A stretch of DNA of 41,735 nucleotides from positions 1 through 41,735 of the IMG/VR virus record IMGVR_UViG_3300042923_000189, one strand, 5' to 3'. The stretch comes from a virus. The notes beneath the pieces were generated by a model. The model did not search any database and was not told the DNA's origin. It saw nothing but the letters and a program-made list of their open reading frames with translations. Each line of letters starts with the position of its first letter. Positions within the stretch are counted from its first letter, which is position 1. The translations under genes were made by a program, and so were the position numbers. Shown here piece after piece: positions 1-41,735 of this stretch.

Positions 1-270
1 TGGGGCGAATGGTATTACGATGAGCACATTGACTGCCATTATTACAAATATGATTTCCAGAATGGAGATAGGTTGGTAGTTGATGAGTACCGAGACAGAG
101 AATATTTCTGGTCAGACATAAAGAAGGACGAACAGCATTATCATCTACTACAGATGAAAAAGCCGGCTTATGGAGGAACCAAGACCTTTGAACAGAAGTA
201 CATGCATCAAACTTCATGTATGACTGAAATTGTTGAATATCTGAAAGAGCTTCAGAAGAAGGGAGCCTGA
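1..270 (+). CDS. Hypothetical phage protein, 5'-truncated by window edge
   Basis: The frame is open from base 1 to a TGA at 268-270, and no start is visible, so this is the C-terminal 89 residues of a longer protein. A TTG at 73 is in frame but has no convincing ribosome binding site. The visible part is hydrophilic and rich in Tyr, Trp, His, Asp and Lys (for example the run DREYFWSDIKK), with no transmembrane segment or recognised motif. The next gene starts two bases downstream, so it belongs to a rightward operon of small genes. I do not recognise the family. It may be the tail of a nucleic-acid enzyme in the replication block that ends the window on the other side. Confidence 0.6.
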   Translation, partial: WGEWYYDEHIDCHYYKYDFQNGDRLVVDEYRDREYFWSDIKKDEQHYHLLQMKKPAYGGTKTFEQKYMHQTSCMTEIVEYLKELQKKGA

Positions 271-272
271 CC

Positions 273-458
273 ATGGAATATACTAATCAACTAATTGCCA
301 AAGCCAAGCATTCCCGATGCAGGATATGTCTGGAGTATATCACCGAACCAGAGGCAGATAACCAAGAGTTTCAGGCAGCTAAAACCAGTCGGGGGGGGTA
401 CAACTTTGTACATACCCGATGTTGGATGAAAGAATATAAGGAGGCAGTACATAAATGA
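273..458 (+). CDS. Small zinc-knuckle protein (61 aa)
   Basis: The ATG is preceded by AGAAGGGAG. The protein has Cys16-x2-Cys19 near the N terminus and His47-x2-Cys50 near the C terminus, a C2HC pattern fitting one structural zinc. Nothing suggests an enzyme. It starts just after the upstream gene and its stop overlaps the next start in an ATGA arrangement, so it is translated within a tightly packed operon. Small zinc-binding proteins like this are common in early/middle regions of Firmicutes phages, usually of unknown function. A nucleic-acid or protein-binding adaptor role is only inference. Confidence 0.7.
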   Translation: MEYTNQLIAKAKHSRCRICLEYITEPEADNQEFQAAKTSRGGYNFVHTRCWMKEYKEAVHK

Positions 459-643
459 AACGGAGCACAGCATTCCCGGGAAGACGAAGTGAAGGTGAAT
501 TTAAATTGAACTCAGCTAGAGCTTACGGAAACATAGAAAACGATGCTAAGAAAGGTAATAGTAAGATAAATCCCATATTTACGGAACGACCTCATTATGG
601 GATTCCCGAGCCGGTTATCCAACCGACCACTGGCGCCGGGTGA
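455..643 (+). CDS. Hypothetical protein (62 aa)
   Basis: A 62-residue basic, probably poorly structured protein rich in Arg, Lys, Asn, Gly and Pro. It begins at an ATG that overlaps the previous stop (ATGA), with GGAGG in the end of the upstream gene. Its last 29 bases overlap the 3' end of a convergent gene on the other strand. It has no recognisable domain. It is included because of the coupling to the upstream gene and the good ribosome binding site. Confidence 0.55.
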   Translation: MKRSTAFPGRRSEGEFKLNSARAYGNIENDAKKGNSKINPIFTERPHYGIPEPVIQPTTGAG

Positions 644-896
644 CGTCAAAAATAAAAACTATGCTATTCCTGATACCATAAGCATCATAAGCACAATCAA
701 AGGTCATGATGTAGTTTTCCTCTTTCCGCATAAACGAAGAATATATCTTGTAAGTAAATCTCTCACAACGATCATCTACGATGCGGAAGTAATCGACTCT
801 CATTTTACCTTCGGGATTTGTAGTTGTAATGACATCGATCGGGTGCCCTGCAGGATGTTTGATCAGAGGACGGTGGTCGGGTTGTAGGAATGGCAT
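615..896 (-). CDS. Antisense-oriented accessory protein (93 aa)
   Basis: This leftward gene lies inside a rightward operon. Its ATG at 896-894 is preceded on its strand by a TGAGGT ribosome binding site, and a consensus-quality promoter lies about 30 bases further up. The protein opens with a Pro/His-rich stretch (HRPLIKHPAGHP), continues with TNPEGKMR, and has alternating hydrophobic beta-like segments. It resembles a family of about 90-residue proteins in Clostridial phages, but I cannot attach a function. The other strand here is also open (597-887), but that reading is rich in basic and Ser/Ile runs and has no proper ribosome binding site. Independent leftward expression suggests a gene active in the lysogen. 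Confidence 0.65.
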   Translation of the reverse strand: MPFLQPDHRPLIKHPAGHPIDVITTTNPEGKMRVDYFRIVDDRCERFTYKIYSSFMRKEENYIMTFDCAYDAYGIRNSIVFIFDVTRRQWSVG

Positions 897-925
897 AGTA
901 TTACCTCACAGAAATTAGTAATTTG

Positions 926-954
926 ATTATAGAACATTTGTTTGGAATTTTCAA
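926..954 (-). promoter_or_regulatory. Sigma-A-type promoter for the 615-896 gene
   Basis: On the minus strand the -35 is TTGAAA (plus 949-954) and the -10 is TATAAT (plus 926-931), separated by exactly 17 bp. Transcription would start near 919, leaving a short leader before the ATG at 896. The TATAGAAC seen here on the plus strand equals one half of the 16-bp operators found at 34825 and 35146, so repressor control is possible but unproven. Confidence 0.75.
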
Positions 955-976
955 TATGAGATTGGAGGAAAGTATT

Positions 977-1291
977 ATGAAGGATATTAAGCTTTTAGAG
1001 ATTTGTGATAACTGCGGACAGCATTTAACTCTTATGGAAAGTCAGAGAGTTGAAGATGGAACGGTTTGGGCGGTAAAGAGATGTTTGAACTGCGGAGGAT
1101 TTCCAGCGGAAGAGATCACAAGGCTACACACAGACATCGAGGAAGCTATCTGTAAAAAACAACAGCCAATTAAAGTGGCGCATGAATATGATGATGAATT
1201 TACATGTCCAACATGCGGAGAAACCACTGAGGATTATGATGTTACTACATTCGAATTTTGCCCGAAGTGCGGTCAGAAATTAGCATGGTAA
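977..1291 (+). CDS. Double zinc-ribbon protein (104 aa)
   Basis: The start at 977 is chosen over an upstream in-frame ATG at 923 because GGAGG lies at 964-968 with correct spacing. The protein has four CxxC knuckles in two pairs: CDNC and CLNC in the N-terminal half, CPTC and CPKC in the C-terminal half. This gives two zinc ribbons joined by an acidic linker. Such rubredoxin-like ribbons usually mediate nucleic-acid or protein contacts. The specific function is unknown. The gene lies downstream of the minus-strand promoter and is followed by the next rightward small gene after 36 bp. Confidence 0.7.
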   Translation: MKDIKLLEICDNCGQHLTLMESQRVEDGTVWAVKRCLNCGGFPAEEITRLHTDIEEAICKKQQPIKVAHEYDDEFTCPTCGETTEDYDVTTFEFCPKCGQKLAW

Positions 1292-1327
1292 ACTTGAATT
1301 TATTTAATTTTAAGAAGGGAGATAACT

Positions 1328-1573
1328 ATGAACCTAGAAGAATTCCGAAAAGGATTAGAATCCGATGCCAGACAAGAGAATGAAGTCTTGAAGAAACGCA
1401 TCAATCAACTCGAAGCGGAACAGAGCGCTGAGATCCAACGGTTGCACTGTGATATGAGAGCGGTAACTAATAGATGCTATGCACTCACCAGGGGAACAAT
1501 GTGTATGTTTTGCAGATTGCAGAGTAAGTTCGAATGTGAAAGCAGTCTCCGGAAAGGCGGTAAATCCCAATGA
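1328..1573 (+). CDS. Coiled-coil small protein (81 aa)
   Basis: The ATG follows AAGGGAG at good spacing. Residues about 1-45 are strongly charged and heptad-like (Glu, Lys, Gln, Leu), predicting a helix or coiled coil. The C-terminal part contains a Cys-x2-Cys pair (MCMFCRL) and a later single Cys. The stop overlaps the start of the next gene. No known family is recognised, and function cannot be assigned. Confidence 0.6.
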   Translation: MNLEEFRKGLESDARQENEVLKKRINQLEAEQSAEIQRLHCDMRAVTNRCYALTRGTMCMFCRLQSKFECESSLRKGGKSQ

Positions 1574-1848
1574 GCGGCGAAATATCATTTGTATTTGCAA
1601 TAATTGGCATCGTACTACTGATAATCGGCTACATAATGCTAGATAAGTCTGAAGCAAGGACTAAGAAATCAGAAGAGCCAGCCGAACCAACTGAACCAGA
1701 GGGGCCAAAGAAGCGCTGCATGAACTGCGCTGCAAAGCAGTACGAGGATATGATGGATATACGATGCAGGAATAAGAAGTCTGAGCATTATGGAACTATG
1801 ATGGATGATTATGCGGTGTGTAACCGCTGGAAGGGAGCAAGGGAATGA
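1570..1848 (+). CDS. Membrane-anchored small cysteine-rich protein (92 aa)
   Basis: The start overlaps the previous stop (ATGA). Residues about 6-25 form one strong transmembrane helix, followed by a Lys/Glu/Pro linker (repeated EP units) and a C-terminal domain with CMNC plus two further cysteines (IRC and VCNRW), which could hold one zinc. The layout of anchor, flexible spacer and cysteine cluster suggests the cluster acts at the inner face of the membrane. Similar proteins occur in Clostridial phage early operons. No function is known to me. Confidence 0.65.
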   Translation: MSGEISFVFAIIGIVLLIIGYIMLDKSEARTKKSEEPAEPTEPEGPKKRCMNCAAKQYEDMMDIRCRNKKSEHYGTMMDDYAVCNRWKGARE

Positions 1849-2033
1849 GGATAGTATATATAGTAGAAATCGATGAGGATGTTTATGAACTTAGTGGATT
1901 ATTAGATGCTTTAGATGTAACAGTAGAACTAGCTACAGATTGCGGTGTTATCCGAAGCAGATTAGAGTCACCGGATGAAGTCTGTGAGAATGGAGATCGG
2001 GAAGGAGTTGATACTGATGCCGGACTGGATTAA
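1845..2033 (+). CDS. Small acidic hypothetical protein (62 aa)
   Basis: The start overlaps the upstream stop (ATGA) and follows AAGGGAGCAAGGG. The product is very acidic (many Asp and Glu, few Lys) with no recognisable motif. Its 3' end overlaps the next small membrane gene by 17 bases. Acidic miniproteins of phages often bind host DNA-binding proteins, but there is no specific evidence here. Confidence 0.5.
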   Translation: MRIVYIVEIDEDVYELSGLLDALDVTVELATDCGVIRSRLESPDEVCENGDREGVDTDAGLD

Positions 2034-2139
2034 TAATATGTTATGGGTTTTGATTGGTGTATTTATTGGAGCAACTGTTATGGCAACGATAGTTTGTTGC
2101 TGGATAAAGAAGGGAGATATTGAGGATGAATGCGATTAA
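2017..2139 (+). CDS. DUF3789-like tiny membrane protein (40 aa)
   Basis: A 40-residue reading frame begins at ATG 2017, nine bases after an AAGGAG ribosome binding site. It has one hydrophobic segment (LWVLIGVFIGATVMATIV), a double Cys, then a short charged tail (KKGDIEDE). Single-pass proteins of this size and layout, annotated as DUF3789, are common in Firmicutes phages. It overlaps the neighbouring genes at both ends, as is usual for translationally coupled genes. Function is unknown. Confidence 0.6.
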   Translation: MPDWINNMLWVLIGVFIGATVMATIVCCWIKKGDIEDECD

Positions 2140-2449
2140 GGATGATGTTATAAATCTGGTACATAAGGAATTGAAGTCAGCCAACGAGAAGTTCCCTCCG
2201 TTTAACTCAGCACATGAAGGGTATGCGGTGATTAAGGAAGAGGTTGAGGAAGCTCATGATGTGCTGGAGTTGCTTGGTAATAATTTAAGATACTTATGGA
2301 CTGAGATTAAATTTAACCATTCTGAGTTCGAGGCAATAAGATCATTAAAGGAAGATGCAATTAACGCAGCTATAGAGTTAATCCAGGTTGCAGCTATGGC
2401 TCAGAAATTTATCGATATGAAGATGGGAGATAAGAAAGATGGACAGTAA
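2126..2449 (+). CDS. MazG-like NTP pyrophosphohydrolase family protein
   Basis: The start at 2126 is preferred over a TTG at 2120 because GGGAG lies nine bases upstream. The 107-residue protein has the all-alpha MazG-like layout: a helix with the acidic signature KEEVEEAHD, a long insert, then AINAAIELIQVAAMAQKF, where a MazG fold has its last helix. MazG-type enzymes hydrolyse NTPs or dNTPs, or ppGpp-like nucleotides, to monophosphates. In phages they are thought to tune nucleotide pools. The second acidic pair is less obvious, so activity is uncertain. It overlaps the next gene by 11 bases. Confidence 0.65.
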   Translation: MNAIKDDVINLVHKELKSANEKFPPFNSAHEGYAVIKEEVEEAHDVLELLGNNLRYLWTEIKFNHSEFEAIRSLKEDAINAAIELIQVAAMAQKFIDMKMGDKKDGQ

Positions 2450-3134
2450 AGAATTATTATTAAGAGCAAAGGAAACCACTGAAAAACAGCTAGAGTTGAT
2501 AAAGCATATAGAAAGAGCTGAGGATATTATTGGTACGGTTAAGGATGGCTTTATCTGCTTTTATGTAGTCGGATGCGGATCAGTACGAATTGATGATGTG
2601 GTGGACATAGAGAAGTTGGATGCAATAAAGGAATTAGGGTTAGTTGCTATTATGAATTTCAGAGATGATAAGACTGTAGAGCTGGAGAAGCTTCTCGGGA
2701 TCCGTAAACCAGCAATCATCAATCCGGAGTTTGAAGCTGCAGTCCAGGCGATGGAGCAGTCACATAAGAAGCCGGATACAGTGGAAGCGAAGCTTGCCGA
2801 CATCATCCAGGGTGAAGCCAAGAAGATCGAGGACAAGCCAATTATTCCTGAGACATCTTTGGATAAGTATCCGGCAAAGAAAGATAAGCGCGTTAAGACT
2901 CCAAGTAATATGATTGAAGCAGATGTTCGCAGAATGTATGTCGAAGAGAGCAGGGACCGGAAGTACATAGCTGATCACTACGGTATCAGCGAAAGCAAGA
3001 TAAACAATTATCTCTTCCTGCATGATATCAAGCGCAAGCCTACTAAGGCGAGTAAGCCGGCTAAGCAACCGGATGAAACGGAGCGTCCCTCGCAAGCAAC
3101 CTCTGTTTCGAGCAATAAGCAAATCAGACCATAG
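2439..3134 (+). CDS. Hypothetical protein with C-terminal HTH-like domain (231 aa)
   Basis: The start ATG follows GGGAGAT. The N-terminal ~85 residues form an alpha/beta domain of unknown family. A Lys/Pro-rich linker follows, and about residues 155-195 resemble a small helix-turn-helix (DRKYIADHYGISESKINNYL), as in resolvase or sigma-like recognition helices. The C terminus is basic and Ser/Pro-rich. This suggests a DNA-binding regulator or replication accessory protein. It sits between the MazG-like gene and the ArpU-type regulator, where late-gene control functions are often found. The exact function is unknown. Confidence 0.6.
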   Translation: MDSKELLLRAKETTEKQLELIKHIERAEDIIGTVKDGFICFYVVGCGSVRIDDVVDIEKLDAIKELGLVAIMNFRDDKTVELEKLLGIRKPAIINPEFEAAVQAMEQSHKKPDTVEAKLADIIQGEAKKIEDKPIIPETSLDKYPAKKDKRVKTPSNMIEADVRRMYVEESRDRKYIADHYGISESKINNYLFLHDIKRKPTKASKPAKQPDETERPSQATSVSSNKQIRP

Positions 3135-3288
3135 TTGCAGGACATGCGGTAGGCCGATACATTTTAAAGATGATCTATCTAAGGTTAATTGGCCATATCA
3201 GTATAAGCGCAAGAGGAACGGTAACTCAGAAACAGTATATTGCTGCAGCGGTGCGCATATGTCGGCCGCTAGGTGTAAGGATTCGTAG
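3073..3288 (+). CDS. Zinc-ribbon miniprotein (71 aa)
   Basis: The frame overlaps the 3' end of the previous gene. I place the start at ATG 3073, the last Met before the conserved part, although its ribosome binding site is weak, so translation probably depends on coupling. The protein has CRTC in the middle and YCC plus RC near the C terminus, spaced like a zinc ribbon or HNH-associated knuckle (C-x2-C with a later C/C pair). The N terminus is basic. It precedes the late regulator by 15 bases. Confidence 0.5.
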   Translation: MKRSVPRKQPLFRAISKSDHSCRTCGRPIHFKDDLSKVNWPYQYKRKRNGNSETVYCCSGAHMSAARCKDS

Positions 3289-3303
3289 GAGGAGGGTGAT
3301 TAA

Positions 3304-3795
3304 GTGAATCAAGTAACAGCAGACGACCTAATAAGTAAGGCGGTAAAGGTTGCTATCAAGGAGTACAACAAAGAGCAACGTGGTGAGAAAAAACGTAAGG
3401 CACTACATAACACTAAGATGCTTCTGAAGAATTATGATAAAATCAAGAGTAGCATCGAAGAAGCTATATCTGAGGAAAGTCAATTGAATGATAGTCTTCA
3501 TTACGATGCTGACGATGAGGTTTATATTAACAGTATCAGGAAGAGTAAACTCAAGAGTCTTATTATTATAGCTCACATAGACAGAGCTCTTGCAGTAGTT
3601 CAGGATGAGTATATCAAAAAAGATACACCAGAGAAATACGATGTATTTATCAAATGCTTCATGCAGGGAATGAATTATGATGAGGCAGTCAAAGAATACT
3701 TCTCTAGTAAGACATCGGTAAGCCGGTGGGTGAATGAAGTTACAAAAGAAGTAAGTATTCAGTTGTTCGGGGTTGATGGGGTTGACCTCATTTGA
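3304..3795 (+). CDS. ArpU-type phage late transcriptional regulator
   Basis: A GTG start at 3304 follows GGAGGAGGGTGAT. The 163-residue protein has the ArpU/sigma-70-region-4-like layout: a Lys-rich helical N terminus (KAVKVAIKEYNKEQRGEKK), a helical middle, and a C-terminal recognition region (YDEAVKEYFSSKTSVSRWVNEV). ArpU-family proteins sit just upstream of terminase genes in many Firmicutes phages and act as late transcription activators. Position here fits: it ends the early/middle block and is followed by a gene-free region, a promoter and the packaging genes. DNA-binding targets are not identifiable. Confidence 0.8.
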   Translation: MNQVTADDLISKAVKVAIKEYNKEQRGEKKRKALHNTKMLLKNYDKIKSSIEEAISEESQLNDSLHYDADDEVYINSIRKSKLKSLIIIAHIDRALAVVQDEYIKKDTPEKYDVFIKCFMQGMNYDEAVKEYFSSKTSVSRWVNEVTKEVSIQLFGVDGVDLI

Positions 3796-4021
3796 AACAA
3801 CCGTGGAATAAAAACGGAATTTACAAGGTATTTATCCCTGTGTTATTATTACTGTGGAAGGTTGCAAAAACCTCCGTTGGCTGGTAGGTGTCATAGCTTA
3901 CTGGCTGATTGATCATAGTTGACTTCTCTTGCTTCAAACAAGATCACAAATGGTAGCAAGCAAGCGTTTAGCCTTTGCATTAAATGTTTTCGCGTGAACG
4001 ACATCATGGGAAACAACGTTT
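3796..4021 (+). other. Gene-free region with hairpin upstream of tRNA-like element
   Basis: No convincing coding frame is present. A perfect 7-bp inverted repeat (CTTGCTT at 3928-3934 and AAGCAAG at 3958-3964) could fold, and a small hairpin around GGTTGCAAAAACC lies near 3859-3871. The stretch may be a leader or precursor of the tRNA-like element that follows, or part of the packaging-start region. I see no repeats typical of a cos site. Confidence 0.35.
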
Positions 4022-4102
4022 GGAATTTGTAGCTCAACAGGTAGAGCACTGGCGCGCGCACAACAAGATCAGTGGATGTAGGTTCGACTCCTACCAATTC
4101 CC
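4022..4102 (+). tRNA. Degenerate tRNA-like element (possible pseudo-tRNA)
   Basis: A D-arm (GCTC at 4032-4035 with GAGC at 4044-4047), a perfect T-arm (GTAGG, loop TTCGACT, CCTAC at 4078-4094) and an acceptor helix (GGAATT-T-G with CAATTCC at 4095-4101, one bulged T) can be drawn. The anticodon region is abnormal: the segment between D- and T-arms is about seven bases too long, the best stem leaves a loop of 14-18 bases rich in GC repeats, and no anticodon can be assigned. No CCA is encoded. It could be a decayed tRNA, a tRNA with a small insertion, or a tRNA-mimicking RNA. It lies directly before the packaging genes. Confidence 0.5.
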
Positions 4103-4143
4103 TCCCTCATTCCCCGAGGGCCCCCTCATACAGAACTGATAAG

Positions 4144-4183
4144 AAAAGGCATTGACTGATTATGAATTGATTAGTGCCTTTTT
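4144..4183 (+). terminator. Rho-independent terminator after the tRNA-like element
   Basis: AAGGCA at 4146-4151 pairs with TGCCTT at 4175-4180, followed by a T run. The inner part of the stem also pairs partly (TGACTGATT against GATTAG). It separates the early region from the promoter at 4189. Confidence 0.6.
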
Positions 4184-4188
4184 ATGTA

Positions 4189-4217
4189 TTGCAAATACTG
4201 TAAAAAAGTGGTAGTAT
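4189..4217 (+). promoter_or_regulatory. Promoter upstream of the 4242 gene
   Basis: A -35 of TTGCAA (4189-4194) and a -10 of TAGTAT (4212-4217) are separated by 17 bp. Transcription would begin about 4224, just before the GGGGGTGG ribosome binding site of the next gene. Confidence 0.5.
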
Positions 4218-4241
4218 TTGGAATAGAAGGGGGTGGATTGA

Positions 4242-4421
4242 ATGAAACAGTACATCGAAACAGTATCATCTTCAAGTGCTAACGAATTTGATAAAGAAGT
4301 CAAGGAACTTCTTAAAGAAGGATATAAAGTCCAATCAACATGCATAAGTAAAAGAGAAGTTGGATCATACGAAGAATTTAGCGTTTTACAGGCTATATTG
4401 CTAAAAGAAACAGAAGAATAA
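4242..4421 (+). CDS. Small DUF1737/Cse60-like hypothetical protein (59 aa)
   Basis: ATG 4242 follows a GGGGGTGG ribosome binding site. The 59 residues have the layout of small beta-alpha-beta-beta proteins of the DUF1737/Cse60 kind: KQYIETVSSSS, an amphipathic helix (EFDKEVKELLKEGYKV), then two short strands. Such proteins are common in phages and sporulating Firmicutes, with no established role. It has its own promoter upstream and a strong terminator directly downstream, so it is a single-gene unit between the late regulator and the terminase. Family assignment is by layout only. Confidence 0.6.
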   Translation: MKQYIETVSSSSANEFDKEVKELLKEGYKVQSTCISKREVGSYEEFSVLQAILLKETEE

Positions 4422-4428
4422 ATAATAT

Positions 4429-4450
4429 AAGCATCCTTCGGGGTGCTTTT
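4429..4450 (+). terminator. UUCG-tetraloop terminator
   Basis: An 8-bp stem (AAGCATCC with GGGTGCTT, one G-T pair) closes a TTCG tetraloop and is followed by TTTT. It ends the single-gene unit before the terminase operon. Confidence 0.8.
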
Positions 4451-4485
4451 CTTATACTCAAAACGACGAATAGAGGTGGTGATCA

Positions 4486-5292
4486 GTGGCAAGAAGCCCA
4501 GATGAAAGATATAGTGAGGCATTAAAGCTTTTCCAGTCTGGAATGAAATTGGTTGATATTGCAAGTCAACTAAATCTTCCCGAAGGCACTGTTCGCCGTT
4601 GGAAGAGTACTCATAAGTGGGATAGCGAACGCTCGGATAAGAATAGCGAACGCTCGGATGATATATCATGGTTGCAGATAGAAAAAGAATATGTTACAGA
4701 TATTCGAAAGAGTCCATGCAGCTTAGAGTATTTATCGGAAAAGTATAATATTCCAATCCAGACCGTAAAAGATATGTCGGCAAAACGTTCATGGTCTTCG
4801 AAGAGAACTGAATACAAACTGCGCACAAACCAAAAAATCATTGATAAATCATCCGATAAGGATGCTGATCGGATTCTTAATCTTCTGAGGATTACAGACA
4901 TTGCAGTTAATAAAGCCGAACAATCTCTTGGTGAATTAGAGACCTATCTCATTACCAATAAGAAGAAGACTAAGGTCATTGAATATACTGCCCAATCTGC
5001 TCCAGGGAAGCCTACAAAAGAAGTGATTGATGAGGAAGAGAGTATTAGCACTATGCCGGGTCCTGTTGATAAGCAGGGCTTGCTTTTTATCACCTCTTCT
5101 CTTAAGAATATCAAGGACCTTTATTCGATTACTGCTGACAATAAGATGCAAGAGCATAAAATTGACCACGATAATAAGAAGTTTGAGCTGGACAAGACAA
5201 AAGCGCAGATTACTGATGATGGTCCAGTTGAAGATGATGGTTTCCTTGAAGCTTTATCCAGAAAGGTTGATGAGATATGGCAGGAAGAATAA
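4486..5292 (+). CDS. terS: Terminase small subunit
   Basis: A GTG start follows AGAGGTGGTGAT. The N-terminal 35 residues form a helix-turn-helix of the type in PBSX-like small terminases (GMKLVDIASQLNLPEGTVRRWK), and a second similar motif follows around residues 85-105 (YLSEKYNIPIQTVKDMSAKRSW). The C-terminal half is charged and probably helical, for oligomerisation and large-subunit contact. The protein binds the packaging start site on concatemeric DNA and delivers it to the large subunit. It overlaps terL by 16 bases. A short in-frame duplication (two SERSD units) lies between the two HTH parts. Confidence 0.85.
   Translation: MARSPDERYSEALKLFQSGMKLVDIASQLNLPEGTVRRWKSTHKWDSERSDKNSERSDDISWLQIEKEYVTDIRKSPCSLEYLSEKYNIPIQTVKDMSAKRSWSSKRTEYKLRTNQKIIDKSSDKDADRILNLLRITDIAVNKAEQSLGELETYLITNKKKTKVIEYTAQSAPGKPTKEVIDEEESISTMPGPVDKQGLLFITSSLKNIKDLYSITADNKMQEHKIDHDNKKFELDKTKAQITDDGPVEDDGFLEALSRKVDEIWQEE
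4622..4659 (+). repeat. In-frame 21-bp-period tandem duplication in terS
   Basis: ATAGCGAACGCTCGGAT occurs at 4622-4638 and again at 4643-4659, giving two NSERSD/DSERSD units in the linker between two predicted HTH motifs. Each unit also contains the inverted GCGAACGCTCG-type core. It looks like a recent slippage duplication. Confidence 0.8.
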
Positions 5293-6554
5293 AGAAGGCT
5301 ATATTCAAATTCAAACCATTTTCAAACAAGCAGTTAAAAGTACTGACGTGGTGGCTTCCGAAATCTCCTATGCACGACATGGATGGTATTATTGCCGATG
5401 GAGCTATCCGATCAGGTAAAACATTATCAATGTCATTATCTTTTGTCATATGGGCAATGACAATATTCACAGATCAGAACTTCGGCATGTGCGGAAAGAC
5501 GATTGGATCCTTCCGGAGAAATGTATTGTTTCTCCTGAAGTTAATGCTTAGAGCACGAGGTTATGGAATAGCTGATCACAGAGCTGATAATCTTCTGGTT
5601 GTTACACGAGGAGATGTAACAAATTACTTTTATATATTCGGTGGTAAGGATGAGCGGTCACAAGATCTGATACAAGGTATCACTCTTGCAGGCTGCTTTT
5701 TTGATGAAGTAGCGCTGATGCCGGAATCCTTTGTTAACCAGGCAACCGGTCGCTGTTCAGTTGATGGATCTAAATTCTGGTTCAACTGCAATCCTGATGG
5801 ACCTTATCATTGGTTTAAAATCAACTGGATAGATAAGATCATCGAGAAGAACCTGTTATATCTGCATTTCACAATGGATGATAACCTGAGCTTATCTGAG
5901 AAGATTAAGGTTAGATACAAATCAATGTATTACGGAGTATTCTATCAGCGCTACATATTAGGTTTATGGGTAGTTGCTGAAGGTGTTATCTATGATATGT
6001 TCGACAAGGTAAAGCACACGGTTAAATCTATTACGGATCTAATCACTGATACCTATTATGTCAGCATTGACTATGGTACCCAGAATGCAACCGTATTCCT
6101 CTTGTGGTGTAAGAATAAAGCGGGCAAATGGATCTGTATCAAAGAATATTACTATTCCGGTCGTGATGAGTCGGAGCAGAAAACGGATACTGAATATGCT
6201 GACGATCTCGGAGAGTTCCTAGGAGATATAAAGCCTAGGGCCATCATTGTAGATCCAAGTGCTGCGTCCTTCATAGCAGAGCTTCGTAAGCGAAGATATA
6301 CAATCAAAAAGGCCAAGAACGATGTCTTGGATGGCATCAGGTATGTGGCAACTCTCCTTAATCAGGAGTTGATAGCTTTCTCTGAGGACTGCACGAATAC
6401 TATCCTGGAATTCAATTCGTATATCTGGGATATAAAAGCTTCTGACCGGGGCGAAGACAAGCCGGTTAAACAGCACGATCATGCTATGGATGCTGTTAGA
6501 TATTTCTGTTATACGATAATCTTCAAAGGTAATGGCATTTCGATATTGAAGTGA
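5277..6554 (+). CDS. terL: Terminase large subunit (PBSX family)
   Basis: ATP-driven DNA packaging motor and nuclease. Walker A is at residues 41-49 (DGAIRSGKT), Walker B is about residue 140 (CFFDEVAL), and the RNase-H-like nuclease has its acidic residues in SIDYGTQN (~262), IIVDPSAAS (~323) and DHAMDAVRY (~401). The 425-residue length is normal for PBSX/XtmB-type terminases. The start overlaps terS by 16 bases, with GAGATATGGCAGG around it. The enzyme docks on the portal encoded next. Confidence 0.95.
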   Translation: MAGRIKKAIFKFKPFSNKQLKVLTWWLPKSPMHDMDGIIADGAIRSGKTLSMSLSFVIWAMTIFTDQNFGMCGKTIGSFRRNVLFLLKLMLRARGYGIADHRADNLLVVTRGDVTNYFYIFGGKDERSQDLIQGITLAGCFFDEVALMPESFVNQATGRCSVDGSKFWFNCNPDGPYHWFKINWIDKIIEKNLLYLHFTMDDNLSLSEKIKVRYKSMYYGVFYQRYILGLWVVAEGVIYDMFDKVKHTVKSITDLITDTYYVSIDYGTQNATVFLLWCKNKAGKWICIKEYYYSGRDESEQKTDTEYADDLGEFLGDIKPRAIIVDPSAASFIAELRKRRYTIKKAKNDVLDGIRYVATLLNQELIAFSEDCTNTILEFNSYIWDIKASDRGEDKPVKQHDHAMDAVRYFCYTIIFKGNGISILK

Positions 6555-6683
6555 AAATGACAGTAATACTAAACTCAATAAACAACAAAAATCAACAATG
6601 CCCTGTTTTCAAGGGTTTCAGCATTTCAACTATTGCACTAAACTGCTGTTTTGCGAATAGTACAGGAGAAACGAGGTAAAATC

Positions 6684-8123
6684 ATGAATTTTATTAACAA
6701 CATCGATGAGTTAACCAGAGAAGAAATAATCAAGATTTATATCGATGAATTTGCTGTGTCTAATCAACGCAAACTCATGATTAAGGGCGAAGAATACTAC
6801 AAGGCAGAGAATGATATCCTTGGTCGCAAAATGATCCGATATGAGGACGAGAGGCCGGTTGAGGACGAGACCAAGACAAATCACAAGCTGGCTCACGCAT
6901 TTATGCATGAACATGTCGAGGATAAGGTTAATTATCTGCTTGCTAAACCATTTACACTGGAATGCGAGGATGAAAAATACCTTAAACTGGTTAAAGACCT
7001 TCTAGGCAAGAGATACCAGCACCGGATCAAGCAACTAGGCACCGAATGCAGCAACAAAGGTATTGCATGGACATATGAGTACATAGACGCAAAGGGCAAT
7101 AAGCGGACAATGAGAGTTCCGTCTGAGCAGTGCATCCCTCTCTGGATAGATAATGATCACGAGGAGTTGCAAGCCATGATCAGATATTATCTTGTTGAGG
7201 TTTACGAGGGTAAAGAGAAAAAGGATATCACAAAAATTGAGTACCACACTCCTGAAGGTGTTGAGTATTACATGCAGGATGCGAATGGCAATGTTATCCT
7301 TGATGCGGAAATGTACCTTGATGCTCCCGGCGATGAGAATGTACTGCTTCCGCATTTTACGATTGACGATACAGACGGATCATGGGAACGCGTTCCTTTT
7401 ATTCCGTGGAAGAACAATGACTACGAACTTCCGGATCTACAATTTGTTAAGACTCTGATTGACGACTACGACCTCACCAGATCAGATGTATCTAATCTTA
7501 TTGCAGACCTCAGAGCATTAATCTATGTGCTTAAGGGATACGGCGGTGAAAGCCTTAGTCAGTTTATGAGAGACCTGGCGTATTATCATGGCATAGTGGT
7601 TGATGAGGATGGAGATGTAACTACTCTGAATCCCACAATCAACATCGAGGCTGCAGTAAAGCATTTCGAGCAGTTGTTAAAAGACATATACCGATTTGGC
7701 CAGGCAGTGGACAAGGGTCAGGATAAGATGGGTAATAGCCCTTCAGGCATTGCCCTGAAGTTCTTGTATTCTGGATTAGATCTGAAAGACAATGCCTTGG
7801 AGGACAATTTTAAATGGTCCTTTGAACAGCAGATATATTTCGTGAATAAATACATTGAGGTTAAGCGCCTTGGTAATCCTTCTAATGAGGAGATAACCAT
7901 TGTATTTAATCGAGATATTGCGATCAATGAATCCCAGACCATTACAGACTGCCAGAACAGCAAGGGCGTTATCTCTGACAAGACGATCGTAGCAAATCAT
8001 CCGTATGTTGATGATGTTGAAGAAGAGCTGAAGCAGATTGAAAAAGAGAGAAAAGCTGCAGAGGATGATCTACTTAAACAGAATGAAATTGATACCAATA
8101 ACATTGATGGAGGTGGAGAATAA
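6684..8123 (+). CDS. Portal protein (SPP1 gp6-like)
   Basis: The start at 6684 is chosen over an upstream ATG at 6651 because ACGAGGT lies just upstream and the sequence then begins MNFINNIDELTREEI, typical of SPP1-type portals. The protein (479 aa) contains the portal core with helices around residues 60-100 and 340-420 (DKMGNSPSGIALKF, a conserved patch) and an acidic C-terminal tail. Twelve copies form the ring through which DNA enters and leaves the head. The 130-base gap after terL holds short hairpins but no clear promoter. Its TAA overlaps the next ATG by one base. Confidence 0.92.
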   Translation: MNFINNIDELTREEIIKIYIDEFAVSNQRKLMIKGEEYYKAENDILGRKMIRYEDERPVEDETKTNHKLAHAFMHEHVEDKVNYLLAKPFTLECEDEKYLKLVKDLLGKRYQHRIKQLGTECSNKGIAWTYEYIDAKGNKRTMRVPSEQCIPLWIDNDHEELQAMIRYYLVEVYEGKEKKDITKIEYHTPEGVEYYMQDANGNVILDAEMYLDAPGDENVLLPHFTIDDTDGSWERVPFIPWKNNDYELPDLQFVKTLIDDYDLTRSDVSNLIADLRALIYVLKGYGGESLSQFMRDLAYYHGIVVDEDGDVTTLNPTINIEAAVKHFEQLLKDIYRFGQAVDKGQDKMGNSPSGIALKFLYSGLDLKDNALEDNFKWSFEQQIYFVNKYIEVKRLGNPSNEEITIVFNRDIAINESQTITDCQNSKGVISDKTIVANHPYVDDVEEELKQIEKERKAAEDDLLKQNEIDTNNIDGGGE

Positions 8124-10321
8124 TGATAACATTAGATATGTCGAAGAAGAATGTCGGTGCAAGAGTCAACGACAGAATGTTTTCCATTGATAACGGGATT
8201 CTCACCCTCCAGATCAATGTAGTTGATGGTGTCGGAGCATATGACCTGACAGGTAAAACCATCACCGCTATATTTGATAAAACTGGATACGAGACTCAAC
8301 CTCTAGTTCCGGTAGACGGAATAATCAATATTCCGATCACGAACGATATGATCGAGGTTGGTGAGAATATATTCAGGCTTAACTTCAGATGGGGAACATC
8401 ATCATTCGAGCAATCTCCATCCATGACCTGGTTCATTATGTCTGGTCTCGGTGGAAAAATTACATTTGAGTCAGTTAACATCGTAGGGTACCTTATATCT
8501 CAACTAAATAGTGCTAACCTCACAATCACTGAGGCTGAGAGTATAAGAAACCAGGGCGAAGGATTAAGGGATGAAGCGGAGCAGTTAAGGATTGAAGCAG
8601 AAACCACCAGGACAGAATCAGAGAGCAACAGGGACGGAGCAGAACTGGTAAGGGTAGAAAGCGAGATTGGTAGGAATGCAGCAGAGGTTGAAAGGGCGCA
8701 GTTTTATAATGACTTTAATTCGCAGTTGGCACAAATCACGACGCAAAAATCAGATGTTTCCTATGTAGATACAAAAGTTGCAGCAGTGGCAAGTGGAAGC
8801 CCAAAGGGTGTATTTTTAACACTAGTAGCATTGCAAGCTGATGCCATAGCAAATACTACGGATGGTAAAAAATCTATTTATATCGTTAAAAATCCATTCG
8901 CTGACGATAAGGATTATTGGTATTACTGGAATGGTTCCATGTGGACTGTTGGAGGAGTTTATCAAAGCACAGGTGTTGGTGACGGGACAATCAAAGGTAG
9001 CAACTTAGATAAAGAATATTCATACAAAGGGCTACTAAACGCAGGGGAAAACCTAAATACCATAGTCAATGCTGGAGCTTATTATTTCAATGCCGCAAAT
9101 GTAACTAACGAACCTACGGGTGTAACTGGTTATAATCTACTGGAAGTAATAAGGGTATACGAACGCTGGATAATTCAAAAGGTTTATGTAATCGGAACCC
9201 CTCATATCGTCTGGTACAGAAGAATCGATGGAGATACATATACCCCGACCACATGGGTAAAATCAATTAATACTTCAGCGGATGTAAAGGCATTGCTAGC
9301 TTCCGACAAACTAACTGTTTCACATTTATCAGATAATTTTTCAGATAGAGGAACGATTACAAATATAGACACCGCATATACTCAGGGAGGACATTTATTT
9401 ACTTTCGCATCTACTACAGGCACGTTCCCTTCGGATTGGGGTACTTCATCTGGCTTGCTGATTGTAGACAATACCTCAAATCGATGGATTATACAACATT
9501 TATATAGGCTTAACAATCCAGGCGTGCAATACGTTCGGCAAATAGACAAAAACACTCCAACCATTGGAGCGTGGAGTAAAATAAGCGATCTTAGACCGCT
9601 TCTAGGTAAAAAGCATTTATGTTTTGGTGACAGCTTGACCGAGGATGATGCTTATGACAACTACATTGCATCTCGAACTGGTATGACAGTTTATAATGTT
9701 GGGTTTGGTGGATGCAGAATGTCGTATCACACGACTCCTGATTATGATAAACTGTCCATGACAAAGCTTGCGGATGCTATTGTGTCGGGGGATTGGACGG
9801 CACAGGATGCAGCCGTTGCAAATTTAATAATCACAAAAAGCGATGACAATACCGCAGCATTAAACACACTTAAGTCTATTGATTTCAACACCATAAATTC
9901 CATTACAATAAACTATGGAACAAATGATTTTGGTGGTGGAGTGCCAATTGGAGTCAATACAGACGCAGATAGCACTACTTTTAAAGGTGCAATAAATTAT
10001 GTAGTTAGTAAGTTGCTCACAGCTTTTCCGCATTTAAAAATATTTTTTGTAACTCCTGCTTGGAGAGCGAGAATTGAAAGTGGTGACGGGAAAGATGTTG
10101 ATGTGTATCCAAACGCAAACGGAGATTTTTTAATTGAATACATTGACGCAGAAAAAGAAGTCGCAGCACTAAATAAATTACCTTGTTTAGATATGTACAG
10201 AAATTCAGGGATTAATAAATATAATCACACATTGTATTTGTCTGATGGTTTACATGGCACAGCAACAGGGTATGAATTAATTGGCAACAAGATAGCATCT
10301 TTTATAGTTGCTTCATCTTGA
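8123..10321 (+). CDS. BppU-type receptor-binding fibre with SGNH esterase domain
   Basis: The 732-residue protein has four parts. Residues about 1-135 resemble the BppU/baseplate upper protein N-terminal domain (TLQINVVDGVGAYDLTGKT). Residues about 140-200 are a heptad coiled coil with repeated EAE/ESE units. Residues about 300-490 hold two knob-like repeats, each with a W-I-[IV]-Q element. From about 495, an SGNH hydrolase shows GDSLT (block I), NVGFGG, the NYGTND block, and DGLH near the C terminus. This should trimerise and deacetylate surface glycan. It is oddly placed between portal and minor head genes, where no fibre is expected. A terminator follows directly. Confidence 0.85.
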   Translation: MITLDMSKKNVGARVNDRMFSIDNGILTLQINVVDGVGAYDLTGKTITAIFDKTGYETQPLVPVDGIINIPITNDMIEVGENIFRLNFRWGTSSFEQSPSMTWFIMSGLGGKITFESVNIVGYLISQLNSANLTITEAESIRNQGEGLRDEAEQLRIEAETTRTESESNRDGAELVRVESEIGRNAAEVERAQFYNDFNSQLAQITTQKSDVSYVDTKVAAVASGSPKGVFLTLVALQADAIANTTDGKKSIYIVKNPFADDKDYWYYWNGSMWTVGGVYQSTGVGDGTIKGSNLDKEYSYKGLLNAGENLNTIVNAGAYYFNAANVTNEPTGVTGYNLLEVIRVYERWIIQKVYVIGTPHIVWYRRIDGDTYTPTTWVKSINTSADVKALLASDKLTVSHLSDNFSDRGTITNIDTAYTQGGHLFTFASTTGTFPSDWGTSSGLLIVDNTSNRWIIQHLYRLNNPGVQYVRQIDKNTPTIGAWSKISDLRPLLGKKHLCFGDSLTEDDAYDNYIASRTGMTVYNVGFGGCRMSYHTTPDYDKLSMTKLADAIVSGDWTAQDAAVANLIITKSDDNTAALNTLKSIDFNTINSITINYGTNDFGGGVPIGVNTDADSTTFKGAINYVVSKLLTAFPHLKIFFVTPAWRARIESGDGKDVDVYPNANGDFLIEYIDAEKEVAALNKLPCLDMYRNSGINKYNHTLYLSDGLHGTATGYELIGNKIASFIVASS

Positions 10322-10366
10322 TTCGCAATTGGATGAAATAGCGAAGCAATTGAATAACAGATCAAC

Positions 10367-10395
10367 AGAGCCAAGGCATAAGCCGAGGCTCTTTT
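10367..10395 (+). terminator. Terminator after the fibre gene
   Basis: AGAGCC pairs with GGCTCT around a 14-base loop that can pair further (AAGGC with GCC-type bases), followed by TTTT. It closes the inserted fibre gene before the minor head protein gene. Confidence 0.65.
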
Positions 10396-10416
10396 TAATG
10401 AGGATAATGAGGTATC

Positions 10417-11439
10417 ATGGCTGATAAATCATATTGGGAGAAACGACAGCTCCAGAGATACTTATCCGGAGAACAGAAGGTTGTTGACTACTATAAGGAT
10501 CTCAAGAAATCCTTCGAGCAGGCAAAGCGAGAAATTCACAAGGTTGTCAATGACTTTGTAATGAGGTATGGGGTAGAAAACAACTCTCCATCCTACACAA
10601 CTGCAATGCGTACACTCAATAAGGTTGAGATAGGCGATCTGCAAGCCTTCATAGACAAGGCAAAAGAGAATATGGGTAAATACGATCTTGAGCTCAGTAA
10701 TATGTCCATACGAGCCAGAATAACACGGTATCAGGCACTTGAGAAACAGATCGATGTAATCCTACAGCAACTGTACGGAATTGAATATCAGTATAAAGGC
10801 GAGGAAGTCCTGAAAGACATTTACTCGGATTCATATTATCAGACTTGGTTCGGGATTGATCAATACAAGGGATTTCATCAAGAGTTCGCGCAGGTATCAG
10901 CGAAGACGGTTGAGGAGCTTATCAAGTACCCATTCAACGGCGCAGACTTCTCAACCCGGCTCTGGAAGCAGAAAGCATATACACTACAGTCATTGAGTGA
11001 AAATATAACTACAATGTTGATACAGGGTAGAAACCCGAGAGTATTGGCGCCTGCATTCGCTAAGAAGTTTGCATCTTCAGAATTCGAAGCTTACCGGTTG
11101 TTACATACAGAAATGTCATTCATGGCTGAGCAAGGCTCACAGAGGGCATATAAGGAGGATGATGTCGAGAAGTATCAATGGTTAGCTACTCTGGATATGC
11201 TGACCTGTGAAGAGTGTCAAGGGATGGATAACAAGGTGTTCGATACTGGCAAGGGTATCGTCGGAGTATCAATGACACCAAAGCATCCATTATGCAGATG
11301 CACAACTATTCCTTACTACGAGGAAGACGAAGAAGAGACCAGGGTTGCAAGGGATGCCAAAGGCAAGACCTATAAGCTGCCAGCGAATGTTTCATATCCG
11401 GAATGGCTTAAGATGTATATACATGGACAGGAGGGGTAA
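10417..11439 (+). CDS. Minor head protein, SPP1 gp7/MuF family
   Basis: The 340-residue protein begins MADKSYWEKRQLQRYLSGEQ, a typical opening of SPP1-gp7/MuF-like proteins. A helical N-terminal half precedes the conserved MuF C-terminal domain with HTEMSF, then LATLDMLTCEECQGMDNKVF and PKHPLCRCTTIPYY (residues ~225-310). Cys pairs in CEEC and CRC probably bind zinc. A few copies are packaged inside the head near the portal. ATG lies at 10417 after ATGAGG. The gene is usually directly after the portal, so the fibre gene has been inserted between them. It ends one base before the peptidase start. Confidence 0.9.
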   Translation: MADKSYWEKRQLQRYLSGEQKVVDYYKDLKKSFEQAKREIHKVVNDFVMRYGVENNSPSYTTAMRTLNKVEIGDLQAFIDKAKENMGKYDLELSNMSIRARITRYQALEKQIDVILQQLYGIEYQYKGEEVLKDIYSDSYYQTWFGIDQYKGFHQEFAQVSAKTVEELIKYPFNGADFSTRLWKQKAYTLQSLSENITTMLIQGRNPRVLAPAFAKKFASSEFEAYRLLHTEMSFMAEQGSQRAYKEDDVEKYQWLATLDMLTCEECQGMDNKVFDTGKGIVGVSMTPKHPLCRCTTIPYYEEDEEETRVARDAKGKTYKLPANVSYPEWLKMYIHGQEG

Positions 11440-11440
11440 A

Positions 11441-11797
11441 GTGAAAGTTAATATTTTAGGTACTGAGTATGAGATAAATATGTATAAATACCATGACAAG
11501 CCGATATTTGAAAAGCGAGAAATTGACGGTTATTGTGATGGAACTCTGAAAGAAATTGCATATGTAGACTTATGTACTTATCCGGGATACGAGGATGTGT
11601 CTTCCGAGAAACATAGATTAATTGAGAGATTGACATTAAGACATGAGATTGTACATGCGTTTCTTAATGAAAGCGGTCTACAAGAAAGTTCTGGAAGTCC
11701 TGCGACCGGATGGGCGACGAATGAGGAAATGGTGGACTGGATAGCACTGCAGTTTCCCAAGATGCTTAAGGCTTTTCAAGAGGCTGATTGTTTATAG
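11441..11797 (+). CDS. HEXXH zinc metallopeptidase-like protein (118 aa)
   Basis: GTG 11441 follows GGAGGGG, a better start than upstream ATGs in the same frame. Residues around 65-75 read LRHEIVHAFLNESG, a clear HEXXH zinc-peptidase motif, with a candidate third ligand in NEEMVDW about 25 residues later (gluzincin-like). The rest is short, so it is a minimal catalytic domain with an alpha/beta N terminus. It sits between the minor head protein and the scaffold. It could process scaffold or head proteins, or be an injected enzyme; this is inference, as I see no described role. The HExxH spacing is intact. Confidence 0.7.
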   Translation: MKVNILGTEYEINMYKYHDKPIFEKREIDGYCDGTLKEIAYVDLCTYPGYEDVSSEKHRLIERLTLRHEIVHAFLNESGLQESSGSPATGWATNEEMVDWIALQFPKMLKAFQEADCL

Positions 11798-12027
11798 AGA
11801 GGCGGTGATCCGATTATCTCCCTGTGAGATGCTGGGTTAATACGTCTTATTTTTATGCGCCACCGAATAATGCTGATACTTAAATGGACAGCACCGCTCA
11901 GGCTTCACGGCGCTTAACTCATGTCCGAAATGACATTTAAACTAATCATGTCTTGCAGGCAGACGTTAAAACACTGTATCGCAGTGGAGACACCACAATT
12001 AAAAACTCAGCGATCGAAAGGAGCAAT
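11798..12027 (+). other. Untranslated leader before scaffold and capsid genes, possibly structured
   Basis: About 230 bases have no gene. Upstream in-frame codons of the scaffold frame exist, but the ribosome binding site points to ATG 12028. Pairing segments include GCGCC (about 11857) with GGCGC (about 11911), and GGCGGTG near 11803 with CACCGCT near 11893. GC is higher than in neighbouring AT-rich spacers. A structured RNA or attenuator before the highly expressed capsid genes is possible. No promoter is obvious. Confidence 0.4.
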
Positions 12028-12675
12028 ATGGAATTTTTAAAAGCAATACTAGGTGATAAGTATCCGGAATTTGAAGCGGCTATCACTGCATATAACGCAT
12101 TACCAGAAAACAAGGATAAACCGGTTAAACTTGCTGATCTGGGAAGCGGCGAATATGTTGGTATCGGCAAGTACAATACTCTTGTAACCGAGAAAGATGG
12201 TATCCAGGAGAAGCTTACTACAGCCGAGGGAACGATAGCAACTCTGAAGAAGGATAACAAAGACAATGAAACACTGCAGCAGACAATCAAGACCCATGAA
12301 GGTACGATCGATACGTTGAAAACTACCTACGAGGGCAAGATTAAGGAGCTAAAGATTGATGCAGAGATTCAGAAGAAGCTAACCGGTGCTAAATATCCGG
12401 AGTTATTGGCTACGAAGTTTGATCGCAATAAATTAGTTGTCGGAGCCGATGGAACCGTTACCGGTATCGATGAACAGCTTACAGGTATCAAAGAAGCTTA
12501 CAAGGATTTCTTCACAGTCGATGTTAAGGGCGGTGATCCAAACAATAGAACAAAAACCCCTCCGGCTGGCGGCAAGAACCCTTGGAGCAAGGAACATTTT
12601 AACTTGACAGAGCAGGGTAAGCTCCTAACAGAGAATCCCGATCTGGCTAAACAATATATGGCTATGGCCAAATAG
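12028..12675 (+). CDS. Capsid scaffolding protein (GP20-like)
   Basis: ATG 12028 follows AAAGGAG. The 215-residue protein opens MEFLKAILGDKYPEFEAAI and is followed by a long charged coiled coil (about residues 60-125, rich in Lys, Glu, Thr), then a helical C terminus with LTEQGKLLTENPDLAKQYMAMAK. This is the layout of GP20-type phage scaffolds, with an N-terminal anchor, a coiled-coil rod and a C-terminal capsid-binding helix. It guides prohead assembly and is then removed. It lies directly before the major capsid gene, the usual order. Confidence 0.88.
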   Translation: MEFLKAILGDKYPEFEAAITAYNALPENKDKPVKLADLGSGEYVGIGKYNTLVTEKDGIQEKLTTAEGTIATLKKDNKDNETLQQTIKTHEGTIDTLKTTYEGKIKELKIDAEIQKKLTGAKYPELLATKFDRNKLVVGADGTVTGIDEQLTGIKEAYKDFFTVDVKGGDPNNRTKTPPAGGKNPWSKEHFNLTEQGKLLTENPDLAKQYMAMAK

Positions 12676-12692
12676 AAAAGGAGATATAAATT

Positions 12693-13646
12693 ATGGCGAA
12701 GACTCAAATTGCAGATATTATCGTACCTCAGGTGTTTAATCCCTACGTTATTCAGAGAACAGCAGAATTATCCGCATTATCTCAGGCAGGTATCATCTCT
12801 AGCAATCCGGAGCTGGACGCACTTGCTACGGCAGGCGGCAAACTCATTAACATGCCATTCTGGAACGATTTAACCGGAGATGATGAAGTGTTATCTGACT
12901 CCGGAGCTCTTACACCTCAAAAGATCACCGCAGGTCAGGATGTTGCAGCATTGTATATGAGAGGTAAGGCATGGAGCACAAACGACTTAGCAAAGGCTAT
13001 TTCTGGCTCTGATCCTATGGCCGCTATCGGAGATTTAGTAGCTACATACTGGGCAAGACGTAGACAGGCGCTTTTGTTTTCTATGTTAAAAGGCGTTTTC
13101 GCAAGTACAGCAATGGCTGCAGATCACTTGCTTGACGTATCCGCAATTTCTGGTGGCGATACATTAACAGGAAATACCTTTATCGACGCATTAACATTAC
13201 TCGGCGATGCAGCCGGAAAGATCACTGCAGTTGGTATGCACTCTGCAGCTTATGCATCCCTACAGAAATTAAACCTGATTGACTTTATTCCTGACTCCCA
13301 GGGTGTTGTGAATATTCCTACATATATGGGTAAGAGAGTTATCGTTGATGATGGCTGCCCTGTAGCTGCAGGAGTTTACACCACTTACCTATTTGGTGAG
13401 GGAGCAATCGGCTTAGGTAATGGGTCTGCTCCGGTTCCTACCGAGACAGATCGCGACTCTTTAGCAGGTGACGATATACTGATCAACAGACAGCATTTCA
13501 TTCTTCATCCAAGAGGTGTTAAGTTCAACAGTGCTTCAGTGGCTGGATCTTCTCCAACCAATGCAGAGGCTGAGATGGCTGCTAACTGGACAAGAGTATA
13601 CGAAAAGAAGAATGTTCGTATCCTTAAGTTCATTCATAAGATCTAA
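12693..13646 (+). CDS. Major capsid protein
   Basis: The 317-residue product begins MAKTQIADIIVPQVFNPYVI and contains the patterns of Firmicutes phage coat proteins of the HK97 fold: an N-arm, the GGKLINMPFWNDLTGDDEVL segment, a spine helix around residues 105-125 (YWARRRQALLFSMLKG), a P-domain with GMHSAAYASLQKLNLIDF, and a C-terminal A-domain with ILHPRGVKF. The AAAGGAGATATA ribosome binding site is strong, fitting high expression. It forms the head shell in several hundred copies with the scaffold as template. Confidence 0.93.
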   Translation: MAKTQIADIIVPQVFNPYVIQRTAELSALSQAGIISSNPELDALATAGGKLINMPFWNDLTGDDEVLSDSGALTPQKITAGQDVAALYMRGKAWSTNDLAKAISGSDPMAAIGDLVATYWARRRQALLFSMLKGVFASTAMAADHLLDVSAISGGDTLTGNTFIDALTLLGDAAGKITAVGMHSAAYASLQKLNLIDFIPDSQGVVNIPTYMGKRVIVDDGCPVAAGVYTTYLFGEGAIGLGNGSAPVPTETDRDSLAGDDILINRQHFILHPRGVKFNSASVAGSSPTNAEAEMAANWTRVYEKKNVRILKFIHKI

Positions 13647-13658
13647 GGAGGAACGACT

Positions 13659-14120
13659 ATGTCAAAGATTGATCAATTCAATGATCACACTTATGTAGGT
13701 CCGGATTATTTCGAGTACATGAGACAGGTCGAAAATGGTCTTGCAGGGGATATCGTGCTATCTGTAACTCCTGCCACTCCCGGATCATCGGCTGCTGCTG
13801 TTGCGGCAGCTATTGCTGGTGCTGCTGGAAAATTCGTCAGAACTGTTAAGTTCGAACTGAAGGATGCAGCCGGCAACATTCATACATGGTTCAATGGCGC
13901 CATTGCTCTCACAATTGCCGAGGCTACAGTAGGAAACGGCGTGGCTGCAATCGCAGGCTCCGCAACTGGTGTAACTCTGACTGAGGGCGTTGGAAGTATC
14001 AACATTGAATACACAGGAGTATGGGCAGCTGCAGACACATCCACATTAACAACAACCCAGAGGGATATAGTTGGTGTCACCATTGCTGCTAAAACCTCCA
14101 AGGATACACTTATAGCATAG
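13659..14120 (+). CDS. Probable head decoration or fibre protein (153 aa)
   Basis: It starts 13 bases after the capsid gene with a GGAGGAACG site. The N terminus is short and hydrophilic, followed by an Ala/Gly/Thr/Val-rich segment (residues ~35-150) with repeating beta-strand character (for example a GNGVAAIAGSATGVTLTEG stretch). It has no Cys. The size, composition and position immediately after the capsid suggest an immunoglobulin-like head decoration protein. No specific family is recognised; an alternative is a head-tail joining component. Confidence 0.6.
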   Translation: MSKIDQFNDHTYVGPDYFEYMRQVENGLAGDIVLSVTPATPGSSAAAVAAAIAGAAGKFVRTVKFELKDAAGNIHTWFNGAIALTIAEATVGNGVAAIAGSATGVTLTEGVGSINIEYTGVWAAADTSTLTTTQRDIVGVTIAAKTSKDTLIA

Positions 14121-14133
14121 GAGGTGCAACAAT

Positions 14134-14343
14134 ATGAGTGCAACAGCATTTCAGAGGCTGAGACGTGAGATTGAGGCAAAGAAGCTTGCAGAAGTAATGG
14201 CGGAGCAGGAAGATTCGGAGAATGAGCAGTCTGAAGGACCAACAAAGAAACAAATCATGGAACTGCTAAAAGAAAAAGGTATTAAATTTAATAACAGAGA
14301 TAACAAAGAGACATTATCGAAACTGTTAGAGGGCGCTGAGTAA
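14134..14343 (+). CDS. Small HeH/LEM-like domain protein (69 aa)
   Basis: ATG 14134 follows GGAGGTG. Residues 1-30 are a charged helix, then an acidic linker, and the last ~32 residues (PTKKQIMELLKEKG, NRDNKETLSKLL) resemble a HeH/LEM-type helix-extension-helix. In phages, this domain is often fused to head-tail connector-related proteins. It sits in the usual slot between decoration protein and connector. A terminator hairpin overlaps its stop codon. Confidence 0.65.
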   Translation: MSATAFQRLRREIEAKKLAEVMAEQEDSENEQSEGPTKKQIMELLKEKGIKFNNRDNKETLSKLLEGAE

Positions 14344-14359
14344 TCAGCGCTCTTCTTTT
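14331..14359 (+). terminator. Terminator overlapping the end of the HeH-like gene
   Basis: GCGCTGA at 14333-14339 and TCAGCGC at 14344-14350 form a perfect 7-bp stem around the stop codon, followed by TCTTCTTTT. It would reduce read-through from capsid genes to connector and tail genes. Confidence 0.7.
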
Positions 14360-14376
14360 GAAGGGAGTTGATGCTA

Positions 14377-14718
14377 GTGCTAAACACAGAATTCATGCAG
14401 TTAGTTAAAGACAATTTGAATATTGTCGACAATACCAAGGATTTAATTGTTAGTGACATAATGCTTGAGATGATGAGCTACTGCAATCTCTCAGAACTAA
14501 CCGAGACGATGGAGCCATTCGCAAGGAAGAAAGTTAAGGCTATTATCGATTACGAAGCAGAGAACGGTTCTTCCGTTGTATTCGATGTTAAATCTCTTAA
14601 AGAGGGCGATACATCCATTACCTATAATGTGGATGCAGATCACTCCAGAGAAACCGTGTACGGACTGTCTAAGAAGGATAAGGAAAGCCTTCGGAAGTTT
14701 AGGAGGTTGTCGAAATGA
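14377..14718 (+). CDS. Head-tail connector protein (gp6-like)
   Basis: I favour GTG 14377, nine bases after GGGAG; ATG 14371 is an alternative but spacing would be only three bases. The ~113-residue protein is mainly helical, with DNLNIVDNTKDLIVSDIMLEMMSYC and FARKKVKAIIDYEA helices. This fits HK97 gp6-like connectors, which form the ring under the portal. A beta-rich segment (residues ~80-95) and a basic C-terminal helix follow. The stop overlaps the next start. Confidence 0.7.
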   Translation: MLNTEFMQLVKDNLNIVDNTKDLIVSDIMLEMMSYCNLSELTETMEPFARKKVKAIIDYEAENGSSVVFDVKSLKEGDTSITYNVDADHSRETVYGLSKKDKESLRKFRRLSK

Positions 14719-15053
14719 GTGTATTTGAAAGACTTTGGAAAGATACAATGGATATTTTCCGGAATACTGAGACCGTTGTTGATGATGTAACCAAGAACTC
14801 AGAATCACTTATCCTATCCGGGCAGAAATGCCATTACAGTGGCGGCTCATTGGCTGATACAGGCGAGAATGGTGTTCCGGTGTTAATTAACTCACACACT
14901 CTCTTTTGTGGACTGAATACGGTCAAAAATGGAGATAGAGTGGTTGTTACACAGCGTAGGAGCGGAGCCATTGTATCACTGAGAGTCGGTGAGGGGTTTC
15001 CGTATGGTGGCGGTATGCAATATTCCGTCAAGATGGAAGGTGAGACCGCTTGA
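14715..15053 (+). CDS. Head completion/closure protein (112 aa)
   Basis: Short helical N terminus (FERLWKDTMDIFRNTETV), then a beta-rich body with GQKCHYSGGSL, NSHTLFCGL and NGDRVVVTQRRSGAIV, a layout seen in Firmicutes phage head-closure proteins that sit between connector and tail terminator. ATG 14715 overlaps the previous stop and follows GGAGG. Assignment comes mainly from order: connector, this, HK97-gp10-like, tail terminator, sheath. Confidence 0.65.
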   Translation: MSVFERLWKDTMDIFRNTETVVDDVTKNSESLILSGQKCHYSGGSLADTGENGVPVLINSHTLFCGLNTVKNGDRVVVTQRRSGAIVSLRVGEGFPYGGGMQYSVKMEGETA

Positions 15054-15466
15054 TAAATAACTATCAGCATAACCGTAAAGAAATAGATAACTTCCGTAAA
15101 CAGCTAAAAGCTATGCTGGGTGACATATCCGATATCGATGCCAAGATATTGACCACTGCTGTTAATAAAGGCGTTGCCAGTGCTAAGCGAAACACTCCGG
15201 TGGACACAGGCTTCATGCGCAAGATGTGGGGTGCTACTCCGGTGAGAAAGAAGAAGCGCCGGGGAGCAGAAAAAGCTATGTACAATGCAGCCGATTATTC
15301 ATCATTTGTTAACGATGGTCACAGAACAGTAAATCAAGCCGGTGAGACTACTGGATGGGTGGAAGGGCAACATCAGATCGAAACAGCTGAGAAAGCCGTA
15401 AGGCGGTCGCTTAAGCAGGAATTTGCCAAAGAGGTAGAAAGGGTGAGTAAAAAGTATGATAAGTAG
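15050..15466 (+). CDS. HK97 gp10-family tail completion protein
   Basis: A TTG start (15050) overlaps the previous TGA, in the AGGTGAGACCGC context. The 138-residue protein contains the typical HK97-gp10 segment NKGVASAKRNTPVDTGFMRKMWGATPVR and a later YSSFVNDGHRT. It is a head-to-tail joining protein, positively charged with a helical C terminus. Its 3' end overlaps the tail terminator gene by 11 bases. Confidence 0.85.
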   Translation: MINNYQHNRKEIDNFRKQLKAMLGDISDIDAKILTTAVNKGVASAKRNTPVDTGFMRKMWGATPVRKKKRRGAEKAMYNAADYSSFVNDGHRTVNQAGETTGWVEGQHQIETAEKAVRRSLKQEFAKEVERVSKKYDK

Positions 15467-15866
15467 TATTAAGGCAGCTATTGTAGCTAAGCTCAAGGAA
15501 CTTTATCCCCTAATACGTAGATACACCGATGATGATATACCTCAAAACTTTGCAAAGCCATCCTTCTACTTATCGGTCTTTGATCAGGAATATGGAAACC
15601 TGTTAAAGAACCGTCATAAGGGAGTTATTAGTTTTGACCTGGCATACCACTCGGATAAGGAGTTGGCAACGATTAAAAGCGATTGTCTGCTAAAGCAAGA
15701 AGAATTGTTACGAGGGCTTAATCTTATCGGAATATTTAGAGCTAGTAACAAGAATGCAAGAATCACGGACAATGTGCTGCATATTACTTTTGATGTGCAT
15801 TACCGTGAAAAGGTAATTGATAATTCTGAGCAAATGCAGTCGCAAACCACAAATACAAATATCTAA
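15456..15866 (+). CDS. Tail terminator family protein (136 aa)
   Basis: ATG 15456 follows AGGGTGAG. The protein has the alpha/beta layout and the IPQNFAKPSFYLSVFDQEY motif of phage tail terminators of the DUF6838 kind, with IKSDCLLKQEELLRGL helix and a final strand pair (VLHITFDVHY). It caps the tail tube and sheath and joins them to the head. It lies directly before the sheath gene, the normal position. Confidence 0.8.
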   Translation: MISSIKAAIVAKLKELYPLIRRYTDDDIPQNFAKPSFYLSVFDQEYGNLLKNRHKGVISFDLAYHSDKELATIKSDCLLKQEELLRGLNLIGIFRASNKNARITDNVLHITFDVHYREKVIDNSEQMQSQTTNTNI

Positions 15867-15882
15867 GAAAGAAGGGTGAGAA

Positions 15883-16923
15883 ATGGCAGGAATATGGACT
15901 TCACAAGATAAGGTGCTTCCTGGTGCCTATCTAAATTTTAAAACCAATTCCGCTTTATCCATAACGCCGGGAGAGCGAGGCACAGTAGTGATCTTACAAG
16001 AGCTGAGTGCCGGTGTGCAAGATACGATATATGAGATTACGGCTACAGATGCAAGTGAGTGGCCTGCAGGTGTAACTGATGCCGATAAGTTCTTGGCAGG
16101 CGAAGCGCTGAAGAATGCAAAGACCGTCTTAATATATAATCTTGGCGCAACCGCTCATGACGCAACGGACCTCGCAACTGCTCTAGCAGCTATCGAGACG
16201 GTACAGTTTAATGTACTATGCTATCCATATGATACAGCTTTAAATCATGCAACCATCAAGACATGGGTGGAAGCCATGATAGAAGACGAGGGTATTAGTA
16301 TCCAAGCTGTATTACCGGATTACGTAGGTGATTACGAGGGTATTATCAATGTTGATCAGGCGGTTGTTTTATCGGATAACACGGAACTAACCAAGGCACA
16401 GACTACAGCATGGGTAGCAGGTGCCACCGCCGGAGCTACGATATACCAGAGCAACACAGGAAAAGTTTACGAGGGCGCTATTGATGTGACACCAAGAATG
16501 ACCAAAACAGAGATGGCTGCAGCTGTAACGGCCGGAGGGTTTATCTTCAAAGTTGACAGCGCGCAGAATGTAAGTGTTGTATATGATATTAATTCGTTGA
16601 CAACCCTGACAGCCACTAAGGGTAAGCAGTTCCAGAAGAATAGGGCCATTCGGACTATCAATGGCATCAATAATGATATCACCAAGATATTTGAAGCTAA
16701 TTATATTGGCAAAATCAATAATAACGCTGATGGAAGATCTCTTCTCAAATCAGCTCTCGTTGGCTACTTTGTTGAACTGCAGAGGCTTGGTGCTATTCAG
16801 AACTTTGAGCCAGATGACGTTGTGATAACGGCAGGTACGGATTCCGACGCAGTTGTGATCGATTGCTATGTGCAGTTGGTGGACAGTGCGGAGAAGATCT
16901 ATATCTCTGTTAACTTGTCCTAA
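15883..16923 (+). CDS. xkdK: Tail sheath protein
   Basis: The 346-residue protein opens MAGIWTSQDKVLPGAYLNFKT and contains GERGTVVILQEL, as in XkdK-type sheath proteins. The C-terminal domain has IRTINGINNDITKIF and LLKSALVGYFVELQRLGAI, the part that interlocks adjacent sheath subunits. It defines a contractile (myovirus) tail. ATG 15883 follows AGAAGGGTGAG. The gene is immediately followed by the tube protein, as in PBSX. Confidence 0.93.
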   Translation: MAGIWTSQDKVLPGAYLNFKTNSALSITPGERGTVVILQELSAGVQDTIYEITATDASEWPAGVTDADKFLAGEALKNAKTVLIYNLGATAHDATDLATALAAIETVQFNVLCYPYDTALNHATIKTWVEAMIEDEGISIQAVLPDYVGDYEGIINVDQAVVLSDNTELTKAQTTAWVAGATAGATIYQSNTGKVYEGAIDVTPRMTKTEMAAAVTAGGFIFKVDSAQNVSVVYDINSLTTLTATKGKQFQKNRAIRTINGINNDITKIFEANYIGKINNNADGRSLLKSALVGYFVELQRLGAIQNFEPDDVVITAGTDSDAVVIDCYVQLVDSAEKIYISVNLS

Positions 16924-16940
16924 GGAAGGAGGAATAATCA

Positions 16941-17417
16941 ATGTCAGATAATTATTTAGATGTACGTGATATGCCTCAGCCCGGAGAAGGCAAGGCATTT
17001 GTTACTGTGAATGGCCAGAATAGAGAAATGTGCGAGGTGTCGAGCTTAAAGGCTCAGATAGACCAGTCGGTAATCACCCGATATACTCTCGGCCGGAAGA
17101 TGGCACAGCACAAGCGAGGCAGAGCGGAGGGAACTGGTTCCGGAACATTCTACTTCAATAGCTCCCAGATGTTAAAAGAGTATATCGCATACTCAAAGAC
17201 CGGTAGACATGCACCTGTTAGTGTCCAAGGATACAACGAGGATGAACAATCAACGATCGGCAAGCAGGAAGTGCTTCTGAGCAATGTCATTATTAAGACC
17301 ATACCGGTTTTAATTCTTGATGATAATTCAGAGGACCCGATCACTTTTGATAGTGATTTCACTTTCGATGATGTTCAGTTGCTTTCTTCATTCACTACAC
17401 CGGCTAATTTTATTTAA
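16941..17417 (+). CDS. xkdM: Tail tube protein
   Basis: The 158-residue product starts after GGAAGGAGG and begins with MSDNYLDVRDMPQPGEGKA. It carries GRKMAQHKRGRAEGTGSGT and FDSDFTFDDVQLL near its end, typical of XkdM-like tail tube proteins. It forms the inner tube rings within the sheath. The terminator at 17432 directly follows, which would cut expression of the chaperone and tape measure genes relative to the tube. Confidence 0.92.
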   Translation: MSDNYLDVRDMPQPGEGKAFVTVNGQNREMCEVSSLKAQIDQSVITRYTLGRKMAQHKRGRAEGTGSGTFYFNSSQMLKEYIAYSKTGRHAPVSVQGYNEDEQSTIGKQEVLLSNVIIKTIPVLILDDNSEDPITFDSDFTFDDVQLLSSFTTPANFI

Positions 17418-17431
17418 TCGCAACTACAGAC

Positions 17432-17461
17432 AAGGGAGGCTTAACCGCTTCCCTTATTTTT
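17432..17461 (+). terminator. Attenuating terminator after the tail tube gene
   Basis: AAGGGAGGC and GCTTCCCTT pair over 9 bp (one G-T) with a 6-base loop, followed by ATTTTTA. It falls between the highly needed tube and the low-abundance chaperone genes. Confidence 0.75.
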
Positions 17462-17479
17462 AAAAGAAAGAGGTAGATC

Positions 17480-17881
17480 ATGGGTTCATTAAGTGCATTC
17501 TTAAATCCTATCAAAATTGATAATAAAGAAGTTATTGTTTCTAATCGCTTCATTGAAGATGGCAAGCCTGTACCGTTTGTTATCAGACCGATTACGGAAG
17601 AGGAAAACAAGCAACTTATCAAGGCATATACTAAACCAGACAAAAAAGGCAACGATGTATTTGACCGTACCGAGTATGTTCATGGAATGGTTGCGAAAGC
17701 CGTTGTATCACCCGATCTGATGAACGCAGAGCTGCAAAGCGCATACGGCGTTATGGGAGAATCTAAGCTCCTTCAGAAGATGTTGTATATCGGAGAATTC
17801 GCTGCATTATCGGCAGCTGTACAGGAAATATCAGGACTCGACAAAGACATCAATGAGGAGATTGACGAGGCAAAAAACTAA
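17480..17881 (+). CDS. xkdN: Tail assembly chaperone G (XkdN-like)
   Basis: The 133-residue zero-frame product starts at ATG 17480 (AGAAAGAGGTAGATC upstream). It has the XkdN layout: beta-rich start with an IDNKEVIVSNRF segment, RPITEEENKQL, and helices containing the ALSAAVQEISGLD stretch. This protein type binds the tape measure during tail assembly. The final codons GCA AAA AAC TAA contain a slippery heptamer in the correct phase, so a fraction of ribosomes will shift into the -1 frame and make a longer GT fusion. Confidence 0.9.
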   Translation: MGSLSAFLNPIKIDNKEVIVSNRFIEDGKPVPFVIRPITEEENKQLIKAYTKPDKKGNDVFDRTEYVHGMVAKAVVSPDLMNAELQSAYGVMGESKLLQKMLYIGEFAALSAAVQEISGLDKDINEEIDEAKN

Positions 17882-18081
17882 TTGCGCAAGGTGACGCCGA
17901 GTTTGTGTTGGCTCACTTTGCCTTGCAAAAACTTCACATTCTTCCGTCTCAACTAGATGCTATGAGCAGTAGAGAAAGATCATTTGTTTACGCAAGCATC
18001 CAACGCAGAGGGGAAGAGGAAAACAAGAACAAGAAGCCTTCTCCGAAAACACCCAAAAAGAAGGGAGGTAGAAGAAAATAG
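17480..18081 (+). CDS. Tail assembly chaperone GT fusion by -1 frameshift (200 aa)
   Basis: Shifting one base back at A AAA AAC adds 67 residues (starting LIAQGDAEFVLAHFALQKL) to the 133 of the G protein. The extension is helical, then Arg/Lys-rich (ending KTPKKKGGRRK), typical of the T domain that contacts tape measure and tube. The T frame has no start codon or ribosome binding site of its own, which supports frameshifting. Its stop TAG at 18079-18081 overlaps the apparent start of the tape measure. Expression level relative to G would be set by slippage. Confidence 0.85.
17872..17878 (+). promoter_or_regulatory. Slippery heptamer for -1 ribosomal frameshift
   Basis: A AAA AAC in the zero-frame phase (17872-17878), directly before the TAA at 17879-17881. 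In the -1 frame the following reading is open for 67 codons to 18081. This is the classical X XXY YYZ signal of tail chaperone genes. Confidence 0.9.
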
Positions 18082-19871
18082 CAGGATTATCAACAATATT
18101 TAAACTATTTGATGGTTACTCCACAACCGCAGATAAAATCATCAGCAAGACAGATAGGGCGACTAACAAGATACTTGGTGCCTCATCGGCAACCGATAGG
18201 TTAAATTCCAGATTGAATGCAACCGGGGTTAGCGCTACCACGGCTGGTACCGGATTGGAAAAGCTGGTAGGAAAAGTTGCTATGTTAACCGGCGCCATGA
18301 AAGGTATCGACATCTCAGACTCTTACATGAATACTAGTGCAAGGCTTGGACTGATCACTGATGATCTGAAAGAACAGAAGGCATTGCAAAAAGATATATT
18401 TGCAGCAGCCAACAGATCTAAGGGTTCATATGCAGGCATGGCGAATGCGGTCGCAAAACTCGGTATTACAGCTATGGATGCATTTGGAAGTAATTCAGAA
18501 CTCGTTGGGTTCACAGAGCTCTTGCAGAAGTCTTTCAAGGTAGGTGGTGCAAGCCAATCAGAGCAATCATCCGGTCTATTGCAATTAACGCAAGCGATGG
18601 CCGCAGGAAAGCTTCAGGGTGATGAATTCCGTTCGATCATGGAGAATGCTCCAATGGTTGCCATGGCGATCGCTGAGTATACAGGCAAGAGTAAAGGTGA
18701 GTTAAAAGAAATGTCCGCAGACGGATTAATTACTGCTGACATCATAAAGAATGCAATGTTCATGGCTGCTGACGATATCAATTCGAAATTCGCTGATATG
18801 CCTTATACGTTCGCCGACATCTGGACAAAGGTTAAAAACGGAGGTCTTAAGGCGTTTGATCCGGTAATCAATAAGATTAATAAACTCATTAACACAGACG
18901 GATTTATGTCTTTTGTCGATAGGGTGATCGGTGGATTTAATACTGCCGCGAATGCTGTTAGTTGGTTTATCGATGCTATAGTGGCAGGATGGCCGGTTAT
19001 TCAACCGATACTATTCGCAATTAGCAGTGTAATGCTTGTAGACATGATCAGGAAGATATACATAGCTGCTGCAGGGTGGTGGTCAATGCACTTGCCTATA
19101 CTTCTTATCATTGGAGTAATCGCATCGGTCATCATAATTTTAAATCATCTCGGGATATCGTTCCAAGACATATTTAGCTTTGTCGGTGGAGTTGTCGGTG
19201 TATTCGCTACATACTTCTATAATCGGTTCGTCTATATGTGGAATTTTGTAGCAGCCTTTATTAATTTCTTTGGAAACGTGTTCAATGATCCGGTGGCATC
19301 AATTAAGGCTTTGTTCTTGGATCTAGCAGTAACCGGCCTTGGATATATCGAGAAGCTTGCTCAAGGCATTGAGGACGTTCTCAATAAGATACCTGGTGTG
19401 AACATTGATTTAACGAGCGGGATAGAGAGCTTTAAGAATAAGCTGGCTGACGCATCCGCAAGCATAAAATCCGAAGCACAACTCAAGACCTATGTACAGT
19501 CCAAAGACTTCATGGATTACTCCGAGGGATACACCAAGGGTAGCAATATGGGATCTGATATATATTCGAAGATGTCAGGAGCCATCACAGGATTAACGGA
19601 TTCTATTACCGGTACATCATCTGATCCAACAATCGTTGAGGGATCCGGTGCTAATGGCGGGGTCAAGGTAGATATGTCTGATGAGGATTTATCTTATCTT
19701 CGTAGTTTGGCCGAGAGAGATTATATCAATAAATTCAGTTCGGCAACACTTGCACCGAATATTGTCTTCAATATAAGCGACGTCAAGGAAACAGCCGACC
19801 TAAATGTATTAAAGGGATATCTTGAAGGTATTATGCGTGAAGAAATTGATCTTGTAGCAGAGGGGGATTAA
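18078..19871 (+). CDS. Tail tape measure protein, apparent AUA start
   Basis: The reading frame is open upstream of the first canonical start (TTG 18213), and its first codons read AGLSTIFKLFDGYSTTADKI, the usual tape-measure N terminus, directly after ATA 18078. GGGAGGT (18064-18070) is correctly spaced before this ATA. The ~597-residue protein has the tape-measure core (DEFRSIMENAPMVAMAIAEY, residues ~180-200), Ala/Gly-rich helices, and transmembrane-like segments around residues 300-390. It sets tail length and helps DNA pass into the cell. Length predicts a short tail of about 90 nm. The ATA overlaps the TAG of the chaperone fusion. Confidence 0.85.
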   Translation: MAGLSTIFKLFDGYSTTADKIISKTDRATNKILGASSATDRLNSRLNATGVSATTAGTGLEKLVGKVAMLTGAMKGIDISDSYMNTSARLGLITDDLKEQKALQKDIFAAANRSKGSYAGMANAVAKLGITAMDAFGSNSELVGFTELLQKSFKVGGASQSEQSSGLLQLTQAMAAGKLQGDEFRSIMENAPMVAMAIAEYTGKSKGELKEMSADGLITADIIKNAMFMAADDINSKFADMPYTFADIWTKVKNGGLKAFDPVINKINKLINTDGFMSFVDRVIGGFNTAANAVSWFIDAIVAGWPVIQPILFAISSVMLVDMIRKIYIAAAGWWSMHLPILLIIGVIASVIIILNHLGISFQDIFSFVGGVVGVFATYFYNRFVYMWNFVAAFINFFGNVFNDPVASIKALFLDLAVTGLGYIEKLAQGIEDVLNKIPGVNIDLTSGIESFKNKLADASASIKSEAQLKTYVQSKDFMDYSEGYTKGSNMGSDIYSKMSGAITGLTDSITGTSSDPTIVEGSGANGGVKVDMSDEDLSYLRSLAERDYINKFSSATLAPNIVFNISDVKETADLNVLKGYLEGIMREEIDLVAEGD

Positions 19872-19873
19872 TA

Positions 19874-20752
19874 ATGGGATACGTAGTATATTTTGAATTT
19901 CAAGGTCTTATATATAAGCTCCCTGTTAATCCCGAAGAAATGAAAGAAAAGTCCGTTATGGCTATCGAGAAGATGAAGGTACTAGGGCTTGGATCTATAG
20001 CGGTACCTACAGATATGGAGCTGAGATCATTCTCGTTCGAGACAGAACTGCCAGCTTCGGAAGCCACGTACTCAACCACTGGCAATGAATTCTACAGCGC
20101 AAGAGACTTTTTAAAGAGCATGAAAGCAATCAGGGATAACTTATTGCCAGTTAGGTTTGTTTATGGTCCAGATGAAGACAATAGCGGTGCTCTGACAGGC
20201 TCAGAGGGTGAGAGCGTACTTGTACTGATTGAACAACTAGAACTTACGGATAAAGCAGGCGAAGAAGGTGATAAGTACGTAAGTTTTGAATTACTCGAGT
20301 ATAAAGACTTTGGTAAAAGATACGCAGAGCTTGCCGAGATATCTTCGTTTTCTACCGGGGCAAAACTTGTAAGGAAAAAGAAAAGCACTCCTAATCAACA
20401 AAACCCCAAGTCTAGCGGGTATTATGTGGTCAAGGATGGAGATTCGCTCTGGTCGATTGCTAAGGCTCAGCTTGGGGATGGTGCAAAATGCAATATTATA
20501 TTTTGGGGAAACCCAAATACAATAAAAAATCCTGCCGTTATCAGAGCTGGTTGGAGATTAAAAATTCCTACTAAGGATGAATTCTCAAAATATGATAAGC
20601 CACTTCCTAGGATTGAAACCAAAGTAAATATTGATACCAAGAAGAAGTCGGATGCCGAGACTCTTAATATGTCTGGATATAATATATCTGGATACCGAGG
20701 CGGATCTTCTCCTGCAGGTAAGACGCATTCAAGTGGAGGAGGTAAGTTCTGA
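19874..20752 (+). CDS. xkdP: LysM-containing baseplate/tail protein
   Basis: The 292-residue protein starts after AGAGGGGGA. The N-terminal ~150 residues match XkdP-type sequences (VNPEEMKEKSVMAIEKMKVLGLG), and a LysM domain follows around residues 180-232 (YYVVKDGDSLWSIAKAQLGDG, then WGNPNTIKNPAVIRAGWRLKIP). A Ser/Gly-rich tail follows. The LysM binds glycan chains in the peptidoglycan, placing the protein at the tail tip. Its TGA overlaps the next ATG. Confidence 0.9.
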   Translation: MGYVVYFEFQGLIYKLPVNPEEMKEKSVMAIEKMKVLGLGSIAVPTDMELRSFSFETELPASEATYSTTGNEFYSARDFLKSMKAIRDNLLPVRFVYGPDEDNSGALTGSEGESVLVLIEQLELTDKAGEEGDKYVSFELLEYKDFGKRYAELAEISSFSTGAKLVRKKKSTPNQQNPKSSGYYVVKDGDSLWSIAKAQLGDGAKCNIIFWGNPNTIKNPAVIRAGWRLKIPTKDEFSKYDKPLPRIETKVNIDTKKKSDAETLNMSGYNISGYRGGSSPAGKTHSSGGGKF

Positions 20753-21693
20753 TGGTTGAATTTTTAGTTGAGACAAGCGGAAAGGTGCTAGATATTAGCA
20801 ATATTGTCGCTGCTATAACCTTCACTGATAAACTCAATGACGGGTGCAGCAAATTGGAATTCTCCTTTATTGATGATGATGTAAAAATCGAGAATTCAGC
20901 ATATGTCAGGTTTAGATATAACGATGCAAATATATTTTACGGGCGTGTCTTTAAGTGGTCCAGAGGAAGCGACAAAGCGGTCAATGTCACTGCCTACGAT
21001 ATGCTTAGATACGCCAAGGCAAAAGACGTTATCGTGTCTCAAGGCGAAACAGTGAGCACCCTAACAAGGCGAATGTGTAACTACTTAGGATTACCTTTAG
21101 GTGATATATCGGACACTGGATATATATTACCTACATCCGTGGAAGACAGTAAGACATGGCTTGATATAATATATCCAGCAATCAGTGATACGCTAACTAA
21201 TAAAGAGAAGTGGTATTGTCTGCGTGATGAATTTGGAAGCGTGTGTCTTAGAGATATCAATGATCTAAAGCTTAATTTGGTCCTTGGCGATGAAAGCCTT
21301 TGCTATGGCTATGAATACGAAAAGTCAATTGATGAAGATTTTTACAACTACATCAAGATTTACATTAAAGGCAAGGACAGCAACACGGTCGGATCGTTCG
21401 CCATGGAGAAAGACGATGCATCAATCACTAAATACGGATTACTTCAGTATTTTGAAACCATGGACAATGCAAATGCATCGCAAGCGAAATCTAAATCCGA
21501 AGCGCTGCTGAGACTATATAACAGAGAAGCAGAAACCCTGTCTCTTGAGTGCTTTGGGGATGTAAGTGTACGTGCTGGTAATAGTATATATGCAAGCATG
21601 AAAGACATATCGATCGACAGGAGACTAATTGTTAAGTCGGCAACCCATTCATATATTCCTTTTCACAAGATGAGTCTGGAGGTGGCATTATGA
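20752..21693 (+). CDS. xkdQ: Baseplate hub protein, late control D-like
   Basis: The 313-residue protein follows GGAGGAGGT. It has the gpD/gp27-like hub layout with FTDKLNDGCSKLEFSF, a Y-rich strand with ADANIFYGRVFKWSR-like spacing, a second domain around residues 100-160, and a final IYASMKDISIDRRLIVKSATHSY stretch. It forms the trimeric hub that joins tube and spike. The stop overlaps the next ATG in a coupled run of six genes. Confidence 0.88.
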   Translation: MVEFLVETSGKVLDISNIVAAITFTDKLNDGCSKLEFSFIDDDVKIENSAYVRFRYNDANIFYGRVFKWSRGSDKAVNVTAYDMLRYAKAKDVIVSQGETVSTLTRRMCNYLGLPLGDISDTGYILPTSVEDSKTWLDIIYPAISDTLTNKEKWYCLRDEFGSVCLRDINDLKLNLVLGDESLCYGYEYEKSIDEDFYNYIKIYIKGKDSNTVGSFAMEKDDASITKYGLLQYFETMDNANASQAKSKSEALLRLYNREAETLSLECFGDVSVRAGNSIYASMKDISIDRRLIVKSATHSYIPFHKMSLEVAL

Positions 21694-21923
21694 TAAACGA
21701 AATCAAGAAAATAATACAGAATTATATTAATAATGCTAAGCTTGCTGAATTTACAACCGGGATAGTTACCGATGGCGGTATCAGGGTTAGTGATAAACTT
21801 GTTATTCCGTCTGAACTCATCCATGGGAATCTCAAGGCTTCCATCATTGCCGGTGATAAGGTAAGGCTTCTTAGGAACCATGGAGGCAAGCAGTATTATA
21901 TTCTGGAGGTGATTAATTCGTGA
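21690..21923 (+). CDS. xkdR: DUF2577 baseplate spike-associated protein
   Basis: 77-residue protein beginning MINEIKKIIQNYINNAKLAEF and rich in beta strands (GIVTDGGIRVSDKLVIPSEL, GDKVRLLRNHGGKQYYI). It is the DUF2577/XkdR position in the PBSX baseplate operon, a small OB-fold-like domain linked to the spike. It is coupled by ATGA to the hub gene and overlaps the next GTG start by four bases. Confidence 0.85.
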   Translation: MINEIKKIIQNYINNAKLAEFTTGIVTDGGIRVSDKLVIPSELIHGNLKASIIAGDKVRLLRNHGGKQYYILEVINS

Positions 21924-22306
21924 GTGTATTAACACCCGATTTATCGGTCATATCAACGATTGAAGCTACAGAGACATACAAACTATCAGATACGGACATA
22001 AAGGGCCGGATAGACGGATTAGAGGCATTGAAGCAGGCTATATATAAGGTGTTAAGTACTGAGAGGTATGAACATCCGATATATAGCTTTTCTTATGGGA
22101 TTCAGATCGAGGACCTTATCGGTAAAGATATGCCGTATGTGAAGATAGAGCTCAAACGAAGGCTAAGTGAATGCTTGCTGCAGGATGATCGCATTGTCAC
22201 GGTTGACAACTTCAAATACATTTCATCCGGAGACAATCTGACATGCGAATTTGATATTAAAAGTATTTACGGTAACGCCACAATAACGAAGGAGGTGAGT
22301 GTGTAA
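21920..22306 (+). CDS. xkdS: DUF2634 gp25-like baseplate wedge protein
   Basis: The GTG at 21920 lies after GGAGGTGATTAATTC. The 128-residue protein contains KQAIYKVLSTERYEHPIYSF and SYGIQIEDLIGKDMPYVKIE, the hallmarks of DUF2634/gp25-like wedge proteins that prime sheath assembly. It couples to the hub and wedge genes before and after. It ends exactly on the A of the next ATG. Confidence 0.88.
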   Translation: MSVLTPDLSVISTIEATETYKLSDTDIKGRIDGLEALKQAIYKVLSTERYEHPIYSFSYGIQIEDLIGKDMPYVKIELKRRLSECLLQDDRIVTVDNFKYISSGDNLTCEFDIKSIYGNATITKEVSV

Positions 22307-23325
22307 TGTGGGAAAGTATGACCGAAGAAGCAATAAAGAATGAAGCTCTAGCAAAGGTATCTGATGATACAGATAAGCGTGAGGGTTCGTTGATCTATGA
22401 CAGTATAGCCGGAAGTTCTTATACGACTGCGGAGTTCTACTATTACCTAGATGTATTCCTGAATATGGTATTTCCGGATACTGCGGTTGATGCATTTCTG
22501 GACAAGATTGTATCGTCTGTAGGAATTACACGAAAGGCTGCTACTTATGCGGTTAGGAAAGTTACTACATCCGGAGCAGTAAGCATTGGTACAAGATGGG
22601 GTATTAACGGATTAGTTTATAGTATAACATCCTTAATCGATACTAACATTTATTCTGCGACTTGCGAAACAACTGGGGATATAGGTAATACATATTCCGG
22701 TCCACTTGAAAATATAGACAATGTTACCGGGATTACTGCTAGTATCTCTGACATTTTAGCATCAGGGGAAGACCTCGAGGATGATGAATATCTGCGTACT
22801 AGGTATTATTCCAAAGTCAGAAATGCAGGAACGAGCGGAAATATCCATGACTATCGTAACTGGGCTCTTGATGTTCCGGGCTGCGGTGATGCGAAGGTCT
22901 ATCCTGTCTGGGATGGAGCAGGTACGGTCAAGGTGCTTGTTGTTGATGAGAACATGGAAATCGATGCAGGTCTCCCGATTACGGTGGCGGCTTACATAGA
23001 TACTGTACGCCCGATCGGAGCTACCGTCACTGTAGCAAGTCCGTCAAACAAGATGATCAACGTAACCGCAAATGTGATGCTTGACGGCACAAAGAGCTTA
23101 GCAGAAGTTCAATCATTATTTACTTCCAATCTTACTGCATATCTGAAAGATACGATATTTGAGATATACAGTCTGAGTTATGCAAAGGTAGGTAGTATCT
23201 TATTGTCAACCTTTGGTGTTGAGGATTATGATACCTTGCTCGTAAATACCGGAACCATAAATATAGCTATATTGGATACCGAGATGCCTATTGCCGGTAC
23301 AATCACATTGACGGAGGCGATCTAA
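22306..23325 (+). CDS. xkdT: Baseplate J-like wedge protein
   Basis: The 339-residue protein begins MWESMTEEAIKNEALAKV, followed by DKREGSLIYDSIAGSSY, typical of XkdT/gpJ proteins. Middle segments have DDEYLRTRYYSKVRNAGTSG (the conserved loop) and CGDAKVYPVWDGAGTVKVL. It forms the baseplate wedge ring and triggers sheath contraction. AAGGAGGTGAG precedes the start, and the ends overlap the neighbours by one base. Confidence 0.9.
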   Translation: MWESMTEEAIKNEALAKVSDDTDKREGSLIYDSIAGSSYTTAEFYYYLDVFLNMVFPDTAVDAFLDKIVSSVGITRKAATYAVRKVTTSGAVSIGTRWGINGLVYSITSLIDTNIYSATCETTGDIGNTYSGPLENIDNVTGITASISDILASGEDLEDDEYLRTRYYSKVRNAGTSGNIHDYRNWALDVPGCGDAKVYPVWDGAGTVKVLVVDENMEIDAGLPITVAAYIDTVRPIGATVTVASPSNKMINVTANVMLDGTKSLAEVQSLFTSNLTAYLKDTIFEIYSLSYAKVGSILLSTFGVEDYDTLLVNTGTINIAILDTEMPIAGTITLTEAI

Positions 23326-23861
23326 TGGCAGATAAGAATCTAATAAACTACCTACCTCCGATTTATGAGAACAATGCCACGATGCAGAAAACACAAGGCA
23401 TACTATCGGATATGATCAATGCCGCTGCCAATGCTCAAAATGAAACTTTGAACGAATGCTTTGTTGCGACCGCTTCTAAGCTTCTCGGTTATTGGGAATA
23501 TATCTACGGGCTCTCTATAAATACATCAAAAACAGATACGTTCCGCAGGGAGCGCATTCAGGCAAAAATGAGGGGTGTTGGCACAACCACCAAACAAATG
23601 ATAATCGACACAGCCAGAGCTTACAGCGGAGGCGAAGTTGAGGTGCCTGAAAGTCCCGGTACGTGCAGCTTCGTTATTAAGTTCGTTGGAACAGTCGGCA
23701 TCCCTGCCAACATGGCAGACTTGATAGTCACGATCGAAGAGATTAAGCCGGCACACCTTGTCTACACCTTCGAGTACTCATATAATACGTGGTCTCAGGT
23801 ATCAAGTGGTTTATGGGGTGCTGCATCAAGCAAAACTTGGTACGAATTCGCTACAGAATAG
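23325..23861 (+). CDS. xkdU: DUF2313 baseplate wedge protein
   Basis: The 178-residue protein matches XkdU/YmfQ-like wedge proteins: ADKNLINYLPPIYENNATMQ, LLGYWEYIYGLSINTSKTD, RRERIQAKMRGVGTTTKQM and a C-terminal GLWGAASSKTWYEF. It forms the outer wedge to which fibres attach. A coupled start overlaps the upstream stop; the fibre gene follows after 13 bases. Confidence 0.9.
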   Translation: MADKNLINYLPPIYENNATMQKTQGILSDMINAAANAQNETLNECFVATASKLLGYWEYIYGLSINTSKTDTFRRERIQAKMRGVGTTTKQMIIDTARAYSGGEVEVPESPGTCSFVIKFVGTVGIPANMADLIVTIEEIKPAHLVYTFEYSYNTWSQVSSGLWGAASSKTWYEFATE

Positions 23862-23874
23862 GAGATGATTTAAA

Positions 23875-25080
23875 ATGCAATATACATCAAATTATGGTTT
23901 AAATAAGCCCGAAGCAGCCACAGACAATGTTAACATCGATATTCTCAATGACAATGCGGATATTATCGATAAGGGGCTTGTTGTGTATCTAGGCACTACG
24001 TCCGGATCTGCTAATACATACGCACTGACATCGACTGCACTAAAAGCCCTGTCAGAAGGTTTGGCTGTCTGTGTTAAGTTCAACGCTGCATCCACGGCAG
24101 CAAGCACCTTGAATATAAACAGCTGGGGCGCTAAAGGAATTAAGAAGCCTAACGGGTCAGATGTAACCAATCTTAAGGCAGGAATGTATACACTGAGGTA
24201 TGATGGAACAAATTTTATATTACAGGGTGAGGGAGCCTCCGGCAATGCCACTGCATCTGACCTCCTCCTGGGTAAAACAGCAACTACGGATGCAGGAGAT
24301 ATTACCGGTACCCTTGAGTTAACAGGGGATGCAGTAGCTAGTCAAGTACCAGCAGGTAAGACCTTTTACAATAACAATCCCAAATCAAAAATAACCGGTA
24401 CCGCACCTATAAAAACCACTGAGACTTTTGCGCCTAAGGTTACTGAACAGGTTATCGCTGCAGGACAATATTTATCCGGTGCTCAAACAATAGCACCGAC
24501 TACTGGCACCGCAACTCCGGATGATGCCTTGGCAGGAAAGACATTTAATTCCGGTCACGGAATCGGCTTGTCGGGGAATATACCAAGTAAAGCAGCCGCA
24601 ACAATAACTCCAGGAACATCGGATCAGACAATAGCGGCCGGTCAGTACTTGGCAGGGAATCAAACAGTCAAAGGCGATCCAAATCTTGTTCCTCAAAATC
24701 TACCTGAAGGGATAACTATCTTTGATGTACTCGGAACAATGAAGAGACTTATCACTGGAGATGCCGTGGTATCGTCAGATGATGGCGTGTTTTATAACTA
24801 CTCTGGCGGTGGATTAATCACCAACCAGAGAAAAGTAACTGCATCCGGGCTGCCTTTTAAGCCTAGAATGATTGTAGTCTATTTTGAGGGTGGTGGTACT
24901 TATTTGAGTATTATGTATAACAAGATGGGAGCCACAGAAATGTTGATATATGTTAATGGAGCTACCGGATCAACGGCTACAAGATTTACTATGACAGGGG
25001 ATGCACAGGTTTGGGATGGTGGCTTCCGCTTACCTATACCACTCGGGTACACAAATGCAAAGTATATCGTAGGAGAATAA
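23875..25080 (+). CDS. Tail fibre protein (401 aa)
   Basis: ATG 23875 follows AGGAGATGATT. The N-terminal part (YTSNYGLNKPEAATDNVNID) is the usual baseplate-attachment start of phage fibres, followed by a beta-strand segment and three tail-fibre-like repeats with TIAAGQYLAGNQTVKGDP and VIAAGQYLSGAQTI units, then a NLPEGITIFDVLGT element and a C-terminal globular region (residues ~300-401) with aromatic and Gly-rich loops. It probably connects to or acts as a short receptor-binding fibre. The larger SGNH receptor-binding gene lies far away, after the portal. Confidence 0.85.
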   Translation: MQYTSNYGLNKPEAATDNVNIDILNDNADIIDKGLVVYLGTTSGSANTYALTSTALKALSEGLAVCVKFNAASTAASTLNINSWGAKGIKKPNGSDVTNLKAGMYTLRYDGTNFILQGEGASGNATASDLLLGKTATTDAGDITGTLELTGDAVASQVPAGKTFYNNNPKSKITGTAPIKTTETFAPKVTEQVIAAGQYLSGAQTIAPTTGTATPDDALAGKTFNSGHGIGLSGNIPSKAAATITPGTSDQTIAAGQYLAGNQTVKGDPNLVPQNLPEGITIFDVLGTMKRLITGDAVVSSDDGVFYNYSGGGLITNQRKVTASGLPFKPRMIVVYFEGGGTYLSIMYNKMGATEMLIYVNGATGSTATRFTMTGDAQVWDGGFRLPIPLGYTNAKYIVGE

Positions 25081-25102
25081 AGAAGGGATGGTATATCATG
25101 AG

Positions 25103-25402
25103 ATGACAGAATTCATCACTAGGTACTGGATAGAAGTGTTTTTCGGAGGAGTAACAACAGGACTATGCCTTGGCTTTAGGTGGATGTATTGCCAATTTAA
25201 AGCTATAAAGCTGGGTATGCAAGCTACTCTGAGGAACGACATTATAAACCAGTACAACAAGTACGTTGAGCTTAAGTACATACCAATTTACGCTATGGAG
25301 AATGTTGAAGCTATGTACAAGGAATATCATGCGCTGGGTGGAAACGGAACAATAACACGATTATATTCGGAGCTTTTAGAGCTACCGACAAAGAAAGGGT
25401 GA
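25103..25402 (+). CDS. Single-pass membrane protein before holin
   Basis: I choose ATG 25103, which gives MTEFITRYWIEVFFGGVTTG; an in-frame ATG at 25088 lies inside the ribosome binding region. One transmembrane helix spans residues about 5-24, followed by a cytoplasmic part (KAIKLGMQATLRNDIINQYN, YIPIYAMENVEAMYKEYHALGGNG) that is shared by a widespread family of Firmicutes phage proteins next to holins. It may be an accessory holin or antiholin. Function is unproven. Confidence 0.75.
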   Translation: MTEFITRYWIEVFFGGVTTGLCLGFRWMYCQFKAIKLGMQATLRNDIINQYNKYVELKYIPIYAMENVEAMYKEYHALGGNGTITRLYSELLELPTKKG

Positions 25403-25406
25403 TTTT

Positions 25407-25682
25407 ATGGAATTATTAAATCAATTTGTAGTAGTTATCGTATTAGCAATTTGTTTGGCGTTTGGATATATCATCAAGCACAGCTTGACATTTATCCCAA
25501 ACAAGTACATACCACTCATCATGGCGGTTGTGGGTGTCATCCTCAATGTTTGGCTTAACGGATGGATATTTAACCCCGGCATATTATTAGGTGGCTTGGC
25601 AAGCGGTTTAGGAAGTACGGGAGCGTTTGAGCTGATTAGGAATATTACATCCGGAAAGGATAAGGGCGATCAGAATGGCTAA
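25407..25682 (+). CDS. Holin
   Basis: The 91-residue protein has three hydrophobic segments (LNQFVVVIVLAICLAFGYI; YIPLIMAVVGVILNVWL; GILLGGLASGLGSTGAFEL) and a basic charged C terminus. This matches the Phage_holin_5-type. It makes pores that release the endolysin to the wall. It has an AAAGGGTGAT ribosome binding site and overlaps the amidase start by eight bases. Confidence 0.88.
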   Translation: MELLNQFVVVIVLAICLAFGYIIKHSLTFIPNKYIPLIMAVVGVILNVWLNGWIFNPGILLGGLASGLGSTGAFELIRNITSGKDKGDQNG

Positions 25683-26382
25683 ATACTTAGTGGCACTGGA
25701 CGATGGACACGGAATGAAAACAGCCGGTAAAAGAACACCTGAGATTCCGGAACTGAATAATCGAATTATCCACGAGAACGAGTTTAACCGTGCGGTAATA
25801 AATTATCTCGATGCTGAGCTTAAAAGATGCGGAATTGATACATTGTTAGTCGCTCCCACGGATGCCGACACCTCGTTATCAGCCAGGGTATGCCTTGCTA
25901 ATGATAACCATGCGGATTTATATGCGGCGATACATTATAATGCACTGGATGGCAAGTTTGACAGCAAGGATCCGAATGGACACTCGATACATATTTATCC
26001 GGGATCACGAAAGAGCAGAAGGCTTGCGGAATGCATTCATAAGTACCTAATCGAAGGAACAGAGCAGAATGATCGCGGTATCGTCGAAAGCAACTTCCAT
26101 GTTCTCAGGGAAACTAACATGCCAGCCATCTTAAGTGAGAACGGATTTATGGACAACAAGCGCGAAGCTCTGCTGATGATCGATAAAAACTTTCAGCGAG
26201 AGGTTGCAGTTGAGCATGCGAAAGGTATCTGCGATTATCTTGGAGTAATGTATATCCCCGAAGTAAAAACTGTTTATCGGCTACGTGTTGGCGAATATTC
26301 CGGACTGGACGAAGCAAACAAAGCACGGACAAGACTTAAGTCCTTAGGGTACGAGTCAACCGTGGTGGCTGATAAGATATAA
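25675..26382 (+). CDS. Endolysin: N-acetylmuramoyl-L-alanine amidase with SPOR domain
   Basis: The 235-residue protein has an Amidase_3 domain (residues ~1-190) with DDGHG, the ENEFNR glutamate, AAIHYNA and ILSENGFMDN motifs, the zinc ligands and catalytic Glu of this family. A short SPOR-like domain follows (about residues 197-235, YRLRVGEYSGLDEANKARTRL) that binds denuded glycan. No signal peptide is seen, so release requires the holin encoded upstream. It ends the lysis module. Confidence 0.92.
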   Translation: MAKYLVALDDGHGMKTAGKRTPEIPELNNRIIHENEFNRAVINYLDAELKRCGIDTLLVAPTDADTSLSARVCLANDNHADLYAAIHYNALDGKFDSKDPNGHSIHIYPGSRKSRRLAECIHKYLIEGTEQNDRGIVESNFHVLRETNMPAILSENGFMDNKREALLMIDKNFQREVAVEHAKGICDYLGVMYIPEVKTVYRLRVGEYSGLDEANKARTRLKSLGYESTVVADKI

Positions 26383-26495
26383 GGCTCGCTAGGGCTTGGC
26401 ATTATTGCAGATTTAAACCGCTGATAACAATACGGTGAATTGGTTGTCTAAAATCAAAACCGCCTTAAATGTCAATATACGAGGTCAAAATAAAA

Positions 26496-26520
26496 CCCCT
26501 GGGCTTGATCGGCTCAGGGG
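26496..26520 (-). terminator. Terminator between converging lysis and cargo genes
   Basis: CCCCTGGGC pairs with GCTCAGGGG (9 bp, one G-T) with a 7-base loop. On the minus strand the hairpin is followed by TTTTATTTT, so it ends leftward transcripts; on the plus strand the flanking AAAATAAAA / TTTTATTTT makes it probably bidirectional. Confidence 0.8.
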
Positions 26521-26527
26521 ATGAATT

Positions 26528-27124
26528 TTATTTTTCTTGTATCATCGCTTCAAGTTTCTTTTTAACATCATCGAGTTTGGCTTGTTTATCTTCGTCAACT
26601 TTGTCTGTAATAATAAATTCTGCATCTGGGGTAAGTATATGACCCCTATTTGTTACACCGGTATCCAACTCGTTTTCTTCACAGGCCTCAGCGATGGTAC
26701 GAAAGGTTTCATAATATTCTGGCGAACAATAGTATTCGTCATTTATTTCAACAACATTTCCGTCGATAATACTTTGCATAAGGTTCATTATGTCGTCCGT
26801 GGTATAGCGCACCCACTCAGTATAATCCTCATTAACCGTAACATAACACTTGAAATTTTTGTTACCTGATTTAGCAGTTACTGTAGCCTTACCGCCGTTT
26901 ATCGCAATCAGTGATCCATTCTTATTAACAGTGATAATATTTTTGTTATTACTGGACCACTTTACATTTTTATATTTGCTTGGCAATTTTAGTGTGCATT
27001 TCTTTCCCTCGTCAATTGCTATCTTCTTATTATCTACAATATCATATGTCTTAGTTGCTCCCATAGCCGAAACAGGAATAAACAACATATATAATAATAA
27101 AATCAAAACGGATAACCTTCTCAT
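26528..27124 (-). CDS. Secreted Ig-like (BIG2-type) cargo protein
   Basis: I choose ATG 27124, since AGGAGG lies just upstream on its strand. The ~198-residue protein has a clear signal peptide (MRRLSVLILLLYMLFIPVSA) and a following bacterial Ig-like 2 domain (KCTLKLPSKYKNVKWSSNN, VNKNGSLIAINGGKATVTAK, residues ~35-100). The C-terminal half is acidic and unassigned. It is transcribed leftward, just past the lysis module, where phages carry lysogenic-conversion genes. It probably acts at the outer surface of the lysogen. It directly follows an HTH gene in the same operon. Confidence 0.8.
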   Translation of the reverse strand: MRRLSVLILLLYMLFIPVSAMGATKTYDIVDNKKIAIDEGKKCTLKLPSKYKNVKWSSNNKNIITVNKNGSLIAINGGKATVTAKSGNKNFKCYVTVNEDYTEWVRYTTDDIMNLMQSIIDGNVVEINDEYYCSPEYYETFRTIAEACEENELDTGVTNRGHILTPDAEFIITDKVDEDKQAKLDDVKKKLEAMIQEK

Positions 27125-27125
27125 A

Positions 27126-27323
27126 TTACCTCCTAATTTCAACCAAGTCGCCTATATCGCATTTAAAATATTCTGCGAATCTCTCAAGCGATCGCAAGGT
27201 TATGTAGTCATTCTTATTTATCTTGGTAATTACATCGTTTGATATTCCGGTTGCCTCTTGAATGTCCTTCCATTTTAATTCACTATCTATTACCTTTTCT
27301 CTCAATTTCCTATACGTTACCAT
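27126..27323 (-). CDS. Cro/C1-type HTH regulator of cargo operon (65 aa)
   Basis: I start it at ATG 27323 (MVTYRKLREKVIDSEL), after GGGGGG on its strand, instead of a longer Met at 27353. It is a single small HTH domain of the HTH_26/YozG kind (KWKDIQEATGISNDVITKINKNDYITLRSLERFAEYF, residues ~15-52) with the GDLVEI end. It sits upstream of the secreted Ig-like gene with a promoter-embedded dyad, so it likely represses its own operon. Similar proteins in Firmicutes often act as single-domain autoregulators. Confidence 0.82.
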   Translation of the reverse strand: MVTYRKLREKVIDSELKWKDIQEATGISNDVITKINKNDYITLRSLERFAEYFKCDIGDLVEIRR

Positions 27324-27353
27324 ATGCAACCCCCCAAACGAAAAGATATACAT

Positions 27354-27382
27354 ATTTTACCATGATATTTATCATTTGTCGA
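27354..27382 (-). promoter_or_regulatory. Promoter with embedded dyad for the HTH/secreted-protein operon
   Basis: On the minus strand a -35 of TCGACA (plus 27377-27382) and a -10 of TAAAAT (plus 27354-27359) are 17 bp apart. A dyad with 6-bp arms (ATGATA and TATCAT at 27362-27375) fills the spacer, an ideal site for autorepression by the adjacent HTH protein. Confidence 0.55.
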
Positions 27383-27393
27383 TTAGGACAAGC

Positions 27394-27508
27394 AAAATCA
27401 GAAAAACAACTGTAAAAAGATTAAAAACTCTGAAAACAGCGGAAACAAGTACAAGCCTACGCCATATAGTATTAACAAAGATAAAAAAGTTTAAACACAC
27501 CACATAAA
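27394..27508 (+). other. Candidate parC centromere: phased A-tracts
   Basis: A-tracts centred near 27396, 27404, 27416, 27425, 27435 and 27444 recur roughly every 9-10 bases, and more lie at 27478, 27486, 27494 and 27507. Such phasing gives bent DNA. It lies directly upstream of the ParM-like gene, the normal place of a type II partition centromere. No conserved ParR-box sequence is asserted. Confidence 0.5.
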
Positions 27509-27538
27509 CAAAATTAAAATTGTTTAAGGAGGGATTGC

Positions 27539-28417
27539 ATGTTAGGTATTGACAAGGGAACTACATATACCAAGACCGATCAGAAGATTTGCATTAAGAG
27601 CACCATAAGAGAGTACCAGGAGAGCGACATCTCACTGCAGAACGATAAGCTGATTCTCGAGATGGAGAACAAGAAATGGGTGATTGGCGAGAAAGGGAAT
27701 TATTCAACTGATCTAATGAAATCTCAGCACTATAATACAAAAGCTCTCGTACTAACAGCTATAGCACAAAGTACTACGGATGAATGTATTATCACTGACA
27801 TTGTGACAGGGTTGCCGATCGCACTGTATTCCGGCCAGAAACAAATAATGAAGAATTTATTCCAAGATACAAATAATGAGATCCGGATCAACGGAATTAG
27901 AAAAAGGATACGTATAAGAAACGCAGAAGTTTTTCCCGAAGCTGCAGGAGCTTTTTATTCTCAGAACGAGTTTACAGATGCATTAATAATCGACGTAGGT
28001 GGTCTTAGTATTGACACGGCGCAGTTTAAGGGCGGCAAACTGATTAAGTACTCAACTTATTCGATGGGTATGATGAAGCTGTTTTCAAAAATTGCAAACA
28101 AAGTTAACTCGGAACATGATTTATCTCTTACAGAGTGGGATATTGAAGATCTGCTAAAAGACGGATTATTTATATACGGAAAGCAAGTCGATATCGGAGC
28201 TGAAAGGATAATCATTGAGCACGCAAAGGAAATAATCGAAAGGCTTTCTTTAGAATACGATCTAAAAAGTCTAAAGAATATACTTATCACCGGAGGCCCG
28301 GCTGATTGGATAAGTAAGTATCTAGCCAAATATATTCCACAACTTCGAACAATGAAAAACAATCAATATAGCAATGCAATAGGATACAGCAATATCGGGA
28401 GGGTGATATTCGGGTGA
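27539..28417 (+). CDS. parM: ParM-like actin-family segregation ATPase
   Basis: The 292-residue protein has the actin-fold nucleotide motifs: phosphate-1 loop (GIDKGTTYTK, residues 3-12), phosphate-2 loop (IIDVGGLSID, ~150) and adenosine motif (ILITGGPADW, ~250). An AAGGAGGG ribosome binding site precedes ATG 27539. It polymerises into filaments that push apart DNA copies held by ParR. The length is in the range of ParM and Alp proteins. It overlaps the ParR-like gene by four bases, giving a compact parMR operon behind the candidate centromere. Confidence 0.88.
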   Translation: MLGIDKGTTYTKTDQKICIKSTIREYQESDISLQNDKLILEMENKKWVIGEKGNYSTDLMKSQHYNTKALVLTAIAQSTTDECIITDIVTGLPIALYSGQKQIMKNLFQDTNNEIRINGIRKRIRIRNAEVFPEAAGAFYSQNEFTDALIIDVGGLSIDTAQFKGGKLIKYSTYSMGMMKLFSKIANKVNSEHDLSLTEWDIEDLLKDGLFIYGKQVDIGAERIIIEHAKEIIERLSLEYDLKSLKNILITGGPADWISKYLAKYIPQLRTMKNNQYSNAIGYSNIGRVIFG

Positions 28418-28665
28418 GGAAAACAAAGGGATTCTCATATGATCCAGAAATAGATAAGGATGTGATAAATCATATCGATAGCCAGCAGAATGGAAGCCAA
28501 TATGTTTGGGGACTTGTGAGAGCAGATATGTCAGAGAACAGCATTGAGAACATTGTAAACAGACAGATAAAAAAATACCTGCAGGATCACGAAATCACTG
28601 CAGGCTCTAAAGAAAAGGATATTAAACTTGATGCAAACGAGATTAAAAACATACTCAATCTATAG
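28414..28665 (+). CDS. parR: ParR-like centromere-binding protein (83 aa)
   Basis: A GTG start overlaps the ParM stop (GTGA), with GGGAGGGTGAT upstream. The N-terminal half (KTKGFSYDPEIDKDVINHID, then QNGSQYVWGLVRADM) has the ribbon-helix-helix-like pattern of ParR-type proteins: one short strand, then two helices, with a Lys/Asp-rich C terminus that would contact ParM. Position directly after ParM supports this. A 230-base AT-rich gap without an apparent gene follows. Confidence 0.75.
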   Translation: MRKTKGFSYDPEIDKDVINHIDSQQNGSQYVWGLVRADMSENSIENIVNRQIKKYLQDHEITAGSKEKDIKLDANEIKNILNL

Positions 28666-28894
28666 GGTGCACTTACTCCATGGAACGTCATTTCAATCAA
28701 CTGACCTTCGTCAATTTCATTACATGACTAGTGTATGCAAGGACCGTTTGTACAAATACCTATTTTGCTCGTACTAATTCTTAAATTATTATTAAATTCC
28801 ATATATAACAAATCGAGTTATTTTTAAAAATATGACTATTGAAACCGTTGCCGCTAACATTGTATCACCTCTAATCTGAAAGGATGTATGTATT

Positions 28895-29110
28895 ATGAAT
28901 TTTGATGAAATTGGTAAAATGGTTTTTAATGCTTTGATTAATGCAGGCTATTGGGTAATCGCTATCATTACACTTAAAGAAGTTCTTTCTTGTGGATCCA
29001 GAAGAGATATTGAAGGCATTATTAAATCGATCTTAGGCGGAGTAGTAAGCTATGCTGCATTGTATTTCATTACCGATATGCTCGACAAAGTAAAGGATGT
29101 GATGGATTGA
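28895..29110 (+). CDS. Two-pass small membrane protein, VirB2/TrbC-like (71 aa)
   Basis: ATG 28895 follows AAAGGATG. The protein has two hydrophobic segments (residues ~17-33, GYWVIAIITLKEV, and ~44-60, ILGGVVSYAALYFITDM) separated by a short charged loop (CGSRRDIEG). Size and topology match pilin-like VirB2/TrbC or Maff2-type proteins found in Firmicutes conjugative elements. It is the first gene of a tightly overlapping trio with another small membrane protein and a VirB4-like ATPase. The 230 bases upstream contain a possible TTGAAA -35, but no convincing -10. Confidence 0.6.
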   Translation: MNFDEIGKMVFNALINAGYWVIAIITLKEVLSCGSRRDIEGIIKSILGGVVSYAALYFITDMLDKVKDVMD

Positions 29111-29370
29111 TGTATTTAAAAACTGAATTAATTGGTGGTTGGACCGGTGATCAGCTCGATCAGCTCAAAGATAGTATTGCAAGCGGTATTTATGAAGGGT
29201 TTGTAAAATGCATGGATGTAATTTGTAACTTTGTTTTTTGGGGATCCAAGATTGGTATATTGTGCTGCGCAATAGTTTTTATAGCAAGCAAAGATCAGAA
29301 GGCTGTATCAACGGCGGTTAAGCTTGCTCTTATATATCTTATAACTGCGGTGGTGAGTGGCCAATTATGA
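29110..29370 (+). CDS. Second small membrane protein of the T4SS-like trio (86 aa)
   Basis: ATG 29110 overlaps the upstream TGA (TGATG). There are two hydrophobic segments (residues ~44-61, FVFWGSKIGILCCAIVF, and ~68-82, VKLALIYLITAVVSG). An amphipathic N-terminal part precedes them (WTGDQLDQLKDSIASGIYEG), as in small accessory channel proteins of Gram-positive conjugation systems. The stop overlaps the start of the ATPase gene in an ATGA. Family identity is not certain. Confidence 0.6.
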   Translation: MYLKTELIGGWTGDQLDQLKDSIASGIYEGFVKCMDVICNFVFWGSKIGILCCAIVFIASKDQKAVSTAVKLALIYLITAVVSGQL

Positions 29371-31637
29371 AAAAGCTTTCAATGCCGGTATCTAAATATT
29401 TTGAATTTAAGCAGCCCAAATACATATATCTGAAGCTTACGCCTTCCACGTCAATAAGAAATTACAGCACTGATAACCTTCTTAAGTTAATTGCATCCCT
29501 GTATAGAAGCTTCAGCCAACAGATAAGCATAATAAATAAAAAGATGTTTTTTGAATGCTCCGCAAAGGTTTCGTTCTATATCTACATGGAAAAGCATCGT
29601 GTTGAATTCTTCTTTATTGTGCCCGAGGTACACTATTCATTGTTTAAAGATAAATTAACAGATACATGGAGCAATAAGATAACAATAAGTATTGTGTCCG
29701 AAATACCTTTGTTTAGTCATGGATGTGTAAAATATTATATGGATTATAAAAAAGAGGATCCTATGAGTCTTGTGACAGATAAAAGGAACAATGCATTGCT
29801 TGCGTCTGAGCTTGGCACTCTATACGCAATGGAGGATGGAGACAAAGCAGGTGTGATTTTTAATTTTATTCCGATGGATCAACATAAATGGAAAGCAGAT
29901 TTTGAAAATACTATTAAGAGACTGAAGAATGATATGCCGATAAACAAGAACAAAATCAATTTTTGGGTATTATTATCATGGGCGATAGGGTTGGTAGTCA
30001 AAGCAATGGAGATAGGGCTTGAAAGCTTGAGCATAGGAGAATCCGATGTTAAGAGCGTAGGCGAATTTACAATAACTGATGATACCAGAAATAAAAAGAG
30101 CAGCGTAGTCGTGGGAACGCAGATCATTTGCCTTAGCGAGAGCGATAATAAACTACGCGAATATAATACTGCCAAATCACTGTGTCATAGCTTTCAATGC
30201 CTTACATCAAACGATAATGAGCTGATCGGGAGAAGATTGCGCACCAAAGAATTAAGCATTCTAAGCACAACAATCAGCAAGGCTGCAGTACTGAAGATGT
30301 CACCGAGAGAAACACAGCACTTCATATCGCTTCCCGGCCTGGATCTCCTAGAGGAGCACAAGATTATTGACCGTCTGGAAGTATTGGAGCATGAGGTACC
30401 GGGAGAATTAAAGACCGGCATTATAAGTCTAGGCGATACCACTTACAAAGGAGATCCATACAGGGCCTACCTTCCGACCACGAAGAATGAGCGATGTCTC
30501 ACAGTGGTTCTTATAGGTCCAACCAGATCAGGAAAAACCACCGCAATCAGCAACTTTTCAAACGATGCCAGGAATGGCGGTGAGTGTACAATTATTTTCG
30601 ATTTTTGCGGTAACTGCGAGCTCTCTGATAGTGTCAATAAGGATGTTGGCAATGTACTCAATATTGATTGCAGCGACCTTAAGCAACTTCAGGGCATGGG
30701 TTACAACGAAGCTAATCACCACGAAACCGATCCGATAAAACAATATGAAAACGCAAAGATCCAGGCATCGAACTTACTTGCGCTTATCGATGCAGTAAAC
30801 AGTGAAGACAGGGACCTTAAAGCGAAGATGAATAAGTACTTAAGCGCTGCAGCTCTCCTGGTATTCATAAGTAACGGAAAGATAAAGGATGTGTTTGGAG
30901 TCCTTCAGGATCACCGGTTAAGATGGGATTATATCAATGCTGTTCCAAGCAATCAAATGGAGTATATGGCTGAATACATAGATACTATGAAGGAGATTGA
31001 CGATACTAAGCAAGGCGAGGTTATTGGAACTAAATATAACACTGCTATTGGTGGTATTATGGATCGTGTTGGGCAGTTAAAGCAAAACACTTACATGGAG
31101 CTGATGCTTAAAAAGGACTGCAAGAATAACTTTAACTTAATCGATGAGATGCAGAACAATCAGATCATTTGTTTCCGGATGCCGGAGCACATGTTTAGTA
31201 CGCAGGCTGAGAAAGATGCTTATTGCACTTATTGGATGACGAAGATATGGCTTGCTCTTAAATTCCGGAAGGCCTATATTCCGGATGCTCAGCATATTAA
31301 AGTTAATGTTATCGTTGATGAGCTTTCCCAAGTGCCGCACTGTCAAGAGTTTATCCGGAGTAAGCTCAGTCAGATGGCGAAGTTTAACTGTAAAATGATT
31401 ATTAGTTGCCATTATCTGAATCAGATCAAGATTATCCGGGAAGAATTAAAGAGTGCAAACAGTAGTTACATGCTAATATCTGGATGCGATAAGGAGAATT
31501 ACAAGGAGTTGAAGGAGGAGCTGGCGCCTTACTCGGTCGATGATCTCCTGAGACTTAAGAAGTATCACAGCCTTAATCTGATTAAGCTTCCTGACGGATA
31601 TGTTACGTTTGTCACCAAGTTACCAAAACCGCTATAA
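29367..31637 (+). CDS. VirB4/HerA-like conjugation ATPase
   Basis: The 756-residue protein has an N-terminal ~340-residue beta/alpha domain (including YIYLKLTPSTSIRNYS and FFFIVPEVHYSLF) as seen in Gram-positive VirB4-like proteins. MSPRETQHFISLPG then precedes a RecA-like ATPase with Walker A about residue 384 (GPTRSGKTT) and Walker B about residue 650 (VIVDELSQV), and a MIISCHYLNQ segment after it. Such proteins drive conjugative secretion or DNA translocation. It is coupled to two small membrane genes and lies after parMR. No relaxase is in the window. A HerA-like defence function is a possible alternative. Confidence 0.75.
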   Translation: MKKLSMPVSKYFEFKQPKYIYLKLTPSTSIRNYSTDNLLKLIASLYRSFSQQISIINKKMFFECSAKVSFYIYMEKHRVEFFFIVPEVHYSLFKDKLTDTWSNKITISIVSEIPLFSHGCVKYYMDYKKEDPMSLVTDKRNNALLASELGTLYAMEDGDKAGVIFNFIPMDQHKWKADFENTIKRLKNDMPINKNKINFWVLLSWAIGLVVKAMEIGLESLSIGESDVKSVGEFTITDDTRNKKSSVVVGTQIICLSESDNKLREYNTAKSLCHSFQCLTSNDNELIGRRLRTKELSILSTTISKAAVLKMSPRETQHFISLPGLDLLEEHKIIDRLEVLEHEVPGELKTGIISLGDTTYKGDPYRAYLPTTKNERCLTVVLIGPTRSGKTTAISNFSNDARNGGECTIIFDFCGNCELSDSVNKDVGNVLNIDCSDLKQLQGMGYNEANHHETDPIKQYENAKIQASNLLALIDAVNSEDRDLKAKMNKYLSAAALLVFISNGKIKDVFGVLQDHRLRWDYINAVPSNQMEYMAEYIDTMKEIDDTKQGEVIGTKYNTAIGGIMDRVGQLKQNTYMELMLKKDCKNNFNLIDEMQNNQIICFRMPEHMFSTQAEKDAYCTYWMTKIWLALKFRKAYIPDAQHIKVNVIVDELSQVPHCQEFIRSKLSQMAKFNCKMIISCHYLNQIKIIREELKSANSSYMLISGCDKENYKELKEELAPYSVDDLLRLKKYHSLNLIKLPDGYVTFVTKLPKPL

Positions 31638-31644
31638 ACAATAG

Positions 31645-31674
31645 AGCCCTTGCCTTAACCGGTGAGGGCTTTTT
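31645..31674 (+). terminator. Terminator after the VirB4-like gene
   Basis: AGCCCT pairs with AGGGCT around a 14-base loop, with a T run on the plus strand, ending the accessory operon. A near relative occurs at 32522, where the loop likewise begins TGCCTTG. Confidence 0.75.
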
Positions 31675-31684
31675 CCAAAAAGAA

Positions 31685-31704
31685 AACCCCGCATTTCTGC
31701 GAGG
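31685..31704 (-). terminator. Terminator for leftward transcripts
   Basis: CCCCGCA pairs with TGCGAGG (one mismatch) around a TTTC loop. On the minus strand it is followed by TTTTCTTTTT. It would stop transcripts from the leftward HTH gene at 32063-32356. Confidence 0.6.
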
Positions 31705-31939
31705 CTCTCTTCTTCTAAAATTTCTAAAATCTTTTTTCTTAAACAAATTCACCACCCATATATTATCATGACAAGATAAAATTGTATAGTTGGCAAAACG
31801 GAGATTATTACAAGCGATTATATATAAAATAAACAACATAGTAAAATATACCCACCAGCATATCTGAGTTAAAAATATATCATGTTTATCCCATATCATG
31901 TGGATTACAATTAATTAACACAATAAACTATACATAATT

Positions 31940-32037
31940 TACCATAATTGGACGGTTTTACCATTGTCGTTTAATGGTAGATTGTAGTATATTGATGGTA
32001 ATAAATATGATCCGATCCGGTAGGCGAAATCATGGTA
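31940..32037 (+). repeat. TACCAT/ATGGTA hexamer array
   Basis: TACCAT occurs at 31940-31945 and 31959-31964, and its inverse ATGGTA at 31974-31979, 31995-32000 and 32032-32037. TACCATT (31959-31965) and AATGGTA (31973-31979) form a perfect 7-bp dyad. The array sits in a 424-base gene-free, AT-rich region (31638-32062). It may be an operator cluster for the adjacent leftward HTH protein or an iteron-like region. Otherwise the region holds two terminators and no gene. Confidence 0.55.
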
Positions 32038-32062
32038 AATACGCACTATGACCCCATTATTA

Positions 32063-32356
32063 TTAACTCTTACCCCGAAGGCTTATAACATAATTTATAT
32101 ATTTTTCGACATCTAGTCGCTCGCTGTCCGTTAACCGTGGTATACTTTTTTCACCGGTTAACCACGATATAGATATTCCTAAATATTCACACAGTTTTAC
32201 TGCATCCGATAATGGTAAGTCACATTTACCGCCTTCAAACCTTGAATATTTGGCTTGACTAATACCAATGGATTCACTGACATCGCTTTGCTTTTTTGAT
32301 AAGCTTAATCTGACATTATAGGCACGTAGACCAACCTCATAAGCATCATATTTCAT
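32063..32356 (-). CDS. XRE-family HTH regulator (97 aa)
   Basis: I start at ATG 32356, with AGGGG upstream on its strand. The protein has a Cro/C1 HTH of the usual length (LSKKQSDVSESIGISQAKYSRFEGGKC, residues ~18-45; KLCEYLGISISWLTGEK follows). The C-terminal tail (DSERLDVEKYINYVISLR) is short, with no peptidase domain. It is encoded leftward, flanked by the hexamer array on its downstream side and by AT-rich repeats upstream. It probably regulates itself and perhaps the cargo genes. Confidence 0.85.
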   Translation of the reverse strand: MKYDAYEVGLRAYNVRLSLSKKQSDVSESIGISQAKYSRFEGGKCDLPLSDAVKLCEYLGISISWLTGEKSIPRLTDSERLDVEKYINYVISLRGKS

Positions 32357-32379
32357 CTTATGCACCCCTGCCAAATATT

Positions 32380-32460
32380 ATCATATATGCAGATATGCAT
32401 ACAAGTATTCCTGTGATGATATACAGATATGAAAAACCATATTCAGAAATGCATATGGAT
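32380..32460. promoter_or_regulatory. AT-rich operator-like region upstream of the leftward HTH gene
   Basis: Short related words recur: GCAGATATGCAT (32395-32406), ACAGATATG (32421-32429), CAGAAATGCATATG (32444-32457). A leftward promoter with -35 TTGTAT and -10 GATAAT or TAATAT (spacer 16 or 18) can be drawn inside it. I regard this as a candidate operator cluster for the XRE protein. Confidence 0.4.
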
Positions 32461-32521
32461 ATACACTGATGGATATTTGCACGAACCGGGAAGATGATAA
32501 TCAACTGTTAATATGCTTTAT

Positions 32522-32545
32522 CCCCTTGCCTTGCCGTGAGGGGTT
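32522..32545 (+). terminator. Terminator hairpin before the SOS-box promoter
   Basis: CCCCT at 32522-32526 pairs with AGGGG at 32539-32543, loop TGCCTTGCCGTG, followed by TTTATATA. It resembles the terminator at 31645 in loop sequence. Confidence 0.6.
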
Positions 32546-32606
32546 TATATATAACATCTTAATTCGTCATGTCACAAAGGCGTGGCATCACATATATTTT
32601 TAGTTA

Positions 32607-32635
32607 TTGAAAACGAACAGGCGTTCTGATATAAT
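32607..32635 (+). promoter_or_regulatory. Consensus promoter with LexA (SOS) box in the spacer
   Basis: -35 TTGAAA (32607-32612) and -10 TATAAT (32630-32635) are 17 bp apart. The spacer contains CGAACAGGCGTTCT (32614-32627), which matches the Gram-positive LexA box CGAAC-RNRY-GTTYC at all but the last base. Transcription would start about 32642 and lead into the 65-aa gene at 32686. Confidence 0.8.
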
Positions 32636-32685
32636 GACCTTAATTTCACCGCTGAGAACTATTGTTATTTAAAGGGGGCAATATA

Positions 32686-32883
32686 TTGAACAAAGCAATT
32701 GAAGAGCTTATTATTAAACGCTGCGAAGTGGCGAAGATGGAAGATGCCGAGTACTTGGAATGCGAAAGAGGAAAACGCGAACCGGAAGAGGTGCAGTCTC
32801 TGGCAGAAATAGCATGCTACAAAAAAGGATTGAGGGATGCAAAGAATTTATACATGTTGTTAGAATGTAGTGAAAAAATGTAG
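32686..32883 (+). CDS. SOS-controlled small protein beside attP (65 aa)
   Basis: A TTG start at 32686 follows an AAGGGGGC ribosome binding site; an ATG at 32662 lies upstream without spacing for a site. The product (after Met: NKAIEELIIKRCEVAKMEDA) is mostly helical, highly charged, with three Cys, and no DNA-binding motif I recognise. It is read from a strong promoter with a LexA box in the spacer and ends about 130 bases before the att core. An SOS-induced antirepressor or excisionase is the most attractive idea, because the phage repressor here lacks a cleavable domain. This role is inference. Confidence 0.65.
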   Translation: MNKAIEELIIKRCEVAKMEDAEYLECERGKREPEEVQSLAEIACYKKGLRDAKNLYMLLECSEKM

Positions 32884-32943
32884 TAAAATACGTGAAATAT
32901 TAGCATATATTGAACGGTATGAATAAATATGTTTAATATAAAG

Positions 32944-33002
32944 AACTCGCCAAAACCCAAGAAAAATAAGGGTTGTCCCTGTTTTCAATGGCTTGGCGAG
33001 TT
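32944..33002. repeat. 10-bp inverted repeat flanking the left side of attP
   Basis: AACTCGCCAA (32944-32953) and TTGGCGAGTT (32993-33002) are perfect inverses. They flank an A/T-rich and CCCTGTTTTCAA-containing stretch just left of the tRNA-derived core. They could be recombinase arm sites or a terminator for the 32686 gene. Confidence 0.5.
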
Positions 33003-33011
33003 GCTATTAGG

Positions 33012-33068
33012 CTAGACTAAGGATCTAGTTCCAGCAATGGAGTAGGGGTTCAAGTCCCCTCGACTGCA
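33012..33068 (+). other. attP core: 3' part of a tRNA-Leu(AAG) gene
   Basis: The stretch folds as an anticodon arm (CTAGA, loop CTAAGGA with anticodon AAG, TCTAG), a long variable arm (TCCA, GCAA loop, TGGA) as in tRNA-Leu, a T-arm (AGGGG, TTCAAGT, CCCCT), and acceptor strand CGACTGC with discriminator A. The matching 5' acceptor GCAGTCG and D-arm are not found upstream. The integrase gene lies 87 bases to the right. This is how an attP that targets a tRNA gene looks. Confidence 0.8.
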
Positions 33069-33154
33069 GTAAGTAAAATCAAGGGTTCCAGTGTTTTCGC
33101 AAGAAGATGTTGGAGCTTCTTTTTTTGCCGTGTAGTAAAAAATGTAGTGGGCAA

Positions 33155-34387
33155 CTATATTGCTTTAAACATTTTTTTACGTTCCTCTCGGGTGAGAGTC
33201 TTTTCTTCTGTGGTGGTAGTCTTCTCAGGTTTGACATTTGGCTTGATGGAATTATTAATTTTATTGGCTGCTTCTTCATCCATGTCTTTTAATACATGCT
33301 GATAAACTTCTCTCAGTGTAGACACTGTAGAATGCCCAAGACGCTCCGCAGCAACTTTGTCCGATATATTTCCTCTCAACATCACAACTGCATTGTAATG
33401 CCTCAGGTCGTGTAAACGAATATGCGGAAGATTGTACTTGTCCAACAAATAATTAAATCTCTGAGAAAGAGATTTCGGTTTCCACCGGGTGACAACATTG
33501 GTATCTGAACCCGGCTTTCCACAAGATACATAATGTCTTTGTAATGTTTCGATGACATATTCAGGGGCTGATATGGTTCTCTTGCTTGTTTCGTTCTTGG
33601 GATCCTTCTCGATATTACTTGTAAAGTTTACCATGGTCTGTTCTATGGTGATAGTTTTTGCCTTGAAGTCTACATTTTCCCATCGCAATCCGAGAATTTC
33701 GCCACGCCTTAATCCTGATCCGGCCCCCAGGATGATCGGAACTTCTTCATCTTTTCCATGAACAAAATCAAGTAATTTAAGAAACTGGTCTTTGTTATAT
33801 ACAACAGGTCTATATTTTACCATAGGAGACAACTCTACTCCATCGGTCGGGTTAGTCCTGATTTTGCCATTAATCATCGCATAGTGTAGTGCAGCTTTAA
33901 GAAATTTATTAAGCTTAATAACAGTGTTGATGCTGAGCTTCGGCATTGTTTGGGTGACAATCTTGTCGCCATGCTTAACTTTATGCTCCCTCTCATTAGA
34001 TAGTTTGAAATTATAAAACGTATCCAGCGTTATGGTTTTTATATCTTTGAGTTTCGTATTACCAAAATAAGGCTCAAAATGCACATCAATATACATTTTG
34101 AATAGTTCTGCGGTAGTCTTTTCCCACTTTGCCTTGTCTGGGCGTTTTGATTTTGGGTCCCACATATCATATCCGGCTCTTATCCGGTGATATGATTTCA
34201 AAAACGCAATCAATGTATCTTTGTTCGGAGGAGTATACTGCCCGGTTCGAATCTCAAATAAAATCTCACCTGCTTTTTCAATAACTTCTTTTTCTGACCA
34301 TCCGTAGATGAGTTTTGGTCTACTCGCTCCAATATCAACAGGATATACCCATCTACCATCTGAATTTCTCTGATAAGGTTTTCCCAT
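33155..34387 (-). CDS. int: Tyrosine integrase
   Basis: The start at 34387 follows AGGAGGTAATTGT on its strand (an upstream Met at 34411 lacks a ribosome binding site). The 410-residue protein has an N-terminal Arm-DNA-binding domain (AP2-like, MGKPYQRNSDGRWVYPVDIG), a core-binding SAM-like domain (~70-190), and a catalytic domain with GLRRGEILGLRW (first Arg), LHDLRH (HxxR), GHSTVSTLREVYQHV (His and the Tyr nucleophile). It mediates integration and excision at the tRNA-derived att site. It starts just after the stop of the repressor gene, so the two are one leftward operon. Confidence 0.95.
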   Translation of the reverse strand: MGKPYQRNSDGRWVYPVDIGASRPKLIYGWSEKEVIEKAGEILFEIRTGQYTPPNKDTLIAFLKSYHRIRAGYDMWDPKSKRPDKAKWEKTTAELFKMYIDVHFEPYFGNTKLKDIKTITLDTFYNFKLSNEREHKVKHGDKIVTQTMPKLSINTVIKLNKFLKAALHYAMINGKIRTNPTDGVELSPMVKYRPVVYNKDQFLKLLDFVHGKDEEVPIILGAGSGLRRGEILGLRWENVDFKAKTITIEQTMVNFTSNIEKDPKNETSKRTISAPEYVIETLQRHYVSCGKPGSDTNVVTRWKPKSLSQRFNYLLDKYNLPHIRLHDLRHYNAVVMLRGNISDKVAAERLGHSTVSTLREVYQHVLKDMDEEAANKINNSIKPNVKPEKTTTTEEKTLTREERKKMFKAI

Positions 34388-34391
34388 ACAA

Positions 34392-34709
34392 TTACCTCCT
34401 ATATAAATCAATCATCTGGTCAAGCTTCTCGGGAGATACGTCTTCCTTGATAGCTTTATCGATCACGCTTATATATTCTTTTTTGTTAGCAAACTGTATA
34501 GTGCTAAAATCTCCGTTGCCCGCAAGCCAATCCAGCGTAACGCCAAAATAATCAGCTAAGCTTATCAATGCCGATAATCCAGGCTCAGACTTCCCATGCT
34601 CATATCTCCATATTAATGATTTTGTGCTGTCAACTGCTTCAGCGAGTGTTTCATATGATAGCTCTTTCCTTGTTCTTAACATATTCAGCCTTTTCGCAAA
34701 CTCATTCAT
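34392..34709 (-). CDS. CI-like repressor (105 aa), HTH only
   Basis: I start at ATG 34709; GAGG lies ten bases upstream on its strand. The HTH is clear (RKELSYETLAEAVDSTKSLIWRYEHGKSEPGLSALISLADYF, residues ~13-52), and the C terminus is a short helical tail (DVSPEKLDQMIDLYRR) without an S24/LexA peptidase. It should keep the lysogenic state by binding the operators near 34825 and 35146. With no cleavable domain, it cannot respond to RecA directly. Its stop lies four bases from the integrase start. Confidence 0.85.
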   Translation of the reverse strand: MNEFAKRLNMLRTRKELSYETLAEAVDSTKSLIWRYEHGKSEPGLSALISLADYFGVTLDWLAGNGDFSTIQFANKKEYISVIDKAIKEDVSPEKLDQMIDLYRR

Positions 34710-34747
34710 TTTTATTATTCCTCTCAATGCGTTTCATTTATGTAACG

Positions 34748-34776
34748 ATTGTAGCAAAAAAGTTTAAAATATGCAA
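34748..34776 (-). promoter_or_regulatory. Leftward repressor/integrase promoter
   Basis: On the minus strand -35 is TTGCAT (plus 34771-34776) and -10 is TACAAT (plus 34748-34753), with a 17-bp spacer. Transcription would start about 34740, before the repressor ATG at 34709. Confidence 0.65.
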
Positions 34777-34786
34777 CAAAAAGTTA

Positions 34787-34815
34787 TTGACAAATATAAA
34801 TGTGGGGTTTATACT
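34787..34815 (+). promoter_or_regulatory. Rightward early promoter
   Basis: -35 TTGACA (34787-34792), a 17-bp spacer, and -10 TATACT (34810-34815). The operator at 34825 lies at the transcription start, well placed for repression of the Cro-like and downstream early genes. Confidence 0.85.
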
Positions 34816-34824
34816 ACATTTAGA

Positions 34825-34840
34825 GTTCTAAATATAGAAC
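34825..34840 (+). promoter_or_regulatory. Operator copy 1
   Basis: GTTCTAAATATAGAAC, with 6-bp arms GTTCTA/TAGAAC about a 4-bp centre. It sits directly downstream of the rightward -10. An identical 16-bp copy is at 35146. Confidence 0.8.
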
Positions 34841-34882
34841 GAAACAAACCCTAGTAACATAGTGAAAGGAGGACGAAAAACA

Positions 34883-35128
34883 ATGCAAAAATCGACACAA
34901 AAAAAAGACAAAAAGTTACATAATCTACGCAAGTTTCGTGACGAATTTGATATAAGACAGGAAGATTTTGCAGTACTTTTGGGGTATAAGAAGTCTAATT
35001 ACTGTCAAAAGGAGTTGGGTAAAATCGAATTTACGCTTTCTGAGATTATAAAAATTCAGAAAGCTATAAACGACAGGCGTGAAAAAATCGGTCTACCACC
35101 TGTGACGATGGATGAAATTTTCAGGTAA
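34883..35128 (+). CDS. Cro-like XRE-family HTH protein (81 aa)
   Basis: ATG 34883 follows AGGAGG at ten bases. A basic N-terminal stretch (QKSTQKKDKKLHNLRK) precedes an HTH (EFDIRQEDFAVLLGYKKSNYCQKELGKIEFTLSEIIKIQKAI). It is the first rightward gene, under a promoter with a repressor operator, the place of a Cro-type protein. The C terminus is short. It would oppose the leftward repressor gene during lytic growth or act as an early regulator. The DNA-binding part is rather Lys-rich. Confidence 0.82.
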   Translation: MQKSTQKKDKKLHNLRKFRDEFDIRQEDFAVLLGYKKSNYCQKELGKIEFTLSEIIKIQKAINDRREKIGLPPVTMDEIFR

Positions 35129-35145
35129 ATTTTTTTACTCTAACC

Positions 35146-35161
35146 GTTCTAAATATAGAAC
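35146..35161 (+). promoter_or_regulatory. Operator copy 2
   Basis: The same 16-bp GTTCTAAATATAGAAC as at 34825, located 46 bases before the next gene. It lies between the Cro-like gene and the early operon, with no consensus -35 around it, so it may block readthrough or a weak promoter. Confidence 0.8.
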
Positions 35162-35206
35162 AGACGGTAGTACATATTGAATAACTAAGAAAGGAGGGAC
35201 AAGTCC

Positions 35207-35383
35207 ATGTTAGAAGTTAAGGGATCCGAAACAGGCAATAAGCCAATCAATGAAATGATCGAGAAAGAAATACTCCGCCAACAGCTGGAACTATTAGCGG
35301 AGCAATCAAAAGGTGCTTTACCTGACGAATTATGCAATCTTTCAATGTCAATGGCACGTATTTACGAGTTACTTATAAAATGA
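35207..35383 (+). CDS. Small early protein (58 aa)
   Basis: ATG 35207 follows AAGGAGGG. The 58 residues are helical and acidic with a Leu/Glu-rich heptad segment (IEKEILRQQLELLAEQSKG). This fits a small regulator or antirepressor-type protein, but no family is recognised. It lies directly behind operator copy 2 and so is likely repressed in the lysogen. Its 3' end overlaps the converging gene at 35369 by 15 bases. Confidence 0.55.
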   Translation: MLEVKGSETGNKPINEMIEKEILRQQLELLAEQSKGALPDELCNLSMSMARIYELLIK

Positions 35384-35563
35384 CTCGCGTCTTTCCTTAC
35401 CTGCTTCCTTGAAGCGATTATTTATCCTTTCGTATGCATCAAGATATTTATCAACTATATCTTCGGGGGTAGCTTTTGATAAATCTTGATTTTGCAGGTA
35501 AAGAATCGCCAAAGCAGGTACTTTTCCACTTGGAAAAGTACTTAATGAAACATCATTACTCAT
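35369..35563 (-). CDS. Leftward accessory protein (64 aa)
   Basis: ATG 35563 follows AAGGAG on its strand. The protein (MSNDVSLSTFPSGKVPALAILYLQNQDLSKATPEDIVDKYLDAY...) belongs to a family of ~60-residue proteins widespread in Firmicutes phages with the LYLQNQDL motif and helical C terminus. Function is unknown. It is oriented against the early operon, and a separate leftward promoter lies upstream, so it could be made in the lysogen. Its stop overlaps the converging early gene. Confidence 0.75.
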   Translation of the reverse strand: MSNDVSLSTFPSGKVPALAILYLQNQDLSKATPEDIVDKYLDAYERINNRFKEAGKERRESFYK

Positions 35564-35612
35564 AAGTTTTTCTCCTTTCATATGTATTTCAGTGTATCGT
35601 TCTGATACCAAC

Positions 35613-35641
35613 ATTATAGGAGTATTTTGGAAATAAAGCAA
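35613..35641 (-). promoter_or_regulatory. Leftward promoter for the 35369-35563 gene
   Basis: On the minus strand -10 is TATAAT (plus 35613-35618), -35 is TTGCTT (plus 35636-35641), with 17 bp between. A GTATC/GATAC dyad (35595-35609) covers the start site. Confidence 0.55.
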
Positions 35642-35658
35642 GAAAGAAGGCGATTATA

Positions 35659-35856
35659 TTGAAGCATAAGATCATTTCCCTGCTTAAATTCATTCTCGGT
35701 TTCACAGCCATTCTGGCGCTATTCGGAACCATTGGATCACTCGAGTGTTCAACTATCACAGTTGGACAAGCACTTATTCAGGCAGGAGCCATCGGGGTAG
35801 GTTTGGTAATAGGAATTATAGTTGTGTTAATCAAAGAGTGGAGGGAGGAGAGATAG
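35659..35856 (+). CDS. Two-pass membrane protein (65 aa)
   Basis: A TTG start at 35659 follows AGAAGG. Two transmembrane helices (residues ~8-25 and ~40-58, ending IGVGLVIGIIVVLIKEWREER). The cytoplasmic tail is basic. Small membrane proteins in this position often act in superinfection or host takeover, but this one is unassigned. It is the first gene of the packed early operon, starting after the divergent leftward gene. Confidence 0.6.
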   Translation: MKHKIISLLKFILGFTAILALFGTIGSLECSTITVGQALIQAGAIGVGLVIGIIVVLIKEWREER

Positions 35857-35857
35857 G

Positions 35858-36004
35858 ATGGCAGGAGCAGTAAAGCGCAGGGAGCGCAGTCGTTCAACCA
35901 TAGATAAGAATTATGAGTGCTGGAGAAGAAGCACCCCCATTGTTGGAGCAAAATTAAGTCAGCGCAGAATCAGACAAGCCGTAGCCAGAATTTTCGGGAA
36001 GTAG
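35858..36004 (+). CDS. Small Arg-rich protein (48 aa)
   Basis: ATG 35858 follows GGGAGGAGAGATAGG. It is very basic (MAGAVKRRERSRSTIDKNYE; QRRIRQAVARIFGK), with no other recognisable motif. It begins one base after the upstream stop and ends just before the next gene. A nucleic-acid-binding miniprotein is possible. Confidence 0.5.
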   Translation: MAGAVKRRERSRSTIDKNYECWRRSTPIVGAKLSQRRIRQAVARIFGK

Positions 36005-36011
36005 GTGTGAT

Positions 36012-36161
36012 ATGGCAAGATTTAGAAAATGTATTATTTGCAGGAGGTCGTGGAATATAAGCCTGCATCAGCTGATCCCAAGCAGCGGATATGTGTGTCC
36101 GCATTGCATTAGTGCAAGAAAAAAGCTCACCCGGTCTGGCAGGACCAAGATGAGCGCATAA
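36012..36161 (+). CDS. Zinc-finger miniprotein (49 aa)
   Basis: ATG 36012 follows AGTAGGTGTG. Two CxxC knuckles (CIIC at residues 7-10 and CPHC near residue 30) make one zinc finger, on a Lys/Arg-rich background. Similar tiny zinc fingers recur across the phage. Function unknown. Confidence 0.6.
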   Translation: MARFRKCIICRRSWNISLHQLIPSSGYVCPHCISARKKLTRSGRTKMSA

Positions 36162-36208
36162 CAAATTATCTAAGGTGAGTATATCACCAGAATCGGAGGA
36201 TTGCAAGT

Positions 36209-36601
36209 ATGGCAAGAGGAATCGTAAGAAAGATTGATGATTTAGGGAGGGTAACCATCCCGATCGAATACAGAAGAGCTATAACCATTGGGACAGGGGA
36301 TGCACTTGACCTTTATATCATGGACAAGGTTATTCACCTTAAGAAGGGTAAAGGCAGAAAGCTTGATGCGCTCGGCAGATATACCTTACCGATTGAGGTG
36401 CGCAGGTCACTCAGATTTGAGCTGAATGAATTAGTTGATATCTATGTTGATGGCGATGAAATTTGTATCAAGAGAGAAACGCTGCAGTGTGTTATCTGTG
36501 GCTCAGAAGATGAAACTCAGCTTCACGAAGTCAATAGGGTATTGATCTGTAAGAGCTGCGCTCTGGCCGTGACTGACATGGTTATGGAGGCAGGTCTATG
36601 A
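36209..36601 (+). CDS. AbrB-type regulator with tandem SpoVT domains and zinc ribbon
   Basis: ATG 36209 follows CGGAGGA. Two swapped-hairpin AbrB-like segments are seen: residues ~1-45 (MARGIVRKIDDLGRVTIPIEYRRAI) and ~48-88 (GRKLDALGRYTLPIEVRRSL). A zinc-ribbon-like tail follows with CVIC and CKSC. The protein should dimerise and bind DNA broadly. It is in the early operon, so likely acts as a transcriptional switch. Tandem AbrB halves in one chain plus zinc ribbon is unusual. The stop overlaps the next ATG. Confidence 0.85.
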   Translation: MARGIVRKIDDLGRVTIPIEYRRAITIGTGDALDLYIMDKVIHLKKGKGRKLDALGRYTLPIEVRRSLRFELNELVDIYVDGDEICIKRETLQCVICGSEDETQLHEVNRVLICKSCALAVTDMVMEAGL

Positions 36602-36849
36602 CACCAGAGAAGCTCGAAGAGATAAAGCGCATGCAATTAGATGCAATTAGCGGAGCAAATAAGTCCGCTTCAAAATTCAATATTTCCATTACATCTACTG
36701 AAACAGAATGCGAGTTTTCCGGCACGATCATAGGAATAGTAGCAGCTGCAATGACGGGATTGCATGAATTAGAGCAGAAATTTCCCGAAGCCACAAGTAT
36801 TATTGATGCAGCATTTGAAGGATATAGATTACTTAGGGAGGATACCTGA
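36598..36849 (+). CDS. Hypothetical early protein (83 aa)
   Basis: ATG overlaps the upstream stop (ATGA), with GGAGGC upstream. An alpha/beta/alpha layout is predicted, with a beta pair (FNISITSTETECEFSGT) and a helical C terminus (LHELEQKFPEATSIIDAAF). It has one Cys. I do not recognise the family. It is likely co-transcribed with the AbrB-like gene and the zinc ribbon gene that follows. Confidence 0.55.
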   Translation: MTPEKLEEIKRMQLDAISGANKSASKFNISITSTETECEFSGTIIGIVAAAMTGLHELEQKFPEATSIIDAAFEGYRLLREDT

Positions 36850-36851
36850 AT

Positions 36852-37058
36852 ATGGCATATTCTCGTCCATGCCCTGCATGCGGAGCAAATTTAGATCCAG
36901 GTGAAAGGTGCAATTGCAAGGAGGCTGATACAGAATTTTCATCCCAGATAACAACGATGCCCTTACCACCCATGAGCGTGAAGTCAATAGATTGTTTCGT
37001 CTCGACAGCAGAATATCTGAAGATGAAGAGCAATCTGATTCAGAGCTTCCGTGGGTAG
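36852..37058 (+). CDS. Zinc-ribbon protein (68 aa)
   Basis: ATG 36852 follows TTAGGGAGGATACC. CPAC and CNC (residues 7-10 and ~20-22) form a rubredoxin-like knuckle within MAYSRPCPACGANLDPGERC. The rest is less structured. It overlaps in another frame with a second reading at 36935-37123. It may be a short zinc ribbon whose 3' part is non-essential. Confidence 0.55.
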   Translation: MAYSRPCPACGANLDPGERCNCKEADTEFSSQITTMPLPPMSVKSIDCFVSTAEYLKMKSNLIQSFRG

Positions 37059-37123
37059 TAGTCCCGAATGATTATGGGACACATGAGAGAAGTTTATATT
37101 ATGAGGAGGCCGAAAATCCATGA
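36935..37123 (+). CDS. Hidden overlapping gene with apparent AUU start (62 aa)
   Basis: The frame is open from the stop at 36926-36928 to TGA 37121-37123, which overlaps the next ATG in an ATGA. The encoded sequence (HEREVNRLFRLDSRISEDEE, then LPWVVVPNDYGTHERSLYYE) looks like real, soluble protein. The only canonical start is TTG 36992, which has no ribosome binding site; ATT 36935 lies ten bases after AAGGAGG (36918-36924). It overlaps the zinc-ribbon gene. A frameshift in the upstream gene is an alternative. Confidence 0.55.
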   Translation: MFIPDNNDALTTHEREVNRLFRLDSRISEDEEQSDSELPWVVVPNDYGTHERSLYYEEAENP

Positions 37124-37278
37124 CAGTATATGAATGGATACAGGAATTAGCTCAGTTTAGTCCTGACCTTAAGGTGAATGTAGATTTTACTGCCAAGGCC
37201 ACAGATGAAGAGAGAAGAGCTGACAAGATCAAGTTTAGTCAATACGGATGTGATCTCTGTATTGAATGCGAAGAATAG
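37120..37278 (+). CDS. Small protein with terminal CxxC pair (52 aa)
   Basis: ATG 37120 follows GAGGAGG and overlaps the upstream TGA. The protein has a helical start (TVYEWIQELAQFSPDLKVNV) and ends with CDLCIEC, which could ligate zinc or metal. It is a further member of the zinc-knuckle miniprotein group. Function is unknown. Confidence 0.55.
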   Translation: MTVYEWIQELAQFSPDLKVNVDFTAKATDEERRADKIKFSQYGCDLCIECEE

Positions 37279-37286
37279 GAGGCAAT

Positions 37287-37526
37287 ATGAATATTATCAA
37301 GGTTAAATTTCTAAAAGATGGACAACCATCTGGTAGAGCATATACATACTTTTCAGAGAATCCGTTGTCGGTTGACGATAAGGTGCAGATCAATTCTGTA
37401 TCAGTAGGAGTTGTTACCGAAACTGATGTTCCGGAGGAAGAGATCAAGGATTACAGAGATAAATGCAAGTTCATCCACGGCAAGTATGTGGAGCCGATTG
37501 AAGCAGGGGAGGAAGAAACGGTATGA
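37287..37526 (+). CDS. Hypothetical beta-rich protein (79 aa)
   Basis: ATG 37287 follows AGGAGG at six bases (an upstream in-frame ATG at 37266 lacks one). The protein has a beta-rich part (IIKVKFLKDGQPSGRAYTYF, then DKVQINSVSVGVVTETDVP) and an acidic C terminus. Its stop overlaps the DUF1351 gene start. This kind of small protein often precedes recombination genes in phages, but its role is unknown. Confidence 0.6.
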   Translation: MNIIKVKFLKDGQPSGRAYTYFSENPLSVDDKVQINSVSVGVVTETDVPEEEIKDYRDKCKFIHGKYVEPIEAGEEETV

Positions 37527-38584
37527 ATGAATTACAGATAATTGTAAGTCAGAAGCCTGGTGTTATTGGTACGAATTTTGAGGATATCAAGCAGGAGTTA
37601 TCAGCTCAGATGCAGATCTACAAGGAGCTGGAAGTCACCGAAGCGAATAAGCCAGAGCGAAAGAAAGATGTTGCGACTCTTCGCAAGATGGCAAAGGCGG
37701 TCAATGATAAGAAGGTTGAGGTCAAAAATGAATTCTTGAAGCCTTATACCGCATTCGAGGAGAATGTAAAGCAGCTGATCGAGATCATCAATGAACCTAT
37801 TGGGATGATCGACAACCAGGTTAAAGAATTCGAGGAGAAGCAGCGCATTCAGAAGCAAGAGGACATCAAGAATGCATTTAATTCCATCATTGCGGGCTAT
37901 CCTTCTCTAATCGATGAAATCGGTCTTGTGGTCGTATATGACAACCGGTGGGAAAATGCAACGGCAACCATGAAATCTGTTAAGGATGAAATGACCGCTA
38001 AGTTGAACACTATCCGTGATAATGTCGCTCTGATCAGTTCCATGGTATCGGATAAGACTGAAGAGGCTTTGAGCTTGTTTTGGGGTGATTTAGACGTTGC
38101 TAAGGCAATGCAGATGATTAATCGATACGAGTCTCAGAAACGTGAGATACAAGCTCGATTAGAGGAACAGAATCGCAAGGATAAAGAGGCCGAAGAAGAA
38201 CGTCAGCGATTAGCCAGAGATCGAGAGCTTGAACGTGAGAAGCAGAAGGTTCGTGATCAAGAATTGGCTCGTATCCGGAAAGAGGAAAACGATCGCAAGG
38301 AGGAACAGCGAAGAATTACTGAAGCCGAGGAGCGTATTCGTGAGGAAGAGGCTAAGAAGACAGCTGAAGCAGAGGAACGCATCGGAGAAGAGGAGCGATT
38401 GGCAACTGAAAAGCGGTTGATGGAAGTTAAAGCTCCTGCTCCGGTGGATGATCTAGAAGCTCCATTTATTGTTTCGGATGAGGTTACTGCAGTATTTACC
38501 GTCACTGGTACTGCCGAGGAGTTGCAGCAAGTAGAAATGTATCTGAATAGTATCGGATTACTCTTTGAAAGGAAGGACGCTTAA
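37523..38584 (+). CDS. DUF1351 phage protein with long coiled coil
   Basis: The 353-residue protein has the DUF1351 N-terminal part (residues ~1-175, with GVIGTNFEDIKQELSAQM and YTAFEENVKQLIEIINEPIG), then a very long charged coiled coil (residues ~190-300, repeating RLEEQ and Glu/Arg-rich units) and a C-terminal small domain (DEVTAVFTVTGTAEELQQVEM). DUF1351 genes are typically next to single-strand annealing proteins in phages, as here. It overlaps the Erf start by one base. It probably assists recombination, but the biochemical role is unknown. Confidence 0.85.
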   Translation: MNELQIIVSQKPGVIGTNFEDIKQELSAQMQIYKELEVTEANKPERKKDVATLRKMAKAVNDKKVEVKNEFLKPYTAFEENVKQLIEIINEPIGMIDNQVKEFEEKQRIQKQEDIKNAFNSIIAGYPSLIDEIGLVVVYDNRWENATATMKSVKDEMTAKLNTIRDNVALISSMVSDKTEEALSLFWGDLDVAKAMQMINRYESQKREIQARLEEQNRKDKEAEEERQRLARDRELEREKQKVRDQELARIRKEENDRKEEQRRITEAEERIREEEAKKTAEAEERIGEEERLATEKRLMEVKAPAPVDDLEAPFIVSDEVTAVFTVTGTAEELQQVEMYLNSIGLLFERKDA

Positions 38585-39339
38585 TGGCAGAGAATCAAAA
38601 GATCTTTGAAGCTATCAGTAATGTTATGGCTGAGATTGGAGCTATAGCTAAGAATAAGCAAAACGAGCAACAGAAGTTTATGTATCGTGGTATCGATGAT
38701 GTTATGAATGCATTACAGCCGGCATTGGTTAAATACAAGGTCTTCATAGTCCCTGAGGTTACAAGTGAAGAGAGAAGCGAGAGATCCTCGATTAAGGAAT
38801 TCCAGGGTCAGAAAAAAGAAAGCGTTCTTCTTTATACCCGACTTGGAATTACATATAAATTCTTTGCTGAAGACGGAAGCTTTATCGAAGCAAAGGTAAT
38901 CGGCGAGGCGATGGATAGTGGAGATAAGGCAACAAATAAGGCTATGTCAATCGCTTATAAATACGCGTGCTTCCAAGTGTTCTGTATCCCGACCGAGGAA
39001 ATGATTGATCCGGATGCTGAGGTCCATGAACCGGCACCTAAGAATAAGGCTACTAAGGCAGAGAAACAACCTGACAAGCCAAAGGTACAAGCTCCGAGTC
39101 AGCCACCTAAAACTGATAAACCGCCGGTACCAACTCCTGAGCAGATGGCAGAGGTTGCTCAGCATAAGATTGGTGAAGCAAAACTGTCTGTCATTAAAAA
39201 GGAGTTAGAGCGCACCGGAGTGGCTGAAAAATCAATCTGTACCAGATATAAGATTGATAAGTTGGAAGACTGTACGGAAGAACTGTTCCCTAAAGTAATG
39301 AGTGCTTTGAAAGGCACTAAAACGAAAGGAGAAAAGTAA
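38584..39339 (+). CDS. Erf-family single-strand annealing protein
   Basis: ATG 38584 follows AAAGGAAGGACG. Residues ~1-140 match ERF-family annealases (FMYRGIDDVMNALQPALVKY, TYKFFAEDGSF, EAMDSGDKATNKAMSIAYKYA). A Pro/Lys-rich linker then precedes a small helical C-terminal region. It anneals complementary single strands in phage recombination and replication repair. Its neighbours (DUF1351, SSB, ERCC4 nuclease) form a recombination module. Confidence 0.9.
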   Translation: MAENQKIFEAISNVMAEIGAIAKNKQNEQQKFMYRGIDDVMNALQPALVKYKVFIVPEVTSEERSERSSIKEFQGQKKESVLLYTRLGITYKFFAEDGSFIEAKVIGEAMDSGDKATNKAMSIAYKYACFQVFCIPTEEMIDPDAEVHEPAPKNKATKAEKQPDKPKVQAPSQPPKTDKPPVPTPEQMAEVAQHKIGEAKLSVIKKELERTGVAEKSICTRYKIDKLEDCTEELFPKVMSALKGTKTKGEK

Positions 39340-39758
39340 TGAATAGTGTTAATTTAGTCGGAAGACTCACAAGAGATCCGGAGGTCAGATATACCGATGG
39401 AGGATCCTCGGTTGCAAAATTTACTATTGCTTGCGATAGGAGATTTAAAAAGCAGGGAGACACTCAGACTGCCGACTTCATCAGTTGCGTAGCCTTCGGA
39501 AAGACAGCAGAGTTCATCGAGAAGTATTTCAAGCAGGGAATGAAACTCGGGGCTGATGGAAGGATCCAGACTGGATCATACACCAACAAGGAAGGTCAGA
39601 AGGTTTATACCACTGATGTTGTTGTGGAAAATGTGGAATTTGTAGAGAGTAAATCATCCGGTGGTGGACAAGCTCAAGAGTCAGAGGGCGGTTGGACTCC
39701 TTCAAACGGCTTCATGAATATTCCGGACGGAATTGACGAAGAGCTCCCCTTCAATTAA
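39339..39758 (+). CDS. ssb: Single-stranded DNA-binding protein
   Basis: 139-residue OB-fold protein starting MNSVNLVGRLTRDPEVRYT, with ADFISCVAFGKTAEFIEKYF and GADGRIQTGSYTN, typical SSB. The C terminus ends EELPFN, the acidic-tip tail that recruits partners, and the linker is Gly/Ser-rich. Start is coupled to the Erf stop (TAATG). Confidence 0.95.
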   Translation: MNSVNLVGRLTRDPEVRYTDGGSSVAKFTIACDRRFKKQGDTQTADFISCVAFGKTAEFIEKYFKQGMKLGADGRIQTGSYTNKEGQKVYTTDVVVENVEFVESKSSGGGQAQESEGGWTPSNGFMNIPDGIDEELPFN

Positions 39759-39769
39759 GCGAGGTGCAT

Positions 39770-40321
39770 ATGGGCCTTACGATACAGATTGACTCAAGGG
39801 AGAAAGCCAGGGCAATAACCAAGATTGTAGCCGAGTTCGATCGCCAAGGTGTCAAGCATTACATAAGCAAGTTGTGGGCTGGGGACTATATGTCCCTGGA
39901 CAACCCACGGCTGATTATTGACCGGAAGCAGAATCTAACCGAGGTATGTTCCAATGTTACAAATAATCACGATCGTTTCAGAAATGAGCTTATCAGAGCC
40001 AAGGATAACGGTATTAAATTAATTATCCTTATCGAACACAGTAACCAAATCAAATCAATCGATGATGTATCAAAATGGAGCAATCCAAGGAAAAAAGAAG
40101 TAAAGACTTGGGTGGATGATAAATGTATGGTTGATAAAAACGGTGAGGAGTACTGGGTACTGGCTCATTATGAAATTAAAAAGAATAAGGCAATATCCGG
40201 CGAAACCCTTGCTAATATTATGCGTACCCAGGAGCGGAAGTATGGATGTGAATTCATATTCTGTGATAAGCTCCATACCGGTAAGAAGATTATTGAGTTG
40301 CTAGGTGGTGAGAAGCGTTGA
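39770..40321 (+). CDS. ERCC4-type nuclease
   Basis: I choose ATG 39770 (GCGAGGTG just upstream) over GTG 39764. The ~183-residue protein has DSREK near its start, the DYM turn, and IDRKQ (residues ~45-50), the VERK/ERCC4 nuclease signature, with a helix carrying RFRNELIRAKDN and IILIEHS after it. It is a structure-selective endonuclease that may process branch or replication intermediates. It is next to SSB and Erf in the recombination block. No C-terminal HhH2 domain is seen. Confidence 0.85.
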   Translation: MGLTIQIDSREKARAITKIVAEFDRQGVKHYISKLWAGDYMSLDNPRLIIDRKQNLTEVCSNVTNNHDRFRNELIRAKDNGIKLIILIEHSNQIKSIDDVSKWSNPRKKEVKTWVDDKCMVDKNGEEYWVLAHYEIKKNKAISGETLANIMRTQERKYGCEFIFCDKLHTGKKIIELLGGEKR

Positions 40322-40818
40322 CAATAGAAGAAATTGAAGAAAGAAAACAGTATCTACTCGCTACCGTCACAGTAACTGATGTTCTCTCTCGATATAGCAT
40401 TCCGGTCAAATGGAAGCGCTGCAGAGGATGGTGCCATGGCGGTAAGGATTTAAATATGAAAGTCTTCCGGGATGGTTGCCACTGCTTCGTTTGTGGTAGA
40501 AGTTTTGATATTTTCGACATTACAATGCACTTTAATAACTGCGATTTTTGGACAGCCTTTGAGCTTCTGGGCGGTACCGAGAAACCAAGCTTTACCGCTC
40601 AGCGCAAGGCTAAGTCAGCTATGAAGGAACGTCAGGATAGAATTATCAAGGATCGCAAGACAAGATCGGAATTGAAGCGAATTCGTGCGTATATTACTGC
40701 TTATCGAGGGCTTATAGCAATATCGGATCCATTCTCTGATATATGGTGCGAAGCTCATAACCAATTACAACTTGAATTATACCATCTTGAATATATGACA
40801 GATGAAGAAAAGAGGTGA
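40318..40818 (+). CDS. CHC2-like zinc-finger primase-associated protein (166 aa)
   Basis: A TTG start overlaps the upstream TGA (40318). The N-terminal ~80 residues look like a primase CHC2 zinc finger: YLLATVTVTDVLSRYSIPV, a CRGWCHG and GCHCFVCG pair, and FDIFDITMHFNNCDFWTAFELL, the helical end of this domain. No TOPRIM catalytic part follows; the remainder is helical and Lys/Arg-rich. It is immediately before the DUF927 helicase, so the two may form a split primase-helicase. Confidence 0.8.
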   Translation: MTIEEIEERKQYLLATVTVTDVLSRYSIPVKWKRCRGWCHGGKDLNMKVFRDGCHCFVCGRSFDIFDITMHFNNCDFWTAFELLGGTEKPSFTAQRKAKSAMKERQDRIIKDRKTRSELKRIRAYITAYRGLIAISDPFSDIWCEAHNQLQLELYHLEYMTDEEKR

Positions 40819-40823
40819 TAACC

Positions 40824-41735
40824 CTGCAAGAAATAGCTAGTTTAACAGCTGATACCATTCTAGGCGATGATGTACTTTGTGAGGTAATGGAGCAACAAGA
40901 CGAAATCTTTAAGGCTAGATTACTATTAACCCTCGAAGAGAGAGCGGATAAGCTTGGTGTAAAAACTAAGTTCACTAAACTGGTGGCTGCGTATAAAAAA
41001 GAAAAACAGAAATTTGATAAAGGGCAGCAATCACCAGGAAGTTTAGAACGGACCACTGAGTTTGATTCCGATTACGGAGAAATGCGATGCGGAAACTGGA
41101 TCGCAAACGACAATGGTATCAGGACCTTTGGTCCCTTCGGTGGTGAAATCCTTGCTTGTTATCATCCGATCATACCCGTTCAAAGACTGATTAACGCAGA
41201 AACACACAGAGAGAAGATAAAGCTGGCATACAAAAAGGGTAACCATTGGAAAGATATCATAATCGATAAAGGAATGATTGCTTCAGCGAATAGAATTGTC
41301 GGGCTGGCAGACTTCGGAATATCAGTCACCTCGGAAAATGCAAGAAATTTGGTCCGTTATTTGTCCGATATCGAAAATTACAATATGGAAAGGATTGAGG
41401 TGCAAGTGTCAACAGGGAAACTCGGTTGGATTGAAAAAGAATTCATGCCGTATGGCAAGGGGATAATATTCGACAATGAAACCAGATTTAAAGATACATA
41501 TGAGAGTATCCATGAGCAGGGATCTTTCGATACATGGATGGATGCTGCTAAAAAAATAAGAAAGTCAGACCGATTTGAACCAAAGATCTACATAGCCGGA
41601 GCTCTGGCAAGTGTTCTGGTAGAACCATTAAATGCCTTACCGTTCGTATTGAACCTCTGGGGTGATGCAGGTAAAGGTAAGACAGTTGCAATTATGTTAG
41701 CTGCTTCGATATGGGCTAATCCATGGGGGAATGAT
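40824..41735 (+). CDS. DUF927-type replication helicase, truncated by window end
   Basis: The frame is open to the window edge. I place the start at CTG 40824, seven bases after AGAGGTGAT; GTG 40815 is the alternative but overlaps its own ribosome binding site. The N-terminal ~130 residues are unassigned (QEIASLTADTILGDDVLCE). The DUF927 domain follows, with the GMIASANRIVGLADFGI segment, LGWIEKEFMPYGKG and a Walker A (GDAGKGKT, around residue 285). The Walker B and C-terminal part are outside the window. It should unwind DNA for phage replication. Confidence 0.85.
   Translation, partial: MQEIASLTADTILGDDVLCEVMEQQDEIFKARLLLTLEERADKLGVKTKFTKLVAAYKKEKQKFDKGQQSPGSLERTTEFDSDYGEMRCGNWIANDNGIRTFGPFGGEILACYHPIIPVQRLINAETHREKIKLAYKKGNHWKDIIIDKGMIASANRIVGLADFGISVTSENARNLVRYLSDIENYNMERIEVQVSTGKLGWIEKEFMPYGKGIIFDNETRFKDTYESIHEQGSFDTWMDAAKKIRKSDRFEPKIYIAGALASVLVEPLNALPFVLNLWGDAGKGKTVAIMLAASIWANPWGND

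Follow-up and report, generated by a model that had tools for sequence, protein, structure and literature searches.

A tape-measure gene with a probable AUA start at the end of a frameshifted tail chaperone, and recurrent near-cognate starts in its relatives

Using comparison of related phage loci, we find that the tape-measure protein (TMP) gene of the window (i.e., the whole 41,735-nt stretch analyzed here, IMG/VR virus record IMGVR_UViG_3300042923_000189) is very likely translated from an AUA codon at position 18078, and near-cognate initiation held up by a strong Shine-Dalgarno (SD) sequence is, with high probability, the best account of this start. The AUA start had originally been predicted from the letters and open reading frames of the window, and it is well supported by a conserved N-terminus, by the spacing of the SD, by the lack of a better start, and by the near-cognate codons present in relatives.

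Tail module of the window

The window contains a contractile-tail gene set (sheath, tube, XkdN-like chaperone, and TMP_3 tape measure, assigned with Pfam and PHROG) and an integrase gene, and since both are present we consider this phage to be probably a temperate myophage (Table 1). The TMP scores 161.9 bits against PF20155 TMP_3, where the curated cut-off is 41, and the gene order fits this family, with the TMP gene located downstream of the tail tube and frameshifted chaperone genes and upstream of further tail genes. The 3′ end of the chaperone gene reads GCA AAA AAC TAA, and the arrangement is of the G/GT type, with a slippery heptamer where G ends and a -1 frame that is open to the TMP start. 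Translation of this T extension gives LIAQGD...KKKGGRRK followed by a stop that begins 1 nt into the ATA, which confirms the predicted ATAG overlap. An Rfam search of positions 17300-18400 returned no matches. The hairpin between the tube and chaperone genes is the sole terminator-like site within 15500-20500; across loci, terminators are present upstream of 110 of 314 chaperone matches, duplicates included.

Table 1. Features of the tail module and integrase gene, in window coordinates
Feature	Position	Strand	Evidence
Tail tube protein gene (DUF2001, XkdM-like), ATG start	16941..17417	+	PF09393 E 2e-26; PHROG 365
Intrinsic-terminator-like hairpin, 9 bp then ATTTTT, between tube and chaperone genes	17432..17455	+	fold z -3.45
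Tail assembly chaperone (XkdN-like, G product), ATG start, TAA stop	17480..17881	+	PF08890 E 1e-37; PHROG 389
Slippery heptamer A AAA AAC directly 5′ of chaperone TAA	17872..17878	+	sequence
Stem-loop just 3′ of slippery site, possible frameshift stimulator	17882..17928	+	17880-17960 fold -24.4 kcal/mol, z -2.71
-1 frame extension (T part) of chaperone, ~66 codons, stop TAG 18079-18081	17878..18081	+	translation and conserved relatives
SD GGGAGGT	18063..18069	+	GGAGG-to-ATA gap 9 nt
Proposed ATA start of TMP gene, overlaps T stop (ATAG)	18078..18080	+	column is ATG in relatives; no canonical start upstream
TMP gene, 597 codons and stop	18078..19871	+	PF20155 TMP_3 E 2e-47; PHROG 1068 E 2e-144, residues 19-596
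TTG, first in-frame ATG/GTG/TTG; unlikely start	18213..18215	+	SD run 4 nt, gap 12
Integrase gene	33155..34411	-	PHROG

The proposed start at ATA 18078

Following an in-frame TAG (18069-18071), the TMP frame reads AAG AAA ATA GCA GGA TTA, and as originally stated it contains no canonical start upstream, the first in-frame ATG, GTG or TTG being TTG 18213. The predicted spacing of GGGAGGT to the ATA is correct (an SD run of 6 nt at a gap of 9 nt), and this gap resembles those in related loci, where the median is 8 for canonical and 9 for non-canonical TMP starts. Since an SD run of at least 6 nt at a gap of 5-11 occurs at 699 of the 41,735 window positions and is not rare alone, the weight for the ATA comes from the homology of the 44 codons between it and the TTG, and from the ATG column in relatives. 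In these 44 codons, 27-31 residues are identical to the four closest relatives, so that the residues encoded from the ATA are typical of the family, and the predicted N-terminal peptide, AGLSTIFKLFDGY, is exact. Against nine relatives, 21-31 of the 44 residues are identical, with dN of 0.28-0.52 and dS of 1.2-2.6 or saturated, and because codons 2-45 are thus conserved despite much synonymous change, the segment upstream of TTG 18213 appears to be translated. Relatives on viral contigs align with the window TMP from residue 1, and most of them contain an ATG at the column of the ATA, which is the result that the original prediction looked for in homologues. The window TMP therefore combines the two features by which we recognize a near-cognate start, i.e., no canonical start with a usable SD, and coding conservation that extends up to the ATA.

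In-frame read-through of the TAG at 18069-18071 was considered and rejected, as this stop interrupts the TMP frame two codons (AAG, AAA) ahead of the ATA and no usable start was found upstream. The ATA leaders of the window and of one relative (L043:2001) resemble the ATA ATG GCA of other relatives with the ATG codon missing, and in both the distance from the SD to codon 4 is 3 nt shorter than in, e.g., L056 and L008.

Non-canonical starts in related tape-measure genes

We read 362 TMP frames at the homologous column, 216 of which were retained after removal of near-duplicates. By hand check, 9 of these 216, the window included, contain a non-canonical start: ATA in the window and L043, ATC in L002, L122, L130 and L134, ACG in L025, CTG in L202, and GTA in L227. 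Each of the relatives' non-canonical starts is located behind an SD. Eight of the nine codons are one base from ATG; the GTA of L227 is two bases from ATG, and one base from the start of its nearest relative, L232, which is GTG. Twelve more TMP frames came from 199 genomes searched later, with one non-canonical start among them (ATC, in L429). The record titles of L122 (Clostridium sp. Cult2) and L134 (Paenibacillus sp. L3-i20) are those of named strains rather than of metagenome bins. Within the set, each of the nine non-canonical TMPs has a canonical TMP as its nearest relative, so that losses of the canonical start look repeated.

Comparison of L122 with L429 showed that, in addition to the ATC, 13 of 15 leader bases are shared, with a dN of 0.14 and a dS of 1.36 over the first 200 codons, as if the ATC start had been kept across a long divergence. 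Since L066, which contains an ATG, is about equally close to both, the two ATC codons may instead have arisen through two parallel changes. Residue 2 is small in all nine non-canonical TMPs (A, A, A, A, T, V, A, S, G), which would be compatible with removal of the initiator Met. From the recurrence of near-AUG codons, it seems that a start of deliberately low quality is tolerated by this gene, or used by it. In a further locus, L343, a TMP N-terminus that begins with ATG appears to be broken by an in-frame stop, TAG, at codon 7.

Comparison with neighboring genes

As controls, we used 579 starts of the sheath, tube and chaperone genes and of two downstream genes of the same loci. Two non-canonical candidates were found among them (ATA in a downstream gene of L227, CTG in the second downstream gene of L362), giving 9 of 216 for the TMP against 2 of 579 for the controls in the hand-curated sets, with p = 2.3e-4, a value that is optimistic, as are all p-values given here, because related phages are not independent samples. 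These two candidates lie downstream of the TMP gene, at L227:3324-3714 and L362:4387-4741.

Because hand checking was more thorough for the TMP than for the controls, the test was repeated blind. An SD-free version, limited to frames with a profile match beginning at position 5 or earlier, counted those with no ATG, GTG or TTG between the upstream stop and a point three codons beyond the first aligned residue, and gave 5 of 140 TMP frames against 2 of 538 controls (p = 0.005), or 6 of 140 against 4 of 538 without the three extra codons (p = 0.007). Of three settings used for blind counts based on SDs, two failed to separate TMP from controls (2/216 vs 5/579; 8/216 vs 19/579), and the remaining one gave a difference in the opposite direction (30/216 vs 166/579), since the control genes have weaker SDs. 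The enrichment in the TMP rests on the SD-free blind test and on the uneven hand checking. Canonical TMP starts are also weaker than those of neighbors, with GTG or TTG in 43 of 207 against 57 of 574 (p = 1.4e-4; starts picked automatically, under SD settings that differed slightly between TMP and neighbors). A second tape-measure family in Bacilli, PF10145, contained no clear non-canonical start among 29 frames, several of which have ambiguous starts, and 29 frames are too few to exclude a rate of 4%.

Alternative explanations

The window is a single metagenome record, and a 38-base probe found no exact matches, its own record possibly having been left out, which would be consistent with the ATA being an ATG altered by a sequencing or assembly error or by a recent damaging mutation. 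This is unlikely, because near-cognate starts recur at the same column, in eight other deduplicated loci and in L429, and L122 and L429 keep ATC at a dS of ~1.4; in addition, the records of L122 and L134 are titled as named strains, L002 and L110 agree over the compared stretch (though possibly from one sample), and the rate in neighboring genes is ~tenfold lower. Translation from TTG 18213, which was named at the outset as an outcome that would overturn the AUA start, has in its favor that this is the first canonical start in frame; however, its SD is poor (4 nt at a gap of 12), and it would drop 45 residues, the 44 compared being conserved, so that this reading is contradicted and extremely improbable. 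We also find it very improbable that a G-T-TMP fusion is made through another -1 shift, at A AAA TAG, stimulated by the SD. The window would allow it, as its last T codon (AAA) is preceded by an A, the SD is upstream, and a -1 step from T enters the TMP frame, but the signal is not conserved, with other loci ending T in codons such as AGA or CGT; moreover, the T/TMP frame relation is different in L002 and L227, and a long distance separates T from TMP in L134 and L202.

A stronger version of the AUA-start explanation, compatible with it and suggested in the original prediction, is that TMP translation depends mainly on ribosomes that have entered the T frame by frameshifting and re-initiate at the AUA overlapping the T stop. 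Consistent with this are the ATAG overlap itself, the position of the T stop, which in 111 of 182 loci (including seven of the nine non-canonical ones) is no more than 40 nt from the TMP start, the presence of AAAAAAC at all 181 of the 181 chaperone stops examined, and the description of re-initiation as a known route in PMC2268962. The same SD and overlap layout nevertheless occurs with ATG, which is the codon in 73 of 97 close cases, so that coupling is not specific to AUA; in addition, the T stops of the non-canonical L134 and L202 lie at 752 and 487 nt from the TMP, so a weak codon can do without coupling. PMC2268962 also reports that excess IF3 lowers re-initiation, from which it would follow that start-codon checking applies to ribosomes that re-initiate as well. 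We consider a main dependence on frameshifted ribosomes to be possible, and lean against it.

Where the T stop is more than 200 nt from the TMP gene, 40 of 45 loci contain an intrinsic terminator in the 130 nt upstream of the TMP start, compared with 2 of the 111 close loci. In L134 (813-1565) and L202 (776-1263), a small extra gene is located in the gap between the T stop and the TMP gene. A terminator upstream of the TMP was rejected as a general throttle, as in these two loci it may belong to the small extra gene.

Discussion

A non-canonical tape-measure start has a precedent in mycobacteriophage Corndog, where, according to PMC4351075, LC-MS/MS peptides of the TMP begin right after an ACG that is ATG in Catdawg and Dylan; the authors report no obvious reduction of TMP expression and leave ribosome bypassing open. 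We read nine Corndog-related records, six of which (Firecracker, YungJamal, Smooch, Ashwin, Vorrps and Murai) contain ACG GCA behind GGGGTGATCTT, and three of which (Suarez, Ryadel and Catdawg) contain ATG at this column. All six ACG records (L420, L421, L422, L423, L427 and L428) annotate the TMP ~600 bp downstream of the peptide-supported start. As in the window, the Corndog TMP follows a frameshifted chaperone, has a near-cognate codon where relatives have ATG, and has Ala as residue 2, with peptides supporting translation from there (PMC4351075); in contrast to the window, Corndog is a Mycobacterium phage with a long flexible tail. This paper was the sole tape-measure precedent that our literature search found, and others may be in print. 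As far as our searches show, what is new is that non-canonical starts, of several codons, recur in a different tape-measure family and that they have been compared with the starts of neighboring genes.

Near-cognate codons behind strong SDs are also described in Staphylococcus aureus (infC AUA, ccpN AUA, citZ AUA and cvfC1 AUU), where, according to PMC13009471, output is low when measured, AUA and AUU starts with extended SDs giving ~10% of AUG output and the ccpN AUA up to 30% in rich medium. These are host genes with no frameshift overlap, unlike the window, and none of the extended-SD motifs as defined there (AGGNAT, AGGNGT, GGGNAT or GGGNGT, within 20 nt upstream of the start) is present in the 20-nt leader of the window. 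The lambda-type G/GT system resembles the window in having -1 slippage near the chaperone end, beside the tape-measure gene (PMC5009743), and differs in that the chaperone of the window is of the XkdN type, from a contractile-tail phage.

In the near-cognate initiation that we favor, the initiator tRNA would read the AUA while the 6-nt SD, at good spacing, holds the ribosome there. Ribosomes that slip -1 at A AAA AAC would end at the UAG overlapping the AUA and could re-initiate at it, and de novo entry of 30S subunits at the SD is probably possible too. The tape measure is needed in low copy number per tail, and the net effect would be a low rate of TMP synthesis, tolerable or even useful since so few copies are required. 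By analogy with the S. aureus genes, TMP output from the AUA is probably low; by analogy with Corndog, where expression of the TMP was reported as not obviously reduced (PMC4351075), a strong throttle seems disfavored.

We tentatively propose, while holding it to be somewhat less than an even chance, that near-cognate starts have a hot spot in the tape-measure gene across unrelated tailed phages. They would be kept because a poor start with a strong SD, when supplied with frameshifted ribosomes, sets the ratio of chaperone to tape measure, and gene finders would miss the N-termini concerned. If this pattern is real, start-codon quality would partly set tape-measure output, and the stoichiometry of tail assembly would become testable with a single-codon reporter. 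Gene finders restricted to ATG, GTG and TTG would then be trimming conserved TMP N-termini, the six Corndog-type records being an example.

Follow-up and report, generated by a model that had tools for sequence, protein, structure and literature searches.

A phage ParM/ParR pair at the front of a five-gene membrane ATPase module

Introduction

ParM, ParR, two small membrane proteins and an ATPase form a five-gene phage module, with the ParM/ParR pair at its front, in the window, which is the whole 41,735-nucleotide stretch of viral DNA analyzed here. A preliminary description of positions 27394–28665 interpreted the pair, together with a bent-DNA candidate centromere and an integrase elsewhere in the record, as a partition system by which the phage can persist as an episome. 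The three genes located 3' of position 28665, beyond the segment so described, alter this picture. A phage ParM by itself does not mean plasmid-like lysogeny, because the module is also present in an integrated prophage of a relative (L003), in chromosomes and in the lytic phage SPO1. We infer instead a coupling between the two halves of the module, and there is about an even chance that the role of the ParM/ParR pair is to move extrachromosomal phage DNA to a membrane ATPase complex encoded by the phage, or to hold it there, and not to maintain a plasmid-like lysogen.

Separately, a ParM/ParR pair has already been published for an integrating element, actins for prophages and a VirB4-like translocon for a phage. 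New are the recurrence of a module in which segregation cassettes are exchangeable, the occurrence of this module in lytic phages as well as in chromosomes, and a rule that relates the C-terminal tail of ParR to ParM.

The ParM/ParR pair

The 292-residue product of 27539–28417 (+ strand) is securely identified as a ParM-class actin. It matches Pfam ALP_N (1.2e-18) and MreB-like_C (4.8e-07) and the PHROG family 691, annotated as partition protein (1.5e-52). The AlphaFold2 model of this protein, built on an 18-row alignment, has a pLDDT of 90.6 and a pTM of 0.88, and its top matches in the PDB are ParMs, the first being Cb-cParM (7x54; Z 30.9, rmsd 2.0 over 277 residues); Dh-cParM1 (8x1i) gives a Z of 30.6. 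Consistently, the sequence profile of the window ParM also recovers 7x54 (2.8e-33). The window thus encodes the ParM-class actin-like ATPase of a type II ParMRC system, and the actin-like ATPase motifs noticed in the preliminary description are confirmed by the ALP_N and PHROG 691 matches and by the structural match to Cb-cParM. Judged from the model, the closest structures are the two chromosome-encoded ParMs, Cb-cParM and Dh-cParM1, and because these two solved proteins are its nearest counterparts, the phage ParM may be relevant to the puzzle that chromosome-encoded ParMs pose. In a short ParM subfamily (e.g. L026, L033 and L050), about 40 residues of the window ParM are missing, around residues ~176–246 of the window protein in alignment A3, a part that we take to be actin subdomain IIB.

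The gene directly downstream, at 28414–28665 (+ strand), starts with GTG, overlaps the parM stop codon by 4 nucleotides and encodes an 83-residue protein with an acidic C-terminal tail that ends in hydrophobic residues. Its assignment as ParR, a ribbon-helix-helix (RHH) adaptor, is well supported by its position, its pattern and the tail test described below. An N-terminal strand-helix-helix pattern, as in RHH proteins, is conserved across 19 ParR homologues (alignment A4), in agreement with the ParR-sized overlapping gene of RHH-like pattern that had been proposed; a type II ParMRC system has a small DNA-binding adaptor at this place, and DNA binding by the window protein is predicted. The Pfam search with the 83-residue protein gave no match. 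The ParR model, of modest confidence (pLDDT 74, pTM 0.42), places helices at residues 15–23, 27–41, 44–58 and 74–80, and Foldseek with this model found no significant match, the sole ParR among the matches listed having an E-value of 6.7.

Other ParRs have a ParM-binding C-terminal tail, and the structure of ParM with a ParR C-terminal peptide (4a62) is among the PDB matches of the window ParM model. ParR-like proteins that adjoin ParM have a tail that is acidic and closes with hydrophobic residues, whereas their relatives at ParM-less loci do not have such a tail. This rule was first noticed on the alignment of 19 homologues, then scored on 31 proteins, and then checked on six fresh phage loci. 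The first 31 proteins, comprising 14 with ParM that also match the RHH HMM and 17 without ParM, gave p 1.4e-6 for tail net charge, five further ParM-linked ORFs standing outside this value. At the six fresh loci, the tail charges are -1, -3 and -4 with ParM and +2, 0 and +1 without it. Across 42 ParR-like proteins, the tail net charge is negative in 20 of the 22 with ParM, the other two being neutral, and in none of the 20 without ParM. The 22 ParM rows omit three of the 25 ParM loci, namely L025 (ParM on the opposite strand), L047 (ParR the same as that of L032) and L121 (ATPase identical to that of L195), and the scoring of ParM-less loci omits those lacking an RHH match as well as repeated RHH sequences. 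When phylogenetically independent pairs on the tree are compared, 9–10 of 10 agree with the rule and none is opposite to it (sign test, p 0.002–0.004).

These comparisons suggest that the acidic tail is the ParM-binding tail of ParR. Because tail charge follows the presence of ParM, the window ParR very probably works with ParM. The tail rule may also serve as a simple predictor of which ParR-like proteins partner ParM. Phage D6E carries two ParR-like proteins, of which the one directly after ParM has an acidic tail and the second, nearer the membrane gene, has a basic tail.

DNA upstream of parM

The 151-bp segment upstream of parM is 71% A+T, a level reached by 1.4% of windows. Six A-tracts at 27394–27446, a candidate for bent DNA, are phased near one helical turn; 0.02–0.05% of the 61-bp windows of the record equal them, and 0.6% of same-length stretches of the record contain a window phased as well. 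A-tracts every 9–10 bp had been taken as a bent candidate centromere, and the phasing holds at 27394–27446. However, it is not significant over the whole 151-bp segment when compared with shuffles (p 0.31), and none of nine upstream regions of relatives reaches the 5% level, so bent DNA as a conserved centromere was dropped.

The repeat search proposed in the preliminary description yielded a pair of 26-nt copies at 27469–27494 and 27502–27527, spaced by 33 bp and identical at 19 of 26 positions (p ~0.04), each a candidate site for ParR or a regulator. The pair ends just 5' of the parM ribosome-binding region. The counterpart pair in L003 is stronger, with 23 of 26 positions identical at the same 33-bp spacing, and is equalled in 0 of 200 shuffles. 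The pair is a candidate parC or operator, and as a parC it is plausible. No iteron array was found 5' of parM in the repeat search of the window, and a classical iteron parC was rejected since that search gave no repeat family there.

A Cro/CI-type HTH gene (27126–27353, - strand; Pfam HTH_26, 3.1e-11) is divergent from parM and is a candidate regulator of the module; of 58 ATPase loci, 40 have HTH-family genes nearby. The gene at 26528–27142 (- strand), which lies between parM and the lysis genes, encodes a protein that looks exported and has a Big_2 Ig-like domain, and a similar gene is present in L002.

Membrane proteins and ATPase downstream of ParR

A gap of 229 bp separates parR from three genes that are joined to one another by 4-nt overlaps. 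The first (28895–29110, + strand) encodes a 71-residue protein with two hydrophobic segments by hydropathy and no Pfam match. It stands where relatives have pilin-like proteins, and in many relatives the start or middle of its counterpart is hydrophobic and leader-like. The second (29107–29370, + strand) encodes an 87-residue protein, again with two hydrophobic segments, whose counterparts in relatives are often fusions of an M23 peptidase with a membrane segment (Peptidase_M23, 2e-26 in L015).

The third gene (29367–31637, + strand) encodes a 756-residue ATPase that matches Pfam TrwB_AAD_bind in part (2.1e-06) and PHROG 5156 (3.3e-75). The TrwB_AAD_bind match, likewise partial, is found in 7 of 12 ATPase members, and a PDB sequence search with the ATPase profile gave nothing at an E-value of 0.01. 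Because the Pfam match is partial and the PDB search gave no sequence match, "VirB4-like" is a loose label, and the protein is at most of the VirB4/TrwB/HerA class. As regards the relaxase that belongs to a type IV secretion system (T4SS), family PF03432 is found in none of 13 records (the window and 12 related ones), and Replic_Relax (PF13814) is found in two of the 13, the window not being one of them. The SPO1 gene 27.3 (L130:6669–7493), directly after the ATPase gene, encodes a Replic_Relax protein (2.9e-12), and a second such gene is present in the record of L013. Farther downstream in the window, upstream of recombination genes, a protein with two MazE/AbrB-type domains is encoded at 36209–36601.

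The location of the module between the lysis genes and the integrase or prophage end would suit a superinfection-exclusion or defense moron, of which the ParM/ParR pair would be the sensor or regulatory part. The ATPase weakly matches the PADLOC model mad8 (2.2e-08), and the module also occurs in chromosomes, where no structural or lysis phage genes were recognized among the few flanking proteins tested at L113 and L127. However, the other four module proteins of the window match no PADLOC model, and lytic SPO1 carries the module too, which makes a defense role most unlikely.

Distribution of the module and exchange of its neighbors

Relatives of the window ATPase are found in 37 phage records. 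A profile search for the ATPase gave 43 loci in viral contigs, and matches in 27 of 348 genomes of one class (around a Paenibacillus) and in 14 of 341 genomes of another, many of these matches being partial or weak. After removal of copies at ≥97% identity, 58 ATPase loci were left, at which the upstream neighbor is ParM in 22, TubZ in two and ParA in one. With six phage records added, the 64 loci comprise 25 with ParM, two with TubZ, one with ParA, 29 with none and seven too short to judge. The ParM HMM behind these counts derives from 12 sequences whose loci are all among those counted, and the six added phage records took no part in building it. The loci come from a relative search and a profile search and so are no random sample, and the ORFs matched in L117 and L129 are doubtful.

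The order ParM, ParR, membrane genes and ATPase recurs in L002, L003, D6E, SPO1 and vB_BboS-125, and in MMB025 with a split parM. SPO1 is a lytic phage; its gp27.9 matches ALP_N (2.2e-27) and its gp27.4 matches PHROG 5156. The parM gene is split into two ORFs both in the Alicyclobacillus phage MMB025 (L195:1228–2047) and in chromosomal L121, whose ATPases are identical.

On the best tree of the 64 ATPases, a quick tree with long branches, ParM switches between present and absent 16 times, and at least 12 times on starred branches. In the tight group of L024, L025, L027 and L030, the neighbor is ParM in L024, an oppositely oriented ParM in L025 and ParA in L030, and L027 was not judged. Thus, different kinds of segregation cassette have repeatedly been placed beside the same ATPase. 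The ParA-type ATPase gene of L030 (2571–3359), which runs in the opposite direction, lies 5' of an ATPase module near-identical to ParM-carrying modules. TubZ takes the place of ParM 5' of the membrane-ATPase module in two large phage-like records (L040:5574–6940 and L042:5867–6946), and the L040 protein matches Pfam Tubulin (1.5e-14).

At the chromosomal loci, the surroundings of the module vary. L116 lies in a 2.15-Mb contig and adjoins endolysin and tail genes. L127 has a reverse transcriptase nearby, and Pfam confirms HlyD_2 and Ala_racemase_N; its neighbors are presumably ylm/divIVA-type genes. L113 is adjoined by Fic and collagen-like genes, and the collagen-like protein weakly matches a tail fiber. 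The Fic-family gene (L113:4616–5722; PADLOC SoFic, 1.4e-52) follows the ATPase gene at a distance of about 250 nt.

ParMs of the window family mostly occur without the ATPase. Among the best 30 ParM places in 348 Bacilli genomes, three fall in an ATPase module, and in 27 of the same 30 an RHH-HMM match begins at most 60 nt from the end of ParM. Stand-alone chromosomal operons of ParM and an RHH protein (L168–L192) are present in many Bacilli genomes, and SGLPFG closes many of their ParR tails. As for phages, 102 records contain ParM, and many of these come from lytic Bacillus phages whose records are not among the ATPase matches listed. These phage records would fit a ParM/ParR pair that acted like AlpC or PhuZ, moving or clustering replicating phage DNA after induction or infection, with the ATPase module as an unrelated neighbor, and AlpA/AlpC is described as acting in this way in the integrated prophage CGP3 (PMC4446434). 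However, the recurrence of one gene order in divergent phages and the many ParM changes beside one ATPase are unexpected from chance neighborhood, so that a positioning role independent of the ATPase is rather unlikely.

Integration and episomal persistence

The same record encodes a tyrosine integrase (33155–34411, - strand; Pfam Phage_integrase, 4.1e-17; PHROG 1, 7.2e-54) and shows no end overlap. It ends inside a DUF927 gene (40815–41735), so that part of the phage genome is missing. Pfam showed no plasmid replication initiator among the window proteins scanned, which are a subset of the ORFs of this incomplete record. The ParM of L003 is 57% identical to that of the window and belongs to the same module in an integrated prophage. 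At one end, just past the module and one HTH gene, the L003 record encodes the last 249 residues of a T2SSE-type host ATPase, and a serine recombinase lies at the other end. The prophage of this relative apparently interrupts a T2SSE/PilB-type host gene at its P-loop codons (L197:1–750, corresponding to L003:14782–15531).

Plasmid-type partition would keep the prophage episomal, the integrase providing an alternative lifestyle; in a milder form, it would stabilize a transient excised form in the manner of srpMRC. The window does have the right kind of gene pair, a candidate parC and an integrase, srpMRC is reported to stabilize an integrating element (PMC4489591), and plasmid prophages that carry ParM have been described (PMC8026635). 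However, a study of plasmid prophages states that partition proteins alone do not prove plasmid replication of a phage (PMC8026635), and the same module is found in lytic SPO1, in the integrated prophage of the near relative L003 and in chromosomal L113 and L127, while the Pfam-scanned subset of window proteins contains no replication initiator. Plasmid-type partition, in either form, is thus distinctly unlikely. From the preliminary description, the genuine ParM/ParR pair, the plausible parC and the tyrosine integrase in the same record stand; persistence as an episome is not supported, nor is the combination of integrase and ParMR as a sign of a dual lifestyle, the module being common to integrated, lytic and chromosomal settings.

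A phage ParM has often been taken as a mark of plasmid-like lysogeny. Such a reading is unsafe, because the membrane ATPase module has this cassette beside it in phages both lytic and temperate, and in chromosomes as well.

Proposed mechanism of the module

In the mechanism that we propose for the coupled module, ParR would bind phage DNA just 5' of parM, as expected by homology, and its acidic C-terminal tail would contact ParM, as the comparison of tails strongly suggests. By homology, ParM filaments would push, separate or hold copies of phage DNA. Together with the ATPase, the two membrane proteins probably make a membrane complex, by analogy with the T4SS and with the translocon proposed for SPP1. 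The ParM/ParR arm would then most likely carry extrachromosomal phage DNA to this complex, or keep the DNA near the membrane, after infection or excision. That a filament arm may bring phage DNA to a membrane ATPase is suggested by analogy, because the ParM of plasmid R1 binds TraC and TraD and a translocon has been proposed in SPP1.

Several observations argue against a coupling between the ParM/ParR pair and the ATPase. No partition NTPase was found at 29 of 57 judged ATPase loci, and ParMs of the window family mostly lack the ATPase. The search for promoter and terminator patterns gave 8 promoter-like sites, as compared with 8.8 expected, and no terminators; given the 229-bp gap between parR and the membrane genes and the lack of any above-chance pattern, a single transcript is a presumption. 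The absence of a PF03432 relaxase from the 13 records, the loose class of the ATPase and the lack of conservation of the A-tracts point in the same direction.

A bolder form of the coupling would be that exchangeable ParM, TubZ and ParA cassettes of Gram-positive phages feed DNA to a conjugation-like membrane ATPase, which would act as a machine for DNA export or membrane docking and perhaps for virion-free passage of DNA from cell to cell; we regard this as a speculative and very unlikely extension. The module provides a testable lead to the role of phage-encoded actins and to that of the TrwB/VirB4-like ATPases in SPP1- and SPO1-type phages.

Comparison with known systems

In Cb-cParM and Dh-cParM1, which are the best structural matches, ParM is followed by a ParR-like gene as in the window (PMC12270681). 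The main text of that paper mentions neither phage, integrase, secretion nor VirB4 (PMC12270681), whereas the window ParM is encoded by a phage beside a membrane ATPase module.

AlpA/AlpC of CGP3 resembles the window pair in consisting of an actin-like protein and a DNA adaptor, and CGP3 is an integrated prophage (PMC4446434). It differs in having 24 alpS repeats, and the available text of that paper mentions no membrane ATPase module (PMC4446434). The srpMRC system of the SXT/R391 ICEs likewise has a ParM/ParR-type pair and an integrase in the same element, and it also has a link to conjugation (PMC4489591). In contrast to the window, it belongs to a conjugative element rather than a phage and forms one operon with int (PMC4489591).

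The SPP1 genes gp31–gp31.1–gp31.2–gp32 have been proposed to encode a membrane translocon (PMC6316719). Like the window, SPP1 combines early membrane proteins with a TrwB/VirB4/FtsK-like ATPase, and these genes are conserved in GBK2 (PMC6316719). The window ATPase profile finds GBK2, which has an RHH-HMM match and no ParM match. SPP1 differs from the window in that no ParM is described in the available text (PMC6316719). In the open-licence literature, no description of a phage module combining ParM with a VirB4-like ATPase was found, and the nearest is the remark on the SPP1 translocon (PMC6316719).

Plasmid R1 differs from the window in that it is fully conjugative and has both a relaxase and the complete set of T4SS genes (PMC4949242). 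However, as in the system proposed for the window, the ParM of R1 ParMRC works beside a VirB4-like ATPase, and in R1 it also binds this VirB4-like protein, TraC, together with the coupling protein TraD, and aids conjugation (PMC4949242).

Follow-up and report, generated by a model that had tools for sequence, protein, structure and literature searches.

The 41,735-base virus record IMGVR_UViG_3300042923_000189, covered here over its full length and called the window throughout, carries a five-gene operon whose last three genes, encoding two small membrane proteins and a large ATPase, probably form a minimal membrane translocator of the T4SS type. Taken as a whole, the operon can be read as a minimal T4SS-derived machine (a VirB2-like pilin, a VirB4-type ATPase and, between them, a partner in the place of VirB3) that would probably act on phage DNA, a proposal to which we give an even chance of being correct. 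The translocator reading draws on a full-length structural match of the ATPase to TrwK/VirB4 and on the retrieval of VirB4 chains by its N-terminal domain, as well as on the pilin-family matches of relatives of the first membrane protein and the recurrence of the unit in host-genome loci. The anatomy of the module is well supported.

Layout of the operon

The window phage is tailed, with a contractile tail, and genes for the large terminase, portal, major head protein, sheath, tape measure, baseplate and endolysin could all be recognized. Flanked on one side by the lysis genes and on the other by an integrase gene of the opposite strand (33155-34411), the operon begins with a ParM-type actin and an RHH DNA-binding protein, continues with two two-helix proteins, the first of them VirB2-like, and closes with the ATPase and a terminator. 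Its features, together with the adjoining regulator, are as follows.

27126..27353, minus strand: Cro/C1-type HTH regulator, 75 aa (Pfam HTH_26, 43.8 bits, cut-off 22)
27539..28417, plus strand: ParM-like actin, 292 aa, first gene of the operon (Pfam ALP_N, 1.2e-18; phrog_691 partition protein, 1.5e-52)
28414..28665, plus strand: RHH DNA-binding protein, 83 aa, overlapping the ParM stop (local RHH profile, which includes the window sequence itself, 1e-22)
28895..29110, plus strand: VirB2-like pilin candidate, 71 aa (two TM segments by TM scan, with a short polar loop)
29110..29370, plus strand: second two-TM protein, 86 aa from the ATG (family alignment), or 87 aa from an alternative TTG at 29107
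29367..31637, plus strand: VirB4-type ATPase, 756 aa (phrog_5156, 3.3e-75; TrwB_AAD_bind, 27.3 bits, cut-off 20.5)
31652..31669, plus strand: terminator-like hairpin (pattern match, of which a similar number is expected by chance in the region)

The regulator gene is divergent from the operon and likely encodes its own repressor. The gap between them (27354-27538) holds a promoter region and a good RBS ahead of the ParM gene, a neighbor of the trio that the initial annotation had named and that the ALP_N match confirms; nothing convincing in the way of parC- or iteron-like repeats was seen near ParM. The RHH protein, which has no Pfam match, is a candidate for a ParR-like or a relaxosome-adaptor-like protein, and 229 bases (28666-28894) separate its gene from that of the 71-residue protein. 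From there on the genes are coupled by stop/start overlaps, TGATG between the two small genes and ATGA ahead of the ATPase gene, and the hairpin directly 3' of the ATPase stop is the probable end of the operon. The coordinates and sizes of the trio, the two hydrophobic segments in each small protein, the Walker motifs and the overlaps had all been described correctly before. The trio is not a chance arrangement, given that the ATPase matches phrog_5156 over almost its full length and that the small genes recur in place in unrelated phages.

Two further genes of the window deserve mention. On the minus strand, a gene adjoining the operon regulator (26528-27142) encodes a 204-residue protein whose N-terminus resembles a signal peptide and which contains a Big_2 Ig-like domain (29.3 bits, cut-off 22.8); it may be a surface protein of the lysogen. 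On the plus strand, the protein encoded at 36209-36601 contains two stretches matching phrog_4681 (antitoxin; best 6e-32), AbrB-like by eye, and is apparently a tandem duplicate of one domain.

The ATPase and the two membrane proteins

Three features of the ATPase are central to its classification.

29367..30416, plus strand: N-terminal domain, residues 1-350 (folded alone, pTM 0.80)
30516..30539, plus strand: Walker A, GPTRSGKT, residues 384-391 (alignments)
31308..31322, plus strand: Walker B, VIVDE, residues 648-652 (alignments)

Residues G384, G389-K390-T391, D651-E652 and Q686 are conserved in alignments of 9 to 19 homologues, and the RecA-like core with both Walker motifs is kept in 19. 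At the level of Pfam, which the initial annotation had proposed to search for a VirB4 assignment, the VirB4 profiles PF19044, PF12846 and PF03135 gave no match, and TrwB_AAD_bind (PF10412) was the only one of the T4SS ATPase profiles to pass its cut-off. An NCBIfam search yielded no usable match, a single-sequence search of the PDB found nothing, and a PDB search with the family profile reached only DotL (VirD4-type), at 1e-3.

The structural comparison did bear out the earlier VirB4 assignment. An AlphaFold model of the ATPase, built from 19 homologues (mean pLDDT 82.8), has R388 TrwK/VirB4 as its best PDB match (3.7e-14), in an alignment spanning nearly the whole chain, whereas the matches to HerA, the second-best structural family (3e-11), and to TrwB (6e-10, confined to the ATPase core) are weaker and cover less of the chain. 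When residues 1-350 were compared with 350,542 PDB chains, the 13 best matches were all TrwK/VirB4 chains (best 5.6e-4, probability 0.99); the TM-scores to VirB4 chains, normalised by query, are 0.31-0.44, which makes the N-terminal domain a distant rather than a close VirB4 relative. As modeled, the ATPase has a VirB4-type fold that includes this domain. A chromosomal HerA/FtsK-type pump without a VirB4 domain, the alternative named at the outset, was rejected because the N-terminal domain alone retrieves VirB4 chains. Several public records, among them those of D6E (L008) and Bacillus phage JL and a note on phage G gp156 (L040), label this ATPase family 'lipid A export ATP-binding/permease MsbA', a label that the structure does not support.

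The hydrophobic segments of the 71-residue protein lie at residues 9-27 and 41-59, and those of the 86-residue protein at residues 42-60 and 66-84, that is, at its C-terminal end. The 71-residue protein has no Pfam match, TrbC and T4SS_pilin included. Its relatives match TrbC at 4e-6 and T4SS_pilin at 2e-6; within its family, five of the 19 members match TrbC/VirB2 and four match T4SS_pilin, and the protein from L028 is the sole member above the T4SS_pilin cut-off (28.3 against 26.6). Judged by sequence, the 71-residue protein resembles the pilin family through these relatives. Of the VirB4/VirB2 identities first proposed for the trio, that of the ATPase stands by its VirB4-type N-terminal domain, and that of the pilin is suggested by the four to five matching relatives, with the window protein itself giving no match. 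PDB profile searches with the alignments of both small proteins returned chance matches only.

The window pilin candidate has no N-terminal signal sequence and aligns with the mature part of leader-bearing relatives; a leader is present by eye in the pilin relatives of L002, L010, L011 and others. Not every such pilin has one: those of Ced are said to be secreted unprocessed (PMC9905601). In L003 (8026-9702), four adjacent genes, the last of them the VirB2-like gene, share nearly one leader (ITMSIHEFMEINRGNLSVTDL) and then diverge, which raises the question of a shared targeting or processing signal. The pilin-like proteins of L006, L007, L028, L036, L038, L039 and L042 begin with an E-T-I-x-F-x-D-F-M-like motif, and several ATPases of the window group begin with a similar K-x-I-K-L-S-x-Y-F (window 29367-29415); these similar starts may represent a common docking signal.

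T4SS operons run in the order pilin, small membrane protein, VirB4, and the 86-residue protein occupies the position of VirB3. In several Bacilli loci this second membrane gene is replaced by an M23 peptidase with a C-terminal hydrophobic segment, and M23 peptidases directly ahead of the ATPase match the second-protein profile weakly. A wall enzyme near the trio recalls VirB1; this likeness and that of the gene order are drawn from position and general knowledge of T4SSs rather than from sequence.

Recurrence of the unit and links to DNA transfer

The initial annotation had held that VirB4-like ATPases do not occur in standard phage genomes. This is wrong: the family is common in phages of Gram-positive bacteria, and about 60 sequenced phage records contain it. 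Searches by tblastn retrieved ATPase relatives in 37 phage records with the window query, 60 with that of Bacillus phage 035JT001 and 61 with that of GBK2, including SPO1 and its relatives, D6E, TP-84, GBK2, Staley, phage G and a Microcystis phage. Among sampled genomes, one species each, the family is found in 22 of 399 Bacilli (~5%) and 7 of 391 Clostridia (~2%). Endolysins and integrases are numerous among the genes flanking these loci, when all loci are pooled rather than taken one by one, so that most host-genome loci are probably prophages. No recognisable relative was found on plasmids with the window query; a few were retrieved with SPO1 gp27.4 as query, and relatives occur on one Alicyclobacillus and one Laceyella plasmid. 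A 99,745-base plasmid (G781:C3) has two identical-scoring ATPase matches 48.9 kb apart, which may reflect a dimer or an assembly doubling.

The initial annotation had asked whether the trio recurs in other phages; it does so, as a conserved unit. A pilin was found in 45 of 55 ATPase loci, and in 17 of 20 independent host-genome loci a match to the pilin profile lies directly 5' of the ATPase. The genes upstream in those 20 loci include RHH (15), ParM (9) and M23 (6); for RHH this is a cleaner count than the 40 of 55 loci overall, which is partly circular since the profile was built from some of those loci. On a quick tree of 53 ATPases, in which phage G, SPO1 and the Laceyella plasmid sit on long branches, the presence of ParM changes at least 14 times and that of M23 three times. 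RHH changes at least 11 times, a figure inflated by missed weak RHH genes, as in L021, L022 and L025, where the gene can be seen by eye but escaped the profile. With the pilin mostly kept and ParM changing, the core of the unit is the RHH protein, the pilin-like protein and the ATPase, and ParM an optional partner.

A connection with DNA is suggested by the RHH genes, by ParM and by a Replic_Relax gene directly 3' of the ATPase in SPO1, FADO and a Laceyella plasmid. ParM might act as does StbB, a partition-like ATPase that positions plasmid R388 at the pole and is needed for its transfer when StbA is present (PMC3098194), and which we take as a model for the window operon by analogy. The window itself, as had been noted, contains no relaxase: profile searches of the record found no Replic_Relax, Relaxase or Rep_trans, and a search run without a positive control found no Mob_Pre. 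No VirB6-like or CedA polytopic channel is present among the likely genes of the window, where the sole polytopic candidate is the tape measure. One T4SS-type ATPase, passing the TrwB/VirD4 profile and bearing a VirB4 N-terminal domain, was found among the annotated genes, and no separate VirB4 or VirD4 was seen among them, in a search that profiled part of the ORFs. With no relaxase, VirB6 or VirD4 found, the window system is by definition not a conjugation system.

Proposed function and comparison with known systems

In the mechanism that we propose, the machine would be assembled in the host cytoplasmic membrane. The RHH protein would bind phage DNA and bring it to the membrane, with or without a ParM filament; the ATPase would extract or assemble the pilin and power the passage of a substrate through the membrane, with DNA of the phage itself as the likeliest candidate. 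For some phages, the route could lead through a gap in the wall cut by the M23 peptidase that replaces the second membrane gene, a link to the wall suggested by the position of this peptidase, with its C-terminal hydrophobic segment, just ahead of the ATPase. Such a machine would serve to transfer or export phage DNA without virions, either in lysogens or at an early stage of infection. Substrate and direction are what we infer from this anatomy: that phage DNA is the substrate has, in our view, slightly less than an even chance, and transfer from cell to cell is doubtful. Transport by the trio is putative for every member of the family. Several points weigh against the translocator reading: neither a relaxase nor VirB6 nor a separate VirB4/VirD4 was seen in the window, its pilin candidate has no Pfam match and no signal peptide, Replic_Relax comes directly after the ATPase in only 3 of 55 loci, and SPP1 does not need ORFs 31.2 and 32 to grow (PMC6316719).

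One alternative is that the operon positions or segregates DNA inside the cell, with ParM and the RHH protein pulling genomes while a membrane-anchored, FtsK/HerA-like ATPase pumps or tethers them, with no cell-to-cell step. The sharing of one operon by ParM, RHH and ATPase genes would suit this, as would the rank of HerA as second-best structural family and the lack of a relaxase in the window. However, ParM comes and goes on the ATPase tree while pilin and ATPase persist, the N-terminal domain is of the VirB4 rather than the HerA type, parC-like repeats were not found, and neither a VirB2-like pilin nor an M23 wall peptidase has an obvious place in such a system, which leads us to regard it as unlikely.

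A second alternative is a surface or secretion device that alters the host envelope, through superinfection exclusion, a short pilus or protein secretion, and moves no DNA. In T4SSs VirB4 drives the assembly of the VirB2 pilus, and the location of the operon between lysis genes and integrase, with its own regulator and terminator, resembles that of a lysogenic-conversion cassette; the SPP1 trio, moreover, is expressed early and has been partly shown to be dispensable (PMC6316719). This reading sits poorly with the RHH genes, the most constant extra neighbor, and with ParM and Replic_Relax, and no recurrent gene for a secreted substrate was seen nearby; we think it improbable, if credible.

A motor for uptake of phage DNA at genome entry is suggested by the archaeal Ced and Ted systems, in which VirB2-like pilins and a VirB4/HerA ATPase work together in the import of DNA (PMC9905601), but it is very unlikely, since the trio proteins are made only once the DNA is inside, SPP1 without gene 32 still grows (PMC6316719) and the CedA/VirB6 channel was not found in the window. 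A HerA-type defense machine, one of the options originally raised, is the least probable of all and was rejected: the low PADLOC score of the ATPase against mad8 (32 bits) and its structural similarity to the HerA of Sir2-HerA systems are set against pilin-like small proteins, the lack of a SIR2, nuclease or DUF4297 effector in the operon and of any other PADLOC match among its genes.

If the trio moves DNA or protein, phages long used as laboratory models would turn out to carry secretion machinery built from far fewer components than a standard T4SS, and the boundary between phage and conjugative element would blur. The furthest extension, which we consider unlikely, is that many phages of Gram-positive bacteria, SPP1 and SPO1 among them, possess a VirB2/VirB4 conduit of three to five proteins through which phage DNA, or a substrate made by the phage, would enter neighboring cells directly, as a second, virion-independent means of spread. 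Even a role confined to DNA positioning or envelope change would provide a function for a family that about 60 sequenced phage records contain and that is usually annotated as 'hypothetical' or, misleadingly, as 'MsbA lipid A export'. The function of the trio is directly testable, as viable deletions covering part of it exist in SPP1 (PMC6316719).

Parts of this picture have already been noted in the literature, namely the SPP1 translocon and the Tyrovirus block (PMC6316719, PMC9703825); in the literature searched, mostly without subscription journals and bioRxiv, we found no earlier report of a pilin identity for the first membrane protein, of the VirB4-type N-terminal domain, of a connection with M23 peptidases or of the spread in Clostridia prophages. 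The SPP1 re-annotation of 2018 described gp32 as resembling TrwB, VirB4 and FtsK and proposed that it could form a trans-membrane translocon with gp31.1 and/or gp31.2 (PMC6316719). In the SPP1-type module, represented by the counterparts in GBK2 and 000TH010, a full-length VirB4/TrwB-like ATPase is directly preceded by two genes for small TM proteins, as in the window, and an RHH gene lies upstream. These counterparts lack the ParM of the window, the window pilin lacks a leader, and the ATPases are far apart in sequence; the GBK2 ATPase matches (6e-24 over 91%) that of Terrisporobacter phage TPDSL_ph2, the closest relative of the window among sequenced phages.

The VirB2-VirB3-VirB4 block of R388 has the same gene order as the trio and an ATPase of the same N-terminal domain plus core, whereas the other T4SS genes were not found in the window and its ATPase has no VirB4 Pfam match. 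In the crenarchaeal Ced and Ted systems, too, a VirB4/HerA ATPase accompanies small pilins of two TM segments in a setting other than a conjugative plasmid (PMC9905601), but these systems have a CedA/VirB6 protein of 6-7 TM segments, which was not found in the window. A block of ParM, RHH protein, T4SS protein and Replic_Relax, possibly from a conjugative plasmid, has been described in Tyrovirus (PMC9703825); Tyrovirus (Thrax) and FADO share ParM, RHH, small proteins and the same ATPase family with the window and add the Replic_Relax gene. Phage G gp156 also belongs to the family, and unlike the window phage G clusters it (L040, 851-6415) with a TrbL/VirB6-like gp153 and a second, TraG/VirB4-type ATPase, gp155. 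With a Replic_Relax gene 5 kb away, this jumbo phage has nearly all of a Gram-positive conjugation core.

Follow-up and report, generated by a model that had tools for sequence, protein, structure and literature searches.

How does a temperate phage whose repressor carries no peptidase learn that its host's DNA is damaged? In many Bacillota phages the repressor is short and has no peptidase domain, and the means by which they sense damage is often unclear. The question is raised by one locus of the IMG/VR record IMGVR_UViG_3300042923_000189, which we analyzed whole (41,735 bp, linear, terminal repeats absent; hereafter the window) and whose terminase, by similarity, suggests a phage of Bacillota. 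Its CI-like repressor (34392–34709, minus strand) has 105 amino acids and an HTH domain only; the best NCBIfam match, of RstR type, lies below the cut-off. An earlier note had described this repressor as lacking an S24 domain, and S24 is in fact absent from the entire record. Moreover, neither S24 nor M78 peptidases were found in any of ten records, namely the window and nine related ones, some of them fragments. Because both peptidases are absent from these records, neither of the two classical ways by which DNA damage removes a repressor was found, and the note's further contention that damage must be sensed otherwise is well supported. About 1.5 kb from the repressor gene, past attP and the integrase gene and hence outside the immunity region, a 65-amino-acid ORF (32686–32883, plus strand) lies under a LexA-type box. 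Related phages retain the same switch, and through this gene the dormant phage probably senses host DNA damage and wakes.

The promoter of the ORF (32607–32635, plus strand) comprises TTGAAA (32607–32612), a 17-bp spacer, an extended −10 TG and TATAAT (32630–32635). It carries 11 of 12 consensus letters (5/6 in the −35 element and 6/6 in the −10 element, plus the extended TG), so the arrangement that the earlier note had called perfect is in place, although the word does not hold literally. Within the spacer lies the operator CGAACAGGCGTTCT (32614–32627, plus strand), a GAACN4GTTC dyad overlapping the promoter, as in Gram-positive LexA-regulated promoters; PMC4234289 gives GAACN4GTTC for B. 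subtilis and GAACN4GTTC or GTTT for C. difficile. The site is the sole match without mismatch to CGAACNNNNGTTCK (CGAACN4GTTCK) across the 41,735 bp. Markov sequences gave an expectation per window of 0.06 boxes and of 0.035 occurrences of a promoter plus RAACN4GTTC, compared with two promoter-plus-box arrangements observed, and the exact-match count and this expectation rule out a chance match as the source of the box. The case rests on the exact site, because the pattern at two or fewer mismatches was not enriched (27 in the window versus a shuffle mean of 39). The LexA-type box in the promoter before the 65-amino-acid ORF is real and confirmed. Just 3′ of the promoter, a leader motif, AATTTCACCGCT (32642–32653, plus strand), is common to the relatives L001, L024, L027 and L046; the motif conserved there reads AATTTCACYGCT, and a further phage, L040, has it shortened to AATTTCACT. 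A second HTH gene (32063–32374, minus strand) is divergent from the promoter.

Another LexA-type promoter of the window, TTGAAA-17-TATAAT with CAAACAAATGTTCT (931–944), was located at 926–954 on the minus strand. The ORF after it (615–896, minus strand) belongs to no family in Pfam, NCBIfam or PHROG; by eye, it resembles small proteins that L025, L042 and L045 encode behind an identical box.

The 65-amino-acid ORF opens with TTG behind the Shine-Dalgarno sequence GGGGG (32674–32678), both of which are also kept in L001 and L024; an in-frame TTG further upstream would extend it to 73 amino acids. Comparison with L001 shows changes at 29 of 37 synonymous sites (pS 0.78) and at just 13 of 158 non-synonymous ones (pN 0.08). 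The ORF is under strong purifying selection, which supports its coding status, and this codon selection rules out a non-coding ORF.

We looked for relatives by three routes. A protein search identified L001 and its near copy L002; exact search for the tRNA 3′ end at attP identified L018, L019 and L020 besides the L001 contig; and a four-sequence alignment identified L027 and re-found four others. Thus five distinct phages (L001, L018, L019, L020 and L027) were found by protein or att sequence, independently of the box. Searches with the promoter and box added L022, L024 and L046, the second of which was later recovered by protein too, and the counts of phages leave out the near-duplicates L002, L026, L028–L030 and L037. 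A profile of six close members, run against 4,244 ORFs, recovered L046 at 9e-7, L022 at 2e-6 and L018 at 0.0016, so the homology of L018 to the core six appears marginal. Every homologue, in seven other phages, lies behind a promoter of this kind. In the five box-independent phages, a promoter with a box lies upstream of the homologue in 5/5, as RAACN4GTTC in four and as GAACAAACATTC in L018; the boxes read CAAACACGTGTTCT (L001), CGAACTAGTGTTCT (L019), CAAACGTATGTTCT (L020), AGAACGTATGTTCT (L027) and CGAACAAACATTCG (L018). The homologues in L022, L024 and L046 are likewise preceded by a box. Across relatives the half-sites hold and the central four bases vary; the left half-site is AAAC in L001, L020 and L022, and the right one bears one substitution in L018. 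Among 364 promoter-like sites in 11 loci, four of which had been chosen by the box, the dyad occurred in 11: one is the window's second site and ten precede small ORFs, including the unrelated ORF of L040 and that of the near copy L002.

One relative bears on the host. L002 is a 3,323-bp contig of a Pelosinus metagenome-assembled genome (MAG), almost identical in sequence to the viral contig L001, and is probably a mis-binned phage contig. Pelosinus was rejected as host, as the phage is found only on this one 3.3-kb contig of the MAG and the tRNA-Leu target pattern occurred in none of the other 299 genomes of the MAG's class that were searched, beyond the MAG's phage contig.

Who binds the box? 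Around the full-size lexA loci in the family of the Pelosinus MAG, boxes of this kind occur in 8/8 cases, for example CAAACATTTGTTCG; the CAAAC half-site of L001 and L020 is therefore compatible with LexA. We also searched viral contigs for the string RAACN4GTTCTGATATAAT and obtained 41 stretches, which by reading comprised six of the small-ORF family, L040, four with LexA-domain genes, two more of an 'IDVI..KW' type, one with an M78 peptidase, three with a 72-amino-acid HTH protein (one of them scanned by Pfam) and 19 outside all groups. Five of the 41 share an identical ORF start after the site and look like chance occurrences in coding DNA; not all 41 stretches are LexA sites. An early gene with a LexA_DNA_bind domain follows the string in L025, L039, L048 and L054 (E from 1e-12 to 2e-20), and in L061 (11551–13625) the LexA-type promoter is followed by an M78 (ImmA/IrrE-like) peptidase and then a serine integrase. 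Since the same string precedes LexA-domain genes and a peptidase elsewhere, the operator's assignment to LexA is supported. The 72-amino-acid HTH genes, which resemble one another, come from L035, L056 and L057, three further phages in which this LexA-type promoter directly precedes them.

The box might instead serve the phage's own repressor, or the neighboring HTH protein, as operator. Putative CI/Cro operators, two copies of GTTCTAAATATAGAAC (34825–34840 and 35146–35161) around a Cro-like HTH gene (34862–35128, plus strand), do use the same half-site letters, GTTC/GAAC. However, their geometry is reversed relative to the LexA box and their spacing is different, the CI regions of different phages have different palindromes although the LexA-type box stays, and the same box stands before LexA-domain genes in unrelated phages. 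A role as CI operator was rejected because of the differing palindromes, and we regard a non-LexA operator in general as very improbable. The earlier note's match to the Gram-positive LexA site is thus well supported, the site being kept in all seven relatives that have a homologue (in one with a substitution). CGAACAGGCGTTCT is very likely bound by the LexA of the host.

What, then, does the protein do? All nine members of the family are acidic (pI 4.4–5.3), and two AlphaFold models, one from each of two subgroups, agree on three helices (residues 2–19, 21–28 and 33–64, pLDDT 92.5, in one; 4–19, 23–37 and 41–69, pLDDT 91.5, in the other). The family has no credible match in Pfam, NCBIfam or PHROG. 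A tblastn search of 50,697 phage records with the window's ORF gave no match at E 1, and no credible relatives were found in phages and plasmids. Fold searches returned nothing usable (best E 5.5 in the PDB and 1.6 among viral structures), nor did VIA-align, whose best Z of 4.8 was to a helical bundle; neither by structure nor by sequence did the protein match any antirepressor. In the open-access literature we found no Bacillota phage for which such a family is described, which is not proof of absence.

The neighborhood of the gene invites another interpretation. Its last codons overlap putative integrase arm-type repeats, AATGTAGTGAAA / AATGTAGTAAAA (32864–32888, plus strand). A candidate attP core, read from the sequence, follows at about 33012–33068 (plus strand) and spans the anticodon arm to the 3′ end of a tRNA-Leu(AAG); the same 24-base tRNA 3′ end occurs in L018–L021, and ARAGORN found no complete tRNA. 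Downstream of the core are a terminator-like hairpin with a T run (33083–33118, plus strand), a putative arm-type repeat flanking attP on its opposite side (33131–33145, plus strand) and a tyrosine integrase gene (33155–34411, minus strand), convergent with the 65-amino-acid ORF. Two side observations concern other parts of the record. Between the lysis genes and attP (27539–31637), a ParM/ALP-type actin gene with a small partner precedes small proteins and a 756-amino-acid TrwB-like ATPase, resembling a plasmid-type partition and transfer module inside a temperate phage; L019 and L022 also seem to carry a ParM-like gene. A protein with the motif HEIVH, encoded among the head genes (11345–11797), has no Pfam match.

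Like an Xis gene, the small gene adjoins attP and int, and it could encode a LexA-controlled recombination directionality factor that binds the integrase and turns it to excision upon SOS. That it ends in the arm-type repeats and faces int is consistent with this, as is the lack of a Tn916-Xis or HTH_17 match in the window, although the Tn916-Xis negative is weak because the control matched nowhere. Xis proteins are basic, however, and the family is not one of small basic winged-helix proteins: it is acidic, three-helical and without a match to any HTH or excisionase family. The only hit to a directionality factor was an insignificant one (L018 to PHROG_6474, E 0.17), and in one phage (L022/G305) a separate HTH_17 ORF of excisionase type lies near int. 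An acidic three-helix fold without a family match makes a classical DNA-binding excisionase less likely and suggests that the partner is a protein.

A comparison of L027 with L040 bears on the same alternative. The two share an 83-bp island (85.5% identity) over promoter and leader, further upstream stretches and one 55-bp stretch, whereas the small ORF, the integrase (tyrosine versus serine) and the repressor all differ; the small ORF of L040 is an unrelated 59-amino-acid acidic protein. This suggests that the promoter is kept while the effector changes with the lysogeny module. A change of small ORF with integrase type under a kept promoter is what a directionality factor might show, but the repressor differs as well, and physical linkage alone might explain the co-swapping because the window's ORF overlaps the attP arm sites. 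Identity of the ORF tracks that of the integrase (r = 0.80) and of the repressor (r = 0.85) about equally, and on this measure the repressor is no better a candidate partner than the integrase. Overall, we consider a directionality factor unlikely. A broader and tentative idea, which we would sooner doubt than adopt, is that of a modular SOS cassette in Bacillota phages, in which LexA-type promoter and leader are fixed next to the integration module, damage sensing stays constant and repressor-specific effectors are swapped by lysogeny module: the acidic three-helix family, the 59-amino-acid acidic protein with a serine integrase, or an ImmA-type protease with a serine integrase after it.

The position also fits an SOS-controlled accessory gene unrelated to induction and kept for host benefit or toxicity, as integration would place the gene at one end of the prophage; in the L024 record the ORF is terminal and int lies close to the opposite end, an arrangement also seen in L022. 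Such a role is improbable given the constant place beside the integrase and the strong coding selection, and under it, prophages that lack S24 and M78 would have no known means of sensing damage.

We return to an antirepressor under LexA control, working like Gifsy GfoA or 186 Tum. In the lysogen, LexA bound between the −35 and −10 elements would keep the gene silent. We infer from the promoter that DNA damage induces it: RecA-driven self-cleavage of LexA would free the strong extended −10 promoter, and the 65-amino-acid protein would bind the short non-cleavable CI-like repressor, probably via its C-terminal helical part, and so release the lytic genes. We give the antirepressor function a probability of roughly 0.5, and the same to the whole explanation, in which a host-LexA operator is coupled to an SOS-made antirepressor directed against the CI-like repressor. 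Among the roles proposed in the earlier note (antirepressor, excisionase or replication switch), the first fits best, the classical form of the second is disfavored, and nothing was found that points to the third. If right, this reading offers a concrete, testable answer to how short-repressor Bacillota phages sense damage, through a LexA-controlled effector family that is unnamed in the libraries searched and sits where damage response, repressor and integration meet.

How does the locus compare with known systems? It shares the operator GAACN4GTTC with the LexA-controlled genes of C. difficile and B. subtilis, as PMC4234289 presents them; unlike those, the gene is a phage's, its operator lies inside the promoter spacer, and a leader motif after the operator is shared by six phages. 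GIL01 gp7 of Bacillus thuringiensis is likewise a small phage protein tied to host LexA; according to PMC9700832, it binds LexA and enhances its DNA binding, whereas in the window LexA presumably regulates the gene. This precedent and the LexA-type control of a small phage protein would suit a LexA or RecA modulator that feeds back on host SOS or co-resident prophages, but the missing match in the phage records and the linkage to attP and integrase, unexpected for such a protein, make this a remote prospect.

The antirepressor reading finds its closest parallel in Gifsy, where, according to PMC3121763, a short non-cleaved repressor is paired with a LexA-controlled small antirepressor that is encoded outside the immunity region and has a non-canonical start codon. 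Like Gifsy GfoA/GftA and phage 186 Tum (Salmonella, E. coli), the window combines a LexA-controlled small gene outside the immunity region with a short repressor without an autocleavage domain. Unlike them, it has a Gram-positive-type LexA box, a gene at attP facing the integrase and an acidic three-helix family; with the window's ORF as query, tblastn of the phage records and searches of Pfam, NCBIfam and PHROG brought up no credible relation to GfoA, GftA, Tum or AntC. In ImmR/ImmA and MpaR (ICEBs1, Listeria), according to PMC6872733, a separate factor also inactivates a repressor that has no protease of its own. Unlike those systems, the window and the nine related records lack an M78 peptidase, and the peptidase version stands after the same promoter string in L061.

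Follow-up and report, generated by a model that had tools for sequence, protein, structure and literature searches.

The 41,735-base window analysed here, which is one whole virus record (IMG/VR IMGVR_UViG_3300042923_000189), very probably contains the attP of a temperate tailed Bacillota phage that targets a tRNA-Leu(AAG) gene through its adjoining tyrosine integrase, and the molecule was most likely sequenced in an unintegrated state. It is a textbook case of an attP located in a tRNA gene, belonging to a class already well described in the Islander paper (PMC4383910). The site indicates that an uncultured phage group integrates at tRNA-Leu(AAG) in certain Bacillota, and its clear and spaced arm repeats can be traced across divergent integrases. 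It can help to predict hosts and offers an integrase/attP pair, the principle itself being already established.

The attP core and its integrase

The attP common core is the 57-nt 3' part of a tRNA-Leu(AAG) on the plus strand (33012-33068), which begins with the 5' strand of the anticodon stem and ends with the discriminator base. The first-pass annotation had described a 3' part without its 5' half, and this is confirmed to the base; the anticodon arm, long variable arm, T arm and acceptor strand that it listed can all be read off here. In order, the core consists of the anticodon stem and loop CTAGA-CTAAGGA-TCTAG (33012-33028, plus strand) with AAG at tRNA positions 34-36, a single T, the variable arm TCCA-GCAA-TGGA (33030-33041, plus strand), which can pair as it can in relatives, then GTA, a T arm of GGGG-TTCAAGT-CCCC closed by one further A-T pair, the 3' acceptor strand CGACTGC and the discriminator A. 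The inverted CTAGA/TCTAG sequences of the anticodon arm would be the core-type integrase sites, and the anticodon loop between them (33017-33023, plus strand) is the presumed point of strand exchange, in keeping with the junctions of an integrated element described below.

Using ARAGORN, we found no tRNA gene in the 41.7-kb window and none in the 700 nt around the site, and hence no full-length tRNA on the same contig, the presence of which, in the annotation's view, would have spoken against a free attP. A second copy of the core is likewise absent from the contig, given that a search at up to three mismatches finds a single occurrence of the anticodon-arm 17-mer and a single one of the T-arm/acceptor 27-mer in the window (0.09 and 0.00 occurrences, respectively, expected by chance). 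The annotation had also called for a comparison with tRNA-Leu(AAG) genes. In a BLASTN search of whole genomes, 58 nt align with full-length genes of this type at 88% identity (E down to 3.4e-14), and the differences from the best match are in the variable arm. Two results do not favour the tRNA reading: the isolated 61-nt strand folded alone is not unusually stable (z -0.63, not significant), and Rfam gives no tRNA match in 26300-34500, where a 17-nt stretch of the T arm weakly matches tmRNA (E 0.23), an outcome that may be expected of a fragment. The exact 57-mer occurs in none of the IMG/VR stretches searched, from which the window's own record was possibly left out, and GenBank phages have no DNA similarity to positions 20000-41735 of the window.

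The gene next to the tRNA part had been taken for an integrase, correctly so: it matches PF00589 (E 4.1e-17) and phrog_1. It lies on the minus strand (33155-34411), convergent with the tRNA part, and its intact reading frame encodes a tyrosine integrase of 418 aa as listed from TTG, with the first ATG at residue 9. An HTH repressor-like gene (34392-34727, minus strand) adjoins it. Directly past the tRNA 3' part, on the plus strand, a consensus match to a terminator-like hairpin followed by a T run (33083-33118) could end transcription of the rebuilt tRNA; such consensus sites number 9 in 26300-34900, compared with 5.2 expected in shuffles.

Arm repeats and layout in relatives

Searching genome contigs for the integrase gave four loci, of which one is close. 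This locus, L002, is JARBUM010000227.1, a 3.3-kb contig of a metagenome-assembled genome (MAG) labelled Pelosinus, and its integrase is 83% identical; the other three encode integrases of 25-27% identity beside tRNA-Trp or tRNA-Gln genes. The same scan of viral contigs gave a single locus, L006 from IMG/VR, also at 83%, and the L002 sequence is nearly the same as that of L006. In both, the site has the position relative to the integrase that it has in the window, and a tRNA gene is absent. A gapped pattern search of viral contigs located the core in three stretches, namely the record of L006 and two more distant relatives, L171 and L172, with integrases at 54% (over 170 aa) and 51% identity to that of the window.

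The core is flanked on both sides by paired TGTAGT repeats, at the same distances in the window, L006 and L002. The P-arm pair, TGTAGTGAAAAAATGTAGT (32866-32884, plus strand), lies at -146 and -133 from the core, and the P'-arm pair, TGTAGTAAAAAATGTAGT (33131-33148, plus strand), at +62 and +74 from the core end; both sequences are identical in L006 and L002. The corresponding motif is TATAGCC in L171, at -146/-133 and +40/+52, and TGTAGCC in L172, at -145/-132 and +40/+52, so that the P' distance differs between the two groups by 22 bp, or about two helical turns. Spacing that is kept while the motif changes is what arm-type sites would show, which suggests that the repeats are putative arm-type sites bound by the integrase. 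With 500 Markov samples per sequence, paired 6-mers on both sides of the core appeared in one sample for L006 and in none for the window, L171 or L172, in a test for which motif and spacing were picked after the repeats had been seen. Another set of repeats, D1 (32959/33071), was considered for the arm sites and dropped in favour of the TGTAGT pairs, which keep their position and pairing in relatives.

Comparison of the window with L006 separates conserved from variable stretches. Identity is complete in the two arm pairs (19/19 and 18/18), the anticodon arm (18/18) and the stretch from T arm to discriminator (27/27), whereas the intervening stretches agree at 46/59, 53/68 and 56/62 positions and the variable arm at 3/12. 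The interval between P arm and core also holds a 10-nt inverted repeat, AACTCGCCAA at 32944-32953 and TTGGCGAGTT at 32993-33002, 39 nt apart; it is largely conserved in L006 and could be an accessory protein site or a hairpin. Farther out on the P-arm side, a small ORF (32662-32883, plus strand, 73 aa as listed) and a gene for a Cro/CI-type HTH regulator (32063-32374, minus strand) have homologues beside attP in L002, L006, L171 and L172. The complete attP layout of the window, core plus both arm regions, recurs in three virus contigs (L006, L171, L172) and one MAG contig (L002), which supports the earlier reading of the site as an attP.

Target tRNA genes and the integrated state

The Pelosinus label of L002 pointed to a possible host. 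Among eight genomes of the genus there is no strong core match besides this phage contig, so we rejected Pelosinus as host as unproven; the label may be a binning error. In the class of the MAG, 28 of 380 genomes match the core at E<=0.001, the MAG included, the other matches being weaker than the phage contig, and the 16 class loci given to ARAGORN comprise mostly Leu(TAG) or other Leu genes and no Leu(AAG). A phylum sample yielded matches at E<=1e-6 in 9 of 398 genomes, again with the MAG included, and one of these, G598, has a tRNA-Leu(AAG). G598 belongs to an order of the Bacillota in which 92 of 392 genomes match the core at E<=1e-6; ARAGORN calls Leu(AAG) at 29 of 30 loci there (L107-L136), as well as in 18 of another 20 regions.

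In L002, L006 and L171 the core is an exact tRNA gene sequence of this order, and that of L172 is one base off one of its tRNA types. The window core differs from the commonest type in the variable arm only, and its variable arm is found in none of 33 distinct host 3' strings, some of which are distinct merely through ARAGORN end trimming. Nothing above 88% identity to the core was found in 380 class, 398 phylum and 392 order genomes or in 58 and 22 genomes of two families, which are overlapping draws, and neither an integrated copy of the window phage or its 83% relatives nor the host species of the window phage turned up among the genomes searched. The missing variable arm and the missing integrated copy weigh against the proposed explanation. 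We infer the host clade of the window phage.

The layout suggests how integration would proceed. The tyrosine integrase (33155-34411) would recombine the anticodon arm of the core with the identical stretch of a host tRNA-Leu(AAG) gene, with the exact crossover presumably in the anticodon loop. The host 5' half and the 3' half brought in by the phage would then make up a working tRNA, with the phage-borne terminator behind it, and the host's own 3' half would end up at the opposite end of the prophage. When the 5' half of L132 (G1017), a related tRNA and not one from the proven host, is combined with the 3' part in the window, ARAGORN predicts a full tRNA-Leu(AAG) with 7/7 acceptor pairs.

The annotation had expected an integrated copy to show the full tRNA at one junction, and this is borne out by a distantly related 25.6-kb element that is integrated in G1111, a genome of the same order as G598 (L177/L178, G1111:C4:77737-103476). 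The element has a full tRNA-Leu(AAG) at one end and, 25.6 kb away at the other, a displaced 3' part whose first bases are the ACTAAGG of the anticodon arm, which is where identity between the two junctions begins on the 5' side. It encodes an internal integrase of 29% identity and has one arm pair per junction, at +62/+74 and -127/-115. Because the variable arms of its rebuilt and displaced 3' parts differ, an element-borne variable arm unlike that of the host has at least one parallel. We regard it as quite unlikely that such elements overwrite the variable-arm allele of the host tRNA-Leu(AAG) in a swap that is itself selected, for example through altered recognition by a nuclease or a competing element.

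Class 'A' of Islander comprises tyrosine-integrase elements that target the anticodon-loop sublocation of tRNA genes, as set out in PMC4383910. Such elements and the window are alike in carrying a tRNA 3' part with a tyrosine integrase adjacent to it, and in an integration that restores the tRNA and displaces the host fragment; there is no difference in kind, and what sets the window apart is its target, tRNA-Leu(AAG) in an order of Bacillota. The attP of mycobacteriophage Boilgate, at tRNA-Lys(TTT), has a core with five differences according to PMC10865867; host and tRNA are other than here, and the differences of the window from the sampled hosts are concentrated in the variable arm. The same paper describes tRNA-dependent lysogeny (Fionnbharth and others), which involves a common core of about 10 bp and a whole tRNA encoded by the phage, with no rebuilding of the tRNA. 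The window shares with these phages a tyrosine integrase at a tRNA gene but, unlike them, it has a core of 57 nt and no tRNA gene in 41.7 kb of an incomplete phage genome.

Among known phages, the large terminase of the window is 64-70% identical to those of the clade of Streptococcus phage EJ-1 and phage D6E, whose integrases are absent among the best 15 integrase matches listed. Terrisporobacter phage TPDSL_ph2 and the window have the same order of ATPase, integrase, repressor and replication genes; the TPDSL_ph2 integrase is 27% identical over 300 aa, and no tRNA-Leu(AAG) core was found in the 32.3 kb examined. The papers listed on tRNA attP sites deal broadly with integrases that target tRNA genes, and we recognised none of them as concerning this phage group, which does not mean that such a paper is lacking.

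State of the molecule and alternative explanations

Phage-type genes had been predicted on both sides of the core, and they are present. Terminase, portal, tape measure, holin and endolysin genes lie to the left, where host chromosomal genes would have pointed to an integrated prophage and phage modules were found instead; repressor-like genes, Erf, SSB and a primase/helicase lie to the right. The window ends have no exact repeat of 12 or more bases (up to 200) and so give no sign of a complete circular genome. At the left end, the ORF corresponds to the final 90 positions of a phage family that is 546 positions long, and at the right end to the first half of one with 633; these partial matches make the window look like an incomplete phage map opened outside the core. 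The map of an integrated prophage would open at the core. The boundary of an integrated prophage is not in evidence, given that the window has no tRNA and phage genes stand on both sides of the core. That core, P arm and P' arm lie together in mid-contig likewise argues that the molecule is probably not integrated. Hence, as the core lies between phage genes and either end of the window breaks off within one, we consider the molecule most likely to be unintegrated, whether circular, packaged or excised.

The strongest alternative, though unlikely, is that identical prophages stand in tandem at one tRNA-Leu(AAG) gene and that the site is an internal junction between them. Such a junction has the same sequence as attP, so that the two are indistinguishable from sequence alone, and tandem islands at tRNA genes are known, as described in the Islander paper (PMC4383910). 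The surroundings of the site speak against an array: a full tRNA is absent from the window, no host-type gene was recognised among the proteins scanned in the 33 kb left of the core and the 8.7 kb right of it, each contig end falls within a phage-family gene, and in three virus records the pattern search found one core-bearing stretch per record.

It is very unlikely that the phage normally persists like a plasmid and that the attP is a relic or in occasional use. An actin-like protein encoded at 27539-28417 (phrog_691 'partition protein', PF17989), with a small ORF downstream, would suit such persistence. However, the integrase frame is intact, the arm repeats and core are conserved, and no plasmid replication gene was recognised among the proteins scanned, a subset of the ORFs. 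An actin-like protein is moreover known from an integrated prophage, AlpC of CGP3 (PMC4446434), which counts against a plasmid-like state.

We find it barely credible that the site joins two different elements integrated successively at the same tRNA. One genomic locus, L174 (G931:C25), resembles such a junction, with two kinds of recombinase flanking one tRNA-Leu(AAG) core: 5' of it lies an integrase of this family, at 42-46% identity, and 3' of it a different recombinase. The locus, in which no arm motif was recognised, is possibly two elements in tandem; because of this second recombinase and the lack of a recognised arm motif, the simple layout does not fit every relative. In the window, by contrast, the genes on both sides and the arm repeats are conserved as a set in L006 and L002 and to a lesser degree in L171 and L172, and this shared two-sided synteny shows both sides of the core to belong to one phage. 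Phages do carry tRNA genes, yet a decayed tRNA gene that once served translation and had no part in integration is an extremely improbable source of the fragment, since similarity stops at the anticodon stem in the window, L002/L006, L171, L172 and L174 and the flanks hold an integrase and arm repeats (the repeats not being recognised in L174).

Besides the attP of a most likely free phage, the window contains a gene block to its left (27539-31637) that is a putative phage module. Following the actin-like gene are an 83-aa ORF, two small ORFs with a membrane-bound look as judged by eye, and a gene for a 756-aa VirD4/TrwB-like ATPase (29367-31637, phrog_5156). The ATPase also matches the PADLOC model mad8 (E 2.2e-8), probably just through a shared ATPase domain. 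The block has no match in the examined part of L006 or in 72,556 plasmid records. L171 has the same block order beside its attP, where an actin-like protein is encoded too and the ATPase is 47% identical, and in TPDSL_ph2 a 29% identical ATPase adjoins the integrase.
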